Of a stretch of 64,000 bases of DNA, positions 1 through 64,000 are shown one piece after another. The stretch is from Ohtaekwangia koreensis (lineage in GTDB: Bacteria > Bacteroidota > Bacteroidia > Cytophagales > Cyclobacteriaceae). The stretch spans positions 124,001 to 188,000 of the forward strand of contig NZ_FUZU01000003.1 of assembly GCF_900167975.1 (NCBI RefSeq), given 5' to 3'. The translations under genes were made by a program, and so were the position numbers. The notes under the pieces are model-generated. The model was not told the origin of the DNA. It was given only the letters and a program-made list of their open reading frames with translations, and ran no database searches. Position 1 is the first letter of the stretch. Each line of letters begins with the position of its first letter.

Positions 1-699
1 TCGCTCCTTTCTGACCTGCAAAAGATCAATACCCTGCTCGGTGACGCGTATAGGCTTGACGTTGTAGCCGAATTCCTGGAACAAGAAACGCGTTCTGGTA
101 TAGCCAGGTTCTTCAACGATAATTTTCTTGCAGGTATTGCGCAACACAAATGCGAGCCAGAAGACAAGCGAACTGGCTCCCGATCCGATCAGCAATCGTG
201 CGGGCGTTGCGCGCACGCCCCGGTATTGAAATAAATATTTTATGAGTTGCTCTTTGAGCGGATCATCCTGCTCATACTCCTGGTATTGAAAACTGATTCG
301 ATCCAGCGCCCAGTTGCTGCACTTGCGCCACTGCTTTACTGGAAAATGACTCTCATCCACCAGGCGTACAGAAGTGTTGTAAGCTGCAGATCGTTTTTTG
401 CTTTTTGATTCTTTATTCTTGGGTGGCAATGGGTCAGCGGAGGGCAATTGCCAATCCGATCGATCGATCTTCGTTACATATAGTCCTTTCCGAAATACAT
501 TGGTAACATATCCTTCCAGCACCAGTTGTTCATATGCTTTTAGCACGGTGTTGTTGGCTATACCCAGCTCTTTGGCCAGTACGCGATAAGAAGGTAATCG
601 CTGGTTGTACGCCAATCGCTTCTGCAGTATTGCAGCTTTGTAGAACTCATAGATCTGTTCATATAAAAGCTTATCCGTGTGATGAATTGTTGGGATCAT
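1..699 (-). CDS. MocR/PdxR-type GntR regulator (5' part, cut by window edge)
   Basis: The reading frame is open from an ATG at 699 down to base 1, so 233 codons are visible and the C-terminus lies outside the window. Residues about 10-75 form a GntR winged helix (LLYEQIYEFYKAAI, LPSYRVLAKELGIANNTV, YEQLVLEGYV). From about residue 115 the sequence turns into a fold-type I aminotransferase-like domain (FQYRGVRATPARLLIGSG, then IIVEEPGYTRTRFLFQEFG). That combination defines the MocR family, whose members sense pyridoxal phosphate or amino-compound ligands. The target is not identifiable. The gene is divergent from the secreted-protein gene at 806, and the roughly 100 bp between them should hold both promoters. 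Confidence 0.85.
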   Translation of the reverse strand, partial: MIPTIHHTDKLLYEQIYEFYKAAILQKRLAYNQRLPSYRVLAKELGIANNTVLKAYEQLVLEGYVTNVFRKGLYVTKIDRSDWQLPSADPLPPKNKESKSKKRSAAYNTSVRLVDESHFPVKQWRKCSNWALDRISFQYQEYEQDDPLKEQLIKYLFQYRGVRATPARLLIGSGASSLVFWLAFVLRNTCKKIIVEEPGYTRTRFLFQEFGYNVKPIRVTEQGIDLLQVRKER

Positions 700-805
700 A
701 TCTGCACCCGTCAAAAAGTTAAAATCTGCATCCAGGCATGGGTGCAAAGATACGCTACTTTTGATATATCAAAATCACTGATCAAACACTATAAATGATA
801 CTGAT

Positions 806-1441
806 ATGAATCCAAAAAGAACCAACGTAATTCTGTGTCTGAGCACATTACTCATCTTATACACAACGCTGCCACTATGCGCGCAAATACCCAGGGAGTT
901 CAAAATGATCAACGCCAGCATTAATACCAAAGGTGACCTGGTAATCACGGCATCCAAAACATCCTCGGCAACCGACTTTGATTTTCTTGCGGGCAAATGG
1001 ACGATGGACAATAAACGCCTGAAGACACGGTTGAACAACTGCACCGAATGGATAGAGTATAAATCGGATGACGAAAATTTTGGTCCTGTACTCAACGGCA
1101 TTGCTAACATTGATATTTACCGTACAGCGTATAACCAGGTAAATAACAAACCGTACGAAGGTCTCACCTTGCGACTCTTCAATCCACAGACAAAATTATG
1201 GAGCTTATATTGGGTAGATAGTAATGTAGGTGTGCTTGATCCCCCCGTGGTAGGTTCCTTTGAAGGAAGCATCGGTACATTTTATTGTAAAGATATATTT
1301 CAGGGTCAACCGATTATCGTCATGTTTACGTGGGACAAAACTGATCCCAATAACCCTGTGTGGAGTCAGGCTTTTTCAACCGACAATGGAAAGACCTGGG
1401 AAATGAACCTCACCAATACATCACACCGCATAACACCGTGA
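806..1441 (+). CDS. secreted hypothetical protein, DUF1579-like
   Basis: This 211-residue protein starts with a clear signal peptide (hydrophobic LCLSTLLILYTTLPLCAQ, cleavage near residue 26). The mature part contains FDFLAGKWTMDNKRL, the opening motif of lipocalin-like DUF1579-type domains, followed by alternating beta-strand-like segments rich in W, Y and G (LTLRLFNPQTKLWSLYWVD). This suggests a periplasmic or exported small beta-barrel, but the ligand is unknown. The gene is divergent from the MocR regulator and is followed 59 bp later by an acetyltransferase on the same strand, so the regulator may control this group. The family assignment rests on motif resemblance only. Confidence 0.7.
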   Translation: MNPKRTNVILCLSTLLILYTTLPLCAQIPREFKMINASINTKGDLVITASKTSSATDFDFLAGKWTMDNKRLKTRLNNCTEWIEYKSDDENFGPVLNGIANIDIYRTAYNQVNNKPYEGLTLRLFNPQTKLWSLYWVDSNVGVLDPPVVGSFEGSIGTFYCKDIFQGQPIIVMFTWDKTDPNNPVWSQAFSTDNGKTWEMNLTNTSHRITP

Positions 1442-1500
1442 TTTATAATAGGTATATATATCCTGTAACACCAGCTGCCCATCAACTGCATATCAAGACC

Positions 1501-1944
1501 ATGACCATACACCAGGCCACCCCACAAGACATTATACCCCTTGCCCTATTGTTTGATGAATACCGTGTATTCTATCAATACCCCAGCGATATATCCGGCA
1601 GCGAGCTATTTCTCGCTAACCGGTTGTCGTGTAGGGACTCCGTTATTTTTGTAGCACGCAGTGCAGACCATACGATGATGGGTTTTGTACAGCTATATCC
1701 GCTGTTGTCGTCTGTGCGTATGAAAAAACTTTGGCTATTGAATGACTTGTATGTGCATCCCTCCTTCCGTGGACAAAAAGTTTCTGTAAAGCTGATCGAT
1801 CGCGCCAAGCAACTTACGCGCGAAACACAGGCAGCAGCACTACTGTTAGAAACAGCCAAATCAAATACCATCGGCAACAAGCTATACCACAGAACGGACT
1901 TTGTACTGGATAACGATCATAATTATTATTCATGGAGTCATTGA
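1501..1944 (+). CDS. GNAT family N-acetyltransferase
   Basis: The 147-residue protein matches the GNAT fold. It has an N-terminal strand-helix (MTIHQATPQDIIPLALLFDEY), a central LLNDLYVHPSFRGQKVSVKLI that forms motif A with the acetyl-CoA pyrophosphate loop (here R/G-Q-K-V-S), and a C-terminal NTIGNKLYHRTDFVLD segment resembling motif B. It would transfer an acetyl group from acetyl-CoA to an amine of unknown identity in the cytoplasm. The ATG at 1501 is chosen because the reading frame upstream of it (to 1360) overlaps the previous gene and has no family-like sequence. The end overlaps or abuts the following propeller gene. Confidence 0.85.
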   Translation: MTIHQATPQDIIPLALLFDEYRVFYQYPSDISGSELFLANRLSCRDSVIFVARSADHTMMGFVQLYPLLSSVRMKKLWLLNDLYVHPSFRGQKVSVKLIDRAKQLTRETQAAALLLETAKSNTIGNKLYHRTDFVLDNDHNYYSWSH

Positions 1945-1958
1945 GCACGCTACGCGTT

Positions 1959-2831
1959 ATGAGAATAATTCTTCTTTCGCTCTTCGTTAGCGTTACGGGA
2001 ACGGTATATGCCCAACCCGCTATACCCGTTGTTACCTCGTCTTTTCTTCCAGGCATAATTTGTACTGATTCCATTGAGTTTAACGCAGCTTTTTCACTGG
2101 ACGGCAATTCCTTTTACTTTACGCGCTCGGCTAACAAGCGAACACAGTTATACACAAGCACCAAAACAGGGAATGAATGGTCCACACCAATACCGCTGCC
2201 ATTCTCCTATACAAACTACTCCGATGCAGATCCCGCCTTCTCACCTACTGGTGAATTGTATTTTATTTCCACCAGACCAACGTATTTAAATGACACCACC
2301 AAGGATTATGACATTTGGAAAGTAACACGAACAGATTCCGGACAATGGTCCGAGCCAATCAATGTAAAGGAGCTTAACTCCCCGGAAGACGAATACTATA
2401 TATCCTTTACGCAAAAAGGTGATGCTTGTTTCTCTTCATCACGCCAAGGCGGATATGGACAGGAAGATATATACTTTAGTGAGCTTATAAACAACACGTT
2501 CACAAAACCCTATAACATGGGCAGCACGATCAATACAAAAAATTCAGAGTATGACCCTTTTATAACAGCGAACGGCTCTGCATTGATCTTTACATCGTCA
2601 GGCAGATCCGACAGTTTTGGAAAAGCTGACCTATACTGGTCCATACGAACGAAAAATGGATGGCAGAATGTAAAACACTTCAGTAGCGTGATCAACACTC
2701 CTGACAGAGATTATTGTCCCTATATCTCACGTGACAATAAATATTTCCTTTATAGCGTTAGCAGAGATATAAAATCTACAAATCTGAACCATCTTCCGGC
2801 GGCATTGACACAAGCCGCACATAGTAAGTGA
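1959..2831 (+). CDS. secreted PD40/TolB-like beta-propeller protein
   Basis: About 290 residues with an N-terminal signal peptide (MRIILLSLFVSVTGTVYAQ). The rest is a string of PD40/WD40-like blade motifs such as DADPAFSPTGELYFIST, YDIWKVTR, GYGQEDIYFSELIN, EYDPFITANGSALIFTS and GKADLYWSIRTKNGW. These repeats build a TolB/OmpA-associated propeller seen in many Bacteroidota exported proteins, here without an OmpA domain. A more upstream ATG at 1932 is in frame and overlaps the acetyltransferase by 13 bp. The ATG at 1959 is preferred because the signal peptide begins there. The function is probably binding rather than catalysis. Confidence 0.8.
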   Translation: MRIILLSLFVSVTGTVYAQPAIPVVTSSFLPGIICTDSIEFNAAFSLDGNSFYFTRSANKRTQLYTSTKTGNEWSTPIPLPFSYTNYSDADPAFSPTGELYFISTRPTYLNDTTKDYDIWKVTRTDSGQWSEPINVKELNSPEDEYYISFTQKGDACFSSSRQGGYGQEDIYFSELINNTFTKPYNMGSTINTKNSEYDPFITANGSALIFTSSGRSDSFGKADLYWSIRTKNGWQNVKHFSSVINTPDRDYCPYISRDNKYFLYSVSRDIKSTNLNHLPAALTQAAHSK

Positions 2832-2939
2832 CCAGATATTGTCTGTCCATTAACTATACAGCTAATTAAGGATGCATCGATTTATACCTCCGACAGTATA
2901 AATACGTATCCTTACAGACGCTAAATTTATCTACACATC

Positions 2940-3093
2940 CTAATTCTTGGATGTCGTAAACTCCACGTGTACTTGATTCGTTCTTGTTTTAAATAATTTT
3001 ACTCAGCGATTGTGAATGTTCGAATCCGAGAGAAAATGCCATCTCACTTACAGACAAGTTTGTTGGAGTTAAGGAGAAAGTATATTGATCGGT
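2940..3093 (-). pseudogene. remnant of an AraC-type regulator C-terminus
   Basis: Reading the minus strand from about 3093 gives TPTNLSVSEMAFSLGFEH followed by SQSLSKII, the second helix-turn-helix of an AraC/XylS protein. A stop (TAA) then interrupts it. In the next frame, KTRTNQVHVEFTTSKN runs to a stop at 2940-2942, matching the usual tail of such proteins (KTNLSPLEFR-like). No DNA-binding first helix, N-terminal domain or start codon is present, so only the last 50 or so codons survive, with a frameshift. The rest of 2832-3203 shows no gene. The remnant sits just before arr. Confidence 0.5.
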
Positions 3094-3203
3094 AGGATTT
3101 TAAAGTATGTGATATTAAATTTCGTTAGCGACCTTGGACAAAGGTGATTGTAAAAAGGCTAAGCAAACATGTACACAAATCAAACTCAACATAGACTTTG
3201 ACG

Positions 3204-3650
3204 ATGGCACAAAACAAAGGCGAACAGAAATTAAACGAACAAGGACCGACACCTTTCGCTCAAACTTATTTTCATGGCACAAAGACTGAGTTAAAAATTG
3301 GCGACCAAATTCAAGTTGGCTTCAACTCAAACTACGGACAAAAGAAAAATGCGAAGTATATCTTCCTGACAGCAACATTAGATGCTGCTATCTGGGGCGC
3401 TGAACTTTCCTTTGGAGAAGGACGCGAAAGAATATATTTGGTAGAGCCGACCGGAGCAATTGAAGATGATCCTGACTTAACAGATAAAAAATTTCCTGGG
3501 AATCCTACCAAATCCTATCGTTCCACCCATCCATTTAAAGTTGTGGGCGAAGTTACCGTTTGGCAAGGACACCCTGTGGAACAAGTTAAAACAATGAAAG
3601 AACATCTTGAACAACTCAAAGATCAAGGTATAAATTCACTTAATGACTAG
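3204..3650 (+). CDS. arr: NAD(+)--rifampin ADP-ribosyltransferase
   Basis: The 148-residue protein is full length for Arr. It has TYFHGTK near residue 22 (catalytic His about 24), KYIFLTATLDAAIWGAELSFG with the NAD-binding Tyr about 52, and RIYLVEPTGAIEDDPDLTDKKFPGNPTKSYRS with the acidic residue about 88-89. The spacing is close to the His/Tyr/Asp set known from mycobacterial Arr. The enzyme inactivates rifamycins in the cytoplasm by ADP-ribosylation of the ansa chain. The ATG at 3204 is preferred over an in-frame TTG two codons upstream. The gene stands alone between an AraC remnant and a SnoaL-like gene of opposite strand. Confidence 0.93.
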   Translation: MAQNKGEQKLNEQGPTPFAQTYFHGTKTELKIGDQIQVGFNSNYGQKKNAKYIFLTATLDAAIWGAELSFGEGRERIYLVEPTGAIEDDPDLTDKKFPGNPTKSYRSTHPFKVVGEVTVWQGHPVEQVKTMKEHLEQLKDQGINSLND

Positions 3651-3719
3651 ATGTGAAAGTTGAAAGCGAAATGATTTGAGCAAACTTCAAGGAACAAAAA
3701 ATACCTGTGACCTGCTACG

Positions 3720-4088
3720 TTATTCGCGTCCTTCTTGTTCCTCGGATTTGATGACGAAGGCTTTTAATTCAATAATCTTACCACCGCGAAATCGCCAGAC
3801 ATCGCAGTAAGAATACTGGACATCTCTGCCTTCTTCATCTTTCATTGTTATCTTGCCGAGTGCTGTCACAAAATCTTCCTCTGCGATTAAGTTCTCGACC
3901 ATGAACTTCGGAGGTTCTGTGTAGGTCGCTGTCATCCACTGGCGAACAGCTTCCTTCCCGCGTAGGGTCTTGTCACCTACAAATCTCCATATTGTGTCGT
4001 CAGTGCAATGCGACAGGAACCCCTCGTTGTCTCCACGCATAATAGCTGTATTTGCCTTTTCCAATATTGCTTTATTACTCTGGGACAT
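3720..4088 (-). CDS. SnoaL/NTF2-like protein
   Basis: This 122-residue protein has the SnoaL/ketosteroid-isomerase-like cone fold signature: an N-terminal helix pair (ILEKANTAIMRGDNEGFLSHCTDDTIWRFVGDKTLRGKEAVRQWM), then strands ending in YCDVWRFRGGKIIELKAFVI. Such proteins are small-molecule isomerases, cyclases or stress proteins. Nothing in the sequence indicates the ligand. It converges with arr and is upstream of nothing obvious on its own strand. No signal peptide is seen, so it is probably cytoplasmic. Confidence 0.8.
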   Translation of the reverse strand: MSQSNKAILEKANTAIMRGDNEGFLSHCTDDTIWRFVGDKTLRGKEAVRQWMTATYTEPPKFMVENLIAEEDFVTALGKITMKDEEGRDVQYSYCDVWRFRGGKIIELKAFVIKSEEQEGRE

Positions 4089-4388
4089 ATTTTATTTCTT
4101 AAAGTTGTGTTCAGATGCAAAACATGTAAGTGATGAAGTTTACTACGCCATAACGATTGCTTTGTATAAAATCATTCCACACTATATTTTACATTTGAAG
4201 CTCGTTATAAAAAAACAATTCCAACCTTCGATATATATACTGATATGCCTCAACAGGCGTGATCTATTCGGTTAGCTGGAAACGATAACCGGATAAGTTC
4301 TTTTTGATACAATCGTCTATTTCAAAGACGAATAATAAACATATTGATATACACCACTCATGGTATACGAAGTAGTGACTGAAGTATT
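4089..4388. other. intergenic region, no gene seen
   Basis: AT-rich stretch of 300 bp between the SnoaL-like gene start and the end of the P-type ATPase gene. It must carry the SnoaL-like promoter on the minus strand. I see no coding pattern, hairpin or repeat in it. Confidence 0.5.
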
Positions 4389-6965
4389 TCATCCTGCGGT
4401 GTTAACCTGATGTTTCTTCTTAAACAGTTTTTCAATTTCAACCCCTGTAAGTACAACAAGTGAGGCGCCAATACAAGCAGCAAGTTCACCCATCGACAAG
4501 GGTTGTGTTTTAAAAAGCTCATTTGCGAAAGGCAGGTAAATAACACCAAGCTGAAGAAGAAACGTAAGTAAGACAGCTCCAAGTAAGGGCCTGTTGCTAA
4601 ATATACCGAGCTTAAATAATAATTGACGATCACTTCGGATTCCCATTACATGACCTAATTGTGACAATGACAAAACAGTGAACACCATCGTTTGCCAATG
4701 AGGCATTTTGTTATTCACGGCCCACGCTTCTGTTGCTAAGGTAATGACAGCCATCAAAAATCCGACCCAGGCAATGTGCAATCCGATCCCGCCTGCGAAG
4801 AGACTTTCATTGGTTTTCCGAGGCGGACGGGTCATGATATCCGGCTCTGCCTTCTCACTTCCCAAGGCAAGACCGGGTAGCCCATCCGTTACAAGATTGA
4901 TCCATAGAATATGAATAGGCAACAGCGGGATAGGCAGTCCGACAAGTGGAGCTAGAAACATTGTCCATATCTCTGCGCTGTTACAGGTCATGATATACTT
5001 TACAAACTTCCGAATGTTATCATATATATGCCGGCCTTCCTTCACGGCCTTAACGATGGTGGCAAAGTTATCGTCCAGCAAGATCATGTCTGCAGCTTCC
5101 TTGCTTACGTCAGTGCCTGCAATCCCCATGGCAACGCCGATATCAGAAGCCTTTAGCGAAGGGGCATCATTCACACCGTCACCGGTCATTGACACAAAGT
5201 GTTTCTTTCTTTGAAGTGCCTTTACGATCCGTAACTTTTGCTCCGGCGATACCCTTGCATATACTCGGATTTGTTCCACCTTCTGATCAAACTCCGAATC
5301 GTTCATTGCCTGCAATTCCTTCCCGGTAACAACCAGATCTTTTTCAGTAAGGATGCCGATTTGTTTCGCGATTGCCGCTGCCGTGGCCGGATGATCTCCT
5401 GTAATCATCACGGTCGTTATGCCGGCAGTTTTACATTCTTTAATTGCAAGCCTGGCTTCTTCCCGTGGCGGGTCAATCATTCCTGTTAACCCCGTAAATG
5501 TGAAATCCCTTTCTACGGTTTGGCTATCGAATGGTGCTGGCATTTTATCTGCTACCTTGTAGCCGAATGCAATCACGCGCGTTCCTTCTGCGGACCAGTC
5601 GGAGGCTTTTTCGAGAATTCGGGGAACATCATGCTGATCTTCTAATGTAGCGGTCAATGACTCCACTGCACCTTTGCATATAATCAGGTATTTATTGTCG
5701 AGTTGATGGACGGTAGTCATCAACTTTCTTTCAGAATCAAATGGAAGCTCTGCTACCCGCGGTAATTTTTCACTTAGCTCGGAAAAGGATTCAGCATCGT
5801 GATGCTCGTTGAAATATTCGATCAGTGCAATTTCTGTGGGATCACCTGTGAGTTCCTTGTTCACATTCTTTTTAACATCATGATTCAGTGCTATGCTACA
5901 CTCGAACACTGATAATTTGCCGAACAGCGTCTCACTATTTTCACTTTCAGATTTGGTTACTTTCATCTTATTCTGTGTGAGCGTTCCGGTTTTGTCTGAG
6001 CATATAAACGTTACCGATCCAAGCGTTTCTACTGCTGATAATTTTCTTATCAACGCATTCTTTTTCACAAGCCTTTTTGCTCCGGCCGCAAGGGCAACGG
6101 TGATCAGGGCAGGAAGTGCCTCGGGGATCGCTGCTACGGCCAGAGAAATTGACGTTAGCAACATGTTCAATGGATCTTCATCCATGAGATATCCAACCCC
6201 AAAGAATAAAACACAGATCAGTATTACCAGATAGGAAAGCTTCTTTCCAAAGTCGGCCATGCGCTTTTGCAAGGGTGTAACTTCTTCGCCTTGCTGAAGC
6301 ATCTTCGCTATAGCACCAATTTCCGTTGACATGCCTGTGGCAGTGACAACGCCTTTTGCCCTACCATTTGTGACAAGAGTGGTCTTGTAAGACATATTGA
6401 GTCGGTCACCCAGCGGGAGATCTTCTTCCTGAATTTGTCTATTCGTTTTTTCAACCGGAACGGATTCACCTGTCAGTGCAGATTCATTCACCCGAAGTCC
6501 GTGCGCTTCTACCAACCGAATATCTGCCGGCACTATATTGCCTGCCTCTAATTCCACAAGGTCGCCAGGAACGAGTGCTGCCGAATCAATCGTAACGAGT
6601 TTACCATCTCTTCTTACGTGTGCCTTGAGTGCAGAAATTTTCTTGAGCGCTTCCATCGCTTTCTCAGCCTTATTCTCTTGTACAAATCCAACAATTGCGT
6701 TGAGAACAACAATGACAACTATAATAATCGTGTCGGTAAGATCTCCTGCAATTCCTGCCACTATTGCTGCTGCCAGCAACACGACAATCATAAAATCTTT
6801 GAATTGATTAAGAAATATTTTCCAGGCCGGCTTTCGCTTCTTTTCGAGCAGCTCGTTGGGACCAACTTCAGCCATTTTAGCTTGAGCTGATTCAGTTGTT
6901 AAACCATCCATGGACGATCCATATTTCTTAAAAACTTCTTCGGTTTGTAGTTGCCACAAGTTCAT
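4389..6965 (-). CDS. P2-type cation-transporting ATPase (calcium type)
   Basis: The 858-residue protein has the complete P-type architecture: an N-terminal cation ATPase domain (about 1-70), two helices, an actuator domain with TGES at 165-168, the PEALP ion-site motif at 281-285, the phosphorylation motif DKTGTLT with Asp324, a nucleotide-binding domain (KGAVE), the hinge TGDGVNDAP and DIGVAMG, and six C-terminal membrane helices. The order and PEALPALITVALAAG fit the P2A/P2B group, so Ca2+ export is likely, though Na+ or Mn2+ cannot be excluded. It is transcribed alone and diverges from a MarR regulator gene. Confidence 0.9.
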   Translation of the reverse strand: MNLWQLQTEEVFKKYGSSMDGLTTESAQAKMAEVGPNELLEKKRKPAWKIFLNQFKDFMIVVLLAAAIVAGIAGDLTDTIIIVVIVVLNAIVGFVQENKAEKAMEALKKISALKAHVRRDGKLVTIDSAALVPGDLVELEAGNIVPADIRLVEAHGLRVNESALTGESVPVEKTNRQIQEEDLPLGDRLNMSYKTTLVTNGRAKGVVTATGMSTEIGAIAKMLQQGEEVTPLQKRMADFGKKLSYLVILICVLFFGVGYLMDEDPLNMLLTSISLAVAAIPEALPALITVALAAGAKRLVKKNALIRKLSAVETLGSVTFICSDKTGTLTQNKMKVTKSESENSETLFGKLSVFECSIALNHDVKKNVNKELTGDPTEIALIEYFNEHHDAESFSELSEKLPRVAELPFDSERKLMTTVHQLDNKYLIICKGAVESLTATLEDQHDVPRILEKASDWSAEGTRVIAFGYKVADKMPAPFDSQTVERDFTFTGLTGMIDPPREEARLAIKECKTAGITTVMITGDHPATAAAIAKQIGILTEKDLVVTGKELQAMNDSEFDQKVEQIRVYARVSPEQKLRIVKALQRKKHFVSMTGDGVNDAPSLKASDIGVAMGIAGTDVSKEAADMILLDDNFATIVKAVKEGRHIYDNIRKFVKYIMTCNSAEIWTMFLAPLVGLPIPLLPIHILWINLVTDGLPGLALGSEKAEPDIMTRPPRKTNESLFAGGIGLHIAWVGFLMAVITLATEAWAVNNKMPHWQTMVFTVLSLSQLGHVMGIRSDRQLLFKLGIFSNRPLLGAVLLTFLLQLGVIYLPFANELFKTQPLSMGELAACIGASLVVLTGVEIEKLFKKKHQVNTAG

Positions 6966-7153
6966 ACTAGCGAAGATGGCAGTTTCAGATCAAAAATTAT
7001 AGGGATGTCTGATGGGAATTTAAATTTTCTTTTGGCCGCTTGTATATATGCAAGCCTCTTTGCAAGTCCGTATTGAACTTGATCGGATATACATTAAAGT
7101 CAGAGATAATTACTTTAGTTGCTAAAATGTTTAAATACTAATATATTTATACA

Positions 7154-7609
7154 ATGAATAAATCAACAGGCACAGACTCCTTTAAAGCTGCTAGCCGAAA
7201 ATATTCGGATACCAGTATTCTGATGCACGAAGCTATTTCCCGAAAAGCAGGTCTCTCTGGTACGGATCATAAATATCTTGGCTTACTAATTCAGGAAGGC
7301 CCTATGACTGCCGGTGAACTTTCACAGCGGACCGGACTAACCGGAGGAGCTATTACGGGGCTTATGGACAGGCTTGAAAAAAAGAAGTTAGCCAAACGTG
7401 AATTTGACAAAGAGGACAGGCGCAAGGTCTTCATCGTTGCCAATGAGGCAAACGCAATGAAATTATTAGCTCCGCTTTTTAAAGAACTACAACAAAAAAC
7501 TGCCAAACTCCTGAATTCATATTCAGATAAAGAAATCGAAATCATTAAAAAATATATGCTGGACGCTACAGAGGTAATGAACGAAGTGTTAGAAAATCTC
7601 AAAAAATAA
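7154..7609 (+). CDS. MarR family transcriptional regulator
   Basis: This is a 151-residue winged-helix protein. The core GLSGTDHKYLGLLIQEGPMTAGELSQRTGLTGGAITGLMDRLEKKKLAKREFDKEDRRKVFI covers the recognition helix and the wing with the conserved D-R-R/K signature. A C-terminal helix (DKEIEIIKKYMLDATEVMNEVLENL) gives dimerisation. MarR proteins typically repress nearby transporter or detoxification genes and respond to small aromatic ligands. Its stop codon overlaps the start of the next membrane-protein gene by one base, so the two are co-transcribed. Confidence 0.92.
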   Translation: MNKSTGTDSFKAASRKYSDTSILMHEAISRKAGLSGTDHKYLGLLIQEGPMTAGELSQRTGLTGGAITGLMDRLEKKKLAKREFDKEDRRKVFIVANEANAMKLLAPLFKELQQKTAKLLNSYSDKEIEIIKKYMLDATEVMNEVLENLKK

Positions 7610-8127
7610 TGGATATGAATACAACGACTCTTCAAGATCTCACAAAGGCAGAAATCTGGTTACTGGTGACTACACTTGTTTACTTTCTTTTAAACGGTGC
7701 ACAAATTTTCGAAACCGCTGTTGTCGTTCCCAAGTGGTCAGCTTCTCCTCCTGAGTCGTTTGCCCTCATTAGTGGACCCTATGGCATCAACCTTAAAGCG
7801 TTCTGGATTATAGTGCACAGTATACATGAAATTACCTTCTTCATTGCCCTATATTTCTGTTGGAAAATTGACCCCGTTAGAAACTGGCTTTTGTTGCTGT
7901 TGGGTATCCACTTTGCAGTGAGGGCATGGACGCTGCTATATTTTGCTCCCAACATTATCGAGTTTCAAAAAATTTCAAATGATGGCTCGTCTGCCTATCA
8001 TGACCTTATCGTTAAAACAACATTGTGGCGAAACTTAAACTATATTCGGGTTGCAATATATATAGGGATCTCTGTTGGACTTGTACCCTTGCTGTACAAG
8101 GTTATGAATTTAAAGGCAGGCATTTGA
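7609..8127 (+). CDS. four-helix membrane protein of unknown function
   Basis: The 172-residue protein has about four hydrophobic segments (IWLLVTTLVYFLLNG, FWIIVHSIHEITFFIALYFCW, WLLLLLGIHFAVRAWTLLY, VAIYIGISVGLVPLLY). The start codon overlaps the MarR stop (TAATG), which is strong evidence of translational coupling. A second in-frame ATG lies two codons later. The layout resembles small DUF1772/anthrone-oxygenase-like membrane proteins, but no diagnostic motif was recognised. The MarR partner probably controls it. Confidence 0.75.
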   Translation: MDMNTTTLQDLTKAEIWLLVTTLVYFLLNGAQIFETAVVVPKWSASPPESFALISGPYGINLKAFWIIVHSIHEITFFIALYFCWKIDPVRNWLLLLLGIHFAVRAWTLLYFAPNIIEFQKISNDGSSAYHDLIVKTTLWRNLNYIRVAIYIGISVGLVPLLYKVMNLKAGI

Positions 8128-8420
8128 AACCAATAGGTAACGAAAGCTCACACAGTACAATCAAATACATCTCACGCGGTCGTTAATATATACCTTCAAG
8201 GCGGCTCCAGGATTTACTCCATTAAATAATCGTGCTTTTGCAAAACATATACATAGCTATCTATATAGGCATATTTGTTACGCTTGAATAAGATGAAAAA
8301 ATTATAAAATGTTCTCCTACCAAGTGATTGGCCTTTTAAACAAAGTAAAGTTGGTCTTTTGAACAAAGTTGTACCCAATAGTTGACTCTACCTTTGTTTC
8401 AACAAAACGCAAATCACTAT

Positions 8421-9428
8421 ATGAAAACAGCAACGAAAATCACTAATTACAACGGATGTTTACAACAACATCTTGGCTCAGGATTCAACTCGATGTCAAC
8501 GGCAGCGCAGGTAATCAATGGGATAAATCTCGAAGGGAAAATTACAATCGTCACTGGCGGTAATACCGGCATTGGATTGGAAACTACAAAGGCGCTTGCA
8601 GGAGCAGGAGCGACTGTTATTGTTCCGGCACGCGATGTGGAAAAAGCAAGGAAGAATTTAATGGATGTCCCAAATGTTGAGATTCACGCGATGGATCTTA
8701 TCGATCCAAAATCAATCGATGCTTTCGCAGAGAAGTTTCTTTCATCAGGGCGACCGTTGCACATCCTTGTTAACAACGCTGGCATTATGTGGGTGCCGTT
8801 GCGTAGAGACAGCCGCGGCATTGAATCTCAACTTGCTACCAACTACCTCGGGCAGTTTCAACTAGTAGCGCGTCTGTGTCCAGCTTTGAAAATGGCGAAT
8901 GGGGCGAGGGTCGTTAACGTCTCTTCTCAAGGTCACCAGTTTGCTCCGTTCAATTTTGACGACCCTAATTTCATTCATCGTAATTACGAAACGTTGCAAG
9001 CTTACGGACAATCGAAAACTGCGAGCAACCTGTTTACTGCTGCGCTCGATGCGAGAGCTCAGGAATTCAACGTTCGTGCTTATGCATTACATCCAGGCTC
9101 CATCCATGGAACGGAACTCGGCAGGGAAGCATCGCTTGAACTCTTTCTGCAGATGGGCTTTTGCGATGCAAAAGGAAATATTTTACCAGAGGTATTGGCT
9201 TCACTAAAAAATATTCAGCAAGGTGCTGCCACTACAATCTGGTGTGCTACCTCACCCCTGCTGAGCAACATCGGTGGCGTATACTGTGAAGACTGTGATG
9301 TTGCCGAGCTGGCTAGTGGCTCACACGGGGTAAATGGAGTTATGTTGTATTCACTTGATGAAACCAGTGCAACCCGTCTCTGGAAAATGAGCGAAGACAT
9401 GACTGAAATTACTTTCAATATCGAATAA
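8421..9428 (+). CDS. short-chain dehydrogenase/reductase (retinol dehydrogenase-like)
   Basis: About 335 residues with all classical SDR landmarks: the nucleotide loop TGGNTGIG, the central NNAG, the catalytic Ser in VVNVSSQGHQ, and YGQSK as the Tyr-x3-Lys pair. The N-terminal LGSGFNSMSTAAQVINGI segment is typical of this longer retinol-dehydrogenase-like subgroup, which supports the ATG at 8421 over a later ATG at 8493. Another in-frame TTG at 8382 is less likely. The enzyme would use NAD(P)H on an unknown carbonyl or alcohol. The AraC regulator that follows on the same strand may control it. Confidence 0.88.
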   Translation: MKTATKITNYNGCLQQHLGSGFNSMSTAAQVINGINLEGKITIVTGGNTGIGLETTKALAGAGATVIVPARDVEKARKNLMDVPNVEIHAMDLIDPKSIDAFAEKFLSSGRPLHILVNNAGIMWVPLRRDSRGIESQLATNYLGQFQLVARLCPALKMANGARVVNVSSQGHQFAPFNFDDPNFIHRNYETLQAYGQSKTASNLFTAALDARAQEFNVRAYALHPGSIHGTELGREASLELFLQMGFCDAKGNILPEVLASLKNIQQGAATTIWCATSPLLSNIGGVYCEDCDVAELASGSHGVNGVMLYSLDETSATRLWKMSEDMTEITFNIE

Positions 9429-9542
9429 TCCTCAGTGAACATTATCAAAAAAAAGAATGGAGCTTTCTTTAAACTGAAGCTATATTTCATGTGACGTGGA
9501 TCAGAAAATCTCGTTGGCCATCCTGCTTTATAAACTCATTGG

Positions 9543-10385
9543 ATGAATCCATTCTATGAACTAAATTTCACACTATACGACATGGAACACATATCGAAAT
9601 ACCTGACGCCTGAGATTAAGCTTTCCTGCTATGATGACAAGTTCTTCAAGTCGGAAGTAGTATTCGATCAGCATATGCTGATCTGGTTTATCTCAGGGGA
9701 AACAAAGATTGTACAATCGGAAACAACGTGCACGTTTAAGACCGGTGACATTTTCCTGATTCCCCGTAACAAACCATCTACGATCATCAACTACCCCAAG
9801 GACGGACTCCCTCATAAGACTGTGGTGATGTCACTTACTTCAAAGATACTTCACGAGTTTTATTCAAAGGTCAACATCAATGTAAAGGCTATATCTATAC
9901 CGGGCATCCGAAGTTATAGTGATCATCCCTTGCTGCGAAGTTGCCTGGCATCGCTGATCCCTTACTTTGAAATCGAAGGCGTTTTTCCGGATCATATAGC
10001 AATGCTGAAAATTACTGAAGCAATCAGTATCCTTAGGACAATTGATCCGGGTATAGATGGCGTGCTCGCCAATTTTGAAGATCCACATAAAGTTGAACTT
10101 GTCAGCTTCATGGAGAAGAACTATATGTTCAATATGCCCCTCGAAAAATTCGGATATCTTACAGGAAGAAGTCTCACCAGTTTCAAACGCGATTTCAAAA
10201 AAGCGTTTGACACCACTCCACAAAAGTGGCTGACACAAAAGCGACTGGAACTCGCACACTATGAGTTGGCGGAGAAGAAACGCAAACCTGCAGAGATATG
10301 CTATGAAATAGGATTTGAAAATTTATCGCACTTCTCTTACGCTTTCAAAAAACATTTCGGATACGCACCAACGAGTGTTATGTAA
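9543..10385 (+). CDS. AraC family transcriptional regulator
   Basis: The 280-residue protein begins with a cupin-like ligand-binding half (IWFISGETKIVQSETTCTFKTGDIFLIPRNKPS) and ends with the double helix-turn-helix of AraC proteins. Residues about 195-280 contain MPLEKFGYLTGRSLTSFKRDFKKAF, the linker helix and KPAEICYEIGFENLSHFSYAFKKHFGYAP. It lies 114 bp after the SDR gene and may act on it. Starts at 9543 (ATG) or 9582 (ATG, MEHISKYL) are both possible. Confidence 0.9.
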   Translation: MNPFYELNFTLYDMEHISKYLTPEIKLSCYDDKFFKSEVVFDQHMLIWFISGETKIVQSETTCTFKTGDIFLIPRNKPSTIINYPKDGLPHKTVVMSLTSKILHEFYSKVNINVKAISIPGIRSYSDHPLLRSCLASLIPYFEIEGVFPDHIAMLKITEAISILRTIDPGIDGVLANFEDPHKVELVSFMEKNYMFNMPLEKFGYLTGRSLTSFKRDFKKAFDTTPQKWLTQKRLELAHYELAEKKRKPAEICYEIGFENLSHFSYAFKKHFGYAPTSVM

Positions 10386-10481
10386 ACAAGTCACCGCAGG
10401 TGTGATATTTAGGCAATTTAGTATAACAGCAGGGAAGTATATCTATAAGTGATCAATAATGGTTACTACAGCAAAGTCCGT

Positions 10482-10502
10482 ATAGCAGTCTGCTATTTTT
10501 TA
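10482..10502 (+). terminator. short hairpin between convergent genes
   Basis: ATAGCAG-T-CTGCTAT (folding as a 5-bp stem with a 5-base loop) followed by a run of T lies 97 bp after the AraC stop and overlaps the end of the convergent esterase gene. It fits a weak intrinsic terminator for the plus strand. Confidence 0.5.
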
Positions 10503-12031
10503 TTTTGGCTGTATTGCACTTCCAATGGAATTGGAATTAAATTCTTGGTATCTATAGCACTGGGGGTAAGATAACTCATCTTCAATTTAAAGTCTTCATT
10601 CTTATGCAGATATTCAAGGCGCAGCGGATAAAATCCTTTAGACAACGGGAGTATGTAGCTATAGGTTGTCCGGGTGTAATTGCCATCCCATTGTATCAGC
10701 AATCGGTTGCCAAGGTATAGTTTGGAATTCTTGTCTGCATCAAGAACAAATATATAGTAACCTTCTTCCTTTGCTTCAAGCAGCCCATCAATAACCAAAG
10801 CGTAATTCTTTTTTCTCGGAAGCTTATCAATATCAAAATCGCTGTCAGTTATTCCTGCCCTGGCCGGTTTTATGTTTTTGAGCTCCGGCCATGTATCCCA
10901 ATCTCCTTCGTAATAAGAATAATTAAAACCACCGGGCTTTACATTTTTTTGTTTTGCTATAGGGCGAAGCGGCGCTTCGATTGTGAAATCCCCGGTTGTG
11001 CTTTTATCATGATTGCTTCGCATGCTGAAGCGCTTATAAGTTACTTTAGCAGGAGCGGATATTGTAATTTCAGGCTGCACTTTTTGAGAGGCTATGGTAG
11101 GAGCTGTCCCATCCAAGGTATAGCGCACTTTTGTGGTGTCGTCAAAGTACCAAATCTTAATGGGTTTGTCTTTCAAAACAAGTCCGTTCATTGGATGGAA
11201 TTCTATATTGCTGGTAAGGCCGGCATAGCTAAACTTTAAACCATCGAATGTAGTCTTTAGTCGAACCGAACTATGCGTTTCATCGGGATAAGCCACCAGT
11301 TTCCAGCTTAGACTTGCAGGTGCTATTTTCTTCAACACTATATCCATGGTGTCAATCTTCATTTCTTTGAGAGAGACGCCCTCCCGACCGCCGATAAAAA
11401 GTGTCGTACTCAAACCTGTTAAAGCAGGCAACTTGCTGGCAGCCATTTTAGGCACATAACACTTGTCCCACCACAGGCTTGGATCAACAGCTATATATGA
11501 TTTGAATGTGGCTGGCTCCTTCAACATGGCATACATGACAAACATGCCGCCTAGCGAATGACCCCAGAGTGTATTGTCTCCATTAGAAGGATAAGCTTGG
11601 TTTACATACGGGATCAACTCTTCCTTGATAAAACCAAGAAAGTTATCTGCGCCACCGGATGTTTTCCAACCTTCCAATCGAGTCGGTGTAAGATCTTTGT
11701 TACGGTCAATACCCAGTACGCTCACAATGATAGTTGACGGCATGAACCCCTGCCCTTCTACAAAATTCTGGACTTGCGTGATTAACCCCGTATTCCAGTT
11801 GCCGCCATCAAGCACGTACAACACATCATACTTATCGCCGCGTCCTGGCTTATAGTTAGAGGGTATAAATACCTGTATAAGTCGCTTTTGATTTAATATA
11901 CTCGAATGTATAGAGTCAAGCTTGCCGTGATAAGTCACGTTACGAACAGTATCCTGTGCGTAAGCGAAATTCCCCAGATAACTAATTGTTATTGCCAGCA
12001 TGAAGACAAAAAAAAGATGTATATCTTTCAT
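10493..12031 (-). CDS. secreted alpha/beta-hydrolase esterase with C-terminal PA14 domain
   Basis: About 512 residues with a signal peptide (MLAITISYLGNFAYAQ, cleavage near residue 26). Residues about 30-270 form a Fes/EstD-like esterase with the elbow GHSLGG at 157-162 (Ser159) and a likely His in DETHSSVR. A linker with a TLDGTAPT bacterial chitobiase-like (CHB_HEX) motif leads to a PA14-like beta domain from about 365 (GFNYSYYEGDWDTWPEL, GYYIFVLDADKNSKLYLGNRLLIQWDG). PA14 domains often bind glycans, so a carbohydrate-ester substrate is likely but not shown. The ATG at 12031 is chosen over an upstream TTG at 12109 because the signal peptide starts there. Confidence 0.85.
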   Translation of the reverse strand: MKDIHLFFVFMLAITISYLGNFAYAQDTVRNVTYHGKLDSIHSSILNQKRLIQVFIPSNYKPGRGDKYDVLYVLDGGNWNTGLITQVQNFVEGQGFMPSTIIVSVLGIDRNKDLTPTRLEGWKTSGGADNFLGFIKEELIPYVNQAYPSNGDNTLWGHSLGGMFVMYAMLKEPATFKSYIAVDPSLWWDKCYVPKMAASKLPALTGLSTTLFIGGREGVSLKEMKIDTMDIVLKKIAPASLSWKLVAYPDETHSSVRLKTTFDGLKFSYAGLTSNIEFHPMNGLVLKDKPIKIWYFDDTTKVRYTLDGTAPTIASQKVQPEITISAPAKVTYKRFSMRSNHDKSTTGDFTIEAPLRPIAKQKNVKPGGFNYSYYEGDWDTWPELKNIKPARAGITDSDFDIDKLPRKKNYALVIDGLLEAKEEGYYIFVLDADKNSKLYLGNRLLIQWDGNYTRTTYSYILPLSKGFYPLRLEYLHKNEDFKLKMSYLTPSAIDTKNLIPIPLEVQYSQNKK

Positions 12032-12415
12032 GCTTAACGAAAGCTTTTTACGCTCTTTGCAAAGAGCAGCTGCAACGTAATTTTCGAACACAGTAGGTTG
12101 TTTTTTCAAAATATAGTATAAAATTATTGGCCGATTAGAAGACCTAAAGTTGAAATGAGATCATTCCTTTATCTCCCATCGGCACTCAGTTGCTCCCGAT
12201 GGCTAAATTTGTGCCAACGAACAAGGTTGCTGAATTTTACTGTATCCGCCATTCGCTTTGAATAATGATGTCCGGTTCAGCTCACTCCATGTTCGTTATC
12301 GATACAAAAACAATCCAGGCACAACGGTTATAATTGTAAGCCTATAGAGCTTGACAAATCTCAAATGCATCTTTGATTAGGAAAATATTGATTGACAAAT
12401 AATCGACTGCCCGCA
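12032..12415. other. intergenic region with one 27-codon reading frame
   Basis: This region separates the esterase and the small membrane-protein gene and must hold both divergent promoters. On the minus strand, ATG at 12252 to TAA at 12169-12171 encodes 27 residues (begins MADTVKFSNLVRWHKF), plausible as a micro-protein but unsupported by context. Nothing else is seen. Confidence 0.35.
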
Positions 12416-12907
12416 ATGACCTTGAGCTTACAGACGGCCACGAAAAATAAAATAAAGACGCATGTCATAATTTTCAGTTTGACATTCTTGTTGTTGACGC
12501 TGTTCCATGGGCTATATCTTTTGATAAAAATAAAGTATACTAGCTATCCAGAAGAGTCGTACTATTTTGAGGGGGGAACCCCGACAAGCGGACAATTACT
12601 CGTCACTGGATTCTCAAACATGGGAGTCATCGTTGAAAGTCTAATCACTTCACTGATCGTTATAATTCTCAACTACTTTATCAGGATAAAAAATAAGGGA
12701 TTACTTGTTACCTCGTTTAGGTTGACTTCTCTGGTGACCTTAATATACTTTGTATTTAGATTATTATCGGCCAGAAACTACGACCGGGAATACTACGGTA
12801 TTTTCTTTAAAGAATTAAAACAAGAGATCCTTATTTTAACCTTGCTGTTTTTCATTGGCTATAGCTTCACAATCGCACTGACAAGTAAATTTAAAAAGGA
12901 GATTTAA
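12416..12907 (+). CDS. small integral membrane protein, unknown
   Basis: The protein has about 163 residues and four hydrophobic segments: VIIFSLTFLLLTLFHGLYLLI, GVIVESLITSLIVIILNYFI, LTSLVTLIYFVFRLL and ILILTLLFFIGYSFTIAL. The ATG at 12416 is preferred to a TTG eight codons upstream. No family motif was recognised. It stands alone, between the esterase and a convergent receiver-domain gene. Confidence 0.55.
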   Translation: MTLSLQTATKNKIKTHVIIFSLTFLLLTLFHGLYLLIKIKYTSYPEESYYFEGGTPTSGQLLVTGFSNMGVIVESLITSLIVIILNYFIRIKNKGLLVTSFRLTSLVTLIYFVFRLLSARNYDREYYGIFFKELKQEILILTLLFFIGYSFTIALTSKFKKEI

Positions 12908-13063
12908 AGTACGATACGTCTTTGTACTAAGCAAATATACTTTAGTTTAAATTGATGCAGATAACGATCAAAACGGTGCTATATTTTTGCACGGAGCTAA
13001 AAGTAAATGTAATATCCGTGACAAAGCGCCGTAAAACATTAACGATACGGTCTATACCCTTCT

Positions 13064-13444
13064 CTACACAGTTTGTTTAAAGTATTTTGAAAGATCATGG
13101 ATGGCCTCTTCCATGGTGTTGGGTTTCTTCAGATAATCTATAGCCCCCAGTTCTTTGCAAAGGTCGATGTCTTTTTGATCGTGGCTTGTCGAGTATATAA
13201 TAACAGGAATAGAAGCAAATCTGGGATCTTTTTTTATATTCTTCAGACACGCCTTCCCGTCCATCGCGGGCATATTAATATCCACTACAACATAATCCGG
13301 AAGCTGCTCGCATTCTTCAAGGAATTCAAGGGCGGAAACACCATTCATAGCATTCACACATTCTATATGTGGATCGAATGAATGAACGACTTCGCAAAAC
13401 AGATCAAAGTCATCGATATCATCTTCCGCATAAAGTATTACCAT
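13064..13444 (-). CDS. stand-alone response regulator receiver protein
   Basis: The 126-residue protein is a bare CheY-like receiver domain. It shows the acidic pocket (EDDIDD), the phosphoacceptor Asp55 in VVVDINMP, the conserved Ser/Thr in YSTS, and Lys in YLKKP. There is no output domain, so it acts by protein interaction, for instance as a phosphorelay intermediate. No kinase gene is adjacent. A similar protein is encoded at 43836-44291. Confidence 0.92.
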   Translation of the reverse strand: MVILYAEDDIDDFDLFCEVVHSFDPHIECVNAMNGVSALEFLEECEQLPDYVVVDINMPAMDGKACLKNIKKDPRFASIPVIIYSTSHDQKDIDLCKELGAIDYLKKPNTMEEAIHDLSKYFKQTV

Positions 13445-14002
13445 ACCTGTGATATATATTAAAATAAAATTATTGCATACGCCTCTATATCACCATCCAT
13501 CACTGTCAGAGATCACTATGCAACAAATCATGCCTTTGATATATAGCGCGTTAATTTTAAATCTACTGCACTAATCCCAACAACTCACTGTAGAAGTTAA
13601 TACCCATTTATCATCAATCTGCATACATCACGGGCATTTAAAAATTTCAAAAAAGCTATACCGTAAAAAATAACAACATCAACATTATATATATATACTG
13701 GCTATAATTCGGACCTCATTTCAGAAGGCGTTAATTTGAATAAGAATGAATTTAACGGTGCTGGAAAAACCAGATTTAGCACCCTTATGTTAGCTCGCTG
13801 GAGAACAAGGACAACAACGCCATATCCCCGTATTTCGCTCGCCTTTGAAGTGAGATGCGCTTAACCCAAAATCAAAAAAGCACACTCACTTCTCAGACGA
13901 ATTACATTCCGGAAAAACAACATGCAGTATCGCACGGAGTAATCCTGATTTTTTAATGATACCCAAATGGCTTAACCCGACCATATATAGTCAATGCTTT
14001 CC
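13445..14002. other. 558-bp gene-free region
   Basis: AT-rich region between the receiver gene start and the fucosidase-locus repeats. It contains an extended TATATATATA run near 13685 and no open frame of convincing composition on either strand. The receiver promoter must be at its left end. Confidence 0.5.
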
Positions 14003-14045
14003 GTATCAAGTATTGATACTATACTATATAGTTTAGTATCAATAC
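14003..14045. repeat. GTATCAA inverted-repeat cluster behind the fucosidase gene
   Basis: Three copies of the half-site GTATCAA/TTGATAC occur in 43 bp. GTATCAA (14003-14009) and TTGATAC (14013-14019) are separated by GTA, and GTATCAA recurs at 14037. GTATTGATACTA (14010-14021) is an exact inverted match of TAGTATCAATAC (14034-14045), and the spacer holds the self-palindrome ACTATATAGT. The whole 36-bp element has one unpaired position. It begins 9 bp past the fucosidase stop, so it could act as a terminator-like hairpin or as a multi-site operator. Confidence 0.75.
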
Positions 14046-14053
14046 CGCGTTCC

Positions 14054-15718
14054 TCATACCGGAATAATCTTTACAACATTAGCAAATGAAAAATCCTCGG
14101 AAGTTTTCTCAGGCAAAGAAATGATCAGACCATTTTCATTTCGTTCGAAAGTCAGCGATTGTTTTGACAGCAACCACTCTACCCTCTGAATTTCCTTTCC
14201 GAAATGCGCGCTTTGTTTTGCTAAACTTTTAATAACGAGTTTCCCATTTTCAGGCCACCCCATTGACGTTGCGTAAAGGATATCGCCCTTCGTTGTAAAG
14301 CGAATGTCTTCAGATGAAAATTGTTTTCCTTTCCCTTCGTTAAAACCTGGCCCACTTAACTGTGCCTCCTCTTGTTGCGCTGGACCTTCACCAAATATTT
14401 TCCACGGTCTTGTCGCATATATACTTTCGCCATTCGCTTTTAACCATTTGCCGATTCCCTCCACTACTTTTCTTTCTTTCTCGTCAATCGTACCGTCTCC
14501 GCGAACGGGTACATTCAACATCAGATTTCCATTTTTGCTGACTATATCTACCAGAGTCTGAATAACCGTCTTCGCTGTCTTATAGTCACCACGCTCATAC
14601 AATCCACGATCGTAATGCCAGCCTCCTATACATGTATCAGTTTGCCATGGCAATGGCTGAATATTGTTGGCTTGTCCTCTTTCAATATCCCAGACCATTG
14701 CCTTGCGCTGATTTTCATCCAATATTTTTCCATTGACTACAGCACGAAGCTCACCGTGTGCGTTAATGCTTTTATTATATAAATGCGCTGCTATACGCAA
14801 ACCAACATCACTGACTGGCCAGAAGGGAAGCTGGGAGTCATCGAAGTAAACAACATCCGGATCGTACTTATTGATAAGGTCGATCGTACGGTTGTAAAAC
14901 TTCTCCATATATGCTTTGCTGGGTTCATAGGCTCCATTGCCCCACTCCCATTGTCTGTGAATAGAACTATCCTCTAAACTATCTACGCTCAAGGGATGGT
15001 TTTGTGCATAGAGCTCCTGTGGATCCAATCCGTCCCACCATTTTCCTTTTCCATCTGCTTTGGTAAGTTTCCCATCGTATGGAATGCCGCTATACTGACC
15101 CGTTTTATCGGAACGCTGTGCAACTTCATACCAACGCCACGCATGAGAGGCATGAACACTTACACCAAAGGGAAGGTTGTTTGCTTTTGCTGCCTTCGCC
15201 CAGCCTTTAATCAGATCCTTCTTTGGTCCTACCTTTGTAGCATTCCAGTCCTTCTGATACTTGCTGTCGTACAAATCCAAATTGTCGTGATGATTTGCCA
15301 TCGCCATAAAGTACTGCGCCCCGGCATCTTTGTACAAGCGAACTAATTCATCCGGATTCCATTTGTCGGCTTTCCATTCGTTGATCACATCTTTGAATCC
15401 GAACTTGGATGGATGACCATATTTCTGAAGATGTATCTTGTATTGCCATGAACCTTCCTGATACATTCCTCGCGCATACCAGTCCCCTGCTTCAGGCTGA
15501 CATTGAGGCCCCCAATGCGCCCACATGCCGAACTTTGCGTTCTGATACCATTCAGGTGTTTTGTAGTTCTGCAGCGACTCCCAGGTTGGTTTGAAGGGAC
15601 CTTTTGCAAGTGGTTCATTGATATATTTCTGTTCAAAAATATTATTAGCGAATGCCTGCGATAACCATAATGACGGCAACGTAGCTGCCAATCCTTTGAG
15701 TGCTGTTCTGCGTTTCAT
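14054..15718 (-). CDS. alpha-L-fucosidase (GH29), exported
   Basis: The 554-residue protein starts with MKRRTALKGLAATLPSLWLSQAFA, a signal sequence with Tat-like twin Arg. The catalytic barrel has MWAHWGPQ (residues 65-72), the family motif ANHHDNLDLYDSKYQKDWNATKVGPKKDLI with the paired His at about 143-144, and DVVYFDDSQ with the nucleophile at Asp293/294. A short beta domain ends the protein. It removes terminal L-fucose from glycans in the periplasm. It is the last gene of a four-gene minus-strand cluster with sugar-oxidising enzymes. Confidence 0.9.
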   Translation of the reverse strand: MKRRTALKGLAATLPSLWLSQAFANNIFEQKYINEPLAKGPFKPTWESLQNYKTPEWYQNAKFGMWAHWGPQCQPEAGDWYARGMYQEGSWQYKIHLQKYGHPSKFGFKDVINEWKADKWNPDELVRLYKDAGAQYFMAMANHHDNLDLYDSKYQKDWNATKVGPKKDLIKGWAKAAKANNLPFGVSVHASHAWRWYEVAQRSDKTGQYSGIPYDGKLTKADGKGKWWDGLDPQELYAQNHPLSVDSLEDSSIHRQWEWGNGAYEPSKAYMEKFYNRTIDLINKYDPDVVYFDDSQLPFWPVSDVGLRIAAHLYNKSINAHGELRAVVNGKILDENQRKAMVWDIERGQANNIQPLPWQTDTCIGGWHYDRGLYERGDYKTAKTVIQTLVDIVSKNGNLMLNVPVRGDGTIDEKERKVVEGIGKWLKANGESIYATRPWKIFGEGPAQQEEAQLSGPGFNEGKGKQFSSEDIRFTTKGDILYATSMGWPENGKLVIKSLAKQSAHFGKEIQRVEWLLSKQSLTFERNENGLIISLPEKTSEDFSFANVVKIIPV

Positions 15719-15773
15719 TTTATGATGTTACTTTGGTTTGCTGCTTTACATTTAACAAGGGGAAGCCTTGTCA

Positions 15774-16109
15774 TTACAATTGAAAAATTTTATCCATCAC
15801 AATCCACTTCTCTCCATTCTCAGCCCATGGCAATGGCTGCTGAAATCTCCACATTAGGTTCTCCCATTCTCCTACTTTGTCATTGGCTTGATCCATGGCA
15901 GTCTTACGTTCGAAGCTGAAGTTATCGTCAGCTTCGATGATCATGAACAGTCGGTTACCGGTACGGTATATTTCCATATTGCTGATACCGGAGTCAGTTA
16001 TACTCTTCATAATCTCTGGCCATGCGTTTTCTCTTTTGTGCCGGTTCTCATACTCAGCAATCAAGGTTGCATCGTTGATTAGGTCGAGTGCTAAACAATA
16101 TTTTTTCAT
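15774..16109 (-). CDS. L-rhamnose/L-fucose mutarotase family protein
   Basis: The 111-residue protein is full length for the RhaM/DUF718 family. It carries ALDLINDATLIAEYENRHK at the N-terminus, EIYRTGNRLFMIIEADDNF in the middle, and the C-terminal hallmark MWRFQQPLPWAENGEKWIVMDKIFQL. These proteins interconvert the alpha and beta anomers of 6-deoxy sugars. Given the fucosidase downstream and the aldose dehydrogenase upstream, L-fucose is the likely substrate here. The gap to the fucosidase is 55 bp. Confidence 0.88.
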   Translation of the reverse strand: MKKYCLALDLINDATLIAEYENRHKRENAWPEIMKSITDSGISNMEIYRTGNRLFMIIEADDNFSFERKTAMDQANDKVGEWENLMWRFQQPLPWAENGEKWIVMDKIFQL

Positions 16110-16148
16110 TTTAATAAGATTCGTATCACGATCGGATTCAAGAATTCA

Positions 16149-17165
16149 TTACGCTATTTCAACCATTGCTTTTATCACACCCGAGGTCGGATCCAGCCAT
16201 GCTTTGAATTCATCTTTGACTTGATCAAAAAGCACTCGATGTGTGATGAAGATTGTTGGATCGATCTTGCCTTGCCTGATCAATGAAATCACATACTCAA
16301 AATCAGCTCTGGTTGCATTCCTGCTGCTCATGAGTGTCGCTTCTCTTTTATGAAACTCCGGATGGCTGAAAGATATATCTCCCTTCTGCAGGCCGATCAG
16401 AATATACCTTGCACCATGTGCCATGTATTGAAACGCATTGTTGATTGCTTTCAGATTTCCGGTGGCGTCCATGACTACAGTTGGCATCTCACCATTGGTG
16501 ATTGATCTTAACTGCTCTACAACATTGCCGTCCATGGCATTGATGACATGCTCAACCTTCATGGTTTCTTTACAGAACTTTAAACGCGCCTCGTTGGTAT
16601 CAAGTGCAATTACTTTTCCTCCTCCTGCACGCACAAACTCCATGGTGCCCAATCCAATGGGGCCAGCGCCAACCACTAAAACAAATTCATCTTTAGCGAT
16701 AGCAGCCCTTCTCACCGCATGTGCCCCGATAGCCAATGGTTCGACCAACGCTAAGACCTCTAAGCTTAAACCTTCACCATGAATTAATGAACTTGATGGT
16801 ACAGAAAGATATTCCACCATTCCTCCGTCCTGATGAACACCACATACTTTCATATTCACGCATGCATTTTGTTTCCCAGCCCGACAAGCGATACACTTGC
16901 CACAAGAGAAATAGGGAATGATTGTGACTGATTCGCCAATAGCAAAACCAGGAGCGTCATCATTTGCAATCAACTCACCTGAAAGCTCATGTCCTAAAAT
17001 GCGTGGATATTCGAAATAGGGTTGCGTTCCTTCAAATGCATGTAGATCGGTTCCACAGATTCCGACTCTCTTAATTTTTATGATGGCTTGTCCTGACGCT
17101 GCCTGCGGCTGCCCTGCAGTCTTATATTCGAACTCACCTGGTTTGTTACAGACTAATGTTTTCAT
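16149..17165 (-). CDS. zinc-dependent medium-chain dehydrogenase
   Basis: About 338 residues of the zinc alcohol/sorbitol dehydrogenase family. The catalytic zinc ligands are in GICGTDLHAFEG (Cys) and GHELSGE (His-Glu), and the structural zinc Cys cluster is CGKCIACRAGKQNAC. The NAD-binding loop is VVGAGPIGLG. It most likely oxidises a polyol or sugar acid in the fucose pathway, for example the 2-keto-3-deoxy-fuconate step, but specificity cannot be read from sequence. The ATG at 17165 (MKTLVC) is preferred to an upstream TTG at 17183. The spacing to the aldo/keto reductase gene is 34 bp, implying an operon. Confidence 0.88.
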   Translation of the reverse strand: MKTLVCNKPGEFEYKTAGQPQAASGQAIIKIKRVGICGTDLHAFEGTQPYFEYPRILGHELSGELIANDDAPGFAIGESVTIIPYFSCGKCIACRAGKQNACVNMKVCGVHQDGGMVEYLSVPSSSLIHGEGLSLEVLALVEPLAIGAHAVRRAAIAKDEFVLVVGAGPIGLGTMEFVRAGGGKVIALDTNEARLKFCKETMKVEHVINAMDGNVVEQLRSITNGEMPTVVMDATGNLKAINNAFQYMAHGARYILIGLQKGDISFSHPEFHKREATLMSSRNATRADFEYVISLIRQGKIDPTIFITHRVLFDQVKDEFKAWLDPTSGVIKAMVEIA

Positions 17166-17199
17166 GCTATATATAGTGATCAATCGTAATGGTCGTTGA

Positions 17200-18261
17200 T
17201 TATCGCGGTGTGAGAATAAGATTCTCTTCGATCAGGTTTCTATTTTTGAGTTCCTGCCAAAATTGCGCTGGAATGTTCGCGTGAATCATTGCCAGATTGG
17301 ACTGCACACGTTTTGCATCGGTGGTATTTAAGGCGATACTTTTTACTCCCGGAACGTTGAGTCCAAATTGAACGCATGCTTGCGCAGGTGTTACGCTAAA
17401 TTCATTGCATACAGCAAAGAAATCTTCTCTCCATTTGAATAATGCATCATTCTCAGGTATACCCCTTTCAATCAAGCGATAGTCGAAGTAATTACTTCCC
17501 ACAAGAAAGCCTGAATGAAATACTGCTGAGTTAATAACATATATACCTTTGCTTTCCATTTCCGCGACAAAATCCAATAATGCCCGGGGATGTTTTTTTA
17601 TGGTCATGCTATTGGCAATCATGATCCAATCCAACTCGACATTCTTCGCGATCCGTTCAATGACTTTCCAATCTTTCGAACCCACACCAATGGATTCCAC
17701 CTTCCCTTGCCTTTTCAAATCATGCAACGCTTGGTATGCATCGAGTACATCCTGGTATAATTCGTCTGCATGGCGCGTATTGCTTGCCTTGGCAATGTAT
17801 TCATCGGGATCATGTACAGAAACCATTTGAGCATGATATCCATTGAGGAATTCATTGCCTTGCTCGAAACAGTGCATGATCCCTTCATAACTTATTTTCT
17901 GAACCGCATCATGCTTCAAGTTTTTCCAAACACCCGGTTCAAAAGTCGGCTCATCCGTTGTAAGCTCCGTGCGAAACCAACCTAACTTGTTACTGATGAT
18001 GACATTTTCGGGCGGAGCATTTAACTGCTTAAGACATTTTCCGAGCGTCTCAAGCGCCAAGCCTGCACCATATTTTCCGGCAGAATCGAATACTACCTTT
18101 CCCTGCGATAAGCGAAGACATTCACTTACAATATTGAGTTTCTCTTCTTCATCGAGGGCCACGAATAAATTGCCTAAACCGCTGGTTCCAAATATTACCG
18201 GAGGAAGGCTGATCACTGCTTTACTGGTCCCTTTATCCTCTTGCTTATAATATTCTTTCAT
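17200..18261 (-). CDS. aldo/keto reductase, probable L-fucose (D-threo-aldose) 1-dehydrogenase
   Basis: The 353-residue protein has the AKR barrel and tetrad: Asp in VVFDSAGKYG, Tyr in the same motif, Lys in IISNKLGWF, and His in MVSVHDPDEYI. C-terminal nucleotide contacts include ALNTTDAKRVQSNL. The FDSAGKYG and HDPDEY motifs resemble the D-threo-aldose 1-dehydrogenase subgroup, which oxidises L-fucose to the lactone. As the first gene of the minus-strand cluster, it would start non-phosphorylating fucose catabolism after the sugar is released. Its promoter faces the AraC gene. Confidence 0.88.
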   Translation of the reverse strand: MKEYYKQEDKGTSKAVISLPPVIFGTSGLGNLFVALDEEEKLNIVSECLRLSQGKVVFDSAGKYGAGLALETLGKCLKQLNAPPENVIISNKLGWFRTELTTDEPTFEPGVWKNLKHDAVQKISYEGIMHCFEQGNEFLNGYHAQMVSVHDPDEYIAKASNTRHADELYQDVLDAYQALHDLKRQGKVESIGVGSKDWKVIERIAKNVELDWIMIANSMTIKKHPRALLDFVAEMESKGIYVINSAVFHSGFLVGSNYFDYRLIERGIPENDALFKWREDFFAVCNEFSVTPAQACVQFGLNVPGVKSIALNTTDAKRVQSNLAMIHANIPAQFWQELKNRNLIEENLILTPR

Positions 18262-18353
18262 CTTGGTTTGCAGTTAAATGGGGTCGACTAAAAGAATTAA
18301 TCCTGTAACAATTCCGACTTTAAAGCAATATCTTTTGCAAACGAGGTATTCGT

Positions 18354-18365
18354 ATCGCATGCGAT
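18354..18365. promoter_or_regulatory. perfect 12-bp palindrome in the fucose divergent promoter region
   Basis: ATCGCATGCGAT is an exact palindrome in the 205-bp gap between the aldo/keto reductase and AraC starts, 93 bp upstream of the former. It is a candidate operator for the AraC protein or another regulator; no binding family is inferred. Confidence 0.45.
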
Positions 18366-18466
18366 TGATATGCTATACAAATTTAGGATCACGCAAATGT
18401 TTGCCATTTGCTTAAAAAGACTTTTTTTTGTCTAAATCCGACTTTTTTGAAACATAACTTTATCGC

Positions 18467-19339
18467 ATGGGCAAAAACTTATTAGGCTATAATTTTTCGC
18501 TCCTACACATCGACCATGTTAAGCTGAACAGCAAATGGAACTATACCAATGTGATCAGTCCATATTTCAGAATATACTATATCAACGAAGGGGAAGGATT
18601 TATCACAAACAAACAAGACAAGATAAAGCTTGAGCCTGGTTACTTCTACATTATTCCAAGTTTTACACTGTGCCATCTGTTTTGCAAGGAGCATCTAAGC
18701 CAATATTTCCTTCACTTCTTTGAAGAATCCACCGAAGGCATTTCACTTTTTGAGGATAACAGGAAAGTAATCAAAGTCGCGGCATGTGACACAGATGTTA
18801 CAAACTTCCAGAGACTACTGGAAATTAACCCCTGCCGAGGTATAAACCGTTCAGACAATCCGAAGGTCTATGAGAAGCATGCCTATTACAAAAGCTATCA
18901 AGAACTCAACAAAACAGTTAGTGACGCTGTCCACTTTGAAACGCAGGGTATAGTACTTCAATTAATTTCGCGGTTTCTAAACTCACGCAGCTTTAAAAGC
19001 AAGGCGCCAGATCCTATACCTTCAAAGATCTTAGAAGTAATGCGATACATTCAAGTGAACCTGAATGAAAACTTGACCGTCAACTTTCTGGCCAATAAAG
19101 CAAACTTGCATCAGGATTATTTCTCAAGGCTATTTTTAAAATATACCGGACAACGACCTTTAAACTATCTTCACGAGAAGCGAATCGAACGTGCTCAGTA
19201 TTTGATTGCAACTACGGAGCTATCCTATATCGAAATTGCAGAGAATGTCGGGTTTGAAAATTCATCACATTTCTCAAAAATTTTCAAGAAGGTCACCAGT
19301 CTTACACCCGGAGAGTATAAGAAACAAAATAGAGTATAA
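18467..19339 (+). CDS. AraC family regulator of the fucose cluster
   Basis: The 290-residue protein has an N-terminal cupin sensor (FRIYYINEGEGFITNKQDKIKLEPGYFYIIPSFTLCHLFC) and a C-terminal double helix-turn-helix. The first half is LTVNFLANKANLHQDYFSRLFLKYTGQRPLNYL and the second is LSYIEIAENVGFENSSHFSKIFKKVTSLTPGEYKK. It is transcribed divergently from the fucose genes, the normal position of a pathway activator that binds its sugar. The inferred inducer is fucose or a derivative. Confidence 0.9.
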   Translation: MGKNLLGYNFSLLHIDHVKLNSKWNYTNVISPYFRIYYINEGEGFITNKQDKIKLEPGYFYIIPSFTLCHLFCKEHLSQYFLHFFEESTEGISLFEDNRKVIKVAACDTDVTNFQRLLEINPCRGINRSDNPKVYEKHAYYKSYQELNKTVSDAVHFETQGIVLQLISRFLNSRSFKSKAPDPIPSKILEVMRYIQVNLNENLTVNFLANKANLHQDYFSRLFLKYTGQRPLNYLHEKRIERAQYLIATTELSYIEIAENVGFENSSHFSKIFKKVTSLTPGEYKKQNRV

Positions 19340-19739
19340 CCTGCGCAGCCAAGGTCACACATTTACTTAATATGCATTATCCAGTGCAAGAGGTATAGCC
19401 AATCTGCATCGGTCTAATAAACATGATATATATCATGCAATGCCGATCATTTTTATGTTACGTTTATGATTATATCCATGATTCTTGGATCAGAGAACAC
19501 AAAATAAATCACCCGTAAAAAATTCACCAAGCACGTCTGAAACATGAAATTCTGTAGTTATAGTTACATCCATGCCGGGCAAAGCCCTTCCAGCACAAGT
19601 ATTAATGATGGCATGTAAATCAAAAAAGAACCATCTCTCCAAATGGGCAAATAGACTATATATCTATTACTCTTAAATTTGAACAGTTGTTGACCCATTG
19701 ATCCCCTTCACCCTTCCTTTTAAAGAGTTCGTAAAAATT
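19340..19739. other. intergenic region with a 16-bp AT palindrome
   Basis: Between two converging genes. It contains the exact palindrome CATGATATATATCATG (19422-19437), with a further Met-like ATGATT-rich stretch after it. No clear open frame or terminator is seen. Confidence 0.4.
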
Positions 19740-20459
19740 CTATCGCAAAAATCTTCGGGACAGGAAATCATTGAACGCATCTTTATATTTGTCTGCTATA
19801 GGAATCGAAGCCTTTTCTATATGTATAGCGCTCCTTTCAATGGTGTTGATCTTGTCGAGGTTAACGATATAGGAACGATGCACACGCATGAACTGGTCGG
19901 CAGGCAATTGTTCTTCAAGAGTCTTCAAACTCATCAATGACATAACCGGACGTGTCGCGCCAGCGGTGAAGATTTTTACGTAATCTTTCAAGCCTTCAAA
20001 GTATAAAATATCTTTCAGATCAATTTTCACCAATTTATACTCGGAGTTAACAAGAATACTATCTTTTGTTACGGCTGTTGACGGGCTGCTTTTGTTCTCC
20101 ACCATATCAAACCAGGTTTTGGCTTTCATAGCTGCTTTCAAAAACTCCTGATAATTAAAAGGCTTGAGAAGATAGTCGAGCGCATTTACTTTGAAACCCT
20201 CGAGTGCATATTGTTCAAAGGCAGTAGTAAAGATCACTTTTACTTTATCGTTTAACGTTCGCGAAAATTCTATTCCATTGACGTCTGGCATCTGTATATC
20301 GAGGAACAAAAGGTCGATTGACTGGTCCTGCATTTGTTGCAACGCTTCTAAAACACCATTACACTTTCCTTTCAATTCCAGAAAGGGTGTTTTGCGAACG
20401 TAGCTTTCCAGTATATCAAGCGCGATGGGTTCATCATCTACAATGAGGCATTGAATCAT
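19740..20459 (-). CDS. LytTR-type response regulator
   Basis: About 239 residues: a receiver domain with acidic pocket (LIVDDEP), Asp54 in LFLDIQMP, Thr in FTTAF and Lys in YLLKPF, then a LytTR DNA-binding domain (KDILYFEGLKDYVKIFT, FMRVHRSYIVNLDKI). The ATG at 20459 overlaps the kinase stop as ATGA, so the pair is translated together. An upstream TTG at 20480 is unlikely. It is downstream of the MacAB-TolC-like export operon on the same strand and may regulate it. Confidence 0.93.
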   Translation of the reverse strand: MIQCLIVDDEPIALDILESYVRKTPFLELKGKCNGVLEALQQMQDQSIDLLFLDIQMPDVNGIEFSRTLNDKVKVIFTTAFEQYALEGFKVNALDYLLKPFNYQEFLKAAMKAKTWFDMVENKSSPSTAVTKDSILVNSEYKLVKIDLKDILYFEGLKDYVKIFTAGATRPVMSLMSLKTLEEQLPADQFMRVHRSYIVNLDKINTIERSAIHIEKASIPIADKYKDAFNDFLSRRFLR

Positions 20460-21487
20460 ACCTGGATGGTTAAAGTGCAATCGAAATACACATCGTCCTG
20501 GTGGATGACAATAGTATGGCTGTCCGGATATAACAAGTTGAGTCGTTTTTTTAGATTATCCAAACCTATACCGGATCCGCTCTGATCATTTTCCCGCTTC
20601 GGAAAAAAAGAATTCCGAATATAGAAAACGATTTGCTTCTGCTGCACGATGGCCATGGTCATCGTAATTTCAGATGGCTTGTTCAGGTTAATGCCATGTT
20701 TGAAGCTGTTTTCAATTAAGGGTATAAATAGTAACGGTGCCACCATAATGTCGTGTGTACTTTCCGGAAATTTATACTGCACAATTACATTAGGTGTAAG
20801 CCGGAGTTTCATCAGGTCAATATAGTTAACCATGAACTCAAGCTCTTTGCGAAGCGGCACATAGCGTTCGTTGCTATCGTACAAATGATAGCGCATGAGC
20901 TTACTAAGACGATGCACAGCATCCTGCGCTACCTCCTGGTTTTGAATGATCAAGCCGTAAATTGTATTCAACGTATTAAAAAAGAAATGCGGATTAAGCT
21001 GGTTCTTAAGATTCAGCAACTCCGATTTCAAATGTTCTCTTTCGAGTTCTTTGCGCGAATCTTCCGACCTGAACCACTCCCCTGTACTTCGTACTGCCAC
21101 ACTCACCCCTGTTATCATCGCAAAAGATATTATAAACCGTATAATGATTTCGTTTTCCTTCGGAACATGTTCTTGGCGTATCGGAGGCACCACATGTGTT
21201 CTTATTTCTTCGAGTAAAAAAATAACAACGGTATACAACACTATATTTATCACTACGAACTGCCATGTCTTTTTTAAGAAGAGAAACCGTGGAATAAAAT
21301 AAAAATAATTTATATAAAAGATCAGTGCCGATGCCGTTGGAGGAATCCACCCTCTGAAGTATTCTGTAATATTCGCGGGTGCATGGTCCGTAGAAAGTAA
21401 CGGAAGATTGACAACAATTCCCCACACCAGTATATGTAGCATAAGAGTGAGGTAGCGTTGATTTTTCCGATCCTTTAATTCAAACAT
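20456..21487 (-). CDS. LytS-type sensor histidine kinase
   Basis: The 343-residue membrane kinase has four N-terminal hydrophobic segments (LMLHILVWGIVVNLPLL, ASALIFYINYFYFI, FVVINIVLYTVVIFLL, FIISFAMITGVSVAV), then the His_kinase domain with phosphoacceptor His in LNPHFFFNTLN and the ATP-binding N and G boxes (PLIENSFKHG, GSGIGLDNLKKRL). Its C-terminus overlaps the start of the LytTR gene by four bases. The kinase probably reports on an envelope or cell-surface condition. No ligand domain is visible. Confidence 0.93.
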   Translation of the reverse strand: MFELKDRKNQRYLTLMLHILVWGIVVNLPLLSTDHAPANITEYFRGWIPPTASALIFYINYFYFIPRFLFLKKTWQFVVINIVLYTVVIFLLEEIRTHVVPPIRQEHVPKENEIIIRFIISFAMITGVSVAVRSTGEWFRSEDSRKELEREHLKSELLNLKNQLNPHFFFNTLNTIYGLIIQNQEVAQDAVHRLSKLMRYHLYDSNERYVPLRKELEFMVNYIDLMKLRLTPNVIVQYKFPESTHDIMVAPLLFIPLIENSFKHGINLNKPSEITMTMAIVQQKQIVFYIRNSFFPKRENDQSGSGIGLDNLKKRLNLLYPDSHTIVIHQDDVYFDCTLTIQV

Positions 21488-21562
21488 GGCGGTAAGGGTA
21501 TATTTTATAAATCACATCTGCTTTTTTGAAAGACTAAAATTGCAAACTAAAGTTGGCCCCGC

Positions 21563-21593
21563 CAAAATCCTCTCCCAAGGAAAGAGGATTTTG
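21563..21593 (-). terminator. hairpin between the export operon and the two-component genes
   Basis: CAAAATCCTCT and AGAGGATTTTG form a perfect 11-bp stem with a 9-base loop, 39 bp after the permease stop and 76 bp before the kinase start. On the minus strand there is no clean T run after it, so it could be an attenuator or RNA-processing stem rather than a full terminator. Confidence 0.55.
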
Positions 21594-21631
21594 ACCTATA
21601 ATAGGGATGCGGGATAAATATAGTCTGTCAT

Positions 21632-22852
21632 CTATTCATATCGCAAGGCTACAATCGGGTCCAGTGACGCCGCTTTACGCGCAGGATACCATCCGAAGAA
21701 AATCCCAGTGATGGCACATACCGCAAAGGAAATCACCAGCGACTGCGTTGTAACCACTGTTGGCCAATGCATAACGTTTGAAACGAGAAGTGTACTGCCA
21801 AGCCCCAGTGCCACACCGATCAATCCGCCGGTGATACTGATGAGAATAGCTTCCACTAAAAACTGTAAAAGTATATCTATACCTCGTCCACCCACCGCCA
21901 TGCGCAAACCAATTTCACGGGTACGTTCCGTTACTGATACATACATGATGTTCATGATACCGATCCCTCCGATCACTAAAGATATACTTGCAATGGCCAC
22001 CAGCAATATCGTTAGAATTTCACTTGTGGAACTAAACGTAGAGATCAGCTCTTGCTGCGAGCGCACATTAAAATCGTCTTCATCGGTAGCTCCAAGTTTA
22101 TGAGACGTGCGCAGGATCGATGCCATTTCAAGCGAAGCCTGCTCTGCTATTTCCTCACTCCTGGCAGATGCTGTTATTGACTGCAAATGTGTTGATGCCT
22201 GAATGCGTTTCTGCACGGTAGTATACGGTGCAAGAATAACATCATCCTGATCCTGTCCGAATGTATTCTGCCCTTTCTCTGCCAGTACACCAATTACTTT
22301 AAATGGTATTTTATTATACCGGATTGTTTTACCAAGGGGATCTTCACCGTTCTTAAAAAGATTCTCCACAACCGTCTGTCCTATAACAACAACTTTGGAG
22401 GCAGATGAGACATCTTTGTCGGTAAATATACTTCCTCTCTTTACCGACAGCTTACGAATATTCAGATACTGCGGATTCACACCATAAATAGATGTAGGCC
22501 AGTTGTTCGCTCCGAAAATTACCTGGCCACTGCCATTTACCTGTGGCGATATATCCGTCAGCATTGTATTCTTTTCTTTTAATGCTTTATAGTCTGCAAG
22601 TGTTAATGTTTGCGACTGGCTGAAATCTTGCCGCACACCACCCCGTGAATCACTACCCGGTTGCACAAAGAGCATGTTAGAGCCCATCCCGGAGATTTGA
22701 TTCTTGATGCTCTGCTTGGATCCTTCTCCAATCGCTAGCATCGCGATAACGGAGGCAACACCTATAATTATACCCAGCATGGTAAGAAATGCGCGCAGCC
22801 TGTTGCGTTGCAAAGCCTTCCATGCTATCTTAAAAAGATTGATTGCTTTCAT
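21632..22852 (-). CDS. macB: MacB-type ABC transporter permease
   Basis: The 406-residue permease has an N-terminal membrane helix (FLTMLGIIIGVASVIAMLAIGEG), a MacB periplasmic core domain (about 50-250), and the FtsX-like block of three helices (ILTILLVAIASISLVIGGIGIMNIMYVSVTERTREIGLRMAVGG, then LGSTLLVSNVMH and ISFAVCAITGIFFGWYPARKAA). Here the ATPase is encoded separately just upstream (12 bp gap), so the usual MacB fusion is split. It forms the inner-membrane part of a tripartite efflux machine with MacA and TolC. Confidence 0.92.
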   Translation of the reverse strand: MKAINLFKIAWKALQRNRLRAFLTMLGIIIGVASVIAMLAIGEGSKQSIKNQISGMGSNMLFVQPGSDSRGGVRQDFSQSQTLTLADYKALKEKNTMLTDISPQVNGSGQVIFGANNWPTSIYGVNPQYLNIRKLSVKRGSIFTDKDVSSASKVVVIGQTVVENLFKNGEDPLGKTIRYNKIPFKVIGVLAEKGQNTFGQDQDDVILAPYTTVQKRIQASTHLQSITASARSEEIAEQASLEMASILRTSHKLGATDEDDFNVRSQQELISTFSSTSEILTILLVAIASISLVIGGIGIMNIMYVSVTERTREIGLRMAVGGRGIDILLQFLVEAILISITGGLIGVALGLGSTLLVSNVMHWPTVVTTQSLVISFAVCAITGIFFGWYPARKAASLDPIVALRYE

Positions 22853-22864
22853 ATACTATATATA

Positions 22865-23623
22865 CTAATCCTGCATTTTAAATATATCTTCCACGGGCAG
22901 CTGCGCCAACGCCTGTGCCGCACTGGCAACTGATTCAACGTGATAATCTTTCACGATGTGACCATCGCGCAAAACAATAGTGCGCTTACTGAATAGTGCT
23001 ATATCTGGCTCATGCGTTACAAAGGCAATGGTTTTTCCCTGGGAATTCAATTCCTGAAACAACGCCATGATCTCGTACGAGGTTCGCGTATCGAGGTTTC
23101 CGGTTGCTTCATCTGCTAATATCAGTACAGGGTTATTTACCAGCGCACGCGCTATAGCAACACGCTGCTGCTGGCCACCGGAAAGTTGATTGGGCGTGTG
23201 ATGAAGTCGTGATGACAATCCTACCAAACGCAACGCTTCTACTGCACGCGCCCTTCTTTCTTTGGAAGATATTGCTCCGTTATACATCAGCGGAAGCTCT
23301 ACATTTTCCAGCGCTGTAGTACGTGGCAGTAAATTATAGGACTGAAAAATAAATCCGATCTTTTCGTTTCGTACACGAGCCAGTTCATTCTTTGAAAGAT
23401 TACGAACCGGTATACCATCAATTTTATAGGAGCCTATGTTGGGTTGATCAAGACATCCCAATACATTCAGCAAGGTTGATTTTCCAGAACCACTCGTCCC
23501 CATGATGGTTACAAATTCTCCCTGTGCAACCGAGAAAGATATACCTTTCAACGCACGTACCACTTCTGTTCCCATGATAAACTCGCGCTTGAGATTTTCA
23601 ATTTCAATAATCTTCTTTTCCAT
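22865..23623 (-). CDS. ABC transporter ATP-binding protein, MacB/LolD type
   Basis: The 252-residue ATPase has Walker [10 protein letters not shown] at 42-50, a Q-loop ([10 protein letters not shown]), the signature [15 protein letters not shown], Walker [13 protein letters not shown], and the switch His in FVTHEP. These identify the MacB/LolD family. It sits 2 bp after the adaptor gene and drives the separately encoded permease. Export of a hydrophobic compound, peptide or envelope lipid is possible; the substrate cannot be read from sequence. Confidence 0.93.
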
Positions 23624-23625
23624 GA

Positions 23626-24882
23626 TTATTTCTTTTTATTTCCGGGAGGCTTCGGCATGAAAGGACTTTCACTTGTAGTTTCATTCTCTGCTGCGGGTTG
23701 CGCTGAAACAACATTCATGGAGAGTACAACCTCATCCCCTTCCCTCAATCCTTCCAACACTTGCACTAGTACACCATCACTGGTCCCAATGTGAATTGTA
23801 CGCTCCTGAATGTTATCTCCCTCTTTCACCCACACTGTTTTCTCTTCGCCTTGTTGATTTTTTATATATACATTGTAACCAGTCTGCACATTCCGTACAT
23901 GCTTAACTATATTCTGCTGAGGTGCGGCATGGCGTTGCTCTTGGTACGCATTCAACACTTGTGGATCGGGTTTAAAATTTAATGCTTTTGATTCCAGTGT
24001 TAGTACATCTTTAATCTCCAGGGTATATATTGAAATACTCGCTGTTAAACCCGGCATCAATTTCCCTTCCTGATTATCGGCTTTAATAATCACTGTATAG
24101 GTAATCACATTCGACTCCTCTACTGGCTCCAGGCGCACTTGCGTTATCGTGCCGGAAAATTCATCTTCCGGATATGCATCCACAGTAAACACTACACGCT
24201 GCCCCAGCTTTACCTGCCCAATGTCGGCTTCATCGACATCCGCTTCAACCTGCATCTGCTTCAAATCCTGCGCAATGGTAAAGAGGGTCGGTGTGCTATA
24301 ACTGGCAGCTACAGTTTGTCCTACATCTACTGAACGGGAAACCACTACGCCATCAATGGGTGAATATATACTTGCGTAACTCAGATTCGTTCTTGCTCTG
24401 CTGAGATCAGATCGCTTTTGATCCGCTATACCTTTTGCATTATTCAATTTATAGAGTGCCTCTTCGTAGTCCGTATCGCTCACAACGTTACTATCATGAA
24501 GTTTGGCGATCCGGTCAAAGCTCTTCTGCTGATAGTCCTGCTCGTTCAATGCTGTATTCAGTGCGGCCGTTGCCTCTGCCACAGTTGCCTTTAATGCAGT
24601 CTTATCCAATTCAGCAATCAGTTGTCCCGCTTTCACTGTTGCATTATAATCGACATATATATGATCGATCACACCTGATACCTGTGTTCCAACTTCAACT
24701 TGCGTTATCGGTTCCACGGTGCCTGTTGCCGTTATCACCGTGCTGATAGTGCCTGTCTTCACTGCCGTAGTTTCCACCACTATAGATGCATCTTCGGATG
24801 AAAACCAGATCTTATAGACCGCTGCTGAGACTATGATGGCACCCCCTATATAGATCAATATCTTTTTAAGTTTCGTATTCAT
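23626..24882 (-). CDS. macA: MacA-type efflux adaptor (HlyD/RND periplasmic protein)
   Basis: The 418-residue protein starts with a membrane anchor (ILIYIGGAIIVSAAVYKIWF). It then shows the two lipoyl half-motifs (VEVGTQVSGVIDHIYVDYNATVKAGQLIAELD, and TNLSYASIYSPIDGVVVSRSVDVGQTVAASYSTPTLFTIAQD) around a coiled coil (about 90-160), and a barrel plus membrane-proximal domain (VVFTVDAYPEDEFSGTITQVRLEP). A short low-complexity tail ends in PPGNKKK. It bridges the MacB permease to the outer-membrane channel. It is the second gene of the operon. Confidence 0.93.
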   Translation of the reverse strand: MNTKLKKILIYIGGAIIVSAAVYKIWFSSEDASIVVETTAVKTGTISTVITATGTVEPITQVEVGTQVSGVIDHIYVDYNATVKAGQLIAELDKTALKATVAEATAALNTALNEQDYQQKSFDRIAKLHDSNVVSDTDYEEALYKLNNAKGIADQKRSDLSRARTNLSYASIYSPIDGVVVSRSVDVGQTVAASYSTPTLFTIAQDLKQMQVEADVDEADIGQVKLGQRVVFTVDAYPEDEFSGTITQVRLEPVEESNVITYTVIIKADNQEGKLMPGLTASISIYTLEIKDVLTLESKALNFKPDPQVLNAYQEQRHAAPQQNIVKHVRNVQTGYNVYIKNQQGEEKTVWVKEGDNIQERTIHIGTSDGVLVQVLEGLREGDEVVLSMNVVSAQPAAENETTSESPFMPKPPGNKKK

Positions 24883-24885
24883 GAT

Positions 24886-26217
24886 TTAGAGTTTAATAGT
24901 ATTTCCCTGATAAAACTGAAGCAGCTGGTAGTACAGTATAGCGGTATATTTAGCCTGTACATATTTTTGTCGTGCTGACAAATACGTATTCTGACTGATG
25001 AGCAGATCGACTGTATTGGCTGAACCAACTTCATACTGCTGCTTTGCCAGATCGTATGCAATTTTAGAGGCTTCTACCTCAGCCGATGTTGCGTCCATTT
25101 CGCTTTGTGCAGCCGTTGCACTCTGGTGAGCATTCTCAATTTTCTTATAGAGTTCCTTTCGGGAAGAAGAGACATCCAGTTCTGCAGACTGAATCGCGAT
25201 ACGCGCGTTCTGCACATTGGTGCGTGTTTGAAGATTATTAAATATAGGTATACTTAATGACAGACCGAGCCGCTGATTGAAGTTGCTGTTAAACTGCTCC
25301 GAGAAAGTATAACCTTGCGTGTTGGTATACCCGGAAGATAAACCTCCCGTTAAAGATACCGTTGGCTGATAGCTCGCCCGTCCTATTTTATAATCGAGTG
25401 TAGCAACGTCCATTTGCAACTTACTCGATTTTATCTCCGGCATAGAAGCAAGCGCCTCCTTGTATACAGTATATTTATCAGGAATCACAATCATCGCTTC
25501 ATGTTCCTGTGAAGGAAACGTCAACTCAAAAGATTGCTCCGGCTCAAGCTCCAGCAACTGTTTCAGGGTTAACACCTGCTGATCGAAAGAATTTCTGGCT
25601 GTCACTAAAGTATATTTGTCACCGGCCAGTTGTGATTTCACATCGGCTAAGTCCTTTCGTGCAATCGAGCCGGCATCATAGAGTGCCTGCGAGCGTTGTG
25701 CCTGTGCTTCCGAGGCTTTCAGATTTGTCTCCGCAATAGCAATCCCCTCTTTATAGTATAGTGCCTGAAGGTATGCTTCCGTTACCTGCAGCGATATATC
25801 ATTCTTCGCCTCTGCCACATAGTATGAATTCTGCGCGACCAATAAATTTTTCTGCCGAATGGTATTATTGATTTTATTTCCGCCATAGAGCGTGACCTGT
25901 GCATTGAGGCTTACGCTGGTTGAATGAATGGTTTGTGAAACAAATTCATACGTGATCGGGTCTGTACTCGTACCTTTGGTAAGTGATTGTGACCCGCTTG
26001 CACTCAACGAAGGAAAGCGTGAAGCCTTCGACTGCATAACGTTGTTCACAGCAATATCTTCATTGAGTACAGATTGCTTTACGGTAATATTATTCGCTAC
26101 TGCATACTCAATGCAGCGTGCAAGATCCCAACCCGCTTCGGAAGTCTGTCCATATGCGTTGGTCATCAGAAAGAACGCAATTGCTAAACTATATACTAAC
26201 CTTTTCATTGTTTTCAT
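24886..26217 (-). CDS. TolC family outer membrane efflux protein
   Basis: About 443 residues with signal peptide (LVYSLAIAFFLMTNAYGQ). Two repeated helical-barrel halves follow, each with a characteristic SLSASGSQSL/ISLQVTEAYLQALYYKEGIAIAETNLKASEAQ and TVSLTGGLSSGYTN/ELYKKIENAHQSATAAQSEM pattern, plus the terminal YEVGSANTVDLLISQNTYLSARQKYVQAKY. It makes the outer-membrane duct for the MacAB pump and is the first gene of the operon. The ATG at 26217 or 26208 fits the signal peptide; an upstream TTG at 26247 does not. Confidence 0.93.
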   Translation of the reverse strand: MKTMKRLVYSLAIAFFLMTNAYGQTSEAGWDLARCIEYAVANNITVKQSVLNEDIAVNNVMQSKASRFPSLSASGSQSLTKGTSTDPITYEFVSQTIHSTSVSLNAQVTLYGGNKINNTIRQKNLLVAQNSYYVAEAKNDISLQVTEAYLQALYYKEGIAIAETNLKASEAQAQRSQALYDAGSIARKDLADVKSQLAGDKYTLVTARNSFDQQVLTLKQLLELEPEQSFELTFPSQEHEAMIVIPDKYTVYKEALASMPEIKSSKLQMDVATLDYKIGRASYQPTVSLTGGLSSGYTNTQGYTFSEQFNSNFNQRLGLSLSIPIFNNLQTRTNVQNARIAIQSAELDVSSSRKELYKKIENAHQSATAAQSEMDATSAEVEASKIAYDLAKQQYEVGSANTVDLLISQNTYLSARQKYVQAKYTAILYYQLLQFYQGNTIKL

Positions 26218-26462
26218 GTTCCTGATGTGAAATACGGCAAGGGACAACCATTATTTTCCATGAATAGATGTTCAGGGCAATTGTCTAGAAGATTGCCTCC
26301 TTTTTACGGACGAGATTGTTTGCCGGAAGGCATCAAATACAAGTGATCACTGGCAGCAAAAAAATTATTTCTCCCATACGCCGTTTCACAAAAAAAGAAT
26401 ATCCAAGAAATGTATAGTACCTTTCTATACCCCAGAGGAAAAAGTATAGTAACTCAAAACAA

Positions 26463-26494
26463 AAAGCGTGTGATTCCAAAGAATCACACGCTTT
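26463..26494 (-). terminator. intrinsic terminator of the secreted-protein gene
   Basis: AAAGCGTGTGATTC and GAATCACACGCTTT form a perfect 14-bp stem with a CAAA loop, 42 bp past the stop codon of the 26536-27096 gene. On the minus strand a T-rich stretch (TTGTTTTG) follows. Confidence 0.85.
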
Positions 26495-26535
26495 CTCATG
26501 TGTGGTAAAGACTTATCGTCTCGGGCCTCGGCCCA

Positions 26536-27096
26536 TTATTTCTTTTCAACAGTTAAAGAGCCTGTCTTTGTCTTTATCAAATATAATCCGGAAGGCAAGG
26601 CTGAGAGATCAACCTCAAGCTGGGATGCAGATAGTATCTTGATCACCACCTTATCGTTCACTGCTATACCTTCCGCACTCAACACGTGGATTTGATCGAG
26701 AATCAGATTATTATCATTCCTGTGACTGGTAAGGATTACATTACCAACGGTCGAGCAGTCAACCTTTCCATCAAAATCAATTTGCTTCAACCGGTAATAG
26801 CTGGTATCGCTGTAATATCCGTTGCTGTTGAAAGTCATTCCACCGGAACTATAAGTAGCCACGTTCGCTATATTTTGAGTTACGTTGACGCCATTTCCAG
26901 ACTTGTCATACCATGTCGATACGGTGCTTCTCAGAGTCGGATTGCTTCCATCAGAATTTAAACGTTTACTGTCAAGGCATAGCTCCAGGTTTGCAGAGCC
27001 GCTACTCACATCACCGAATTCGGTCTGTGAGAGAACTTCTGTTGAGCAGGTTATGACCAGCAGGATAATCATAGAGAAGGAAGAATACGTTTTCAT
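26536..27096 (-). CDS. small exported protein with LamG-like start and type IX-like C-terminus
   Basis: About 186 residues with a signal peptide (MIILLVITCSTEVLSQ). Residues 30-95 read like the start of a LamG/concanavalin-type domain (LELCLDSKRLNSDGSNPTLRSTVSTWYDKSGNGVNVTQ). The final 70 or so residues resemble a type IX secretion sorting tail (ILSASQLEVDLSALPSGLYLIKTKTGSLTVEKK). The domain between is far too short to be a complete LamG fold, so the gene may have an internal deletion. It is monocistronic, closed by a strong hairpin terminator. Confidence 0.65.
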   Translation of the reverse strand: MKTYSSFSMIILLVITCSTEVLSQTEFGDVSSGSANLELCLDSKRLNSDGSNPTLRSTVSTWYDKSGNGVNVTQNIANVATYSSGGMTFNSNGYYSDTSYYRLKQIDFDGKVDCSTVGNVILTSHRNDNNLILDQIHVLSAEGIAVNDKVVIKILSASQLEVDLSALPSGLYLIKTKTGSLTVEKK

Positions 27097-27299
27097 AAGC
27101 ACGGTGTTAGTTAATGTTGTTACTCTTATTCTTAAGGCGCAACGTGATATGTAACGTGATACAAATTTCGATACTTAATGTGACAAGTTCCCCTATCACC
27201 TAAAAATGGACTTTTGTTAAAATCTATTTGGTAAACATTCCAGATACGGGACACTTTCTTACCAAAAAAAGAGCCTTTTGATTTTTGCTATGCAAAGGA

Positions 27300-28040
27300 T
27301 CAGGCGTTGAAGCCTCCATCTATAGTCAGAAACGATCCTGTAATATACTTTCCTTCCTGGCTGGCAAGAAAAGACACCAAGCCGGCAATGTCATCTCCCG
27401 TACCATATTCAGCAAGCGCCATCCGGCTTAGAAGAAAGTTTGCAAGCTCCGTCCCGGCGGGGTTCATATCGGTATCAACAGGGCCGGGCTGAACCAGGTC
27501 AACCGTTATCTTTTTACTTCCCAGATCCCTGGCCAGGCCACGCGTAAAACCTTGCAACGAAGATTTACTCATAGTATACAATGTAGTCTGCGGTCCTACT
27601 GCGTTATCACCCATGTTACTGCCAATGGTAATGATGCGTCCGCCTGCCGGCATATACTTCACGGCTGCCTGGGAAGCAACATATACTGCCCTGACATTTA
27701 CCGCCATGATCTCATCGTAATCTTCCAGCGTATGATCTTCAAATGGTTTACCTATATATATACCGGCATTATTGACCAGTATATCTATTCCACCAAATTC
27801 CTTTACCGTTTGCTCTACAGCCTGTGTCACATCGTTTGGAATGGCGCTGTTGGCCTGTATCGCTATAGTCTTACCTCCCGACTTATTTAACGTGGCCGAT
27901 AAAGCAAGAGCCTTTTCTTTTGAATGATTATACGTAAAGGCTACGTTAGCTCCTTCTTCTACAAATCGCCGTGTAATAGCCGCCCCTATACCACGACTGC
28001 CTCCCGTTACTAAAACAGTTTTGTCTGCAAATTTTTTCAT
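27300..28040 (-). CDS. short-chain dehydrogenase/reductase, FabG-like
   Basis: About 246 residues. The nucleotide loop is TGGSRGIG, then NNAGIY, the catalytic Ser region (IITIGSNMG) and YTMSK as the Tyr-x3-Lys pair, with the classical C-terminal PGPVDTDMNP and GSFLTIDGG segments. It resembles 3-oxoacyl-ACP reductase-like SDRs, likely NADPH dependent. The ATG at 28040 fits the core; an in-frame upstream extension to 28082 lacks an ATG. The gene is divergent from an HxlR regulator, which probably represses it. Confidence 0.9.
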   Translation of the reverse strand: MKKFADKTVLVTGGSRGIGAAITRRFVEEGANVAFTYNHSKEKALALSATLNKSGGKTIAIQANSAIPNDVTQAVEQTVKEFGGIDILVNNAGIYIGKPFEDHTLEDYDEIMAVNVRAVYVASQAAVKYMPAGGRIITIGSNMGDNAVGPQTTLYTMSKSSLQGFTRGLARDLGSKKITVDLVQPGPVDTDMNPAGTELANFLLSRMALAEYGTGDDIAGLVSFLASQEGKYITGSFLTIDGGFNA

Positions 28041-28096
28041 TTTATTATCTGTTGTTTTTGACTGATTCAAAAGTAGGTGCATAACATCTATATTTG

Positions 28097-28126
28097 CAGG
28101 TAACCTGTGAATTGTTAGGTACTAAC
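28097..28126. promoter_or_regulatory. two palindromes between the SDR and HxlR genes
   Basis: CAGGTAACCTG (28097-28107) and GTTAGGTACTAAC (28114-28126) lie in the 99-bp divergent gap, with centres 18 bp apart. They are the expected sort of site for the HxlR protein (two winged-helix dimers). The assignment is by position only. Confidence 0.55.
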
Positions 28127-28139
28127 AAAAAAGTAAGAA

Positions 28140-28523
28140 ATGAGAAAGGACACCTCTACGAACGCATTGAATGAAAAACAAATAAGAGACAGTTGCGGAA
28201 TGGCCTATTCGCTCAACATTATAGGTGGGCGATGGAAGCCTGCTATCCTGTGCCGGCTCTCCTATGGACTGATGCGCTATAGCGAGTTAAAAAAATCCAT
28301 TGAAGGTATCTCTGAACGTATGCTGGTGGCTCAGCTCAAGGAGCTTGAAAAAGATAAAGTCATTGAACGACTTGTTTATCCTGAGGTACCGCCCAGGGTG
28401 GAATACAAGTTGACTGCACTAGGCCTTACCATGAAGCCCATGCTCGCGGCGATGTCCGATTGGGGCAACTTGCACCGTCAGCAAGTGAATGCTGTTGATG
28501 AGCAAACTAAAGTAGTATATTAA
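28140..28523 (+). CDS. HxlR family transcriptional regulator
   Basis: The 127-residue protein matches HxlR throughout. It has a Cys near the N-terminus (DSCGMAYSLNIIGGRWKPAILCRLS, Cys19), which in many HxlR proteins senses thiol stress or aldehydes. The winged helix is GLMRYSELKKSIEGISERMLVAQLKELEKDKVIERLVYPEVPPRVEYKLTALG, followed by a short C-terminal helix (MLAAMSDWGNLHRQQ). Adjacent divergent SDR and operator-like palindromes suggest control of carbonyl detoxification. Confidence 0.92.
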   Translation: MRKDTSTNALNEKQIRDSCGMAYSLNIIGGRWKPAILCRLSYGLMRYSELKKSIEGISERMLVAQLKELEKDKVIERLVYPEVPPRVEYKLTALGLTMKPMLAAMSDWGNLHRQQVNAVDEQTKVVY

Positions 28524-28625
28524 ATATATTATACATCGTGAGACATAGATATACCTTTGGTTTTAACAGGGTATATATTGGGGATCTGTTATTACTGACT
28601 CTAATGGAGTCGGCATGTATTGCCG

Positions 28626-29387
28626 CTACATAATCTTGCTGTTCACAGCATACGCAAGGGCCTCTGCGATCGTGCGTACATTCAAACGTTCGAAAATCTG
28701 CCTTCGGTAGTACTTCACCGTATCAGGAGCAACGGATACCTTGTCGGCAATCTCACTAATGGATAGACCTTGGGCATACAAATGCAGGACCTCTATTTCC
28801 CTTTTGGTCAGCTTTGGCTTTTCTGATTTATGCCAGCCTTTATCCTTCAAATCAAATTCCCAGATTTCGTCCGAGCCTTGTTTGAAGATACAGATGTTAC
28901 CCGCGCTTTTGTGATGCGATATAGACACGATACACATTGCCTTCCACATCCTTTTGTCCTTGGTAAGAAGTAAGGGCGTAAGCTTATGATTGATGAGCGT
29001 CTTTTTACCATCGGCATTAAGAAGATGAAAATCGTAGGTTATACTATATAGTATTTTCTCTTCCCCTGGTAAATCTTTAAAGAAATCAAATCCAGCTTCG
29101 TTTATAATATTTAATAATGCCAAATCATTTTCAGGAACATTCTTGAAATAGAAATCATAGCCGAGCTTCATTACTTCCTCGGGTGAATGTCCGCATAAGA
29201 AGATCGGATTTTCAGAAACATACTCGAAAGTCATCGTCTCGTAGTCGATGATATATATGCTCTCGTAGGTTAATCGGGCAAAAGCTTTTACAGCGTCCAG
29301 GTAATCATTCTGCTGAAGACGCTCCTGTTCGGAGACCTTCCCGATGTGGTTCTTGGTTAGCAGAGTTGAGGCACTGTTAATTTTCAT
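28626..29387 (-). CDS. LuxR-type regulator with PAS-like sensor
   Basis: The 253-residue protein has an N-terminal PAS-like region (about 35-170: YIIDYETMTFEYVSENPIFLCGHSPEEVMKLGYDFYFK). It ends with a LuxR HTH: LTKREIEVLHLYAQGLSISEIADKVSVAPDTVKYYRRQIFERLNVRTIAEALAYA. The architecture is common in Bacteroidota, where it is usually free of a kinase. It probably binds a small ligand or responds to redox state. It is divergent from the DUF3667 gene, whose start is 107 bp away. Confidence 0.9.
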   Translation of the reverse strand: MKINSASTLLTKNHIGKVSEQERLQQNDYLDAVKAFARLTYESIYIIDYETMTFEYVSENPIFLCGHSPEEVMKLGYDFYFKNVPENDLALLNIINEAGFDFFKDLPGEEKILYSITYDFHLLNADGKKTLINHKLTPLLLTKDKRMWKAMCIVSISHHKSAGNICIFKQGSDEIWEFDLKDKGWHKSEKPKLTKREIEVLHLYAQGLSISEIADKVSVAPDTVKYYRRQIFERLNVRTIAEALAYAVNSKIM

Positions 29388-29412
29388 TTTTAAATGGCTG
29401 AGTTCAACAAAT

Positions 29413-29428
29413 CTACACTAAAGTGTAG
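29413..29428. promoter_or_regulatory. CTACACT inverted repeat before the LuxR-type gene
   Basis: CTACACT-AA-AGTGTAG is an exact 16-bp inverted repeat in the 107-bp divergent gap between the LuxR-type and DUF3667 genes, 26 bp upstream of the LuxR-type start. It is a candidate self-regulatory site. Confidence 0.5.
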
Positions 29429-29494
29429 GCTTTGAAAATCGTTTTGTGCAGACTTTTACCAGTGAAATGTTCTGTAAGTGGAAATATACTCCCC

Positions 29495-30238
29495 ATGACC
29501 AAACCAACGATGCTTTATAAGGCGATCAACTGCAGAAATTGCAATATGGCAGTGAGCGGAAATTTTTGTTCTGACTGCGGCCGACCGCGACAGGTTACCC
29601 GGATTGACTGGCACTATATTGTGCATGAAATTATGCATGTACTACATTTCGAGAAGGGTATCCTACATACCATAAGAGAACTGCTGCTTAAACCCGGAAC
29701 AAGCATTCAAACCTTTATCACCACTGACAGAAGCAGGCTTGTCAAACCGGTGTTGTTTATCGTAGTAACCTCATTGATATATACCACCATCGATCATCTA
29801 TTCCATATTGAACAAGGATACGTTAATTATACCGCCATAAACCATTCTGCAGTCAGCGTAATTTTTGCCTGGGTTCAGAGTCATTACGGTTATGCAAATA
29901 TCATCCAGGGTATATTCATTGCCTTCTGGCTAAAACTCGCCTATCGAAGGCATGGCTATAATTTCTTTGAAATCTTAATTCTGTTATGCTTCGTGATGGG
30001 GATGGGAATGTTGATTCTTTCTGTTTTTGCCTTGATTGAAGGACTAACCGGAATACGTACCATGGGTATATCTGTGGTTGTGGGGCTGTGCTATAGCTGC
30101 TGGGCCATTGGGAATTTCCTGGATAAACGCAGCGTGATAAGTTACTTTAAGGTAGTCACGTTTTACTTGCTGGGGATGCTTACGTGCATCATTTCCATGG
30201 TCATGGTAGGAGTTCTGATCGATCTTATAAAACGTTGA
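29495..30238 (+). CDS. DUF3667 family membrane protein
   Basis: About 247 residues. The N-terminus carries a zinc-ribbon-like set of Cys (CRNCNMAVSGNFCSDCG) followed by GRPRQVTRIDWHYIVHEIMHVLHFEKGILHTIRELLLKPG, the signature of DUF3667. Four membrane segments follow. Its function is unknown; the family is common in Bacteroidota. The ATG at 29495 is preferred to a TTG at 29432. Confidence 0.88.
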   Translation: MTKPTMLYKAINCRNCNMAVSGNFCSDCGRPRQVTRIDWHYIVHEIMHVLHFEKGILHTIRELLLKPGTSIQTFITTDRSRLVKPVLFIVVTSLIYTTIDHLFHIEQGYVNYTAINHSAVSVIFAWVQSHYGYANIIQGIFIAFWLKLAYRRHGYNFFEILILLCFVMGMGMLILSVFALIEGLTGIRTMGISVVVGLCYSCWAIGNFLDKRSVISYFKVVTFYLLGMLTCIISMVMVGVLIDLIKR

Positions 30239-30375
30239 CGTGACAAACTATTGCAAGCGGAAGTAAAGTTGTTACCGGTAGTATATACCTTCGACAGAAA
30301 GTACAAATCGAATATATACTTCAACGGCGAACGGATGAGGTTCCTTCCAACGCTGTCTCTCCAGTGGCTGACAAC

Positions 30376-30406
30376 AAAAAAGCTCCACTGAACGTGAAGC
30401 TTTTTT
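30376..30406. terminator. bidirectional hairpin terminator
   Basis: AAAAAAGCT and AGCTTTTTT pair around an inner CAC/GTG stem and a 5-base loop. Runs of A and T on both sides let it end the DUF3667 gene (plus) and the SRPBCC gene (minus), which converge here. Confidence 0.85.
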
Positions 30407-30440
30407 CATTTGTATTTTAGCGTGAGTTAATGTCGTTGCC

Positions 30441-30887
30441 CTAAGCATCTGGTATCTCAGGCTCTACCAGCTTGGCGAGCTTTTCCAGCGATTCCTGCCA
30501 GCCCAGATAGCACATCTCTGCAGGTATTGCCACCGGAATTCCTTCCTGTACAATTTTTATTTCTGTGCCCACAATAGTCTTGCGGAGTGAAACCGAAGTG
30601 GTCATTTCTCCTGGCAGATTGGGATCATCAAATGTATCGGTATACTTTAAAAACTCATTCGGTTTTATGTCCAGGTAAGTGCCACCGAAAGAATGACCAT
30701 TCCCTGTTGAAAAGTTTTCGAATGACATCTTGAACGTACCGCCCTTCTCTGCACTCATGTGGTGGACTGTACAAGTAAATCCGTATGGAGGCAACCATGA
30801 AGCAATCGCTGAAGCATGTGTAAATGCGCGGAATACTTTTTCAGGTGATGCTTTAAGTACTCGATGTAGTGAAACACTGTTAGACAT
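30441..30887 (-). CDS. SRPBCC/AHSA1-like protein
   Basis: About 148 residues of the AHSA1/SRPBCC helix-grip fold: VSLHRVLKASPEKVFRAFTHASAIASWLPPYGFTCTVHHM at the start, GTYLDIKPNEFLKYTDTFDD in the middle, and the C-terminal GWQESLEKLAKLVE helix. Such proteins bind hydrophobic ligands or assist chaperones. The ATG at 30887 begins the domain; an upstream in-frame TTG at 30947 adds an unlikely extension. Confidence 0.85.
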   Translation of the reverse strand: MSNSVSLHRVLKASPEKVFRAFTHASAIASWLPPYGFTCTVHHMSAEKGGTFKMSFENFSTGNGHSFGGTYLDIKPNEFLKYTDTFDDPNLPGEMTTSVSLRKTIVGTEIKIVQEGIPVAIPAEMCYLGWQESLEKLAKLVEPEIPDA

Positions 30888-31084
30888 AAGACTATATATT
30901 TTCGCTTTCCTACTCGTGAGGCTTTTCGGATGCGCCCGTTTTTTCAAGTGGTTGCTGCTCCACTAACAATATTGCGTTGACATCAACACAACAAAGGTGA
31001 AGAGAAGATTTAATTCACGCGCAGGCCAAATACGTCAGTTTCAAAGGCTGATTGCGACTTTGAATTTCGTTTACTTGAAAAACT

Positions 31085-31732
31085 TCACCGGCCTTTCTTT
31101 AAAATCACGTGTGTTGCACGATTGCCGTACGAAGTCTGCGTGACCGAAAAACCCAGGGCCGGCAAGTCAATTCCCGCGAATAGGTGTTCACCCGACCCAA
31201 GCATCACCGGGGCGAAAGCAAGATGCATTTCATCTATATACCCGGCTTGCAAGTATTGACGAATCGTTGAGGTACCACCACCGATACGTATATCTTTTCC
31301 ATTAGCAGCTTTCGCAGCTCTCTCCAGCGCAGATTGAATACCGCCGGTAACAAAGTGAAATACCGTTCCCCCCTTCATGCTTATAGATTCTCTTGCATGA
31401 TTGGTCAAAATAAAAACCGGAACATGATAGGGAGGACTATCACCCCACCACCCTTTCCATTCATTATCTTGCCATGGTCCGCGAATCGGCCCGAACATAT
31501 TTCGTCCCATGATCCATGCTCCGATGTTTTCAAATGACCTGTCAGCAAAGTCATTATCAGCTCCCTCTGTTCCATCCTCTTTGCCCATCATTTTCTGAAA
31601 CATCCTGGTAGGAAATATCCACTCGTGAAGCTCCTCACCTTTCTTGCCGAGCGGGTTCTCAATACTTTGATCAGGTCCGGCTCCATAGCCATCCAGTGAA
31701 ACTGAAAATGCTGCTACTTTGAGTTTACTCAT
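31085..31732 (-). CDS. dihydrofolate reductase-like/RibD C-terminal domain protein
   Basis: The 215-residue protein matches the RibD C-terminal domain-like DHFR family: LKVAAFSVSLDGYGAGPDQS at the N-terminus, GRNMFGPIRGPW, PVFILTNHARESISM, and a glycine loop IRIGGGTSTIRQYLQAGYIDEMHLAFAPVMLGSG. These are NADPH-dependent reductases of uncertain substrate. They are unrelated in role to FolA despite the fold. No operon partner is close enough to inform function. Confidence 0.88.
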   Translation of the reverse strand: MSKLKVAAFSVSLDGYGAGPDQSIENPLGKKGEELHEWIFPTRMFQKMMGKEDGTEGADNDFADRSFENIGAWIMGRNMFGPIRGPWQDNEWKGWWGDSPPYHVPVFILTNHARESISMKGGTVFHFVTGGIQSALERAAKAANGKDIRIGGGTSTIRQYLQAGYIDEMHLAFAPVMLGSGEHLFAGIDLPALGFSVTQTSYGNRATHVILKKGR

Positions 31733-31920
31733 TATTGAAGCTTAATTAAAGTTTTGAATATTTAGCTACAAATTCGTGAATCGACTTTGCTCATCAAAAT
31801 ACAAATCAAAACTATAAATTCCGTTTCGGAAGTTAACTCCTATTTATCACATATAAATATTAATATGCTCAGAGCTGCATTAGAATCCATCTATTTGATC
31901 TAACATACAATGAATCATTA

Positions 31921-33018
31921 TCACCTGCGTCTCTTTAACATTCTTTGTGCCAGTGCGGCAATATCTCTTGTTAGTTGTGTCGGGGAATGACAGTCGCAGT
32001 TACTCAGACCAATCACATAAATATCTTCATCCGGGATATATACCCCCATGGTTTTAAATCCGAATATACTTCCACCGTGCTCCCTAACAGGTGTGCCATT
32101 TGTTTCTCTGATGTGCCAACCGTACCCATAGGTAAACTCTTCTCCACTGTTTAATCTGTATTTGGAAAATGTCTTTTTTGTACTCTCCACACCAAGCAGT
32201 TGATTTTTGGTTAACGCGTTCTGCCATTTCAACATGTCTCCGGCGGTAGACATTAACGAGCCCGATGAAAAGGGAACGCTAAAATTAATGACGGTTTTAT
32301 TTACATAGCCGTATTCCTTCTTATGGTATCCATAAGCCCTTCTGTTGATTACCCTCCTATCGGTGGCGTAGTATGATTGCGTCATTCCGATTTTTTCGAA
32401 GATATAGTTCCTGATAAAGCTCTCGTAGGTATCACCCGAAACCAGCTCGATGATGTAGCCCAGAAGAATATATCCGGAGTTGTTATATTCAAACTTGGCG
32501 CCAGGAGCAAAATCAACCGGTTCATTCTTAAAGAAGTCTACCATCATTTTGGGAGTCATCTCCTGTTGAGAAATACTTGAAAGGGATTTCATCTTTGTAA
32601 AATCTTTGATTCCCGAAGTATGGGTCAACAACTGATGAATGGTGATTTTATCTCCGGACGGATAATCGGGTATATATTTGAGCACGGGATCACTCACTTT
32701 CAATTTACCTTGCTCCTCGAGCATTAATATAGCAACAGCCGTGAACTGCTTGGTCATCGACCCCAATTGAAAAACATGATCCGGTGTTAAATCAACATCT
32801 AGTTCCAGGTTCGCTTTACCAAACGCTTTCTGATAAACAGCTTTCCCATGCTGGGCTACCATAAATACACCCCCAGGGCCGTCCCTCTCGTTGAACTCTG
32901 TCAAAACTAAACTATCAATCCTGGCCTCGAGACTTTGCGCAAAAACTATATTGAAAATTGAAACGATACTGGTTGTCAGAAATACCAGCACGCAGATTCG
33001 GTGTACCTTAATGTTCAT
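31921..33018 (-). CDS. exported serine hydrolase, class C beta-lactamase-like
   Basis: The 365-residue protein has a signal peptide (ICVLVFLTTSIVSIFNIVFAQ) and the PBP/class C motifs: SxxK as SMTK at 87-90, the Tyr-x-Asn in EYNNSGY near 175, and HGGS near 315 in the KTG position. The remaining core reads like a typical bacterial serine hydrolase (IHQLLTHTSGIKDF, SSGSLMSTAGDMLKWQ). It acts on peptidoglycan-derived or ester substrates in the periplasm. Resistance to beta-lactams is not implied. Confidence 0.92.
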   Translation of the reverse strand: MNIKVHRICVLVFLTTSIVSIFNIVFAQSLEARIDSLVLTEFNERDGPGGVFMVAQHGKAVYQKAFGKANLELDVDLTPDHVFQLGSMTKQFTAVAILMLEEQGKLKVSDPVLKYIPDYPSGDKITIHQLLTHTSGIKDFTKMKSLSSISQQEMTPKMMVDFFKNEPVDFAPGAKFEYNNSGYILLGYIIELVSGDTYESFIRNYIFEKIGMTQSYYATDRRVINRRAYGYHKKEYGYVNKTVINFSVPFSSGSLMSTAGDMLKWQNALTKNQLLGVESTKKTFSKYRLNSGEEFTYGYGWHIRETNGTPVREHGGSIFGFKTMGVYIPDEDIYVIGLSNCDCHSPTQLTRDIAALAQRMLKRRR

Positions 33019-33236
33019 TATTTAGAGAGATGTTTCGTGTGATGTATACTTGTTTACCCGTGAGACACGCACCGAAAACTGAATGTTGCAGTCATTACAG
33101 ATTTTTACGTTTTCTAAAGCAAAGTATATGGGGAGGTACTGCTATACGAAATATAGAATTGTTCAAAGGACGCTAGGTCCATCCTTTTCGCCGAAGTCTC
33201 TTTGATTGGATTATATACTATCAATCTCTATTATAG

Positions 33237-33566
33237 TCATCCTATGATTGCGCGTCCTTCCTTTAGGCGATGTGTTAAGGCAAATTTAAAAAGGCTAAAA
33301 AATGAACTTAGCAGGTTCTTGTAGAAACCAATCCGAAGTGTCTTTTGAAAAATAAGTACTGATCGAAGTGTAATGCTATTCAACTTTACAATTTCAATCT
33401 CATAGTTTCCGCGCAGCGATGATTTTATAACAGTCAGAATTTTATTTTTATATACTTCAAAATCACCATTATTTGACAAAATGAAATTCATATCAAATAA
33501 AAAAAATTCAGTATCATCGCCTCTCACTTCAACAGAAAAGACAAAGTTTGGATCATCGTCTTTGGC
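33237..33566 (-). pseudogene. 5'-truncated reading frame, unknown
   Basis: The frame is open from a stop-bounded codon at 33566 to 33237 (about 110 codons). The composition looks protein-like (VFSVEVRGDDTEFFLFDMNFILSN, then GNYEIEIVKLNSITLRSVLIF), but there is no ATG before residue 26; only a GTG at 33527. It may be the tail of a lost gene or a non-coding coincidence. No family was recognised. Confidence 0.25.
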
Positions 33567-33628
33567 TCATCACCGGATATAGCGGCATGACTGACGTTGT
33601 TGTGACGTATAACTATTTTACTTGTTGA

Positions 33629-34141
33629 TCAATCACACAACACCGTCACCGGATATTTTTTTAGCTGGAATGCTTTTGCGTGCCCGTCTAAATCACGGAA
33701 AATGGAGTCAATTTTCTCAAAGGTACTGGCGTACCCAAACATCTTACTTTGCTTAAGTCCTTCAACAATTTTGAGTGATCCCACGTTTTCAAATTTATTG
33801 TTGAACTTCTCGAAGTCTTTATGATTAATGGCTAACTGAAATAGTCCAAAAAAGTAATTTCCCGCTTCGTACTTCCATACTCGCTCGATACCGGGTTGAC
33901 GCTCCTTTATCAGCTCACTAGCGTATGCGCTATCGATCTGTCCGCCAAGAATGTGTTTTTCCATTAAATCCTCAACAGTCGGTTTTTTATCTGAGTTAAA
34001 GGTAGTCGCCACTAATATATAGTCGCATTGTCCGCGTTGCTGTTGTATGGAGATACAAATGGCAGCCGCATATTTTCCACTGGCAAGCTGGAAGGTCAGT
34101 GCCTGGTCCGGGCTAAGATATAAATTGTCTGTTTCTATCAT
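33629..34141 (-). CDS. hypothetical cytoplasmic protein
   Basis: The 170-residue protein shows mixed alpha/beta character with no signal peptide or membrane segment. Segments such as ALTFQLASGKYAAAICISIQQQRGQCDYILVATTFN and FFGLFQLAINHKDFEKFNNKFENVG look globular. I recognise no family. The ATG at 34141 is the natural start. Its neighbours are the truncated frame above and a long gap before an ADOP permease gene. Confidence 0.6.
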   Translation of the reverse strand: MIETDNLYLSPDQALTFQLASGKYAAAICISIQQQRGQCDYILVATTFNSDKKPTVEDLMEKHILGGQIDSAYASELIKERQPGIERVWKYEAGNYFFGLFQLAINHKDFEKFNNKFENVGSLKIVEGLKQSKMFGYASTFEKIDSIFRDLDGHAKAFQLKKYPVTVLCD

Positions 34142-34416
34142 AGGCGCTGTCTGCGTAAATTATTTTTACTCCATCCGTGGCCATTGTCTAAGCGGGTTAC
34201 ATACAACACGACCTATACACCGGAGGAATGTCCACATGTTAAACGAAGATAAATATTTTTAGTCATCTGCAATCCTCGCCAGTTAATATATGGCATTTAC
34301 GATTTAGTGTTTTATATACTTCTGCATCCAGCTCCAAGACTGCCATGATAAATTTACTTCTTTGTAGAGTTAAACGTTTGATCACAAAAAAACAGAATAT
34401 ATATTCTTACTAGCCA

Positions 34417-36828
34417 TCATTCTGAACGCAGCCACCGGATCGGACTTGCCAGTGCTGCCCGCAGTGCCTGAACGCCGATCGTAAGCACAGCCAGGGAAAG
34501 TGCAGCAAGGCCCGTGAAGAGAAATATCAGCCATGAGAGTTCAATTTTATAGGCAAACTCTGACAGCCATTCATCCATAGCGTACCAGGCAAGCGGCGAG
34601 GCGATCACAATGGCTAGTAGTACAAGAATAGCAAAGTCACGGCACAGCAGCCGTATTATACTCATAACAGATGCACCGAGCACTTTGCGGATGCCAACTT
34701 CCTTGGTCCTGTTTGCTGTGGTGAGCGAGGCAAGCCCAAATAATCCCAGGCACGCAAGAAAAATACAGACGTTACCCGCTGCACCGATGATACTGGCCCA
34801 ACGTTCTTCAGTCCTATAGAATGCATCAAATTTCTGATCCAGGAAACTATATCGGAACGGTAGATCTGGTGCTGTTTTCTTCCACGCCGACTCCACCAAC
34901 TTGAGGCCGTCAGGATGACCGGGCTTTAGTTTGACAAAGAATGAAGAGGGCTTAAACTTCGCAGGTTGTACAAACCATTGAGAACGCACCTTGCGCTTGA
35001 GGTCTTCATAGTGAAAGTCGCGTACAACGCCGATGATCGTATGGGGAGGGCTATCTTTTCTGAAGCTTGGCACCTGCATGCCCAGCGCCTTTTCAGGAGT
35101 AGTGTTCAGGGCACCGACAAGCGTTTCGTTGACAATGACGGCATGGACCGTATCGGAGAAGAGCAGGGCGTTGAAATTGCGTCCGGCAACAAGGTCAATG
35201 CCCATCGCCTCCAGGAAGTTTGCATCTACCGGGTACTCAATAACAGTTTCCGGTCTGCCATTGAGATCACATCTTCCACCCATTTGTCCTTCATCCGCCC
35301 CCAGGCCGATCGAAGAAGCTGCGATGGCACTGACGGCCGTCTGAGCTTGGAGTAGCTGGCTGAAGCGCTTATAATCGGCCCCTTGAGCGGCAACCATGAC
35401 TACCTGTTCTTTTTCAAAGCCAAGGTCCTTCGTGTGCATGAAAGAGAGCTGTTGCAGGATCACCACCGTGGCAATGATGAGACCTACCGACAACACAAAC
35501 TGAAAGGTTACCAGGGACCGGGTGAAGAAGTTTGAGCCGGCCAGCCGGATCTTATTTTTTAAGATCTCAACCGGCTTAAGTGCCGAGAGTATCAGCGCCG
35601 GATAACTTCCTGCGAGCACACCGGTGACCATGATGGTTGCCACCAGCAGAGCGATCATTTCGGGGTACTGCTCAAAGGAAAGCGTAAGCGATCGCCCTGA
35701 AACTTCATTAAAAAATGGCAACAGCACCTGAGCAATGCCCAGCCCCAGTAAGGCCGAACATAACGTAAGCAGCATGGACTCGGAAAGGAACTGAAAAATC
35801 AGTTGCTTTCTGCGGCCTCCTGAAATTTTGCGCGCCCCTACCTCTTTGGACCTCCTGACAGAACACCCAATGGAGAGGATAATGAAGTTAATACAGGCAA
35901 TGGCCAGCACCCCACCTGAAATACTGATCAGTATCCATATATTTTTCGGATCAGAAGCTCCCGAATCGATGGTGGTATTGGTATGAACATCGGCCAGGGG
36001 CTGTAACCCATAGCCGCTGGGTATTGCTCCTTTTCCATCCCAGAGTTGTTGTTTCTTTAAATCAGCCGCTTCACCAGGAAAGTAGACTTTGCGAAATGCA
36101 GCCAGTCGCCCGGGATCATCCATCAGGGTGCTGCCGGGACGAAGCAGTACATATACCGAAATACCGATGGTCATCGTCCAACTGCTGGCACTTTCCCGGC
36201 CCCACGGCGTGCTCAGAACCCGATCAAAACTTCCCAGCATATCAAACCGAATAGTTGAATTGGCGGGCAGGTCTTCGACCACTCCTGTTATGACGAAAGG
36301 TTTATACTCTTCATTTTCCCGTATCTCTATTTGCCGGCCAACCACGTCCGTGGTTCCAAAAAACTGCAGGGCTTTCGAGCGCGTGAGCACGATACTGGCA
36401 GGATCGTTCAGAGCCTTGGAAGCATCTCCCGCCAGGAGCGGAAATGTAAAAACGGTAAGGATCTGCCGGTCGGCAAAAGTGAGTTTTGCCGATTGCAATT
36501 TACCTTCCACCCGAACCAGTGACTCACCAGGCTCTTGGATGCGAACAAAATTATCAACGTCAGGCAGGTCACTCTTCATGGCCGGACCGATCGGGGTAGC
36601 AGATGCCGTAGCACTCCCTTGGCGCCCGGTAAATTTCCACCATTCGTATACCCGATAAATATGGTCCCCCTTTGTATGAAAACGATCATAGCTAAACTCG
36701 TGAACGGCATATAGGAGGAACAAACTAAAACAGGCAAGTCCCAAGGAAAGTCCCAGAACGTTAATGAAGGTCAACATTTTTTGTCGTTCGAGATTTCGAA
36801 GGGCAACTTTGATGTAGTGCAAAATCAT
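34417..36828 (-). CDS. ADOP/MacB-like ABC transporter permease
   Basis: The 803-residue two-lobed permease follows the ADOP family pattern: N-terminal helix (MLTFINVLGLSLGLACFSLFLLYAVHEFSYDRFH), a MacB core with the family's YRVYEWWK/FGTTDVVGRQIEI motifs, the first FtsX block (IACINFIILSIGCSVRRSKEVGARKISGG), a second periplasmic core (GAADEGQ-type RNFNALLFSDTVHAVIVN), and the second FtsX block (CLGLFGLASLTTANRTKEVGIRKVLGA). It probably works with a separately encoded ATPase in export of peptides or lipids. The start overlaps the small upstream gene as ATGA. Confidence 0.92.
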   Translation of the reverse strand: MILHYIKVALRNLERQKMLTFINVLGLSLGLACFSLFLLYAVHEFSYDRFHTKGDHIYRVYEWWKFTGRQGSATASATPIGPAMKSDLPDVDNFVRIQEPGESLVRVEGKLQSAKLTFADRQILTVFTFPLLAGDASKALNDPASIVLTRSKALQFFGTTDVVGRQIEIRENEEYKPFVITGVVEDLPANSTIRFDMLGSFDRVLSTPWGRESASSWTMTIGISVYVLLRPGSTLMDDPGRLAAFRKVYFPGEAADLKKQQLWDGKGAIPSGYGLQPLADVHTNTTIDSGASDPKNIWILISISGGVLAIACINFIILSIGCSVRRSKEVGARKISGGRRKQLIFQFLSESMLLTLCSALLGLGIAQVLLPFFNEVSGRSLTLSFEQYPEMIALLVATIMVTGVLAGSYPALILSALKPVEILKNKIRLAGSNFFTRSLVTFQFVLSVGLIIATVVILQQLSFMHTKDLGFEKEQVVMVAAQGADYKRFSQLLQAQTAVSAIAASSIGLGADEGQMGGRCDLNGRPETVIEYPVDANFLEAMGIDLVAGRNFNALLFSDTVHAVIVNETLVGALNTTPEKALGMQVPSFRKDSPPHTIIGVVRDFHYEDLKRKVRSQWFVQPAKFKPSSFFVKLKPGHPDGLKLVESAWKKTAPDLPFRYSFLDQKFDAFYRTEERWASIIGAAGNVCIFLACLGLFGLASLTTANRTKEVGIRKVLGASVMSIIRLLCRDFAILVLLAIVIASPLAWYAMDEWLSEFAYKIELSWLIFLFTGLAALSLAVLTIGVQALRAALASPIRWLRSE

Positions 36829-37049
36829 ACGCCGTGTTTTAAGCTGTTCACGATCCCCTTATACAATAAGGTTGCCATATAAAAAAATAGCAATAAGGCC
36901 ACTAATTCATCGATATATCTTTTACGGTAAGATCGCATGCGAACAGGTATGTTCGCTGGCAGACGGTTTTTACAGAGCAGTAAATCTTGCCGAAGTGCGA
37001 TCAAGATATATACCGGCTTGATAAGTTTTTTAAAAGACACGCAAGTCAT
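36825..37049 (-). CDS. possible small membrane protein coupled to the ADOP permease
   Basis: A 74-codon frame starts at ATG 37049 and its stop overlaps the ADOP start by four bases (ATGA). The peptide has a basic N-terminus and one hydrophobic segment (ELVALLLFFYMATLLYKG). The coupling suggests it could be expressed, but no family was recognised and the composition is not decisive. Confidence 0.3.
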   Translation of the reverse strand: MTCVSFKKLIKPVYILIALRQDLLLCKNRLPANIPVRMRSYRKRYIDELVALLLFFYMATLLYKGIVNSLKHGV

Positions 37050-37388
37050 CTTTCATAAGCGCGGTTTCAGACAACAACTGGCCGGTGCGACTATATATAC
37101 TGTATTTTGAGACGTTTGCATCGCTTCAATGTGAAGACAACACTTTGCCTTTATCTTCTCTTCCCGCAGCGTTGTTTTGACTACTATTTTGTCATTACTC
37201 TCTTCTCTTTTTGCCATGAAGGGTTCACTATACTTGCCGGACGAACCAGCTTAGGTTATTCCTCAAGAAGTTGCATAGAGTATTAGATCAATCAGTTCTT
37301 CAAGAAAGCATTGCCCATGCAGTCCGATGCAAAGAGCGAATATAGAAGGGTCCGATTAGAGATGTTAAAGCACACAATCAGAAAAGTC

Positions 37389-38968
37389 ATGAAATTATTA
37401 TCGTTTATCAGAAAAAGAAGTATAGCAGGTGTGATCACCGTGGTATCACTGCTGCTCATTATCAATGCGGGGTTGATTTATTATAAACAAGACCATCATC
37501 GTACGCAACACCGCTATTATACAAAAATCAGATCTGATCGGCACTCAGGTTGGTCTGCTGGTATACGAGCTGTTGCATAACCTTGAAATGGGGATAAGAG
37601 GATACGGTGTTACCAAAGACACAAACTTACTTAGTCCCGCCCTGGATGCGATAAATGTGGCTGATGACAGATTCGGCGAGATCAAAATGGCATTGGATAG
37701 TCAGCAATATGATCCAACGCAGCTTGAGGATTTACGCAAAGTATATAAAGAATACATGGACTATGTGTTGGAGATGAAAAGAGTAGCTGACCTGGACAGC
37801 ATGCAGAGATTCAAGGAAATGATGAAAGAAGACAGGGGTTTACAGGTATTTATGAAATGGATAGAAAAAGGAGTTCCCATCATCGAATATGAAAAAGCGC
37901 TAAAGGCCCAAGCAAACATTGAGTACCAATCCGCTGTGAACAATAACCTATACCTGCAAGTATTTATCCTACTCATAGGCTTACCTACACTTGGTTATAT
38001 AATCTACAAGGTCCAAAGCGATGACCGGCAACGACTCTCGTTGCTTGTAAAACTGGAAGAGAATAACCGAAGGTATATCTTTAATCCAGGCACTGAGGTT
38101 GCAGTTACCGACCCTGAACACGTAATCGGAAATTCTATTGTAAATCTTCAGCAGGCAAGTGAGTTTATTGAAAATATCTCGGAAGGTAAATATACTGCTC
38201 AGTGGACCGGACTCTGTGAGGCTAACCAGGAACTTAATAAAACCAGTCTTGCCGGACGACTCACCAACATGCGCGCGCAGTTAGAACAGATGAAGCGTGA
38301 GGAAGAGCGCAGGCTGGACCAATGAAGGGCTCACGAATTTTTCTGAGATCGTGCGTAATCATCAAAGTAATTTGACAGAATTAACAACCAAGGTAATTCA
38401 GTTTCTTACACAATATCTCGGCGCCCAACAAGGAGGTCTGTTTGTCTTGCGAGAAGACGAAACCGGTCCATACCTAGAACTCACCGCCTGCTATGCATTC
38501 GACCGAAAGAAATTCGTAGAGCGCAGAATAGATATAGGTGTAGGACTTATCGGCCAGACATACCTGGAAGGAGAAACGACCTTGCTCACAAAATTACCGC
38601 AAGGATATACCTATATAACATCCGGTATGGGACAAGCAACACCTGCCTGTCTGGCAATTGTTCCTATGAAGTACAACAGTAAAATAGAAGCGATCATTGA
38701 AATAGCAGGCCTTGAAAAATTTGAAGATTATCAGATCTCGTTTCTGGAGAAAGCCGGTGAGTTCGTAGCATCTGCCCTGCAAGGTGTACGTACTACAGAA
38801 AAAATGCAGGAATTACTCTTGGTCTCTCAACGACAGACAGAAGAGATGCGTGCCACCGAAGAAGAACTGCGTCAGAACCTGGAAGAGTTGCAGGCGACAC
38901 AGGAAGCAATGGTTCGTAAGCAGGAAGAAATGAATCGCATGCATGACCATGGAAACCGAACGAACTAA
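37389..38968 (+). pseudogene. broken CHASE3-HAMP-GAF sensor gene
   Basis: Three consecutive frames read as one protein. The first part (ATG 37389, MKLLSFIRKRSIAGVITVVSLLLIINAGLIYY) is the first membrane helix. A one-base shift near 37475-37500 leads to a frame with IIVRNTAIIQKSDLIGTQVGLLVYELLHNLEMGIRGYGVT, a CHASE3-like ligand domain, a second helix (LQVFILLIGLPTLGYIIYKV) and HAMP-like region. A second shift near 38313-38318 joins a GAF domain (LGAQQGGLFVLREDETGPYLELTACYAF) with a coiled-coil tail. The gene ends without a kinase. It may be decayed or an assembly error. Confidence 0.75.
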
Positions 38969-39014
38969 AAGTTACCAAAGCGATACATTGCTATAACTCA
39001 AAACATCGTATTCG

Positions 39015-39050
39015 AAAGCTTGCGGATTTCTCTGCAAGCTTTTTGTTTTT
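39015..39050 (+). terminator. intrinsic terminator after the broken sensor gene
   Basis: AAAGCTTGC and GCAAGCTTT form a 9-bp stem around a 10-base loop, followed by TTTTGTTTTTG. It lies 47 bp past the last stop codon of the sensor pseudogene. Confidence 0.85.
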
Positions 39051-42260
<3,210 letters not shown>

Positions 42261-42285
42261 CTATTCGGTATAAGTAGTTTGTTCT

Positions 42286-42323
42286 AAAGGAGGTTCGCTA
42301 TTTAGCGGGCCTCCTTTTTTTAT
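42286..42323 (+). terminator. intrinsic terminator of katG
   Basis: AAAGGAGG and CCTCCTTT pair around an inner CGCTA/TAGCG stem, followed by a run of T, 26 bp past the katG stop. Confidence 0.9.
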
Positions 42324-42491
42324 TAGCTCATACAATGATGCTATAAGACTGGACTTACACTATATCGGTTAATTTATTGTGCTACTAGGTGGATGAAAAC
42401 TTGATATTCTTCGGGCACATACAGAGACTAACATATACTATATATGCTTAGTCCTGAGCCAATCTCATAATACTAAACTTGCATCTTCAGG

Positions 42492-42529
42492 AAAAAATGC
42501 TCAGCAGATTTAGGTTACATCTGCTGAGC
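42492..42529 (-). terminator. intrinsic terminator of the desaturase gene
   Basis: GCTCAGCAGAT and ATCTGCTGAGC form a perfect 11-bp stem with a 9-base loop. On the minus strand it is followed by ATTTTTTC, so it ends the desaturase transcript from 42613. The remaining 42324-42612 shows no gene. Confidence 0.85.
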
Positions 42530-42612
42530 TTAAGTAAGCAACCGAAGGACGCCTATAGAATCAAATCATCAACAACCTTGGTATACTTGATATATAAGTT
42601 CTCCGGAGCAGG

Positions 42613-43704
42613 TTAAACAATAGTTGGTTTCGCACCGAGTTGTTTCAACAGGCGCGCATGTCCAGCCAGTGCGTTAAAGAAAGTTCTGGAGCTCTTGTAA
42701 GGCAATCCAAATTCATGTGCAGTTGATTTCACGATGGAAGCGATCTTATTGTAATGCACATGACAAACGTTGGGAAACAGGTGATGCTCTATCTGAAAGT
42801 TAAGACCTCCAACATACCAAGAGAACCATTTGCTCTTATTTCCAAAATTTGTAGTGGTCATTAACTGATGTACAGCCCAATTGTTCTCTAGTGTTCTTGT
42901 CTCATCAGGCAATGGGAACTCTGTACCTTCAATCACATGTGCCGGCTGAAATATAATCGCCAGGATAAAGCCCGCTATATAGTGCATGGCTACAAGGCCG
43001 ATTAAAATTTGCCACCACAACAGAGGAGTCACAAGGAGCGGCAGGACAAAAGCGTAACCGATGTAAAAAAGTTTCGTTCCCAACAATATCGACCATTCCT
43101 TAGCAACACTCGCTTTCTGCGCCTTCACCATTCCATTGCGCTGATATTTATAAAGGCGTGAAAAATCTTTATAGAAGAGCCACACGATTGTCATCAGACC
43201 GTATAGAAACCACGCGTAAATAAACTGGTATTTATGCATCTTTTTCCAATCCGAATGTGGCGTTAAACGCAGTGCTCCGCGAGGGCTTATATCTTCATCT
43301 TCTTCATGAACATTGGTATACGAATGATGTAAAACGTTGTGCTGCACTTTCCAGTTGAATGCATTCGCTCCTACCAGATTCAAGGAATATCCTATAAAAT
43401 TATTAACGTGTGTATTCTTCGTATAGGCACCGTGATTGGCGTCATGCATCACTGACAATCCAATACCCGCCAGGCCAAGGGCCATTAGTACAACCATCGA
43501 CATCAAACCGATCACACTGGTAACTGTGCCGGTAAGGATCAATGAATAGGGTACGAAATAAAGAAGAAACATAAAGATGGTTTTAATTACCATCTGCCCG
43601 TTTCCGTGACGTGCAATGTTGTTGGTGTTAAAATACTCGTTGACTCGTTTGTTGAGGGTCGAAACAAAGTCGTGATTGGTTTTTGCAAATTTTATTCTTT
43701 CCAT
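42613..43704 (-). CDS. membrane fatty acid desaturase (acyl-CoA/acyl-lipid type)
   Basis: About 363 residues with three His boxes: MHDANHGA, HNVLHHSYTN and QIEHHLFP. Their spacing and the final Q-x-x-H-H motif mark front-end/linoleoyl-CoA-type desaturases. Membrane segments lie between (MFLLYFVPYSLILTGTVTSVIGLMSMVVLMALGLAGIGLSV, YIGYAFVLPLLVTPLLWW, IAGFILAIIF). It introduces a double bond into acyl chains using di-iron chemistry, adjusting membrane fluidity. The ATG at 43704 begins the family region; the frame upstream is longer but not family-like. It converges with katG. Confidence 0.93.
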   Translation of the reverse strand: MERIKFAKTNHDFVSTLNKRVNEYFNTNNIARHGNGQMVIKTIFMFLLYFVPYSLILTGTVTSVIGLMSMVVLMALGLAGIGLSVMHDANHGAYTKNTHVNNFIGYSLNLVGANAFNWKVQHNVLHHSYTNVHEEDEDISPRGALRLTPHSDWKKMHKYQFIYAWFLYGLMTIVWLFYKDFSRLYKYQRNGMVKAQKASVAKEWSILLGTKLFYIGYAFVLPLLVTPLLWWQILIGLVAMHYIAGFILAIIFQPAHVIEGTEFPLPDETRTLENNWAVHQLMTTTNFGNKSKWFSWYVGGLNFQIEHHLFPNVCHVHYNKIASIVKSTAHEFGLPYKSSRTFFNALAGHARLLKQLGAKPTIV

Positions 43705-43835
43705 TATTAGTACAACCATTATATGAGTGAGTACGTTCCTTTTCCGATTAATATAAATGACTTCCACTAACGCTGAATGGATGCACGATATATAGCAGCA
43801 GTTCATGAAGTGAAACCAGCGAAAATAGTTCGCTC

Positions 43836-44291
43836 CTATTCCGGAAAATCATTCGGTGCAGCACAGCGTCTCCAATACTCCATGATTGCACTGATGGTCT
43901 TCTCTAGTTCAGCCATCGAATTCTGTTTTACGAAAAAACCTTGCACGGACTGGCTATACGCTTCGATAACAGATTTTTGATTTAACGCTGTGGAAAAAAA
44001 CAGATACGGTATACATTTATTGTTCAGTTTTGAATCGGTTTTAAGTTTCTCGCGCAAAGCAAAACCGTTTAGCTTTGGCATGTTAATGTCAGAGAGAATT
44101 AGAAAAGGTAACTCATTGGTGGCGTTTATATGATCCAATGCATCCTGGCCATCAAAAAAGAAAAGAATCTTATTCTGATAATTTAGCTTCTGAAATATTT
44201 CCGTGAGAAACTCCTGATCATCGGCATCATCCTCGATGACGATAACCGGGCCGTTTTTATTTACAATAAGTTCTTTTTGCACATCCTTCAT
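43836..44291 (-). CDS. stand-alone response regulator receiver protein
   Basis: About 151 residues; the receiver has the acidic pocket (VIEDDADD), phosphoacceptor Asp68 in ILSDINMP, Thr in FFSTAL and Lys in FFVKQ. There is no output domain. The N-terminal dozen residues before PVIVIED are extra. It is encoded just upstream, on the same strand, of the desaturase gene (132 bp gap). A similar protein is at 13064-13444. The ATG at 44291 fits the domain start; the frame open to 44399 has an earlier ATG. Confidence 0.88.
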   Translation of the reverse strand: MKDVQKELIVNKNGPVIVIEDDADDQEFLTEIFQKLNYQNKILFFFDGQDALDHINATNELPFLILSDINMPKLNGFALREKLKTDSKLNNKCIPYLFFSTALNQKSVIEAYSQSVQGFFVKQNSMAELEKTISAIMEYWRRCAAPNDFPE

Positions 44292-44650
44292 TATTGAGCT
44301 TGTTAAGAGTTTGGCGGTATCGGTTCTTGCCTTGTGCGGCGCTAGTATTTTATAACCTGTAACTTGATGGGGTAACTTTAAGTGGTGCTTCCTAAACATA
44401 TCGATCGGTTATCATCGACCAGGGAGATTTTAGAAGCATACTTACGTTTTCGTCAGCTTAATCTAAAGCTATTGGCCAGAATGGAACGGATGTCAAAATG
44501 GGTAGCAAGAGCACATGGCCACCCGGAATGTAAAGTGATTCGTAAAGGCCTGTGAATATAGCCCTTTTGATCGACTATCCCTAATACCTCCAAGACCATC
44601 TGGTTGCAAGGAATGGAGCTCACATCCACTGACACACTTTTTGACTTACC

Positions 44651-45808
44651 TTGGCATTCCAAATCCTTAAAGCTCCATTGAACCAATTTGTTGATCAACT
44701 TTTCCTTGTCCTCATCAACGGTGGAATCGTACTGGGCGTCTTTGTAATCATCTTAGTTAACAGCAAAGGTGGACGTAAAACCAGGGCTAATATGTTCCTC
44801 TCCATCCTGATCGCTGCACTAACGTTCAGCGTCTTTCATTTGCGTTATGCAGGTGAAGTGATCACGCATTTCTCGTTTAAGGCGTATACGCTTGGAGACC
44901 CGACTTTTTTGCTCATAGGTCCCCTCCTGTGGTTCTATGTCATTGAACTTTCAGGTGGACGGGTCAAGTTTAGTGCCGCTACGCTGGTGCACTTCATTCC
45001 ATTTTTTATCATTGTTTTTTGTTCCCTTTCCTTTAGATCTTTTTTAAAGGATACGCTGATCACGCGCTTGTTGGATAGTCATCCCAGGCTACCGTTTACA
45101 ATTTTCTGGATGGTGATGGTAGTCCAATTTTCTGCCTATCAATTGCTGATCCATCGGAAATGGCGAGAGTATCAACAACTGATCAGACAAGAGGTTTCCA
45201 ATACCGAAGACATCAATATATCGTGGGTTCGTTTCTTCACCGGAGTCTTTCTAATCATTAACCTGTCCTTTTTTCTAAGCTTGTTTGCCGTCATTCATCT
45301 TCACGTTATAAATCTGGTATGGAAATCGGTCGGTGTTATTTTATCATTGTCGATTTTTGCTCTCGGATACAAGGGAATCTTGCAGAAGGAAATATTATTT
45401 CCTGACATCCCTGTCACACTCGCATCGGCCGAGCCGTCAGCGCCAAGAGAATCGGAACCTAAACCCGACAGTGCACTGATTGAAAAGCTTCAACAGTATA
45501 TGAAGAATGAAAAACCATTTCTGGATCCTGAACTTTCATTAAGCACACTGGCAAAAGCAATGGGACTCAATAGGAATCAATTGTCTCAGTTAATCAACAA
45601 CGGTCTTGGAGAAAACTTCTACGATTTCATTAACAAATACCGTGTTGAAGAAGTAAAGCGATTGATGGTCGATCCTCAAAAACAGAACTATAATTTGCTT
45701 GGTATGGCGCTTGAAGCAGGATTTAAGTCCAAGTCAACATTCAATCTTATCTTCAAACGCTTTACCGGTCTTACTCCCACGGAGTACCGGAAAAATATTC
45801 AATCATAA
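44651..45808 (+). CDS. membrane-anchored AraC-type regulator (7TM-HTH)
   Basis: About 385 residues. The N-terminal half has roughly six or seven hydrophobic segments (LFLVLINGGIVLGVFVIILV, MFLSILIAALTFSVFHL, PTFLLIGPLLWFYVIEL and others). The C-terminal half has the double helix-turn-helix: LSLSTLAKAMGLNRNQLSQLINNGLGENFYDFINKYRVEEVK and LLGMALEAGFKSKSTFNLIFKRFTGLTPTEYRK. It probably senses an envelope or extracellular condition and regulates the following VOC and ABC genes. The start (TTG 44651) is uncertain; no ATG precedes the first membrane segment. Confidence 0.85.
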   Translation: MAFQILKAPLNQFVDQLFLVLINGGIVLGVFVIILVNSKGGRKTRANMFLSILIAALTFSVFHLRYAGEVITHFSFKAYTLGDPTFLLIGPLLWFYVIELSGGRVKFSAATLVHFIPFFIIVFCSLSFRSFLKDTLITRLLDSHPRLPFTIFWMVMVVQFSAYQLLIHRKWREYQQLIRQEVSNTEDINISWVRFFTGVFLIINLSFFLSLFAVIHLHVINLVWKSVGVILSLSIFALGYKGILQKEILFPDIPVTLASAEPSAPRESEPKPDSALIEKLQQYMKNEKPFLDPELSLSTLAKAMGLNRNQLSQLINNGLGENFYDFINKYRVEEVKRLMVDPQKQNYNLLGMALEAGFKSKSTFNLIFKRFTGLTPTEYRKNIQS

Positions 45809-45814
45809 AAAGTT

Positions 45815-46204
45815 ATGGACATGAAGACATCTTTTGCACCACATCTTACAATCCGTGTCTTACGGCCCGCGATTGATTTTTATCAAAGTGCATTCTCGGC
45901 AGTCTTGCTCCGTAAATGGGATAATCCTGACGGCACAATTCACGTAGCCGAAATGGAGATCGATGGTGCGATCTTTCATCTTCATGAGGAAGTTACCCCT
46001 AAAAAACAATTGAGCCCGGAAGCGCTTAACGCTACTACTCTTCTGATCGGTTTGTTCACACCTGATCCCGACAAGTTATTCCGTGATGCTGTTTCTGCTG
46101 GCGCGCACGTAGTGAACGCTATGGAGGATTATGACTATGGATATAGGCAAGGCACCATAACGGATCCGTTTGGTCACCAGTGGCTGATTCAGAAAAAAAT
46201 CTAG
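45815..46204 (+). CDS. VOC/glyoxalase-like protein
   Basis: The 129-residue protein has the paired beta-alpha-beta-beta-beta modules of the VOC superfamily (PhnB-like subgroup). Residues 9-55 read HLTIRVLRPAIDFYQSAFSAVLLRKW and IHVAEMEIDGAIFHLHEE, and 70-125 hold LLIGLFTPDPDKLFRDAVSAGAHVVNAMEDYDYGYRQGTITDPFGHQWLIQKK. It may bind a metal and a small reactive or antibiotic-like ligand. It begins 6 bp after the AraC-type gene and precedes an ABC exporter, so it may protect against the exported compound. Confidence 0.85.
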   Translation: MDMKTSFAPHLTIRVLRPAIDFYQSAFSAVLLRKWDNPDGTIHVAEMEIDGAIFHLHEEVTPKKQLSPEALNATTLLIGLFTPDPDKLFRDAVSAGAHVVNAMEDYDYGYRQGTITDPFGHQWLIQKKI

Positions 46205-46288
46205 CCCATAAGTATCCGCCTGGACGTCCAACAGGATCCTATAAGCGCAGTCTGATAAGCGATTACCGAATGTTGCTAAAAAAACATT

Positions 46289-46996
46289 ATGGACCACCAG
46301 CAAAGCAAGCCACTCATTGAGTTAAGCCAGGTCACCAAGTCCTACCCGGTTGCATCGGGAAGCTTCAGTGCCTTGAAAAACATCACGCTAAAAATTGATA
46401 GCCGACAATTGATCTCCATCACAGGAAAATCAGGAAGTGGTAAGTCGACACTGTTGAATCTTATCACCGGTATAGACAGACCAACGGAGGGAAGCGTCAT
46501 CATTAATGGAGTTCGTGTGGACAAGCTTTCTGAATTCGAACTTGCTTCGTGGCGGGGAAAAAACGTAGGCGTAGTTTTTCAGTTCTTTCAACTACTGCCA
46601 ACACTTACCATTCTGGAAAATGTAATGCTCCCGATGGACTTCTGTAATACCTACCCAAAGAAGGATCGAAGAGAACGCGCTTTGGCTTTGCTTCAAATGG
46701 TTGGCATTGGTGAGCAGGCTGAAAAATTTCCTTCCACGCTTTCCGGAGGACAACAACAACGTGTGGCCATTGCAAGAGCTCTTGCCAATGATCCTCCTTT
46801 GATTGTAGCTGACGAACCCACAGGAAATCTGGATTCACAAACCGCCACTGCCATCTTTGAATTATTTGCAAAACTTGCAACCTCTGGCAAAACGGTTGTC
46901 GTAGTAACACATGAGCGTGAATTCTCTTCCTACTTCGAAAGCACCATCAACATTGCAGATGGAGTGATTGTAAAAGCTGCAGCAGTTCAAGTATAA
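46289..46996 (+). CDS. ABC transporter ATP-binding protein (LolD/MacB type)
   Basis: The 235-residue ATPase has Walker [10 protein letters not shown] (46-54), the Q-loop ([10 protein letters not shown]), the signature [16 protein letters not shown], Walker [13 protein letters not shown] and switch His VVVTHEREF. It energises the FtsX-like permease encoded 12 bp downstream. Substrate is unknown; LolD-like systems move lipoproteins, lipids or antimicrobial peptides. Its gene begins 84 bp after the VOC gene. Confidence 0.94.
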
Positions 46997-47008
46997 ACCT
47001 TCCATAAA

Positions 47009-49408
47009 ATGAAACCAAGATATAGGAAGGTCATTCGTGACCTTACTTCAAGCTATTCAAAAAATCTCATGCTCGCCCTGGCAATAGCAGTGGGGGTCTT
47101 TGGGATTGGTTCTATACTGGGTGCTTACAAAGTCATCAATCGCGAGATGGCCGTAAATTATCTAAGTACTGAACCTGCTTCGGCCACAATTGAATTTGAA
47201 GGAAGAATTTCGAATGGACTACTGGACAGTATCAGATCTTTTCCGGGAATAAAAAAGGCTGAGAGGCGCGCCACAATCACAGCGCGTATGAAAGTCGATG
47301 AACGCTGGTATCCAATTCTTCTTTTTGTCATCGATGATTTTTCGAAGATGGAGATTAGTAAATTTTTACCCGTCTCAGGATCACAAAATCCGGATCACCA
47401 GAGCATGCTTGTCGAGCGGTCCGCGCTTCCCGTGATGCATGCCCAGGAAGGAGATCAAATAACAATCCGAACTCCGCATGGTCAAGCACAGCGGGTAAAA
47501 ATCGTTGGACAAGTACATGATCCCGGATTAGCACCCGCCTGGCAAGAACAAGCCGGATATGCCTATATATCACTGGAGGCATTGCATCGACTTGGTGAAA
47601 AACAAAACTTCGATTTACTCAGACTTCAGGTAAGCGACAATGAATATTCAGCAAGTGAGATTACCAAAAAAGCAGAGCTGGTTGCAGACCTGCTTAAGAC
47701 AAAAGGAATAACGGTTCATGAAATTCAGGTTCCCCCTCCAGGAAAGCATCCACACCAAAGCCAGATGAATGCCGTGCTTACAATCTTTACCGTGTTCTGC
47801 TTCATGATCCTGATGCTTGGATCTATACTCGTAGCAACCTCCATGGCAACGCTGATGGTAAAACAAATCAGACAGATCGGTGTTATGAAAACCATTGGCG
47901 GAAACTCTTATCAGATCGCAAGCCTATATTTCCTGATGCTCCTGGTAATTTGTGTCATTGCATTAACGGTAAGTATACCGCTGAGCAGACTTGCAGCATA
48001 TGGTTTTTACACCCAGATCGCTGTACTTCTCAATCTTGAAATTACGGACACATCTATACCCTGGTCTGTTCCGCTCATCCAAATATTATCCGGTATTACT
48101 GTCCCCATGATTGCTGCAGCTTTTCCATTGGTTCGCGGCAGCCGCATATCCGTGCGTGCAGCACTTGACAACTATGGCGTTTCAGCTACGTCCAATACTG
48201 CTTCGTTCCTGTCAAGACTTCCAATCATAAACGCATTCAATGATACCTTCAGGCTTGCGTTAAGAAATGCATTTCGTCAACGCGCTCGTCTCGCCCTTAC
48301 CCTTGGACTGCTGGCCGCGGGTGGCGCCATGTTTATGACAGCGTTGAATGTTTCAGAAGCATGGGATAAAAACCTCAAACGTATTTACGTGCAACGACTA
48401 TATGATCAGGAAATAAAACTAAATGACCGCATCAATCAAGATAGTATTCTTGGTCGCATCAAATCATTAGAAGGAGTCACTACGGTTGAAGGATGGGACT
48501 ATTCATCAACTTCTGTTGTGAAAGAAAGTAAATATGAAGTGACCAGGACTTATCCTGACAAAGGTCACGGCAGTTTTTCAATTCTCGCTTTACCGGTGAA
48601 TACAAAACTTCTAAATCCCACCATCACGGAAGGACGCTGGCTTTACGCTGAAGGCACCAATGAAGTCGTGTTGAATCAACTCGCGCGAACATCGGAAATG
48701 AAAATCGGCGATCAGATATATCTTTCACTCGAGGATAAACCTACCACATGGAAAATCATCGGCTTTACCGAGGATGTCGGATCATCCGCAGCGGCCTATA
48801 TTTCGATTCGATCATTTGAAAAATTGAATGGATCTGTCAATCACATTAAAATGATTCGCATTGGCTATGCTGATCGATCAAAGGACTACGCCTGGAATAA
48901 GAATCGAGAAGTCGATCGCGTCCTGGAAGAATTAAACGTAAGAGTAAGTTCAAGTACTCCGGTTTGGCTTTTGCATAATGCTGTGGCTGCACATATGAAG
49001 GTATTGGTAAACTCTCTGCTGGCCATGGCAATTCTTATGGCGGTAGTAGGTACACTCGGATTAACCTCTACAATCAGTATGAACGTGCTGGAAAGAACAA
49101 GAGAAATCGGAGTCATGCGCGCGATCGGGGCAACACCAAAAAAAATCAGAAGCCTCATCATTTTGGAAGGCCTCACCATAGGCATCCTCAGCATTGTACT
49201 CGCATTCATTATCTCCCTTGGACTCTCCTACTTCATGGGCGAATTCATTGGACGCATTTCGTTTCGCACTCCGCTTACACTGACGATATCAATAGTTGCA
49301 ATAGTCATCTGGATAATGATCGTCACCATAGGTTCATACCTGGCTTCTATTCTTCCGGCAAAAAGAGCAAACGTCATCACCACCCGGGAAGCATTGTCCT
49401 ATGAATAA
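47009..49408 (+). CDS. FtsX-like ABC permease (double-lobe exporter)
   Basis: The 799-residue permease has an N-terminal membrane helix (MLALAIAVGVFGIGSILGAYKV), a first extracytoplasmic domain, the first FtsX three-helix block (about 265-385, IFTVFCFMILMLGSILVATSMATLMVKQIRQIGVMKTIGG), a central helix after residue 425 (LALTLGLLAAGGAMFMTALNVSEAW), a second domain, and a second FtsX block (MAVVGTLGLTSTISMNVLERTREIGVMRAIGATPKK) near the end. It differs from the ADOP proteins here, lacking their N-terminal signature and carrying its own ATPase. It is a probable exporter of an unknown compound. Confidence 0.93.
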   Translation: MKPRYRKVIRDLTSSYSKNLMLALAIAVGVFGIGSILGAYKVINREMAVNYLSTEPASATIEFEGRISNGLLDSIRSFPGIKKAERRATITARMKVDERWYPILLFVIDDFSKMEISKFLPVSGSQNPDHQSMLVERSALPVMHAQEGDQITIRTPHGQAQRVKIVGQVHDPGLAPAWQEQAGYAYISLEALHRLGEKQNFDLLRLQVSDNEYSASEITKKAELVADLLKTKGITVHEIQVPPPGKHPHQSQMNAVLTIFTVFCFMILMLGSILVATSMATLMVKQIRQIGVMKTIGGNSYQIASLYFLMLLVICVIALTVSIPLSRLAAYGFYTQIAVLLNLEITDTSIPWSVPLIQILSGITVPMIAAAFPLVRGSRISVRAALDNYGVSATSNTASFLSRLPIINAFNDTFRLALRNAFRQRARLALTLGLLAAGGAMFMTALNVSEAWDKNLKRIYVQRLYDQEIKLNDRINQDSILGRIKSLEGVTTVEGWDYSSTSVVKESKYEVTRTYPDKGHGSFSILALPVNTKLLNPTITEGRWLYAEGTNEVVLNQLARTSEMKIGDQIYLSLEDKPTTWKIIGFTEDVGSSAAAYISIRSFEKLNGSVNHIKMIRIGYADRSKDYAWNKNREVDRVLEELNVRVSSSTPVWLLHNAVAAHMKVLVNSLLAMAILMAVVGTLGLTSTISMNVLERTREIGVMRAIGATPKKIRSLIILEGLTIGILSIVLAFIISLGLSYFMGEFIGRISFRTPLTLTISIVAIVIWIMIVTIGSYLASILPAKRANVITTREALSYE

Positions 49409-49509
49409 CAAAGCATCACGGCTTGTTATTCATGCTGGCCGGTATATACCTACTTTGCAGGATTATAAAAGGAAGCGTAACTTTGTGATGATACCAAATG
49501 GTATCTTTT

Positions 49510-49611
49510 ATGCACAAGGCAACAGTCACCAGGCTTTCCATTCTTCAAAAAGCATTTGAACTTATCTATACCAAGGGCTATCAAACTACTCTACCCGGTC
49601 TATCCGAATGA
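49510..49611 (+). pseudogene. TetR-type regulator stub
   Basis: ATG at 49510 opens a 33-codon frame whose first 27 residues read like a TetR N-terminus (TRLSILQKAFELIYTKGYQTT) and which then loses the family sequence, ending at TGA 49609-49611 before the recognition helix. The rest of the usual 190-residue protein is absent. It lies just after the ABC exporter and may have controlled it. The interval to 50106 has only an overlapping frame of unknown origin. Confidence 0.5.
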
Positions 49612-49825
49612 GATAAAAGTTGCAGATGTAAAAAATGTTATATATACTCCATACCAAGGATTTATGGGACCTTGCTGTCACTACCAGGTAAATAAAGAGA
49701 GATTCATTTTACTGGAAGAGAAAATAACAGATGTAAATCCCGACGAAGTAACCGATTTTAAAAGTGTTTCTATTGACTCAAAAGACGGAGAAACCGAATT
49801 GACAATTCAGTATGTTAAACAGTAG
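49556..49825 (+). CDS. unidentified frame overlapping the TetR stub
   Basis: An 89-codon frame starting at TTG encodes MNLSIPRAIKLLYPVYPNEIKVADVKNVIYTPY at the start and FKSVSIDSKDGETELTIQYVKQ at the end. The last 60 residues look protein-like. There is no ATG at the left end, and no family was recognised. It could be a recombined tail of a lost gene. Confidence 0.25.
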   Translation: MNLSIPRAIKLLYPVYPNEIKVADVKNVIYTPYQGFMGPCCHYQVNKERFILLEEKITDVNPDEVTDFKSVSIDSKDGETELTIQYVKQ

Positions 49826-50106
49826 TGTTGTTTTTGAAAGACATTATTCCCTGAATTGGCTTATAAGATATATGAATCAAGATTGGGACAAAGTAACAAC
49901 TGATACATAGGACTATTAACAAAGATGAAAACAACCTATACAAGCGCTAGACATCGCTGAAAACTGTTAAAGAAGTTTATTACTTTCGGTTGCCTGATCC
50001 GGATTTACTATACAAATGAAATAATGCTAAATCAATTCAGATATTTTTCTTTATGAATTTTATAAGAAAAGGTAAACTGATAATTCGAATACACTAACTT
50101 GGTTAC

Positions 50107-51114
50107 ATGAAAAGACATTTTTTGAAGAGCCTGATCTTGGTTTTGGCTATATGCTCCTGTAACGAAGAAAAGGAAGAAACGAGTATCACGTTTATCAAAG
50201 GCGATAATCCCGTTTGGGAAGGTGAATTCACAGCGGCTGATCCTGATGTAGTCCGGGATGGTGATACACTCAGAATGTACTACTCAAGTCTGGTCATAGA
50301 CGGCAATGAGAAATTGATCATCGCTGGTGCTAAATCCGTTGATGGGAAGCAGTGGATTCCATCGGATAACAACCAATCAGGAAAAGAGAGCATTGCGCTT
50401 GACGCAAATCCTGGTAACTGGAATAATCATATAGAAGCCAATTCAGTGATAGTACGAGATAATAAAGTGTGGATGTATTATTGCGGCTACAAAGAAGAAG
50501 CGGAAGTGTCGGGTACAATTGTAGCAAAGGGCCAAATCGGTCTGGCTACCTCTGAGGATAAGATTAATTTTACGCCTTCTTCATCCGACCCAATACTCGA
50601 AATTGGTGACGAAAACACAAAAGATGCAAACGCTTTGTTTTCTCCTACTATATTGAAAGAGGGTAATACCTATTACATGTTATATGTCGGTTATTGCATC
50701 GAAAATTGTTCACCCGCCTTTATAGGTATTCTTGGTGCGACATCTACAGATGGGCTTAACTGGACAAAGCTCTCCAATCCTGTATTGGCTGGAACGGATA
50801 AAAACCTCCCGTGGGCTGAAGTCATCAAAGAACCTGATTTAGTAAAGGGGCCTGACGGATTATACTATCTTTTCATTTCGGGCGATCATAGCATCGGTGT
50901 TGCCAGAAGTGAAAATATACTTGGGCCATATGAAGTTTATCCTGACCCCATTATTCAACCAACGTTGGATTGGGAAGGCACAGATGTTATTGCTCCTTCT
51001 GTAATAATTGAAAACAACAAAGTTCGCATTTGGTATATGGGCGTAACGATCACAGATGATGGAGCAGACTTCGCTATTGGGTATGCCGAATCTGATTTTC
51101 CGATGAACTGGTAA
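50107..51114 (+). CDS. lipoprotein with five-bladed beta-propeller (GH43/32-like fold)
   Basis: The 335-residue protein has a lipoprotein signal (LILVLAICSCNEEKEE, Cys around 18 as likely lipidation site). It then has repeated WxxDPDVVRDGDTLRMYYSS / IGLATSEDKINFTPSS / YYLFISGDHSIGVARSENILGPY / VIIENNKVRIWYMGVTI blocks, the pattern of GH43/GH32-like glycoside-hydrolase propellers. A carbohydrate substrate or binding role is probable, but catalytic residues are not certain. It stands alone in its orientation. The C-terminus lacks a type IX sorting tail. Confidence 0.8.
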   Translation: MKRHFLKSLILVLAICSCNEEKEETSITFIKGDNPVWEGEFTAADPDVVRDGDTLRMYYSSLVIDGNEKLIIAGAKSVDGKQWIPSDNNQSGKESIALDANPGNWNNHIEANSVIVRDNKVWMYYCGYKEEAEVSGTIVAKGQIGLATSEDKINFTPSSSDPILEIGDENTKDANALFSPTILKEGNTYYMLYVGYCIENCSPAFIGILGATSTDGLNWTKLSNPVLAGTDKNLPWAEVIKEPDLVKGPDGLYYLFISGDHSIGVARSENILGPYEVYPDPIIQPTLDWEGTDVIAPSVIIENNKVRIWYMGVTITDDGADFAIGYAESDFPMNW

Positions 51115-51251
51115 AAATTCTGATCATGCAGTATCGAGTAAGTCATCTTCAACTACTTGCTTCGCTATTTCAAAATCGATCACGAGGCAGCTGCTTCCAA
51201 ATGTACCGGTCTTTATATTTATACCACAAACCTGATGTTTGCGGTACCTGC

Positions 51252-51875
51252 TTATATTTTTTGTCCTTCCGATTTGATTTGTATAAAGTCTTCATATTTG
51301 GTAAAATACTCTAGTCCTAAAACCAATAGCATCGAGCTTATAATATATACTTTCTGCATTATGACTGACAAACCCGTATACCCTAAACCAAAAAAGAAAA
51401 AGAAACAGTAATAACTCAATAAGCAAATAATACAGCAGAATTTAAGTAAATGAAGTTTTGACATCAGGATAAATACAGTAATAATAAATAAACCAGTCAA
51501 TGTTAAAATGATTGATATAGTCCCTAAGTCGTGCAAAGGTGTTGCGATCAAGAAAATAAATATTATGTTGGTAGCACCTATATATTTTAAGGTATTAGCA
51601 CATAGTCTTGACGGGATCTTTTTTGACATATTGATAAAAAAAAATCCATAACCAACCGAGTGGAATGCCATTCCAATAAGTGCCCAAATCCAGCCAGAGT
51701 TTTCTGAACCATTTATCGCTTTTGTTGCAAACAAATTGCTTAGGTAATTCTTTGACCAGTCAAACCCTATAGAATTTTTGTCAAGCAATGAGCCGCCTGG
51801 ATAGGCCAACGTTGCTATTACTATTAATATCGCTGAAGTAACCAAGCATATCGAAACGGAATACTTCTTAATCAT
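51252..51875 (-). CDS. DUF998-like membrane protein
   Basis: The 207-residue protein has about six hydrophobic segments (ICLVTSAILIVIATLAY, WIWALIGMAFHSVGYGFFFI, IFIFLIATPLHDLG, ILTLTGLFIITVFIL, IICLLSYYCFFFFFGLG, IISSMLLVLGLEYF). The N-terminal YPGGSLLDKNSIGFDWSKNYLSNLFATKA and the L/D-rich loops resemble DUF998 proteins, whose role is unknown. Expression context: it is convergent with the lipoprotein gene. The intergenic gap between them is about 140 bp. Confidence 0.7.
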   Translation of the reverse strand: MIKKYSVSICLVTSAILIVIATLAYPGGSLLDKNSIGFDWSKNYLSNLFATKAINGSENSGWIWALIGMAFHSVGYGFFFINMSKKIPSRLCANTLKYIGATNIIFIFLIATPLHDLGTISIILTLTGLFIITVFILMSKLHLLKFCCIICLLSYYCFFFFFGLGYTGLSVIMQKVYIISSMLLVLGLEYFTKYEDFIQIKSEGQKI

Positions 51876-51943
51876 CTGTTTAATATTCTGGTCAAAAATT
51901 AGTTATGGATAGTTGTGGCAAAGTCGTTTTCAATGACCGCTTG

Positions 51944-52171
51944 TTAGCGGCTCGTTGTTCTTTTTTCGTCACTTACATATTCCAAAATATCACCTGGTTG
52001 GCAGTCTAAGGCTTTGCAAATTGCATCTAAGGTGCTGAAGCGGATTGCCCTTGCCTTCCCTGTCTTTAAGATAGAAAGATTAGATAATGTTAAATCAACT
52101 CTTTGAGAAAGCTCATTCAAAGAAATTTTACGTTTTGCCATCATCACATCTAAGTTTACAATGATCGGCAT
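51944..52171 (-). CDS. YozG-type HTH regulator
   Basis: The 75-residue protein is a compact Cro/C1-type HTH: MIVNLDVMMAKRKISLNELSQRVDLTLSNLSILKTGKARAIRFSTLDAICKALDCQPGDILEY fits residues 2-65. Such small regulators are commonly found beside DUF2975 membrane proteins, as here (2 bp gap), and the pair is translated as a unit. Its target is unknown. Confidence 0.92.
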   Translation of the reverse strand: MPIIVNLDVMMAKRKISLNELSQRVDLTLSNLSILKTGKARAIRFSTLDAICKALDCQPGDILEYVSDEKRTTSR

Positions 52172-52173
52172 AG

Positions 52174-52710
52174 CTAAACAGTTAAGTCGTTTTCGTTTTG
52201 GATCTCAACTCCCTTTTTAAAAATAGTCGCAATAACATAGATTACAGCTGCCATCAAGATAAATGCCTGACTGTCTCCCCAAAACTGGTTTAGGTTGTCA
52301 ACAGTATAACCACGGTGTTGTAAATTTTCTGCTGTTTGTCGGGCTATATAAGTTAATATACCTATAGAAAAAGTGCAGTAAGATATTTTTGTTATCTCTC
52401 CTGAAACGATGCTGTTGAATGGTTTTGATAAATCTAGTTTGTGCATAAGCATGACAACTATATAAAATAAGTATGCTTTCAAAAGTGCGGCGACCAGGAT
52501 AAAACTATACATTCCGAAGAAAGCCCATTTACTACGACTATACATTTCACTTAAGTCCAACTTCTGATACAGGTTCTTGACAAATTCAGGTTTGTAAATA
52601 CTAAATACAAAATTGACTATCAAACCACCGGCTTCTATGCACAAGCCAACGAAAATGACCCACGCAACAATATATAAGCCTTTAAAGAGGAAGTTGTTTC
52701 TTTTGGACAT
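52174..52710 (-). CDS. DUF2975 family membrane protein
   Basis: The 178-residue protein has about four membrane segments (LYIVAWVIFVGLCIEAGGLIVNFVF, FFGMYSFILVAALLKAYLFYIVVMLM, ISYCTFSIGILTYIA, AFILMAAVIYVIATIFKKG). The LSKPFNSIVSGEITKISYCTFSIGILTYI region is the family signature. It is partnered with the HTH gene downstream. Function unknown. Confidence 0.9.
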   Translation of the reverse strand: MSKRNNFLFKGLYIVAWVIFVGLCIEAGGLIVNFVFSIYKPEFVKNLYQKLDLSEMYSRSKWAFFGMYSFILVAALLKAYLFYIVVMLMHKLDLSKPFNSIVSGEITKISYCTFSIGILTYIARQTAENLQHRGYTVDNLNQFWGDSQAFILMAAVIYVIATIFKKGVEIQNENDLTV

Positions 52711-53478
52711 AATTCTTAAAACTTTAAGTTATGCCAAAAGTAATAAAAAATTACTGATAAACAATAAAAATATATTCTAATTAAATAAATATGTTTTCAT
52801 ATTAATCACAACGATATATTGCGATTTGGGATTCGTGTCGCTTGATTTCACTTTTCTTTGATTGATCGGAATGAGGATATTGATTCTCCCTGTTCAATGG
52901 CTTTGTTGGTATATAACCCTAAAAGTATACTATACTACATCTTCAGGTATATTTTGTCTTGCCCAGTAGACTGGAGGGTCGGTATTGCTTAGTCTGTCCA
53001 AAAATAGTGCTGCCTGTCAGAAGTAATACAAGGCTTAAAAAAAAGAAATCGTATGATCATCCTGTTTGTAATTATTAGTTTTAAAAACTTTTTTCTCAAT
53101 GTTTGGTTGTTAGTCGTTTTACAATGACCGCCAACAATTGGCTAACCGCATGTCGCATATATTGCGATATATATGAATGTCGTTTATATATTCCTTTTGT
53201 CCGTCATGACTTTGCAATGCTAGTGGCCAATCAGTTGAGCCACCCAATATCCACGAAATCTGAAGCATCTCAAAATTGTACCATTAATTTCTCAAGCGGT
53301 ATTATCGATTTATAACGTATACCTCACTTAAATAAAGGATACGCAATGAATTGTACATATATAGCACACAATACATCCTCTACTATGATATATTACGAAT
53401 ACACTATTTGCAAGTATATACCTTGAAATAGTGAGAATTTTGAGGATATGGTGAACCGAACAGGATCACTTCGAACCA
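52711..53478. other. region without a recognisable gene
   Basis: The 70-codon frame at 53103-53315 has an unusual composition and no family resemblance. AT-rich tracts are common near 53390. A complete terminator sits at the right end without any gene before it, which suggests a lost gene or a small RNA. Confidence 0.35.
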
Positions 53479-53513
53479 AAAAAGCCTGAAATATTTATAA
53501 TTTCAGGCTTTTT
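53479..53513 (+). terminator. orphan terminator
   Basis: AAAAAGCCTGAAAT and ATTTCAGGCTTTTT form a perfect 14-bp stem with a 7-base loop. No gene on either strand ends nearby: the closest on the plus strand is over 2 kb upstream, the minus-strand gene ends at 52174. Confidence 0.85.
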
Positions 53514-53640
53514 GATGCTATGTAGATTCGAACCTTTTTGTAAGGGATTTATTAAAAATTCAAAGACTGGGATAACTCTAATCCTCCTCCTTTGAACATT
53601 TATAGCAACTAATTTTTAAAATGTGTGCCCCTTATCCATA

Positions 53641-53654
53641 GTCCGCTTGCGAAC
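53641..53654. promoter_or_regulatory. candidate upstream activating site before an ADOP gene
   Basis: GTCCGCTTGCGAAC is an imperfect inverted repeat 88 bp upstream of the -24 element, close to the position where sigma-54 activators bind. A related GTCC-x-C-x2-GCG-x2-C site occurs before the 62240 gene. Confidence 0.4.
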
Positions 53655-53727
53655 GTTTTTGTTCAATTCCATAACTTGCTTACTTGACAAAAGGCTGATT
53701 ACGTTCTTGATTCCACATCATGGTCTG

Positions 53728-53742
53728 TGGCATTGGGATTGC
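53728..53742 (+). promoter_or_regulatory. candidate sigma-54 (-24/-12) promoter
   Basis: TGGCATT-N4-TTGC places GG and GC exactly 10 bases apart, the hallmark of sigma-54 promoters. Transcription would start near 53754, about 56 bp before the ADOP ATG at 53810. The same 11 specified bases occur before the other plus-strand ADOP gene (62202-62216). Confidence 0.6.
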
Positions 53743-53809
53743 AATGTTGATTGCTCCGTCAACTATTTGCTGGTGGACAATAGATTTAGTAGTCTTAAAC
53801 CTATGATGA

Positions 53810-56224
53810 ATGTTATATAACTATTTCACCATTGCTCTCCGCAACCTTCTGAAGAATAAGACGCACACAGTTATCAATGTGGCAGGCCTTTCTTTGAGTA
53901 TTGCCAGCGTGTTTTTAATTACCCTTTATATTAGAGGCGAGCTCAGCTACGACAAATTTCATGACAAAGCTGAAAACCTTTACAGGATTTCATGGGAAGA
54001 CAATAACCCACAAACGCGCACGCCACATCCATTGGCACAAGCGCTCGTGCAAGATTTTCCAGAAGTCGAAAGTGCAGTAAGTCTTAGCCCGCTATGGGCA
54101 TCAGGGCTCACGCGTGAAACGCACTCTTTTAGAAATCCTGAAAAAGACGCGCGCTATGACGAGAAGAATATATTATCGGTAGATAGTACCTTTTTTAAAG
54201 TCTTCAGTTTCCCGCTGGTGAAAGGTGACCCTGAAAACGCTTTGAAGAAAGTCAATGGATTACTCATTTCTGAATCGATGGCTAAAAAGTACTTCGGTGA
54301 AAGCGATCCTATCGGGAAACATTTGAGCGTTGACGGTGATCAATATCTTGTCGAAATAGTTGGCGTGTTCAAAGATGTGCCGGTTTATTCTCACTTTCAT
54401 TTTGACTTTCTCGTTTCATACGTACGCGAAAAATTCTTAGACCCTGGATCTGAATATTATATGTGGAAAGACTTCGGACACTTTAATTACATAAGACTTA
54501 AACCAGGTACGGATGCGAAACAGCTGGAAAGTAAAATTATGGAATGGTCCAGAAAGTATATTAATTGGAGTGACCACGATTTAAAGTCCCTTGCCAGACA
54601 ACATTATGGATTCAAACTGCAGCCCGTTACCGATATTCACCTCAAGTCTAGATTGCGTTGGGAATTAGAACCTAATGGAAATATTGACTATATCTATATT
54701 CTTACAGCCGCAGGACTTCTCATCCTTATCATTGCTTGCATCAATTTTATAAACCTCACTACGGCAAAGTCAGCGGAGCGCGCAAAAGAGATTGGCGTAC
54801 GTAAAACAATGGGAGCACTCCGCTCTCAACTATCATTGCAATTTTTAACTGAATCAGTCGTTGTATCGATGATCGCTATCGTGTTATCGATAGTTATCGT
54901 TCAAATCTCTCTACCATTTTTCAATGACGCTACTGGCCTGTCATTTCAAATACAGTATAGCCAATATCTTTTTATTTTTATTGCTTTTGGCATTTTTATC
55001 GGTGTGTTGTCCGGAATATACCCGGCACTTTATCTGACGTCAGTCAAACCTCATTTGATTTTGAAGGGGAAGTTCATTCTCACCAACACTGGAGCAAGAT
55101 TGAGAAGGGGACTTATTATTTTTCAGTTCTCGATGTCGATGATATTGATCTCTTCCACGATCATCATTTTCAATCAGCTTAATTTTTTAAAGAATAAAAA
55201 CCTTGGCTTTGACAAAGACGAGGTCATTATTGTTCCTAATAAGCATGATGATGGTATGAAGGGGTTTGACGTACTCAGGAATGAGTTGCTGAAGATGGAA
55301 GGTGTAACGTCAGTCTCAGCAAGTTCGAATATACCGGGCCGCCAATTTAATCAACATTCAATTGCATTGGCTAAGAAACCCCAGGATCACATTAGTTCTT
55401 CGGAGGTATATATTGATTATGATTTTTTTCAAGCATTAGGAATCAAACTTAAAGATGGCAGGTTTTTTCTTCGTGAAAATCCGGCTGATTTAGCAAGTAC
55501 TTTTATCATCAATGAAACAGCTGCAAAACAATTGAATGCGAATGGCTCTGTGGTAGGTCAAGAAATTATTTGGGATCGTGATGAATATCTCATTCGCGGA
55601 ACTGTGGTGGGCGTTATAAAAGATTTCCATTTCCAATCGTTACATGAGCCTATTCGACCATTGTTATTTGCACTCTCAACAGAACAATTTAATCACATTC
55701 TGATTAAAATTAATACGAAGAATTTCGACCAAAAAATTGCTGCGATAGAAAAGGCTTATAAAATAGCAGAGCCTTACTTCGGATTCGAATTTACATTTTT
55801 GGAAGACAACCTGAATCAACAATATATCGCTGAACAGAGAACAGGACTTATTGTTGGTGGCTTTTCAATTACTGCCATATTGATTGCCTGTTTCGGCTTA
55901 TTCGGAATGTCAATACTCACTTTTCATCAGCGAATAAAGGAATTAAGTGTAAGAAAAGTATTGGGAGCAACCTCCATGAATTTATTTGTGATGCTGGTAG
56001 AAAATTTCACAAAGTTGATTTTAGTATCGGTTTTAGTATCTATACCCATTGTCTGGTGGGGTATGGATGCATGGCTTGACAACTTCGATTATAAGATCAA
56101 TATCAACCCTGTGACCTTTATCATCTCCGGGCTGGTATTGATTTTGGTATCGTGGATTACACTAAGTTATTTTGGTGTCAAGGCCTCTAGATTGAATCCT
56201 GCTGACACATTAAAAAATGAATAG
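53810..56224 (+). CDS. ADOP/MacB-like ABC transporter permease
   Basis: The 804-residue protein has the ADOP layout: N-terminal helix (KTHTVINVAGLSLSIASVFLITLYIRGELSYDKFH), YRISWED at the start of the core domain, the first FtsX block (IACINFINLTTAKSAERAKEIGVRKTMGA), the middle helix LIIFQFSMSMILISSTIIIFNQ, a second core (RFFLRENPADLASTFIINETAAKQL), and the final block (CFGLFGMSILTFHQRIKELSVRKVLGAT). The paired ATPase is not adjacent. It probably exports a peptide or lipid. A sigma-54-like promoter lies upstream. Confidence 0.93.
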   Translation: MLYNYFTIALRNLLKNKTHTVINVAGLSLSIASVFLITLYIRGELSYDKFHDKAENLYRISWEDNNPQTRTPHPLAQALVQDFPEVESAVSLSPLWASGLTRETHSFRNPEKDARYDEKNILSVDSTFFKVFSFPLVKGDPENALKKVNGLLISESMAKKYFGESDPIGKHLSVDGDQYLVEIVGVFKDVPVYSHFHFDFLVSYVREKFLDPGSEYYMWKDFGHFNYIRLKPGTDAKQLESKIMEWSRKYINWSDHDLKSLARQHYGFKLQPVTDIHLKSRLRWELEPNGNIDYIYILTAAGLLILIIACINFINLTTAKSAERAKEIGVRKTMGALRSQLSLQFLTESVVVSMIAIVLSIVIVQISLPFFNDATGLSFQIQYSQYLFIFIAFGIFIGVLSGIYPALYLTSVKPHLILKGKFILTNTGARLRRGLIIFQFSMSMILISSTIIIFNQLNFLKNKNLGFDKDEVIIVPNKHDDGMKGFDVLRNELLKMEGVTSVSASSNIPGRQFNQHSIALAKKPQDHISSSEVYIDYDFFQALGIKLKDGRFFLRENPADLASTFIINETAAKQLNANGSVVGQEIIWDRDEYLIRGTVVGVIKDFHFQSLHEPIRPLLFALSTEQFNHILIKINTKNFDQKIAAIEKAYKIAEPYFGFEFTFLEDNLNQQYIAEQRTGLIVGGFSITAILIACFGLFGMSILTFHQRIKELSVRKVLGATSMNLFVMLVENFTKLILVSVLVSIPIVWWGMDAWLDNFDYKININPVTFIISGLVLILVSWITLSYFGVKASRLNPADTLKNE

Positions 56225-56266
56225 TAATTTATCAAGTTAGCTTCTTGTGTGCAATTTAAAATCTAG

Positions 56267-56398
56267 ATCGGTGTCTATGATGAGATGCCAGTAGTCATAA
56301 AATATAGTCTAACTCCATACGCCGAAACTTTAGAAAAAGTGATACCTGCATTAAGAGATTGGGGCGCTAATCATGGAAAACAAATTTTGGGTAAATAG
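56267..56398 (+). pseudogene. HxlR regulator C-terminal remnant
   Basis: Translation from 56267 (ATG at 56285) gives VYDEMPVVIKYSLTPYAETLEKVIPALRDWGANHGKQILGK with a natural stop at 56396-56398. This matches the last 40 residues of HxlR proteins (compare VYPEVPPRVEYKLTALG in the intact HxlR at 28140). A stop precedes it and the DNA-binding domain is missing. It ends 3 bp before the ACR3 remnant, so the two stubs abut. Confidence 0.6.
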
Positions 56399-56401
56399 AG
56401 G

Positions 56402-56638
56402 TTATAAGTAGACTTTTGAATTTGTAGGAAGCAACAAATTAGTCGAGTAACGTTGAAGTATATAGGCAGAGGCACCTCGATAAGAGGGCCGACTACGCCT
56501 GCATATGCTTGCCCGGAGTTGATACCGAATACACCTGTTGCGACAGCACGAAATTGTTACACCTATTCCGATCAACATTGCCAGAAAAATCCACAGCATA
56601 AGGTAACAATCTAAAAATCGTAATTTAGATTGGCTCAT
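56402..56638 (-). pseudogene. internally deleted ACR3-type arsenite efflux pump
   Basis: The 78-codon frame begins with MSQSKLRFLDCYLMLWIFLAMLIGIG, the start of ACR3 family arsenite permeases. The usual 300-plus-residue core is missing: a shifted frame after 56560 encodes AVATGVFGINSGQAYAGVVGPLIEVP, the C-terminal signature (the NNF before it also matches). So about 270 codons are deleted between the ends, with small shifts. The remaining tail decays. As the last gene of the arsenic operon it was presumably the efflux pump. Confidence 0.7.
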
Positions 56639-56657
56639 AATGTATAGTCTTAATGGT

Positions 56658-57500
56658 TTAGAATGCAGACGAAAGCTCAGATTCGTATTTTAAATGGGTA
56701 TAGGTAATAAAATCCTGGATACGCTTCGAATCTGGATATAGTAGATGTGCCTTCTTTAAAACGCGGAATGCTTCATAATAATTTTCTTGGTTGATGAAGT
56801 CAACAGCAACGTTGTAATAATGAAGTGCAGCTAATTCATGTAAAGAAATAGACTTAAAAACGATATCCTTATTAAAAGGCGCAGATAAGGACTCTTGTTT
56901 AGTTACCTCCTCCGCTTCGTTTTCGAGATACGATGCAACTCTTTCCTCCACTTTTTCGAAATCATTTACAAAGCCATGCGCAGGGTCCGTTGCTTCAAAT
57001 AAAATACAATCTCCACTGTCTAAAGTGACTGTCAGAAATATATGATACCTAGTCTCGTATATGTTTGGCCTATATCCAAGTTGGGATAAAAGACAAGCAT
57101 ATAGTGCAGTTCCGGAGACACAGTTATATTCTCTATTGCTGAAAATATTACTAAAGGTCTCTGAGTGCTTATAGTGTTTCAGATATTTTTTGTGGACATC
57201 GTAAAAAACGTAGCGCAGGAATTTCGATTCGTCCTTGAATTTGCTGCGCTTGGTTTGAAGCTTCTGTGCATACGCAAACAATTCATTTCTGACATTTGTA
57301 TATCTAACTGAGTCTATCCTCGGATCATATGCCAACAAAAATATAAGTGGATTACAATCATTGTTGCTGCTATTCTGAAAGGCTTCCTTCTCAAGGTTAG
57401 AATCGAACAAAAGACAATAGCTTAAGCCGGGTATATTCTGACCTACCAGCGAGTGACTTTTGAATAAAAGCAAACTAATGACTAGTAAACTTCCTTTCAT
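56658..57500 (-). CDS. exported transglutaminase-like protein with TPR
   Basis: About 280 residues with a signal peptide (LLVISLLLFKSHSLVGQ). The middle has a papain-like/transglutaminase core: Cys in REYNCVSGTALYACLLSQLGYRP, His in RYHIFLTV, and Asp in LFEATDP, in the order of the Cys-His-Asp triad. The C-terminal 80 residues form a TPR-like pair (AALHYYNVAVDFINQENYYEAFRVLKKAHLLYPDSKRI). It lies between the ACR3 remnant and the DsbD-like gene. Its role in the arsenic operon is unclear. Confidence 0.6.
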   Translation of the reverse strand: MKGSLLVISLLLFKSHSLVGQNIPGLSYCLLFDSNLEKEAFQNSSNNDCNPLIFLLAYDPRIDSVRYTNVRNELFAYAQKLQTKRSKFKDESKFLRYVFYDVHKKYLKHYKHSETFSNIFSNREYNCVSGTALYACLLSQLGYRPNIYETRYHIFLTVTLDSGDCILFEATDPAHGFVNDFEKVEERVASYLENEAEEVTKQESLSAPFNKDIVFKSISLHELAALHYYNVAVDFINQENYYEAFRVLKKAHLLYPDSKRIQDFITYTHLKYESELSSAF

Positions 57501-57553
57501 ATTTTTCGCATGCCTGCCGGCGGCTATAAAGAGTTAAAGTCCAATTCTTATTC

Positions 57554-58921
57554 TTATTCATTTAGGAACAATCCCATTTCCTCCGTTTTCATGTAGTCAT
57601 TTGTTTTATAGATAAGATCGCCTTCAGTATTGGTGATCACAAAAAAAGGAAGTCCAACCTTTAACTCTGGAAAACGCGAGTCTACGCTATACGCTTTAAA
57701 CTCTGGCGTGGTGTCATAAATCTTTAGTAGCACGGCATTCTCAAGGGAAGCAATTAATAGTTCATTCTCGTGTGTCATCTTTTCAAAGGCTTTACAATTC
57801 GTGCACCAGTTAGCGTAAAAATCAATGAATACATTTTTACCGGTCTTCTTCGCTTCGGCATACGCAACTTCTTTATCAAGATACCAAGTGAGCTTGCCTT
57901 TCTTTTCTGTTCGTGTGGTAACGACCTGTGTCGACATAGCGTCCGGTGCAGAAGGAGTCGAAGGTATTGGCATGAACCCGCGCGTGAGTATCAATGCACC
58001 AATAACAGAAGATAATATAAGCAACGATCTTTTTATACGCTCATCCACCAAGCGTTCTGATGATTGAAAATAGTAAGAGGATATAACAACAATGAGCGAA
58101 CCTATACCGATGAGGCCGATCGCTTCATCAGAAAAATTGTAGATCAACAGAGCTTTTTCAATATAGGTCCATCCGAAATATACAATGACAATGCCCAGTA
58201 TATATTGAACATACATCATCCATCTACCCGATTTAGGAAGGCTCACGCCGAATACGCCAATGAGTAAAAATGGAATGCCTAGGCCTAAGCCAAATGAAAG
58301 CATTTTGAAAGCGGATGCAGAAGCACTTAAAAAAGAAAATTCACCGCCCATATTACTGGCAAGTCCAATCAGAATACTCACTACTACCGGGCCGACACAA
58401 GACGATGCTAAAAGTCCCGCGCCCATTCCTAAAAGAAATGTTCCAAACACCCCATTGTTCTTTGTATCAGTCTGCCCGCCAAACAAGGAGATATGAATAA
58501 ACCCTGCCGCAGATATACCCATAATTATAATCGTTATACCAATGATAAGATTTGTTATGGGTAAGCGCATTACCTGATTGAATGCACCACCACTAAAGGA
58601 GGCCACCACACCGAATATCAAATACATTACAGCAAGACCAATGAAATAACTCAAGGGGTGAACAAAGTGTGACGAGCCAGCTCCGCGTGCTTTAATAACA
58701 TTTGCCGTGATTGGATATAGCGGATATACACAGGGCAATAAACTCGCCAGCAATCCTCCCAGAAACAAAAAGAAGTAAGAAGTGATGGAGATATTATCAG
58801 CAGCAAGTTTGCCTTCAATCCATGAATTCATTTCAGCAATGCCAACCTGGGCAAAAGCCCAAGCTGGTATGCATGTCAACATCACAATGAAAATTAGCAG
58901 GAGTATCTTCTTCGAAGCCAT
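57554..58921 (-). CDS. DsbD-type thiol:disulfide interchange protein (CcdA + thioredoxin)
   Basis: The 455-residue protein starts with a signal peptide/N-terminal helix, then the CcdA-like helices (SYFFLFLGGLLASLLPCVYPLYPITANVI and GMGAGLLASSCVGPVVVSILIG, each with conserved Cys), and ends with a thioredoxin domain with WCTNCK near residue 375. It carries electrons from the cytoplasm (via thioredoxin) to the periplasm. With trxB and the exported ArsC-like phosphatase alongside, it likely supplies electrons for arsenate reduction. The gene begins 8 bp before the phosphatase gene ends. Confidence 0.9.
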   Translation of the reverse strand: MASKKILLLIFIVMLTCIPAWAFAQVGIAEMNSWIEGKLAADNISITSYFFLFLGGLLASLLPCVYPLYPITANVIKARGAGSSHFVHPLSYFIGLAVMYLIFGVVASFSGGAFNQVMRLPITNLIIGITIIIMGISAAGFIHISLFGGQTDTKNNGVFGTFLLGMGAGLLASSCVGPVVVSILIGLASNMGGEFSFLSASASAFKMLSFGLGLGIPFLLIGVFGVSLPKSGRWMMYVQYILGIVIVYFGWTYIEKALLIYNFSDEAIGLIGIGSLIVVISSYYFQSSERLVDERIKRSLLILSSVIGALILTRGFMPIPSTPSAPDAMSTQVVTTRTEKKGKLTWYLDKEVAYAEAKKTGKNVFIDFYANWCTNCKAFEKMTHENELLIASLENAVLLKIYDTTPEFKAYSVDSRFPELKVGLPFFVITNTEGDLIYKTNDYMKTEEMGLFLNE

Positions 58922-58928
58922 CTATATC

Positions 58929-59618
58929 TTATGCTTTAATCAGAGAAAATGCATACAGAATTTCGCGGCCAATCTGATGAACACGTTCCGCATACTTGGC
59001 GGCTTCCTGAGGTGTACCATCAAAATCTTTTGGATCATCATACGGCGTGGCTATACGTACAGTGGCTCCTGATACAACCGGGCAATTCTGGTCTGCTTGT
59101 GAGCAAGTCATCACGGCACCAAATCCACTCTTCGGATTTCCTTCGCCATCGTATTTTTTGGAGAAAGCTTTTATAGCAACGGCTTCATCAGAAAAGCGTA
59201 CTTCATATACCGGGTTTGTGCCTTCGGTGGTTCTCTTGATTTTGAAACCGGCATCTTCCATTGCTTTTACTGCACGAGGATTAAATGCGGTTGCTTCCGT
59301 ACCACCGGAGTAGGCAACTACATTCGGTATACCGTAGTAAGTCGCTGCGGTCTGCGCCCAAATTTGCGAAATATGACTTCTACGCGAGTTATGGGTGCAT
59401 ATAAAAATCAATTCTGCCTTCTCCCCAGCCTTTACTTTGCTTTCAACAAAGAGCGCAAGCTTCTTTAAGGCCTTCTTTCGTTCTTCAGGGATTTGATCAA
59501 ACTCTTTACTATAAGCATTGATGTTTTTCGATACAGGTGCATAGAAAGCAACTTTCATTTCAGGTGTAAATGACATGAGTATGGCAGTTAAAATTGATAG
59601 AAAAATGATTCGTCTCAT
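58929..59618 (-). CDS. exported ArsC/low-molecular-weight tyrosine phosphatase-like protein
   Basis: The 229-residue protein has a hydrophobic N-terminus (IIFLSILTAILMSFTP) with a likely signal peptide, an unusual extended N-terminal region, and the phosphatase/ArsC loop CTHNSRR (CX5R, Cys74 and Arg80). A second Cys pair (TCSQADQNC) lies further on, giving a disulfide that thioredoxin could reduce. It reduces arsenate to arsenite; the signal peptide suggests the periplasm, coupled to DsbD-like electron supply. It is in the arsenic operon, 8 bp before the DsbD gene. Confidence 0.85.
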   Translation of the reverse strand: MRRIIFLSILTAILMSFTPEMKVAFYAPVSKNINAYSKEFDQIPEERKKALKKLALFVESKVKAGEKAELIFICTHNSRRSHISQIWAQTAATYYGIPNVVAYSGGTEATAFNPRAVKAMEDAGFKIKRTTEGTNPVYEVRFSDEAVAIKAFSKKYDGEGNPKSGFGAVMTCSQADQNCPVVSGATVRIATPYDDPKDFDGTPQEAAKYAERVHQIGREILYAFSLIKA

Positions 59619-59646
59619 ATTGGTTTAAGTTTGATATATATACTTT

Positions 59647-60591
59647 TTATTGAATGGCAAGTTCAAGTTCCTTGGCGGCCAGGTGCCGTTCCGCTTCAAG
59701 CGCTGCCATACAGCCCGTCCCAGCAGCGGTGATCGCTTGTCTGAAATTTTTATCCTGCACGTCTCCACAGGCGAAGATTCCTTCCAGGTTGGTCTTCGTA
59801 GAACCTGGTGTTGTCATGATATAGCCTTGTTCGTCCATATCTATATACCCTTTAAAAATATCCGAGTTTGGTTTATGGCCGATGGCTACGAAAAAACCTT
59901 CAACAGCGATGTCTTGTGTAAGGCCTGTGATTGTGTCTTTTATGCGTACACCGGTTACCTCTGCATCGCCCAGAATCTCTTCGGTATCTGCATTATAGTA
60001 TATTTCGATGTTGGCTGTCTTCTTAACGCGTTCTTGCATGATCTTGGAAGCACGCAGTTGATTTTTACGTACGATCATATGAACCTTCGTGGTTAATTTT
60101 GATAGGTATAAAGCTTCTTCACACGCTGTGTCACCTCCACCAACAATAGCCACTTCTCTGCCTCTATAGAAGAAACCATCACAAACAGCACAAGCTGAAA
60201 CACCACCACCGTTTAATCGCTTCTCCGAAGGTATACCAAGCCATTTGGCCGAAGCACCCGTGGATATAATTATACTTTCAGCTATAACTCGTTTTTCTTC
60301 ATCTATGGTAACTATATAGGGGTAGATTGAAAAATCAACTGCTGTAGCTATACCCATCCGGATATCGGTTCCGAATCGGGTTGCCTGTTTCTTTAAATCT
60401 TCCATCAGATGCGGTCCCATTATACCATCGGGATAACCGGGAAAATTTTCAACGTCATTTGTTGTCATCAGCTGGCCACCGGGTTCTGGTCCGGTATACA
60501 TCACCGGTTTCAGATTGGCCCGCGCAGCATAAATTGCAGCTGTATAGCCAGCAGGCCCCGAGCCTATAATTAGTGTTTTAATCGTCTCCAT
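59647..60591 (-). CDS. trxB: thioredoxin-disulfide reductase
   Basis: About 314 residues. FAD loop GSGPAGYTAAIYAA at the start, redox CAVCDG at 134-139, NADPH loop GGGDTACEEA and the C-terminal FACGDVQDKNFRQAITAAGTGCMAALEAE. It reduces thioredoxin with NADPH. Its location in the arsenic operon indicates electron supply for the arsenate reductase. The ATG at 60591 (METIKT) is preferred; the open frame upstream to 60666 lacks an ATG and runs into the arsM gene. It starts 48 bp after arsM. Confidence 0.95.
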   Translation of the reverse strand: METIKTLIIGSGPAGYTAAIYAARANLKPVMYTGPEPGGQLMTTNDVENFPGYPDGIMGPHLMEDLKKQATRFGTDIRMGIATAVDFSIYPYIVTIDEEKRVIAESIIISTGASAKWLGIPSEKRLNGGGVSACAVCDGFFYRGREVAIVGGGDTACEEALYLSKLTTKVHMIVRKNQLRASKIMQERVKKTANIEIYYNADTEEILGDAEVTGVRIKDTITGLTQDIAVEGFFVAIGHKPNSDIFKGYIDMDEQGYIMTTPGSTKTNLEGIFACGDVQDKNFRQAITAAGTGCMAALEAERHLAAKELELAIQ

Positions 60592-60638
60592 TTTTTGTGA
60601 GCAAAGTTTTTTTTGAATGGCTGAAGTTGATCTATAGG

Positions 60639-61487
60639 TTAACTGCAACATCCCGGAGCGCAGCAACTTTCAGGCTTCTCGCCGAAAACGGTTATGCTGA
60701 AAATGCCCGTGTGGCCATTTGTAAATTCATGAATCTCTTCAACTGTTAAATACTCTTTCAGAATCTCTTCCGGAAGCGTGATGCGTTTTTCCTTTTGCAC
60801 TATAAGGTTCGTAAAGCCAGCCTGTTCAATAATTGACAAGTATTCTTGTTTCTGAATGGCCCCCGCTACACATCCTGCATACATCTCTGCGCTTTTCTTT
60901 AAGCCTTCAGGAAGTTCTCCTACCAGCACAATGTCAGAGACACTGAAGTGTCCACCTTTCTTCAGTACCCGGAAGGTCTCAGCGAAAGCTTGCTTCTTAT
61001 TGGGCACTAGATTTAAGACGCAATTACTAACAACAACGTCTGCTATATTTCCTGCCAGTGGCATGTTTTCAATATCTCCCTGCCGAAACTCCACGTTGGT
61101 ATAGCCTAGCTTATTGGCATTGACCTTTGCCTTTTCAATCATCTTGTCAGTGAAATCTATACCTATAACTTTTCCTTTTTCTCCGGTAAGTGATCTTGCC
61201 ACAAAGCAATCATTACCAGCACCCGATCCTAAATCAACCACAGTATCGCCTTCTTTTATCAGAGCAAATTCCGTAGGTAAACCACAACCAAGTCCTAAGT
61301 CTGCATCCGGATTGTATCCTTTTAAATTGGTATAGTCGTCCGCCATTACTTTATAGTCAACTGTTGAGCAGCTACTGGTTGCACCACAGCAACTTGCAGC
61401 ATTACTGTCTTTGTCTTGTTCAGCAATCTTGCTGTACTTTTCTCTTACTATTGTCTTGAGTTGTTCGGATGTCTCTTTTGAATTCAT
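60639..61487 (-). CDS. arsM: arsenite S-adenosylmethionine methyltransferase
   Basis: The 282-residue protein has the SAM-binding motif DLGSGAGNDC at 85-94. It carries the three conserved As-binding Cys: GLGCGLPT (68), SNCVLNL (about 156) and YAGCVAGA (about 206), plus a cysteine-rich N-terminal CCGATSSC and C-terminal CCAPGCCS. ArsM converts arsenite to methylated, partly volatile forms. It follows arsR by 61 bp, across an ArsR-like site, and precedes trxB. With the ACR3 pump destroyed, this would be the main detoxification route encoded here. Confidence 0.95.
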   Translation of the reverse strand: MNSKETSEQLKTIVREKYSKIAEQDKDSNAASCCGATSSCSTVDYKVMADDYTNLKGYNPDADLGLGCGLPTEFALIKEGDTVVDLGSGAGNDCFVARSLTGEKGKVIGIDFTDKMIEKAKVNANKLGYTNVEFRQGDIENMPLAGNIADVVVSNCVLNLVPNKKQAFAETFRVLKKGGHFSVSDIVLVGELPEGLKKSAEMYAGCVAGAIQKQEYLSIIEQAGFTNLIVQKEKRITLPEEILKEYLTVEEIHEFTNGHTGIFSITVFGEKPESCCAPGCCS

Positions 61488-61514
61488 ATAGTTAAGATTA
61501 GATAGTGTATTATT

Positions 61515-61529
61515 GTAATATTACGTTAC
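61515..61529. promoter_or_regulatory. ArsR-like site between arsR and arsM
   Basis: The palindrome GTAATATTAC (61515-61524) is followed by GTTAC. AATATTACGTTAC (61517-61529) is an exact 13-bp copy of a sequence in front of arsR. The pair fits an ArsR operator. Confidence 0.65.
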
Positions 61530-61548
61530 GATCAAGCATAAAAAATGA

Positions 61549-61878
61549 CTAGCAACAGTCACTTTTCTTCACGTGCCTTGTGAATATATTCAAGAACATG
61601 TCTCTGGCTTCCTCCCATGCCGCATCATCAATGCAGTAGTTAATTTTTGGGCCTTCGACCTCTCCCTTGATGATACCTATTTGTTTAAGTTCTTTCAAAT
61701 GCTGTGTAATGGTTGACTGAGACAATGGAAGTACATCTACCAAGTCATTACAAATACACGTTTTATTATCCAGTATATACTCTAAAATTGCTACTCGCGC
61801 CGGATGGTCGAAAGCCTTCGCGAATTGAGCGATCTTGTTTTGGCGTTTTTTGAAAAGTTCTGATTTTGTTATTCCCAT
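61549..61878 (-). CDS. arsR: ArsR family metalloregulator
   Basis: About 109 residues. The winged helix has TCICNDLVDVLPLSQSTITQHLKELKQIGII, with Cys41 and Cys43 in the CxC metal-binding box, and a C-terminal KKSDCC gives further Cys. It releases DNA when arsenite binds and so derepresses the arsenic operon. The ATG at 61878 is chosen over a TTG at 61896, since the operator lies directly upstream. It is the first gene of the operon. Confidence 0.95.
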   Translation of the reverse strand: MGITKSELFKKRQNKIAQFAKAFDHPARVAILEYILDNKTCICNDLVDVLPLSQSTITQHLKELKQIGIIKGEVEGPKINYCIDDAAWEEARDMFLNIFTRHVKKSDCC

Positions 61879-61883
61879 GCTAC

Positions 61884-61907
61884 CGTAATAACGCAATATT
61901 ACGTTAC
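61884..61907. promoter_or_regulatory. ArsR-like operator before arsR
   Basis: CGTAATA and TATTACG form a 7-bp inverted repeat with a 6-base spacer (61884-61903), and AATATTACGTTAC (61895-61907) repeats the arsM-upstream site exactly. It lies 6-29 bp upstream of the arsR start. Confidence 0.7.
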
Positions 61908-61929
61908 TTTGTTACAAAGTACAGCAACC

Positions 61930-62105
61930 ATGCCCAAAGAAATTTTTGATTTGTCCGAAATAGCTCGTTTTAAGCAGAAATTCAATTATGAACTCAAACC
62001 AATAAAAGACATGTTACTCCACCGACGGAAGAAATGTCTACAGATCAATGGATGGATTTCGTGGAGCAAACCCGGCAAAGTATCTTGAATAATCCTGATC
62101 AGTAA
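61930..62105 (+). pseudogene. small frame with a probable one-base deletion
   Basis: ATG at 61930 begins MPKEIFDLSEIARFKQKFNYELKPIKDM. From about 62015 the protein-like sequence continues in another frame (TPPTEEMSTDQWMDFVEQTRQSILNNPDQ) to a stop at 62103-62105. The length (176 bp) is one base short of a multiple of three, as a one-base loss would give. No family was recognised. Confidence 0.35.
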
Positions 62106-62125
62106 CAATAACCCATCACACATCC

Positions 62126-62153
62126 GGACAACTTTGTCCACCAGCGGGCAAAC
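62126..62153. promoter_or_regulatory. candidate upstream activating site before the second ADOP gene
   Basis: GGACAACTTTGTCC (62126-62139) is a perfect palindrome. TTTGTCC-ACCAGC-GGGCAAA (62134-62153) overlaps it with one mismatch. GTCC begins 67 bp before the -24 element. It shares the GTCC-x-C-x2-GCG pattern of the 53641 site. Confidence 0.45.
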
Positions 62154-62201
62154 TCATTCTCTAACAAAAAGTTAATTATCATAGGATCAATGAGTTTGGG
62201 T

Positions 62202-62216
62202 TGGCATTTGTCTTGC
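62202..62216 (+). promoter_or_regulatory. candidate sigma-54 (-24/-12) promoter
   Basis: TGGCATT-N4-TTGC has GG and GC 10 bases apart, identical in all 11 specified positions to the 53728 site. The start would be near 62228, about 12 bp before the ATG at 62240, an unusually short leader. Confidence 0.6.
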
Positions 62217-62239
62217 CTGTGCAACACAAACCCCTTCGT

Positions 62240-64000
62240 ATGCTATTGAAAACCTTCGCGCGTAGTTTGAAGAAAAACAAATTCTTTTCTTCTCTCAATG
62301 TTCTTGGACTCTCACTCGGTATGGCTGTATTTCTGCTTGCCGCTCTATACGTAAAATTCGAAACGAGCTATGAAGATTTCAATAAAGATGCAGCTTCCAT
62401 TTATCGCGTGAACCTGGATGTATATGTGAATAATGAAAAGGTACTGTCGAGTGCAGAAAATTATCCTGCAGCGGGCCCTGCCCTTGCTGCCCTACCCGAG
62501 GTAACAGCCTATACACGCTTGTATAATCTTGGCTATAAAAACAATGTGATCATCACCAATGAAGAAGCTAAGCCTGACGCCATTGCCTTCAAACATCGCA
62601 GCTTTCTGTATGCCGATTCATCTTTTCTTTCGATGATGGGATATACACTTGTTGCGGGCGATATCAACACGGCACTTGCTGCACCTAACTCTGCCGTCAT
62701 CACTAAACACTATGCCACACTATATTTCGGCACCGAAGATCCCATCGGCAAAACGCTACGCATGCGTGATGATGATAACAACAATGAACTTGTGCATGTA
62801 ACCGGTATAGTAGATAAAGTACCTGCCAATACACATTTGAAGTTTGATATACTTTTCTCCTATAAGACATTATTCTCCAGGCAAGCCAACAACCAACCTG
62901 ACTACGGTATAAATAGATTTGACAGAAGCTGGCTCCGAAGTGATATGTATACCTTCATCCGGTTGATGCCGGGCACGGATGTTAAAGCATTGGAGGCAAA
63001 GCTGCCGGGCCTGGTACGTAGCCACACGGCAGGCATGAAGCCAAATAACGAGCGGGATGTTTTATCGCTTCAACCTCTAAAAGGCATTCACCTCACCTCC
63101 CACTTGGCCGAAGAAGCAGAAACCAACGGAGACGAACGTATCGTATACTTCATCGGTATTATCGGACTCTTTGTTCTTGCTATAGCCTTGATCAACTATA
63201 TAAATCTGACCACAGCCCAGGTGATGGAACGTGCCCGTGAAGTGGGTGTACGCAAAGTGATGGGCGCCATGAAGTATCAGCTCATTACTCAGTTTTTAGC
63301 GGAAGCCGCCTGTATTAACATGTTCAGTATACTCGTTGCCTATGCAGTTGTCGGTATAGCACTTCCCTTCTTCAATACTATATCCGGGCTGTCCCTTCAT
63401 GTGTCATACCTGTTGCAGCCGTGGTTTCTAACCTTGCTTGCTATACTTTGGATTGCCGGCACATTGCTCTCCGGATTTTATCCGGCTCTTGTGCTCACTT
63501 CTTTCAAGCCTGTGGCTGTTGTAAAAGGAAAGCTCAGGCACAGTGCCGGTGGTATAGTGCTTCGTAAATCACTTGTTGTATTTCAATTCATGGCATCGGT
63601 TTCACTTATCGCCAGCACCTTAATTGTTTTCAACCAACTGGAGTATATGTTGAAAGGTGACATCGGGATGAATATAGATCATGTATTAGTAGTGGAACGT
63701 CCGAGTATCGGGCCTGGTCAGCCCGGGTTCAATGCAACCGTGAATACTTTTCGCAATGAGTTGAAAAGCAATGCTGTCGTTGAATCCTTTACAATGTCAT
63801 CCACCGTACCTGGCAAGCAGCGCGAATACAAGACCGTTGTTAAACTATATGGCGCTTCCGATGATCAGCTGTTCACGGTTCGCATGAACAGTATGGATTT
63901 TTCTTTTCTGGAAGTATATAACATGAAGCTGCTGGCAGGACGCATGTTTTCGGAAGACTTCGTGCAGGATCCTGATACTTCAGTAGTAATCACAGAATCT
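62240..64000 (+). CDS. ADOP/MacB-like ABC permease (3' end beyond window)
   Basis: 587 codons are visible. The N-terminus MLLKTFARSLKKNKFFSSLNVLGLSLGMAVFLLAALYVKFE is an ADOP signature. Then come the first core domain, the first FtsX block (IALINYINLTTAQVMERAREVGVRKVMGA), the middle helix LVVFQFMASVSLIASTLIVFNQ and the start of the second core. The C-terminal FtsX block is cut by the window edge. It lies just after the arsenic genes but on the opposite strand, with the sigma-54-like promoter just upstream. Confidence 0.92.
   Translation, partial: MLLKTFARSLKKNKFFSSLNVLGLSLGMAVFLLAALYVKFETSYEDFNKDAASIYRVNLDVYVNNEKVLSSAENYPAAGPALAALPEVTAYTRLYNLGYKNNVIITNEEAKPDAIAFKHRSFLYADSSFLSMMGYTLVAGDINTALAAPNSAVITKHYATLYFGTEDPIGKTLRMRDDDNNNELVHVTGIVDKVPANTHLKFDILFSYKTLFSRQANNQPDYGINRFDRSWLRSDMYTFIRLMPGTDVKALEAKLPGLVRSHTAGMKPNNERDVLSLQPLKGIHLTSHLAEEAETNGDERIVYFIGIIGLFVLAIALINYINLTTAQVMERAREVGVRKVMGAMKYQLITQFLAEAACINMFSILVAYAVVGIALPFFNTISGLSLHVSYLLQPWFLTLLAILWIAGTLLSGFYPALVLTSFKPVAVVKGKLRHSAGGIVLRKSLVVFQFMASVSLIASTLIVFNQLEYMLKGDIGMNIDHVLVVERPSIGPGQPGFNATVNTFRNELKSNAVVESFTMSSTVPGKQREYKTVVKLYGASDDQLFTVRMNSMDFSFLEVYNMKLLAGRMFSEDFVQDPDTSVVITES

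Follow-up and report, generated by a model that had tools for sequence, protein, structure and literature searches.

How would an arsenic operon detoxify arsenate once its own efflux pump has been destroyed? In the textbook account of ArsC-type detoxification, arsenate is reduced in the cytoplasm and the product is then pumped out; the question is raised by a minus-strand operon in the 64,000-nucleotide stretch of Ohtaekwangia koreensis DNA analysed here (the window), which reads arsR-arsM-trxB-arsC-dsbD-'transglutaminase-like' and carries a remnant of the arsenite pump ACR3 at its 3′ end. From its sequence and from comparison with other genomes, we consider it probable that this operon is an arsenate-reducing module whose reductase would work outside the cytoplasmic membrane, fed by DsbD, and in which the loss of ACR3 is tolerated.

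Gene order and the ACR3 remnant

Pfam and NCBIfam scans bore out the order arsR to dsbD on the minus strand given in an earlier note on this DNA. The gene for the ArsR/SmtB-family repressor (arsR, 61549..61896, minus strand, as are all features below) scored above the cut-offs of PF01022 and NF033788; its ORF opens with TTG, with an ATG at 61878. It is followed by arsM, encoding arsenite methyltransferase (60639..61487; NF008823, 357 bits, cut-off 263), and trxB, encoding thioredoxin reductase (59647..60591; TIGR01292, 392 bits, cut-off 343), for which a start at ATG 60591 is more likely than one at the upstream TTG 60666 because the trxB ORF of a sister genome (G005) begins at the same ATG. 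The arsC-like gene (58929..59618) was placed in the thioredoxin-type arsenate reductase family by PF01451, a profile search of the PDB and invariant columns, and is followed by the dsbD-like gene (57554..58921; PF02683, E 5e-22).

The earlier note had held that the operon's ACR3 was destroyed, with both of its ends joined in a 78-codon frame (56402..56638) and about 270 codons missing. A tblastn search of four sequences with the genome's intact ACR3 located residues 3-26 at 56564..56635 (54% identity, E 5e-4) and residues 301-326 at 56470..56547 (85% identity, E 1e-8), and a whole-genome search with the same protein returned the C-terminal piece alone (E 1.3e-7). In an ungapped comparison with 41 ACR3-like ORFs, the best listed matches covered 17 of 25 residues for the N-terminal piece and 24 of 26 for the C-terminal piece; shuffled ACR3 pieces, each compared with one ORF, matched at most 10 residues in 300 trials. 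The destruction of the gene is supported, and the remnant, two homologous segments in order on one strand, is real. The 78-codon frame, however, contains ACR3 in about its first 26 codons only and as it stands gave no family match in Pfam or NCBIfam at E 0.01. The C-terminal signature FGINSGQAYAGVVGPLIEVP is read in another frame, which rules out a fusion of both ends and makes the lesion a deletion plus a frame change, leaving no full-length open frame and about 274 codons missing, close to the number first proposed.

The sister genome has the same operon, and ACR3 is lost there as well, gone after two codons. Misassembly is therefore an unlikely cause, given that the sister's own assembly also lacks the operon's ACR3 and that its visible lesion is different; the two sister species may have lost the gene in two events or in one event followed by later erosion. 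The operon occupies different loci in the two genomes, as in the sister genome the window's flanks are separated by 1155 bp on C47 and the operon is on C46, and the left flank of that operon is found elsewhere in the window strain's genome, making loss of ACR3 at a rearrangement edge plausible. Changes between the two genomes in arsR, arsM, trxB, arsC and dsbD are mostly silent, with synonymous/non-synonymous codon changes of 62/8 in arsC, 69/15 in trxB, 52/9 in arsM and 87/25 in dsbD.

The earlier note expected arsenite either to find a different exit or to stay, a choice now largely settled for the former. The window strain's genome has an intact ACR3 of 345 aa (C6:2581866-2582900; TIGR00832, 435.5 bits, cut-off 282.8) in a second operon, arsR-arsC-ACR3, whose arsC is signal-less, and the sister genome too has an intact ACR3 with arsR and arsC. 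ArsB had no match in the 27 genomes searched, the window strain's included, which rules it out as the replacement pump.

A signal-bearing ArsC and its DsbD neighbour

The window ArsC scored 25.2 bits with PF01451 (cut-off 23.2) and 49.8 bits with TIGR02691, below the equivalog cut-off of 174.3, and is therefore filed as a relative and not as an equivalog member; the ACR3-linked paralogue scored 44.9 bits with the latter model. Of two related ArsCs put through a Pfam scan, one (L083) fell below the LMWPc cut-off and the other (L069) had no match. A profile built from the ArsC alignment matched PDB arsenate reductases such as 1jl3 as single stretches. The top match in the same search was a WD-40 repeat protein (E 3e-16, weak repeats summed), accompanied by designed propellers, which we took as repeat noise. 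The catalytic residues are Cys74, Arg80, Cys172 and Cys179, and the C-x5-R P-loop (Cys74, Arg80), the C-x6-CP segment (Cys172, Cys179, Pro180) and the string CTHNSRR are kept in all 28 aligned ArsCs that have a DsbD partner (module ArsCs). C-x5-R with C-x6-CP is the triad motif of thioredoxin-type ArsC. The P-loop Cys and Arg and C-x6-C-P are shared with the thioredoxin-type ArsCs of S. aureus pI258 and B. subtilis (TIGR02691, LMW-PTP fold), which are cytoplasmic enzymes; by contrast, about 50 residues precede the P-loop in most compared rows, and here a signal sequence is added. Two of the three closest plasmid relatives are annotated as protein-tyrosine-phosphatase and one is unannotated, and the more distant ones listed are annotated arsC.

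In the N-terminal signal sequence MRRIIFLSILTAILMSFTPE (59559..59618), MRR is followed at position 4 by a hydrophobic 10-mer with a mean of 2.87, as called by a simple hydropathy rule and not by SignalP. The sister ArsC also has an N-terminal signal sequence, and the internal Met21 is a Lys there, ruling out a signal-less internal start. The longer reading frame is further supported by 71 of 75 identical nucleotides over the first 25 codons compared with 22 of 40 in the 40 nt upstream (ungapped). In the window N-terminus neither a clear cleavage site nor a lipobox was seen, and the protein may be anchored; 10 of the 28 aligned module ArsCs have a lipobox by pattern, and 7 of the other 18 an Ala-x-Ala end by eye.

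Inspection by eye gave the window DsbD a signal peptide of its own, and its hydropathy segments, merged by eye, amount to about 8 transmembrane segments. It has a DsbD_TM domain, in which there are two membrane cysteines, and a C-terminal thioredoxin domain (residues 345-429, 57635..57889; PF13899, E 3e-13, and DsbD domain structures by profile) with the C-x2-C active site CTNC. Cys64, Cys175, Cys373 and Cys376 are invariant in a 4-row alignment. Given about 8 segments after the signal peptide, the predicted topology would place the thioredoxin domain on the periplasmic side. The protein has the DsbD_TM and C-terminal thioredoxin domains in common with DsbD/CcdA thiol-disulfide interchange proteins, but unlike classical DsbD it lacks the N-terminal alpha domain, as the first transmembrane segment follows the signal peptide after only about 20 residues, and its genomic partner and would-be acceptor is the exported ArsC. 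Because of the signal sequence and the DsbD pairing, the arsenite made by this ArsC would probably arise outside the cytoplasm, whereas the earlier note's reasoning from reduction implied a cytoplasmic reductase.

Recurrence of the pairing across genomes

The pairing of an ArsC with this DsbD was found in 28 of the 31 loci examined, in Bacteroidota, Verrucomicrobiota and Pseudomonadota, so that the pair is no oddity unique to the window. These loci (L066-L096) were taken from 74 in a scan seeded by two short peptide patterns and thus not exhaustive, the other 43 (L097-L139) being weaker DsbDs; L096 is a fragment, and L093 and L094 had no ArsC match. The trxB gene comes after dsbD in 6 of 6 Verrucomicrobiota loci. 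At L095 dsbD is split across two frames.

Across 174 distinct ArsCs, a signal sequence was present in 29 of the 30 beside this DsbD family and in 7 of the 144 others (Fisher p 3e-25, uncorrected for kinship), a table that leans on DsbD-selected loci since most module loci were found via DsbD. The pool came from L001, L005-L034, L066-L096 and L140-L266 after removal of duplicates, motif-less rows and cores under 150 aa (for example L028 and L265); signals were called by the hydropathy rule, with L081 and L095 judged signal-bearing by eye, and a neighbour was counted if this DsbD family lay on the same strand with a gap under 600 bp. An ArsC survey not selected by DsbD, matching 119 of 395 genomes at E 1e-30, contained by itself just two places with DsbD, the window (L140) and L149/L244 on the same contig as L071, each with a signal-bearing ArsC before DsbD. 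For seven exported ArsCs the fetched flanks contain no DsbD of this family, which excludes the notion that every exported ArsC has this partner.

At least one of arsR, arsM, ACR3, trxB, arsA and MIP occurs at 23 of the 28 module loci; none of these was found at the remaining 5, so another substrate is possible. ACR3 is rarer at module loci (6 of 28) than with signal-less survey ArsCs (67 of 117; p 7e-4, uncorrected for kinship), and is present somewhere in 18 of the 26 module genomes searched for ACR3 and ArsB, a set that left out L068 and L076. The window ArsC groups among signal-less, mostly ACR3-linked ArsCs with branch support 99/96, so the pairing may have had more than one origin. A single grouping of the 29 DsbD-linked exported ArsCs was not rejected (AU p 0.149; 0.067 in a more careful tree of 51 hand-chosen rows of the 174), and one origin for all 36 exported ArsCs is disfavoured (AU p 0.016).

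A proposed extracytoplasmic module and its rivals

Most likely, the window ArsC is a thioredoxin-type arsenate reductase that is exported and served by an electron relay of its own. Electrons would pass from NADPH through TrxB and cytosolic thioredoxin to the membrane domain of DsbD, and from there through its periplasmic thioredoxin domain to the exported ArsC and arsenate. The resulting periplasmic arsenite would exit through the outer membrane, arsenite inside the cell would be methylated by ArsM, and ArsR would control the operon, of which ACR3 was formerly the last gene. Its loss would be tolerated because the second operon has an intact ACR3 and, probably, because the operon's reductase no longer makes cytoplasmic arsenite. 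The sequences themselves establish which genes the operon contains, the signal sequence, the conservation of the catalytic residues, the repeated association with DsbD, the ACR3 remnant and the second, intact ACR3. Where ArsC resides and whether living cells export it, the path of the electrons, reductase activity, arsenate as the substrate and the reason for the ACR3 loss are what we infer from these features. In a bolder form, which we advance tentatively, the DsbD-driven exported ArsC would reduce arsenate at the surface before or instead of its entry, with no pump needed in the operon, an arrangement that would have arisen at least twice and left the gutted ACR3 as its footprint.

The remnant could also be a plain pseudogene, ACR3 having decayed in a redundant operon solely because the second operon provides the pump, with ArsC cytoplasmic as usual and its hydrophobic N-terminus and DsbD unimportant. 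Second operons with intact ACR3 in both sister genomes, and different operon loci that make loss at a rearrangement edge plausible, accord with this, but the association of signal with DsbD (29/30 against 7/144), the lipoboxes in relatives and the predominance of silent changes in arsC and dsbD argue against it, and we regard it as unlikely. Alternatively, the exported protein could be a periplasmic thiol enzyme or phosphatase that acts on another substrate, is reduced by DsbD and sits in ars operons only incidentally. This would suit the 5 of 28 module loci without the arsenic genes sought, the phosphatase annotations of two close plasmid relatives and the scores under the ArsC equivalog cut-offs; the triad invariant in 28 of 28, the arsenic-related genes at 23 of 28 loci and the nearest tree relatives, which mostly adjoin ACR3, render it rather improbable. 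That ArsC is membrane-anchored with its catalytic domain facing the cytoplasm seems very improbable: the absence of a clear cleavage site in the window protein accords with it, but positive residues (MRR) precede the hydrophobic stretch, and relatives have a lipobox (10/28) or Ala-x-Ala (7, by eye).

The extracytoplasmic module would resemble the respiratory arsenate reductase ArrAB, an unrelated molybdoenzyme, in reducing arsenate outside the cytoplasm. If the model is true, bacteria without arsenate respiration could make mobile arsenite from arsenate extracellularly, which is relevant to how arsenic moves in water. An ArsC that is exported and fed by DsbD would also account for the presence of DsbD/CcdA genes in ars operons, for which the 2010 work had no answer as far as the excerpted text goes (PMC2963123). 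According to published excerpts, the DsbD homologue CcdA of ars operons occurs mostly with arsC (7 of 8 instances) and was proposed to form a putative arsenate reductase system; unlike the window DsbD it has no thioredoxin domain, and the authors, who regarded ArsC as a cytoplasmic protein, for that reason considered an electron flow across the membrane less likely. For the ars operon of Melioribacter roseus, one sentence predicts a periplasmic LMW-PTP-type ArsC, alongside an efflux pump and a small disulfide protein, with no mention of DsbD and no survey in the excerpt (PMC3534657). The ArsC-DsbD pair is not treated in the excerpted portions of PMC4220137, PMC3543383 and PMC6620896.

The window strain's genome contains another trxB-like stretch at a separate site (C4:218839-219746; 66% nucleotide identity to the sister trxB). 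The ORF at 56658..57500 is present as the earlier note described and has a signal-like N-terminus by eye; it matched no family in the Pfam and NCBIfam scans, and 'transglutaminase-like' is therefore that reader's own label. It has homologues in 39 of the 59 genomes searched, the window strain's included, and is fast evolving, with 46 synonymous and 41 non-synonymous codon changes between the sister genomes (compared in register).

The arsenic operon and its ACR3 remnant

The minus-strand arsenic operon proposed in the earlier note is present as arsR, arsM, trxB, genes encoding ArsC-like and DsbD-like proteins, a fast-evolving gene at 56658-57500, the product of which has a signal-like N-terminus by eye, no match in Pfam or NCBIfam and homologues in 39 of the 59 genomes searched, and a remnant of the arsenite permease ACR3. 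The note had read the operon's end as a gutted ACR3 whose two termini are joined in a 78-codon frame. Both termini indeed matched the intact ACR3 of the same genome, residues 3-26 at 56635-56564 (minus strand, 54% identity) and residues 301-326 at 56547-56470 (minus strand, 85% identity), but alignment with that protein placed the two pieces in different frames, so the 78-codon frame carries the N-terminal piece only. The matches of 17/25 and 24/26 residues for the N- and C-terminal pieces were the best among those listed (41 ACR3-like ORFs), compared with at most 10 residues for shuffled pieces. The facts of the earlier reading are mostly right, and their weight is modest. A second gene relic neighbours the first: the C-terminal 37 residues of an HxlR-family regulator (56285-56398, plus strand; PF01638, E 2e-4) lie between an ABC-permease-like ORF, labelled by eye, and the ACR3 remnant.

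The sister genome of the same genus (G005) carries the same operon genes and has likewise lost this ACR3, with 90% nucleotide identity to the window over 5.29 kb that stops two codons into ACR3; its intact ACR3 lies elsewhere and is 98% identical to that of O. koreensis. Synonymous/non-synonymous codon changes between the two genomes were 25/5 in arsR, 52/9 in arsM, 69/15 in trxB, 62/8 in arsC and 87/25 in dsbD, and 46/41 in the last operon gene (56658-57500, compared in register without alignment). The mostly synonymous changes in the first five genes argue that the operon is maintained in both genomes despite the loss of its ACR3. The visible ACR3 lesions differ between the two and may reflect two events, or one followed by erosion. 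The operon's location also differs: the window flanks 52000-52809 and 62104-64000 stand 1155 bp apart on contig C47 of G005, while the G005 operon lies on contig C46, its left flank found elsewhere in O. koreensis and its right flank mostly without a match there. Window positions 52810-62103 (~9.3 kb, the ABC-permease-like gene and the ars operon) occupy the place that holds 1155 bp in G005, at C47:240757-241912.

As to another arsenite pump, for which the earlier note had suggested a search, the 7.24-Mb, six-contig O. koreensis genome encodes a complete ACR3 on contig C6, downstream of arsR and arsC (TIGR00832, 435.5 bits; cut-off 282.8). No ArsB was found in the 27 genomes searched, O. koreensis included, the completeness of most of them not being stated.

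A candidate exported ArsC and DsbD pair

The window ArsC begins with MRRIIFLSILTAILMSFTPE, and its paralogue beside ACR3 on C6 is without an N-terminal signal segment. The G005 protein retains the segment, with the internal Met21 replaced by Lys, and the first 25 codons are identical at 71/75 nt, falling to 22/40 in an ungapped comparison of the stretch immediately before the ATG. In the adjoining DsbD a signal peptide was recognised by eye; a simple hydropathy scan, its overlapping segments joined by eye, gave ~8 transmembrane segments, and the thioredoxin domain carries a CTNC motif. With the usual topology, this arrangement would place the domain outside the cytoplasm. We regard the operon as a promising lead towards an exported arsenate reductase module.

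Taken with the gene set, the established mechanisms of thioredoxin-type ArsC and DsbD suggest an electron path in which cytosolic NADPH would reduce thioredoxin through TrxB, DsbD would pass electrons across the membrane, and its thioredoxin domain would re-reduce the Cys172-Cys179 disulfide left in ArsC by each arsenate reduced. Periplasmic arsenite may then leave through porins, and any entering the cell would be dealt with by ArsM and the ACR3 of the other operon. In the portion of the open-licence PMC literature covered, one ArsC is predicted to be periplasmic (PMC3534657). Among the papers listed, no further account that pairs DsbD with an exported ArsC was found.

Occurrence and descent of the pair

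Scanning a DsbD alignment against 84,980 species genomes yielded 74 loci, 31 of which were examined; ArsC lay just upstream of DsbD (gap <600 bp) in 28, comprising 14 from Bacteroidota, 6 from Verrucomicrobiota and 8 from Pseudomonadota, with phyla taken from the record titles. All three ArsC cysteines were kept in 28/28 aligned sequences (the window and 27 of the paired loci, without L078). An independent ArsC profile survey found matches in 119/395 genomes of the phylum to which O. koreensis belongs. When DsbD-scan loci, every listed survey place and ACR3 loci were pooled into 174 distinct ArsCs, 29 of the 30 beside DsbD bore a signal, versus 7 of the 144 without DsbD (137 signal-less; Fisher p 3e-25, kinship not corrected). 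The lone exception is the second ArsC of locus L071, downstream of DsbD, the first being signal-bearing; this locus recurs in the survey as L149/L244 and was dropped there as a duplicate. Among the 124 distinct ArsCs of the survey by itself, counting L001, 1 had both signal and DsbD, 5 had a signal only and 118 had neither. DsbD-paired ArsC is therefore rare in this unbiased sample, exported ArsCs without DsbD are commoner than those with it, and the strength of the association stems from the DsbD side of the sampling.

Signal-bearing ArsCs without such a DsbD in the fetched flanks (L158, L162, L164, L170, L242, L012 at 705-1436, and L017) stand alone or within arsenic operons. Immediately 3' of dsbD, a second ArsC occurs in L064 (6652-7380, lipoprotein-like by eye) and L071 (8340-8960, signal-less).

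A quick tree built from all 174 ArsCs grouped the proteins of the window and G005 with nine signal-less ArsCs from their own family (support 95 for this branch of 11), 8/9 of them beside ACR3; the nearest, that of L011, is encoded between arsM and ACR3. A careful tree of 51 chosen rows grouped the two with 13 signal-less rows (support 99/96), and 0/200 of its bootstrap trees united all 29 signal-bearing DsbD-linked ArsCs. The AU test did not reject the unity of the 29 ArsCs (p 0.149; 0.067 in the 51-row set). With two Spirochaetota rows as outgroup, the DsbDs fall into a single group. Weighing these results together, we consider it likely, but not proven, that the ArsC-DsbD pairing arose more than once.

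Arsenic genes around the module

The 28 module loci contained an arsR-like gene in 20, trxB in 7, ACR3 in 6, an aquaporin-type MIP gene in 4, arsM in 3 and arsA in 1; five had none of these. ACR3 occurred in 6/28 module loci (flanks ≤7 kb), compared with 67/117 survey ArsCs lacking a signal that had it on the same strand within 2 kb (p 7e-4, not corrected for kinship); it scored above cut-off in 18 of the 26 module-locus genomes, the completeness of most of which is not stated. In a verrucomicrobial genome without an ACR3 or ArsB match, a cluster (L086, 3746-12292) combines exported ArsC, DsbD, TrxB and DUF6428 with ArsA, ArsR, a second ArsC (LMW-PTP) and an aquaporin-type gene (MIP), the last four assigned by Pfam.
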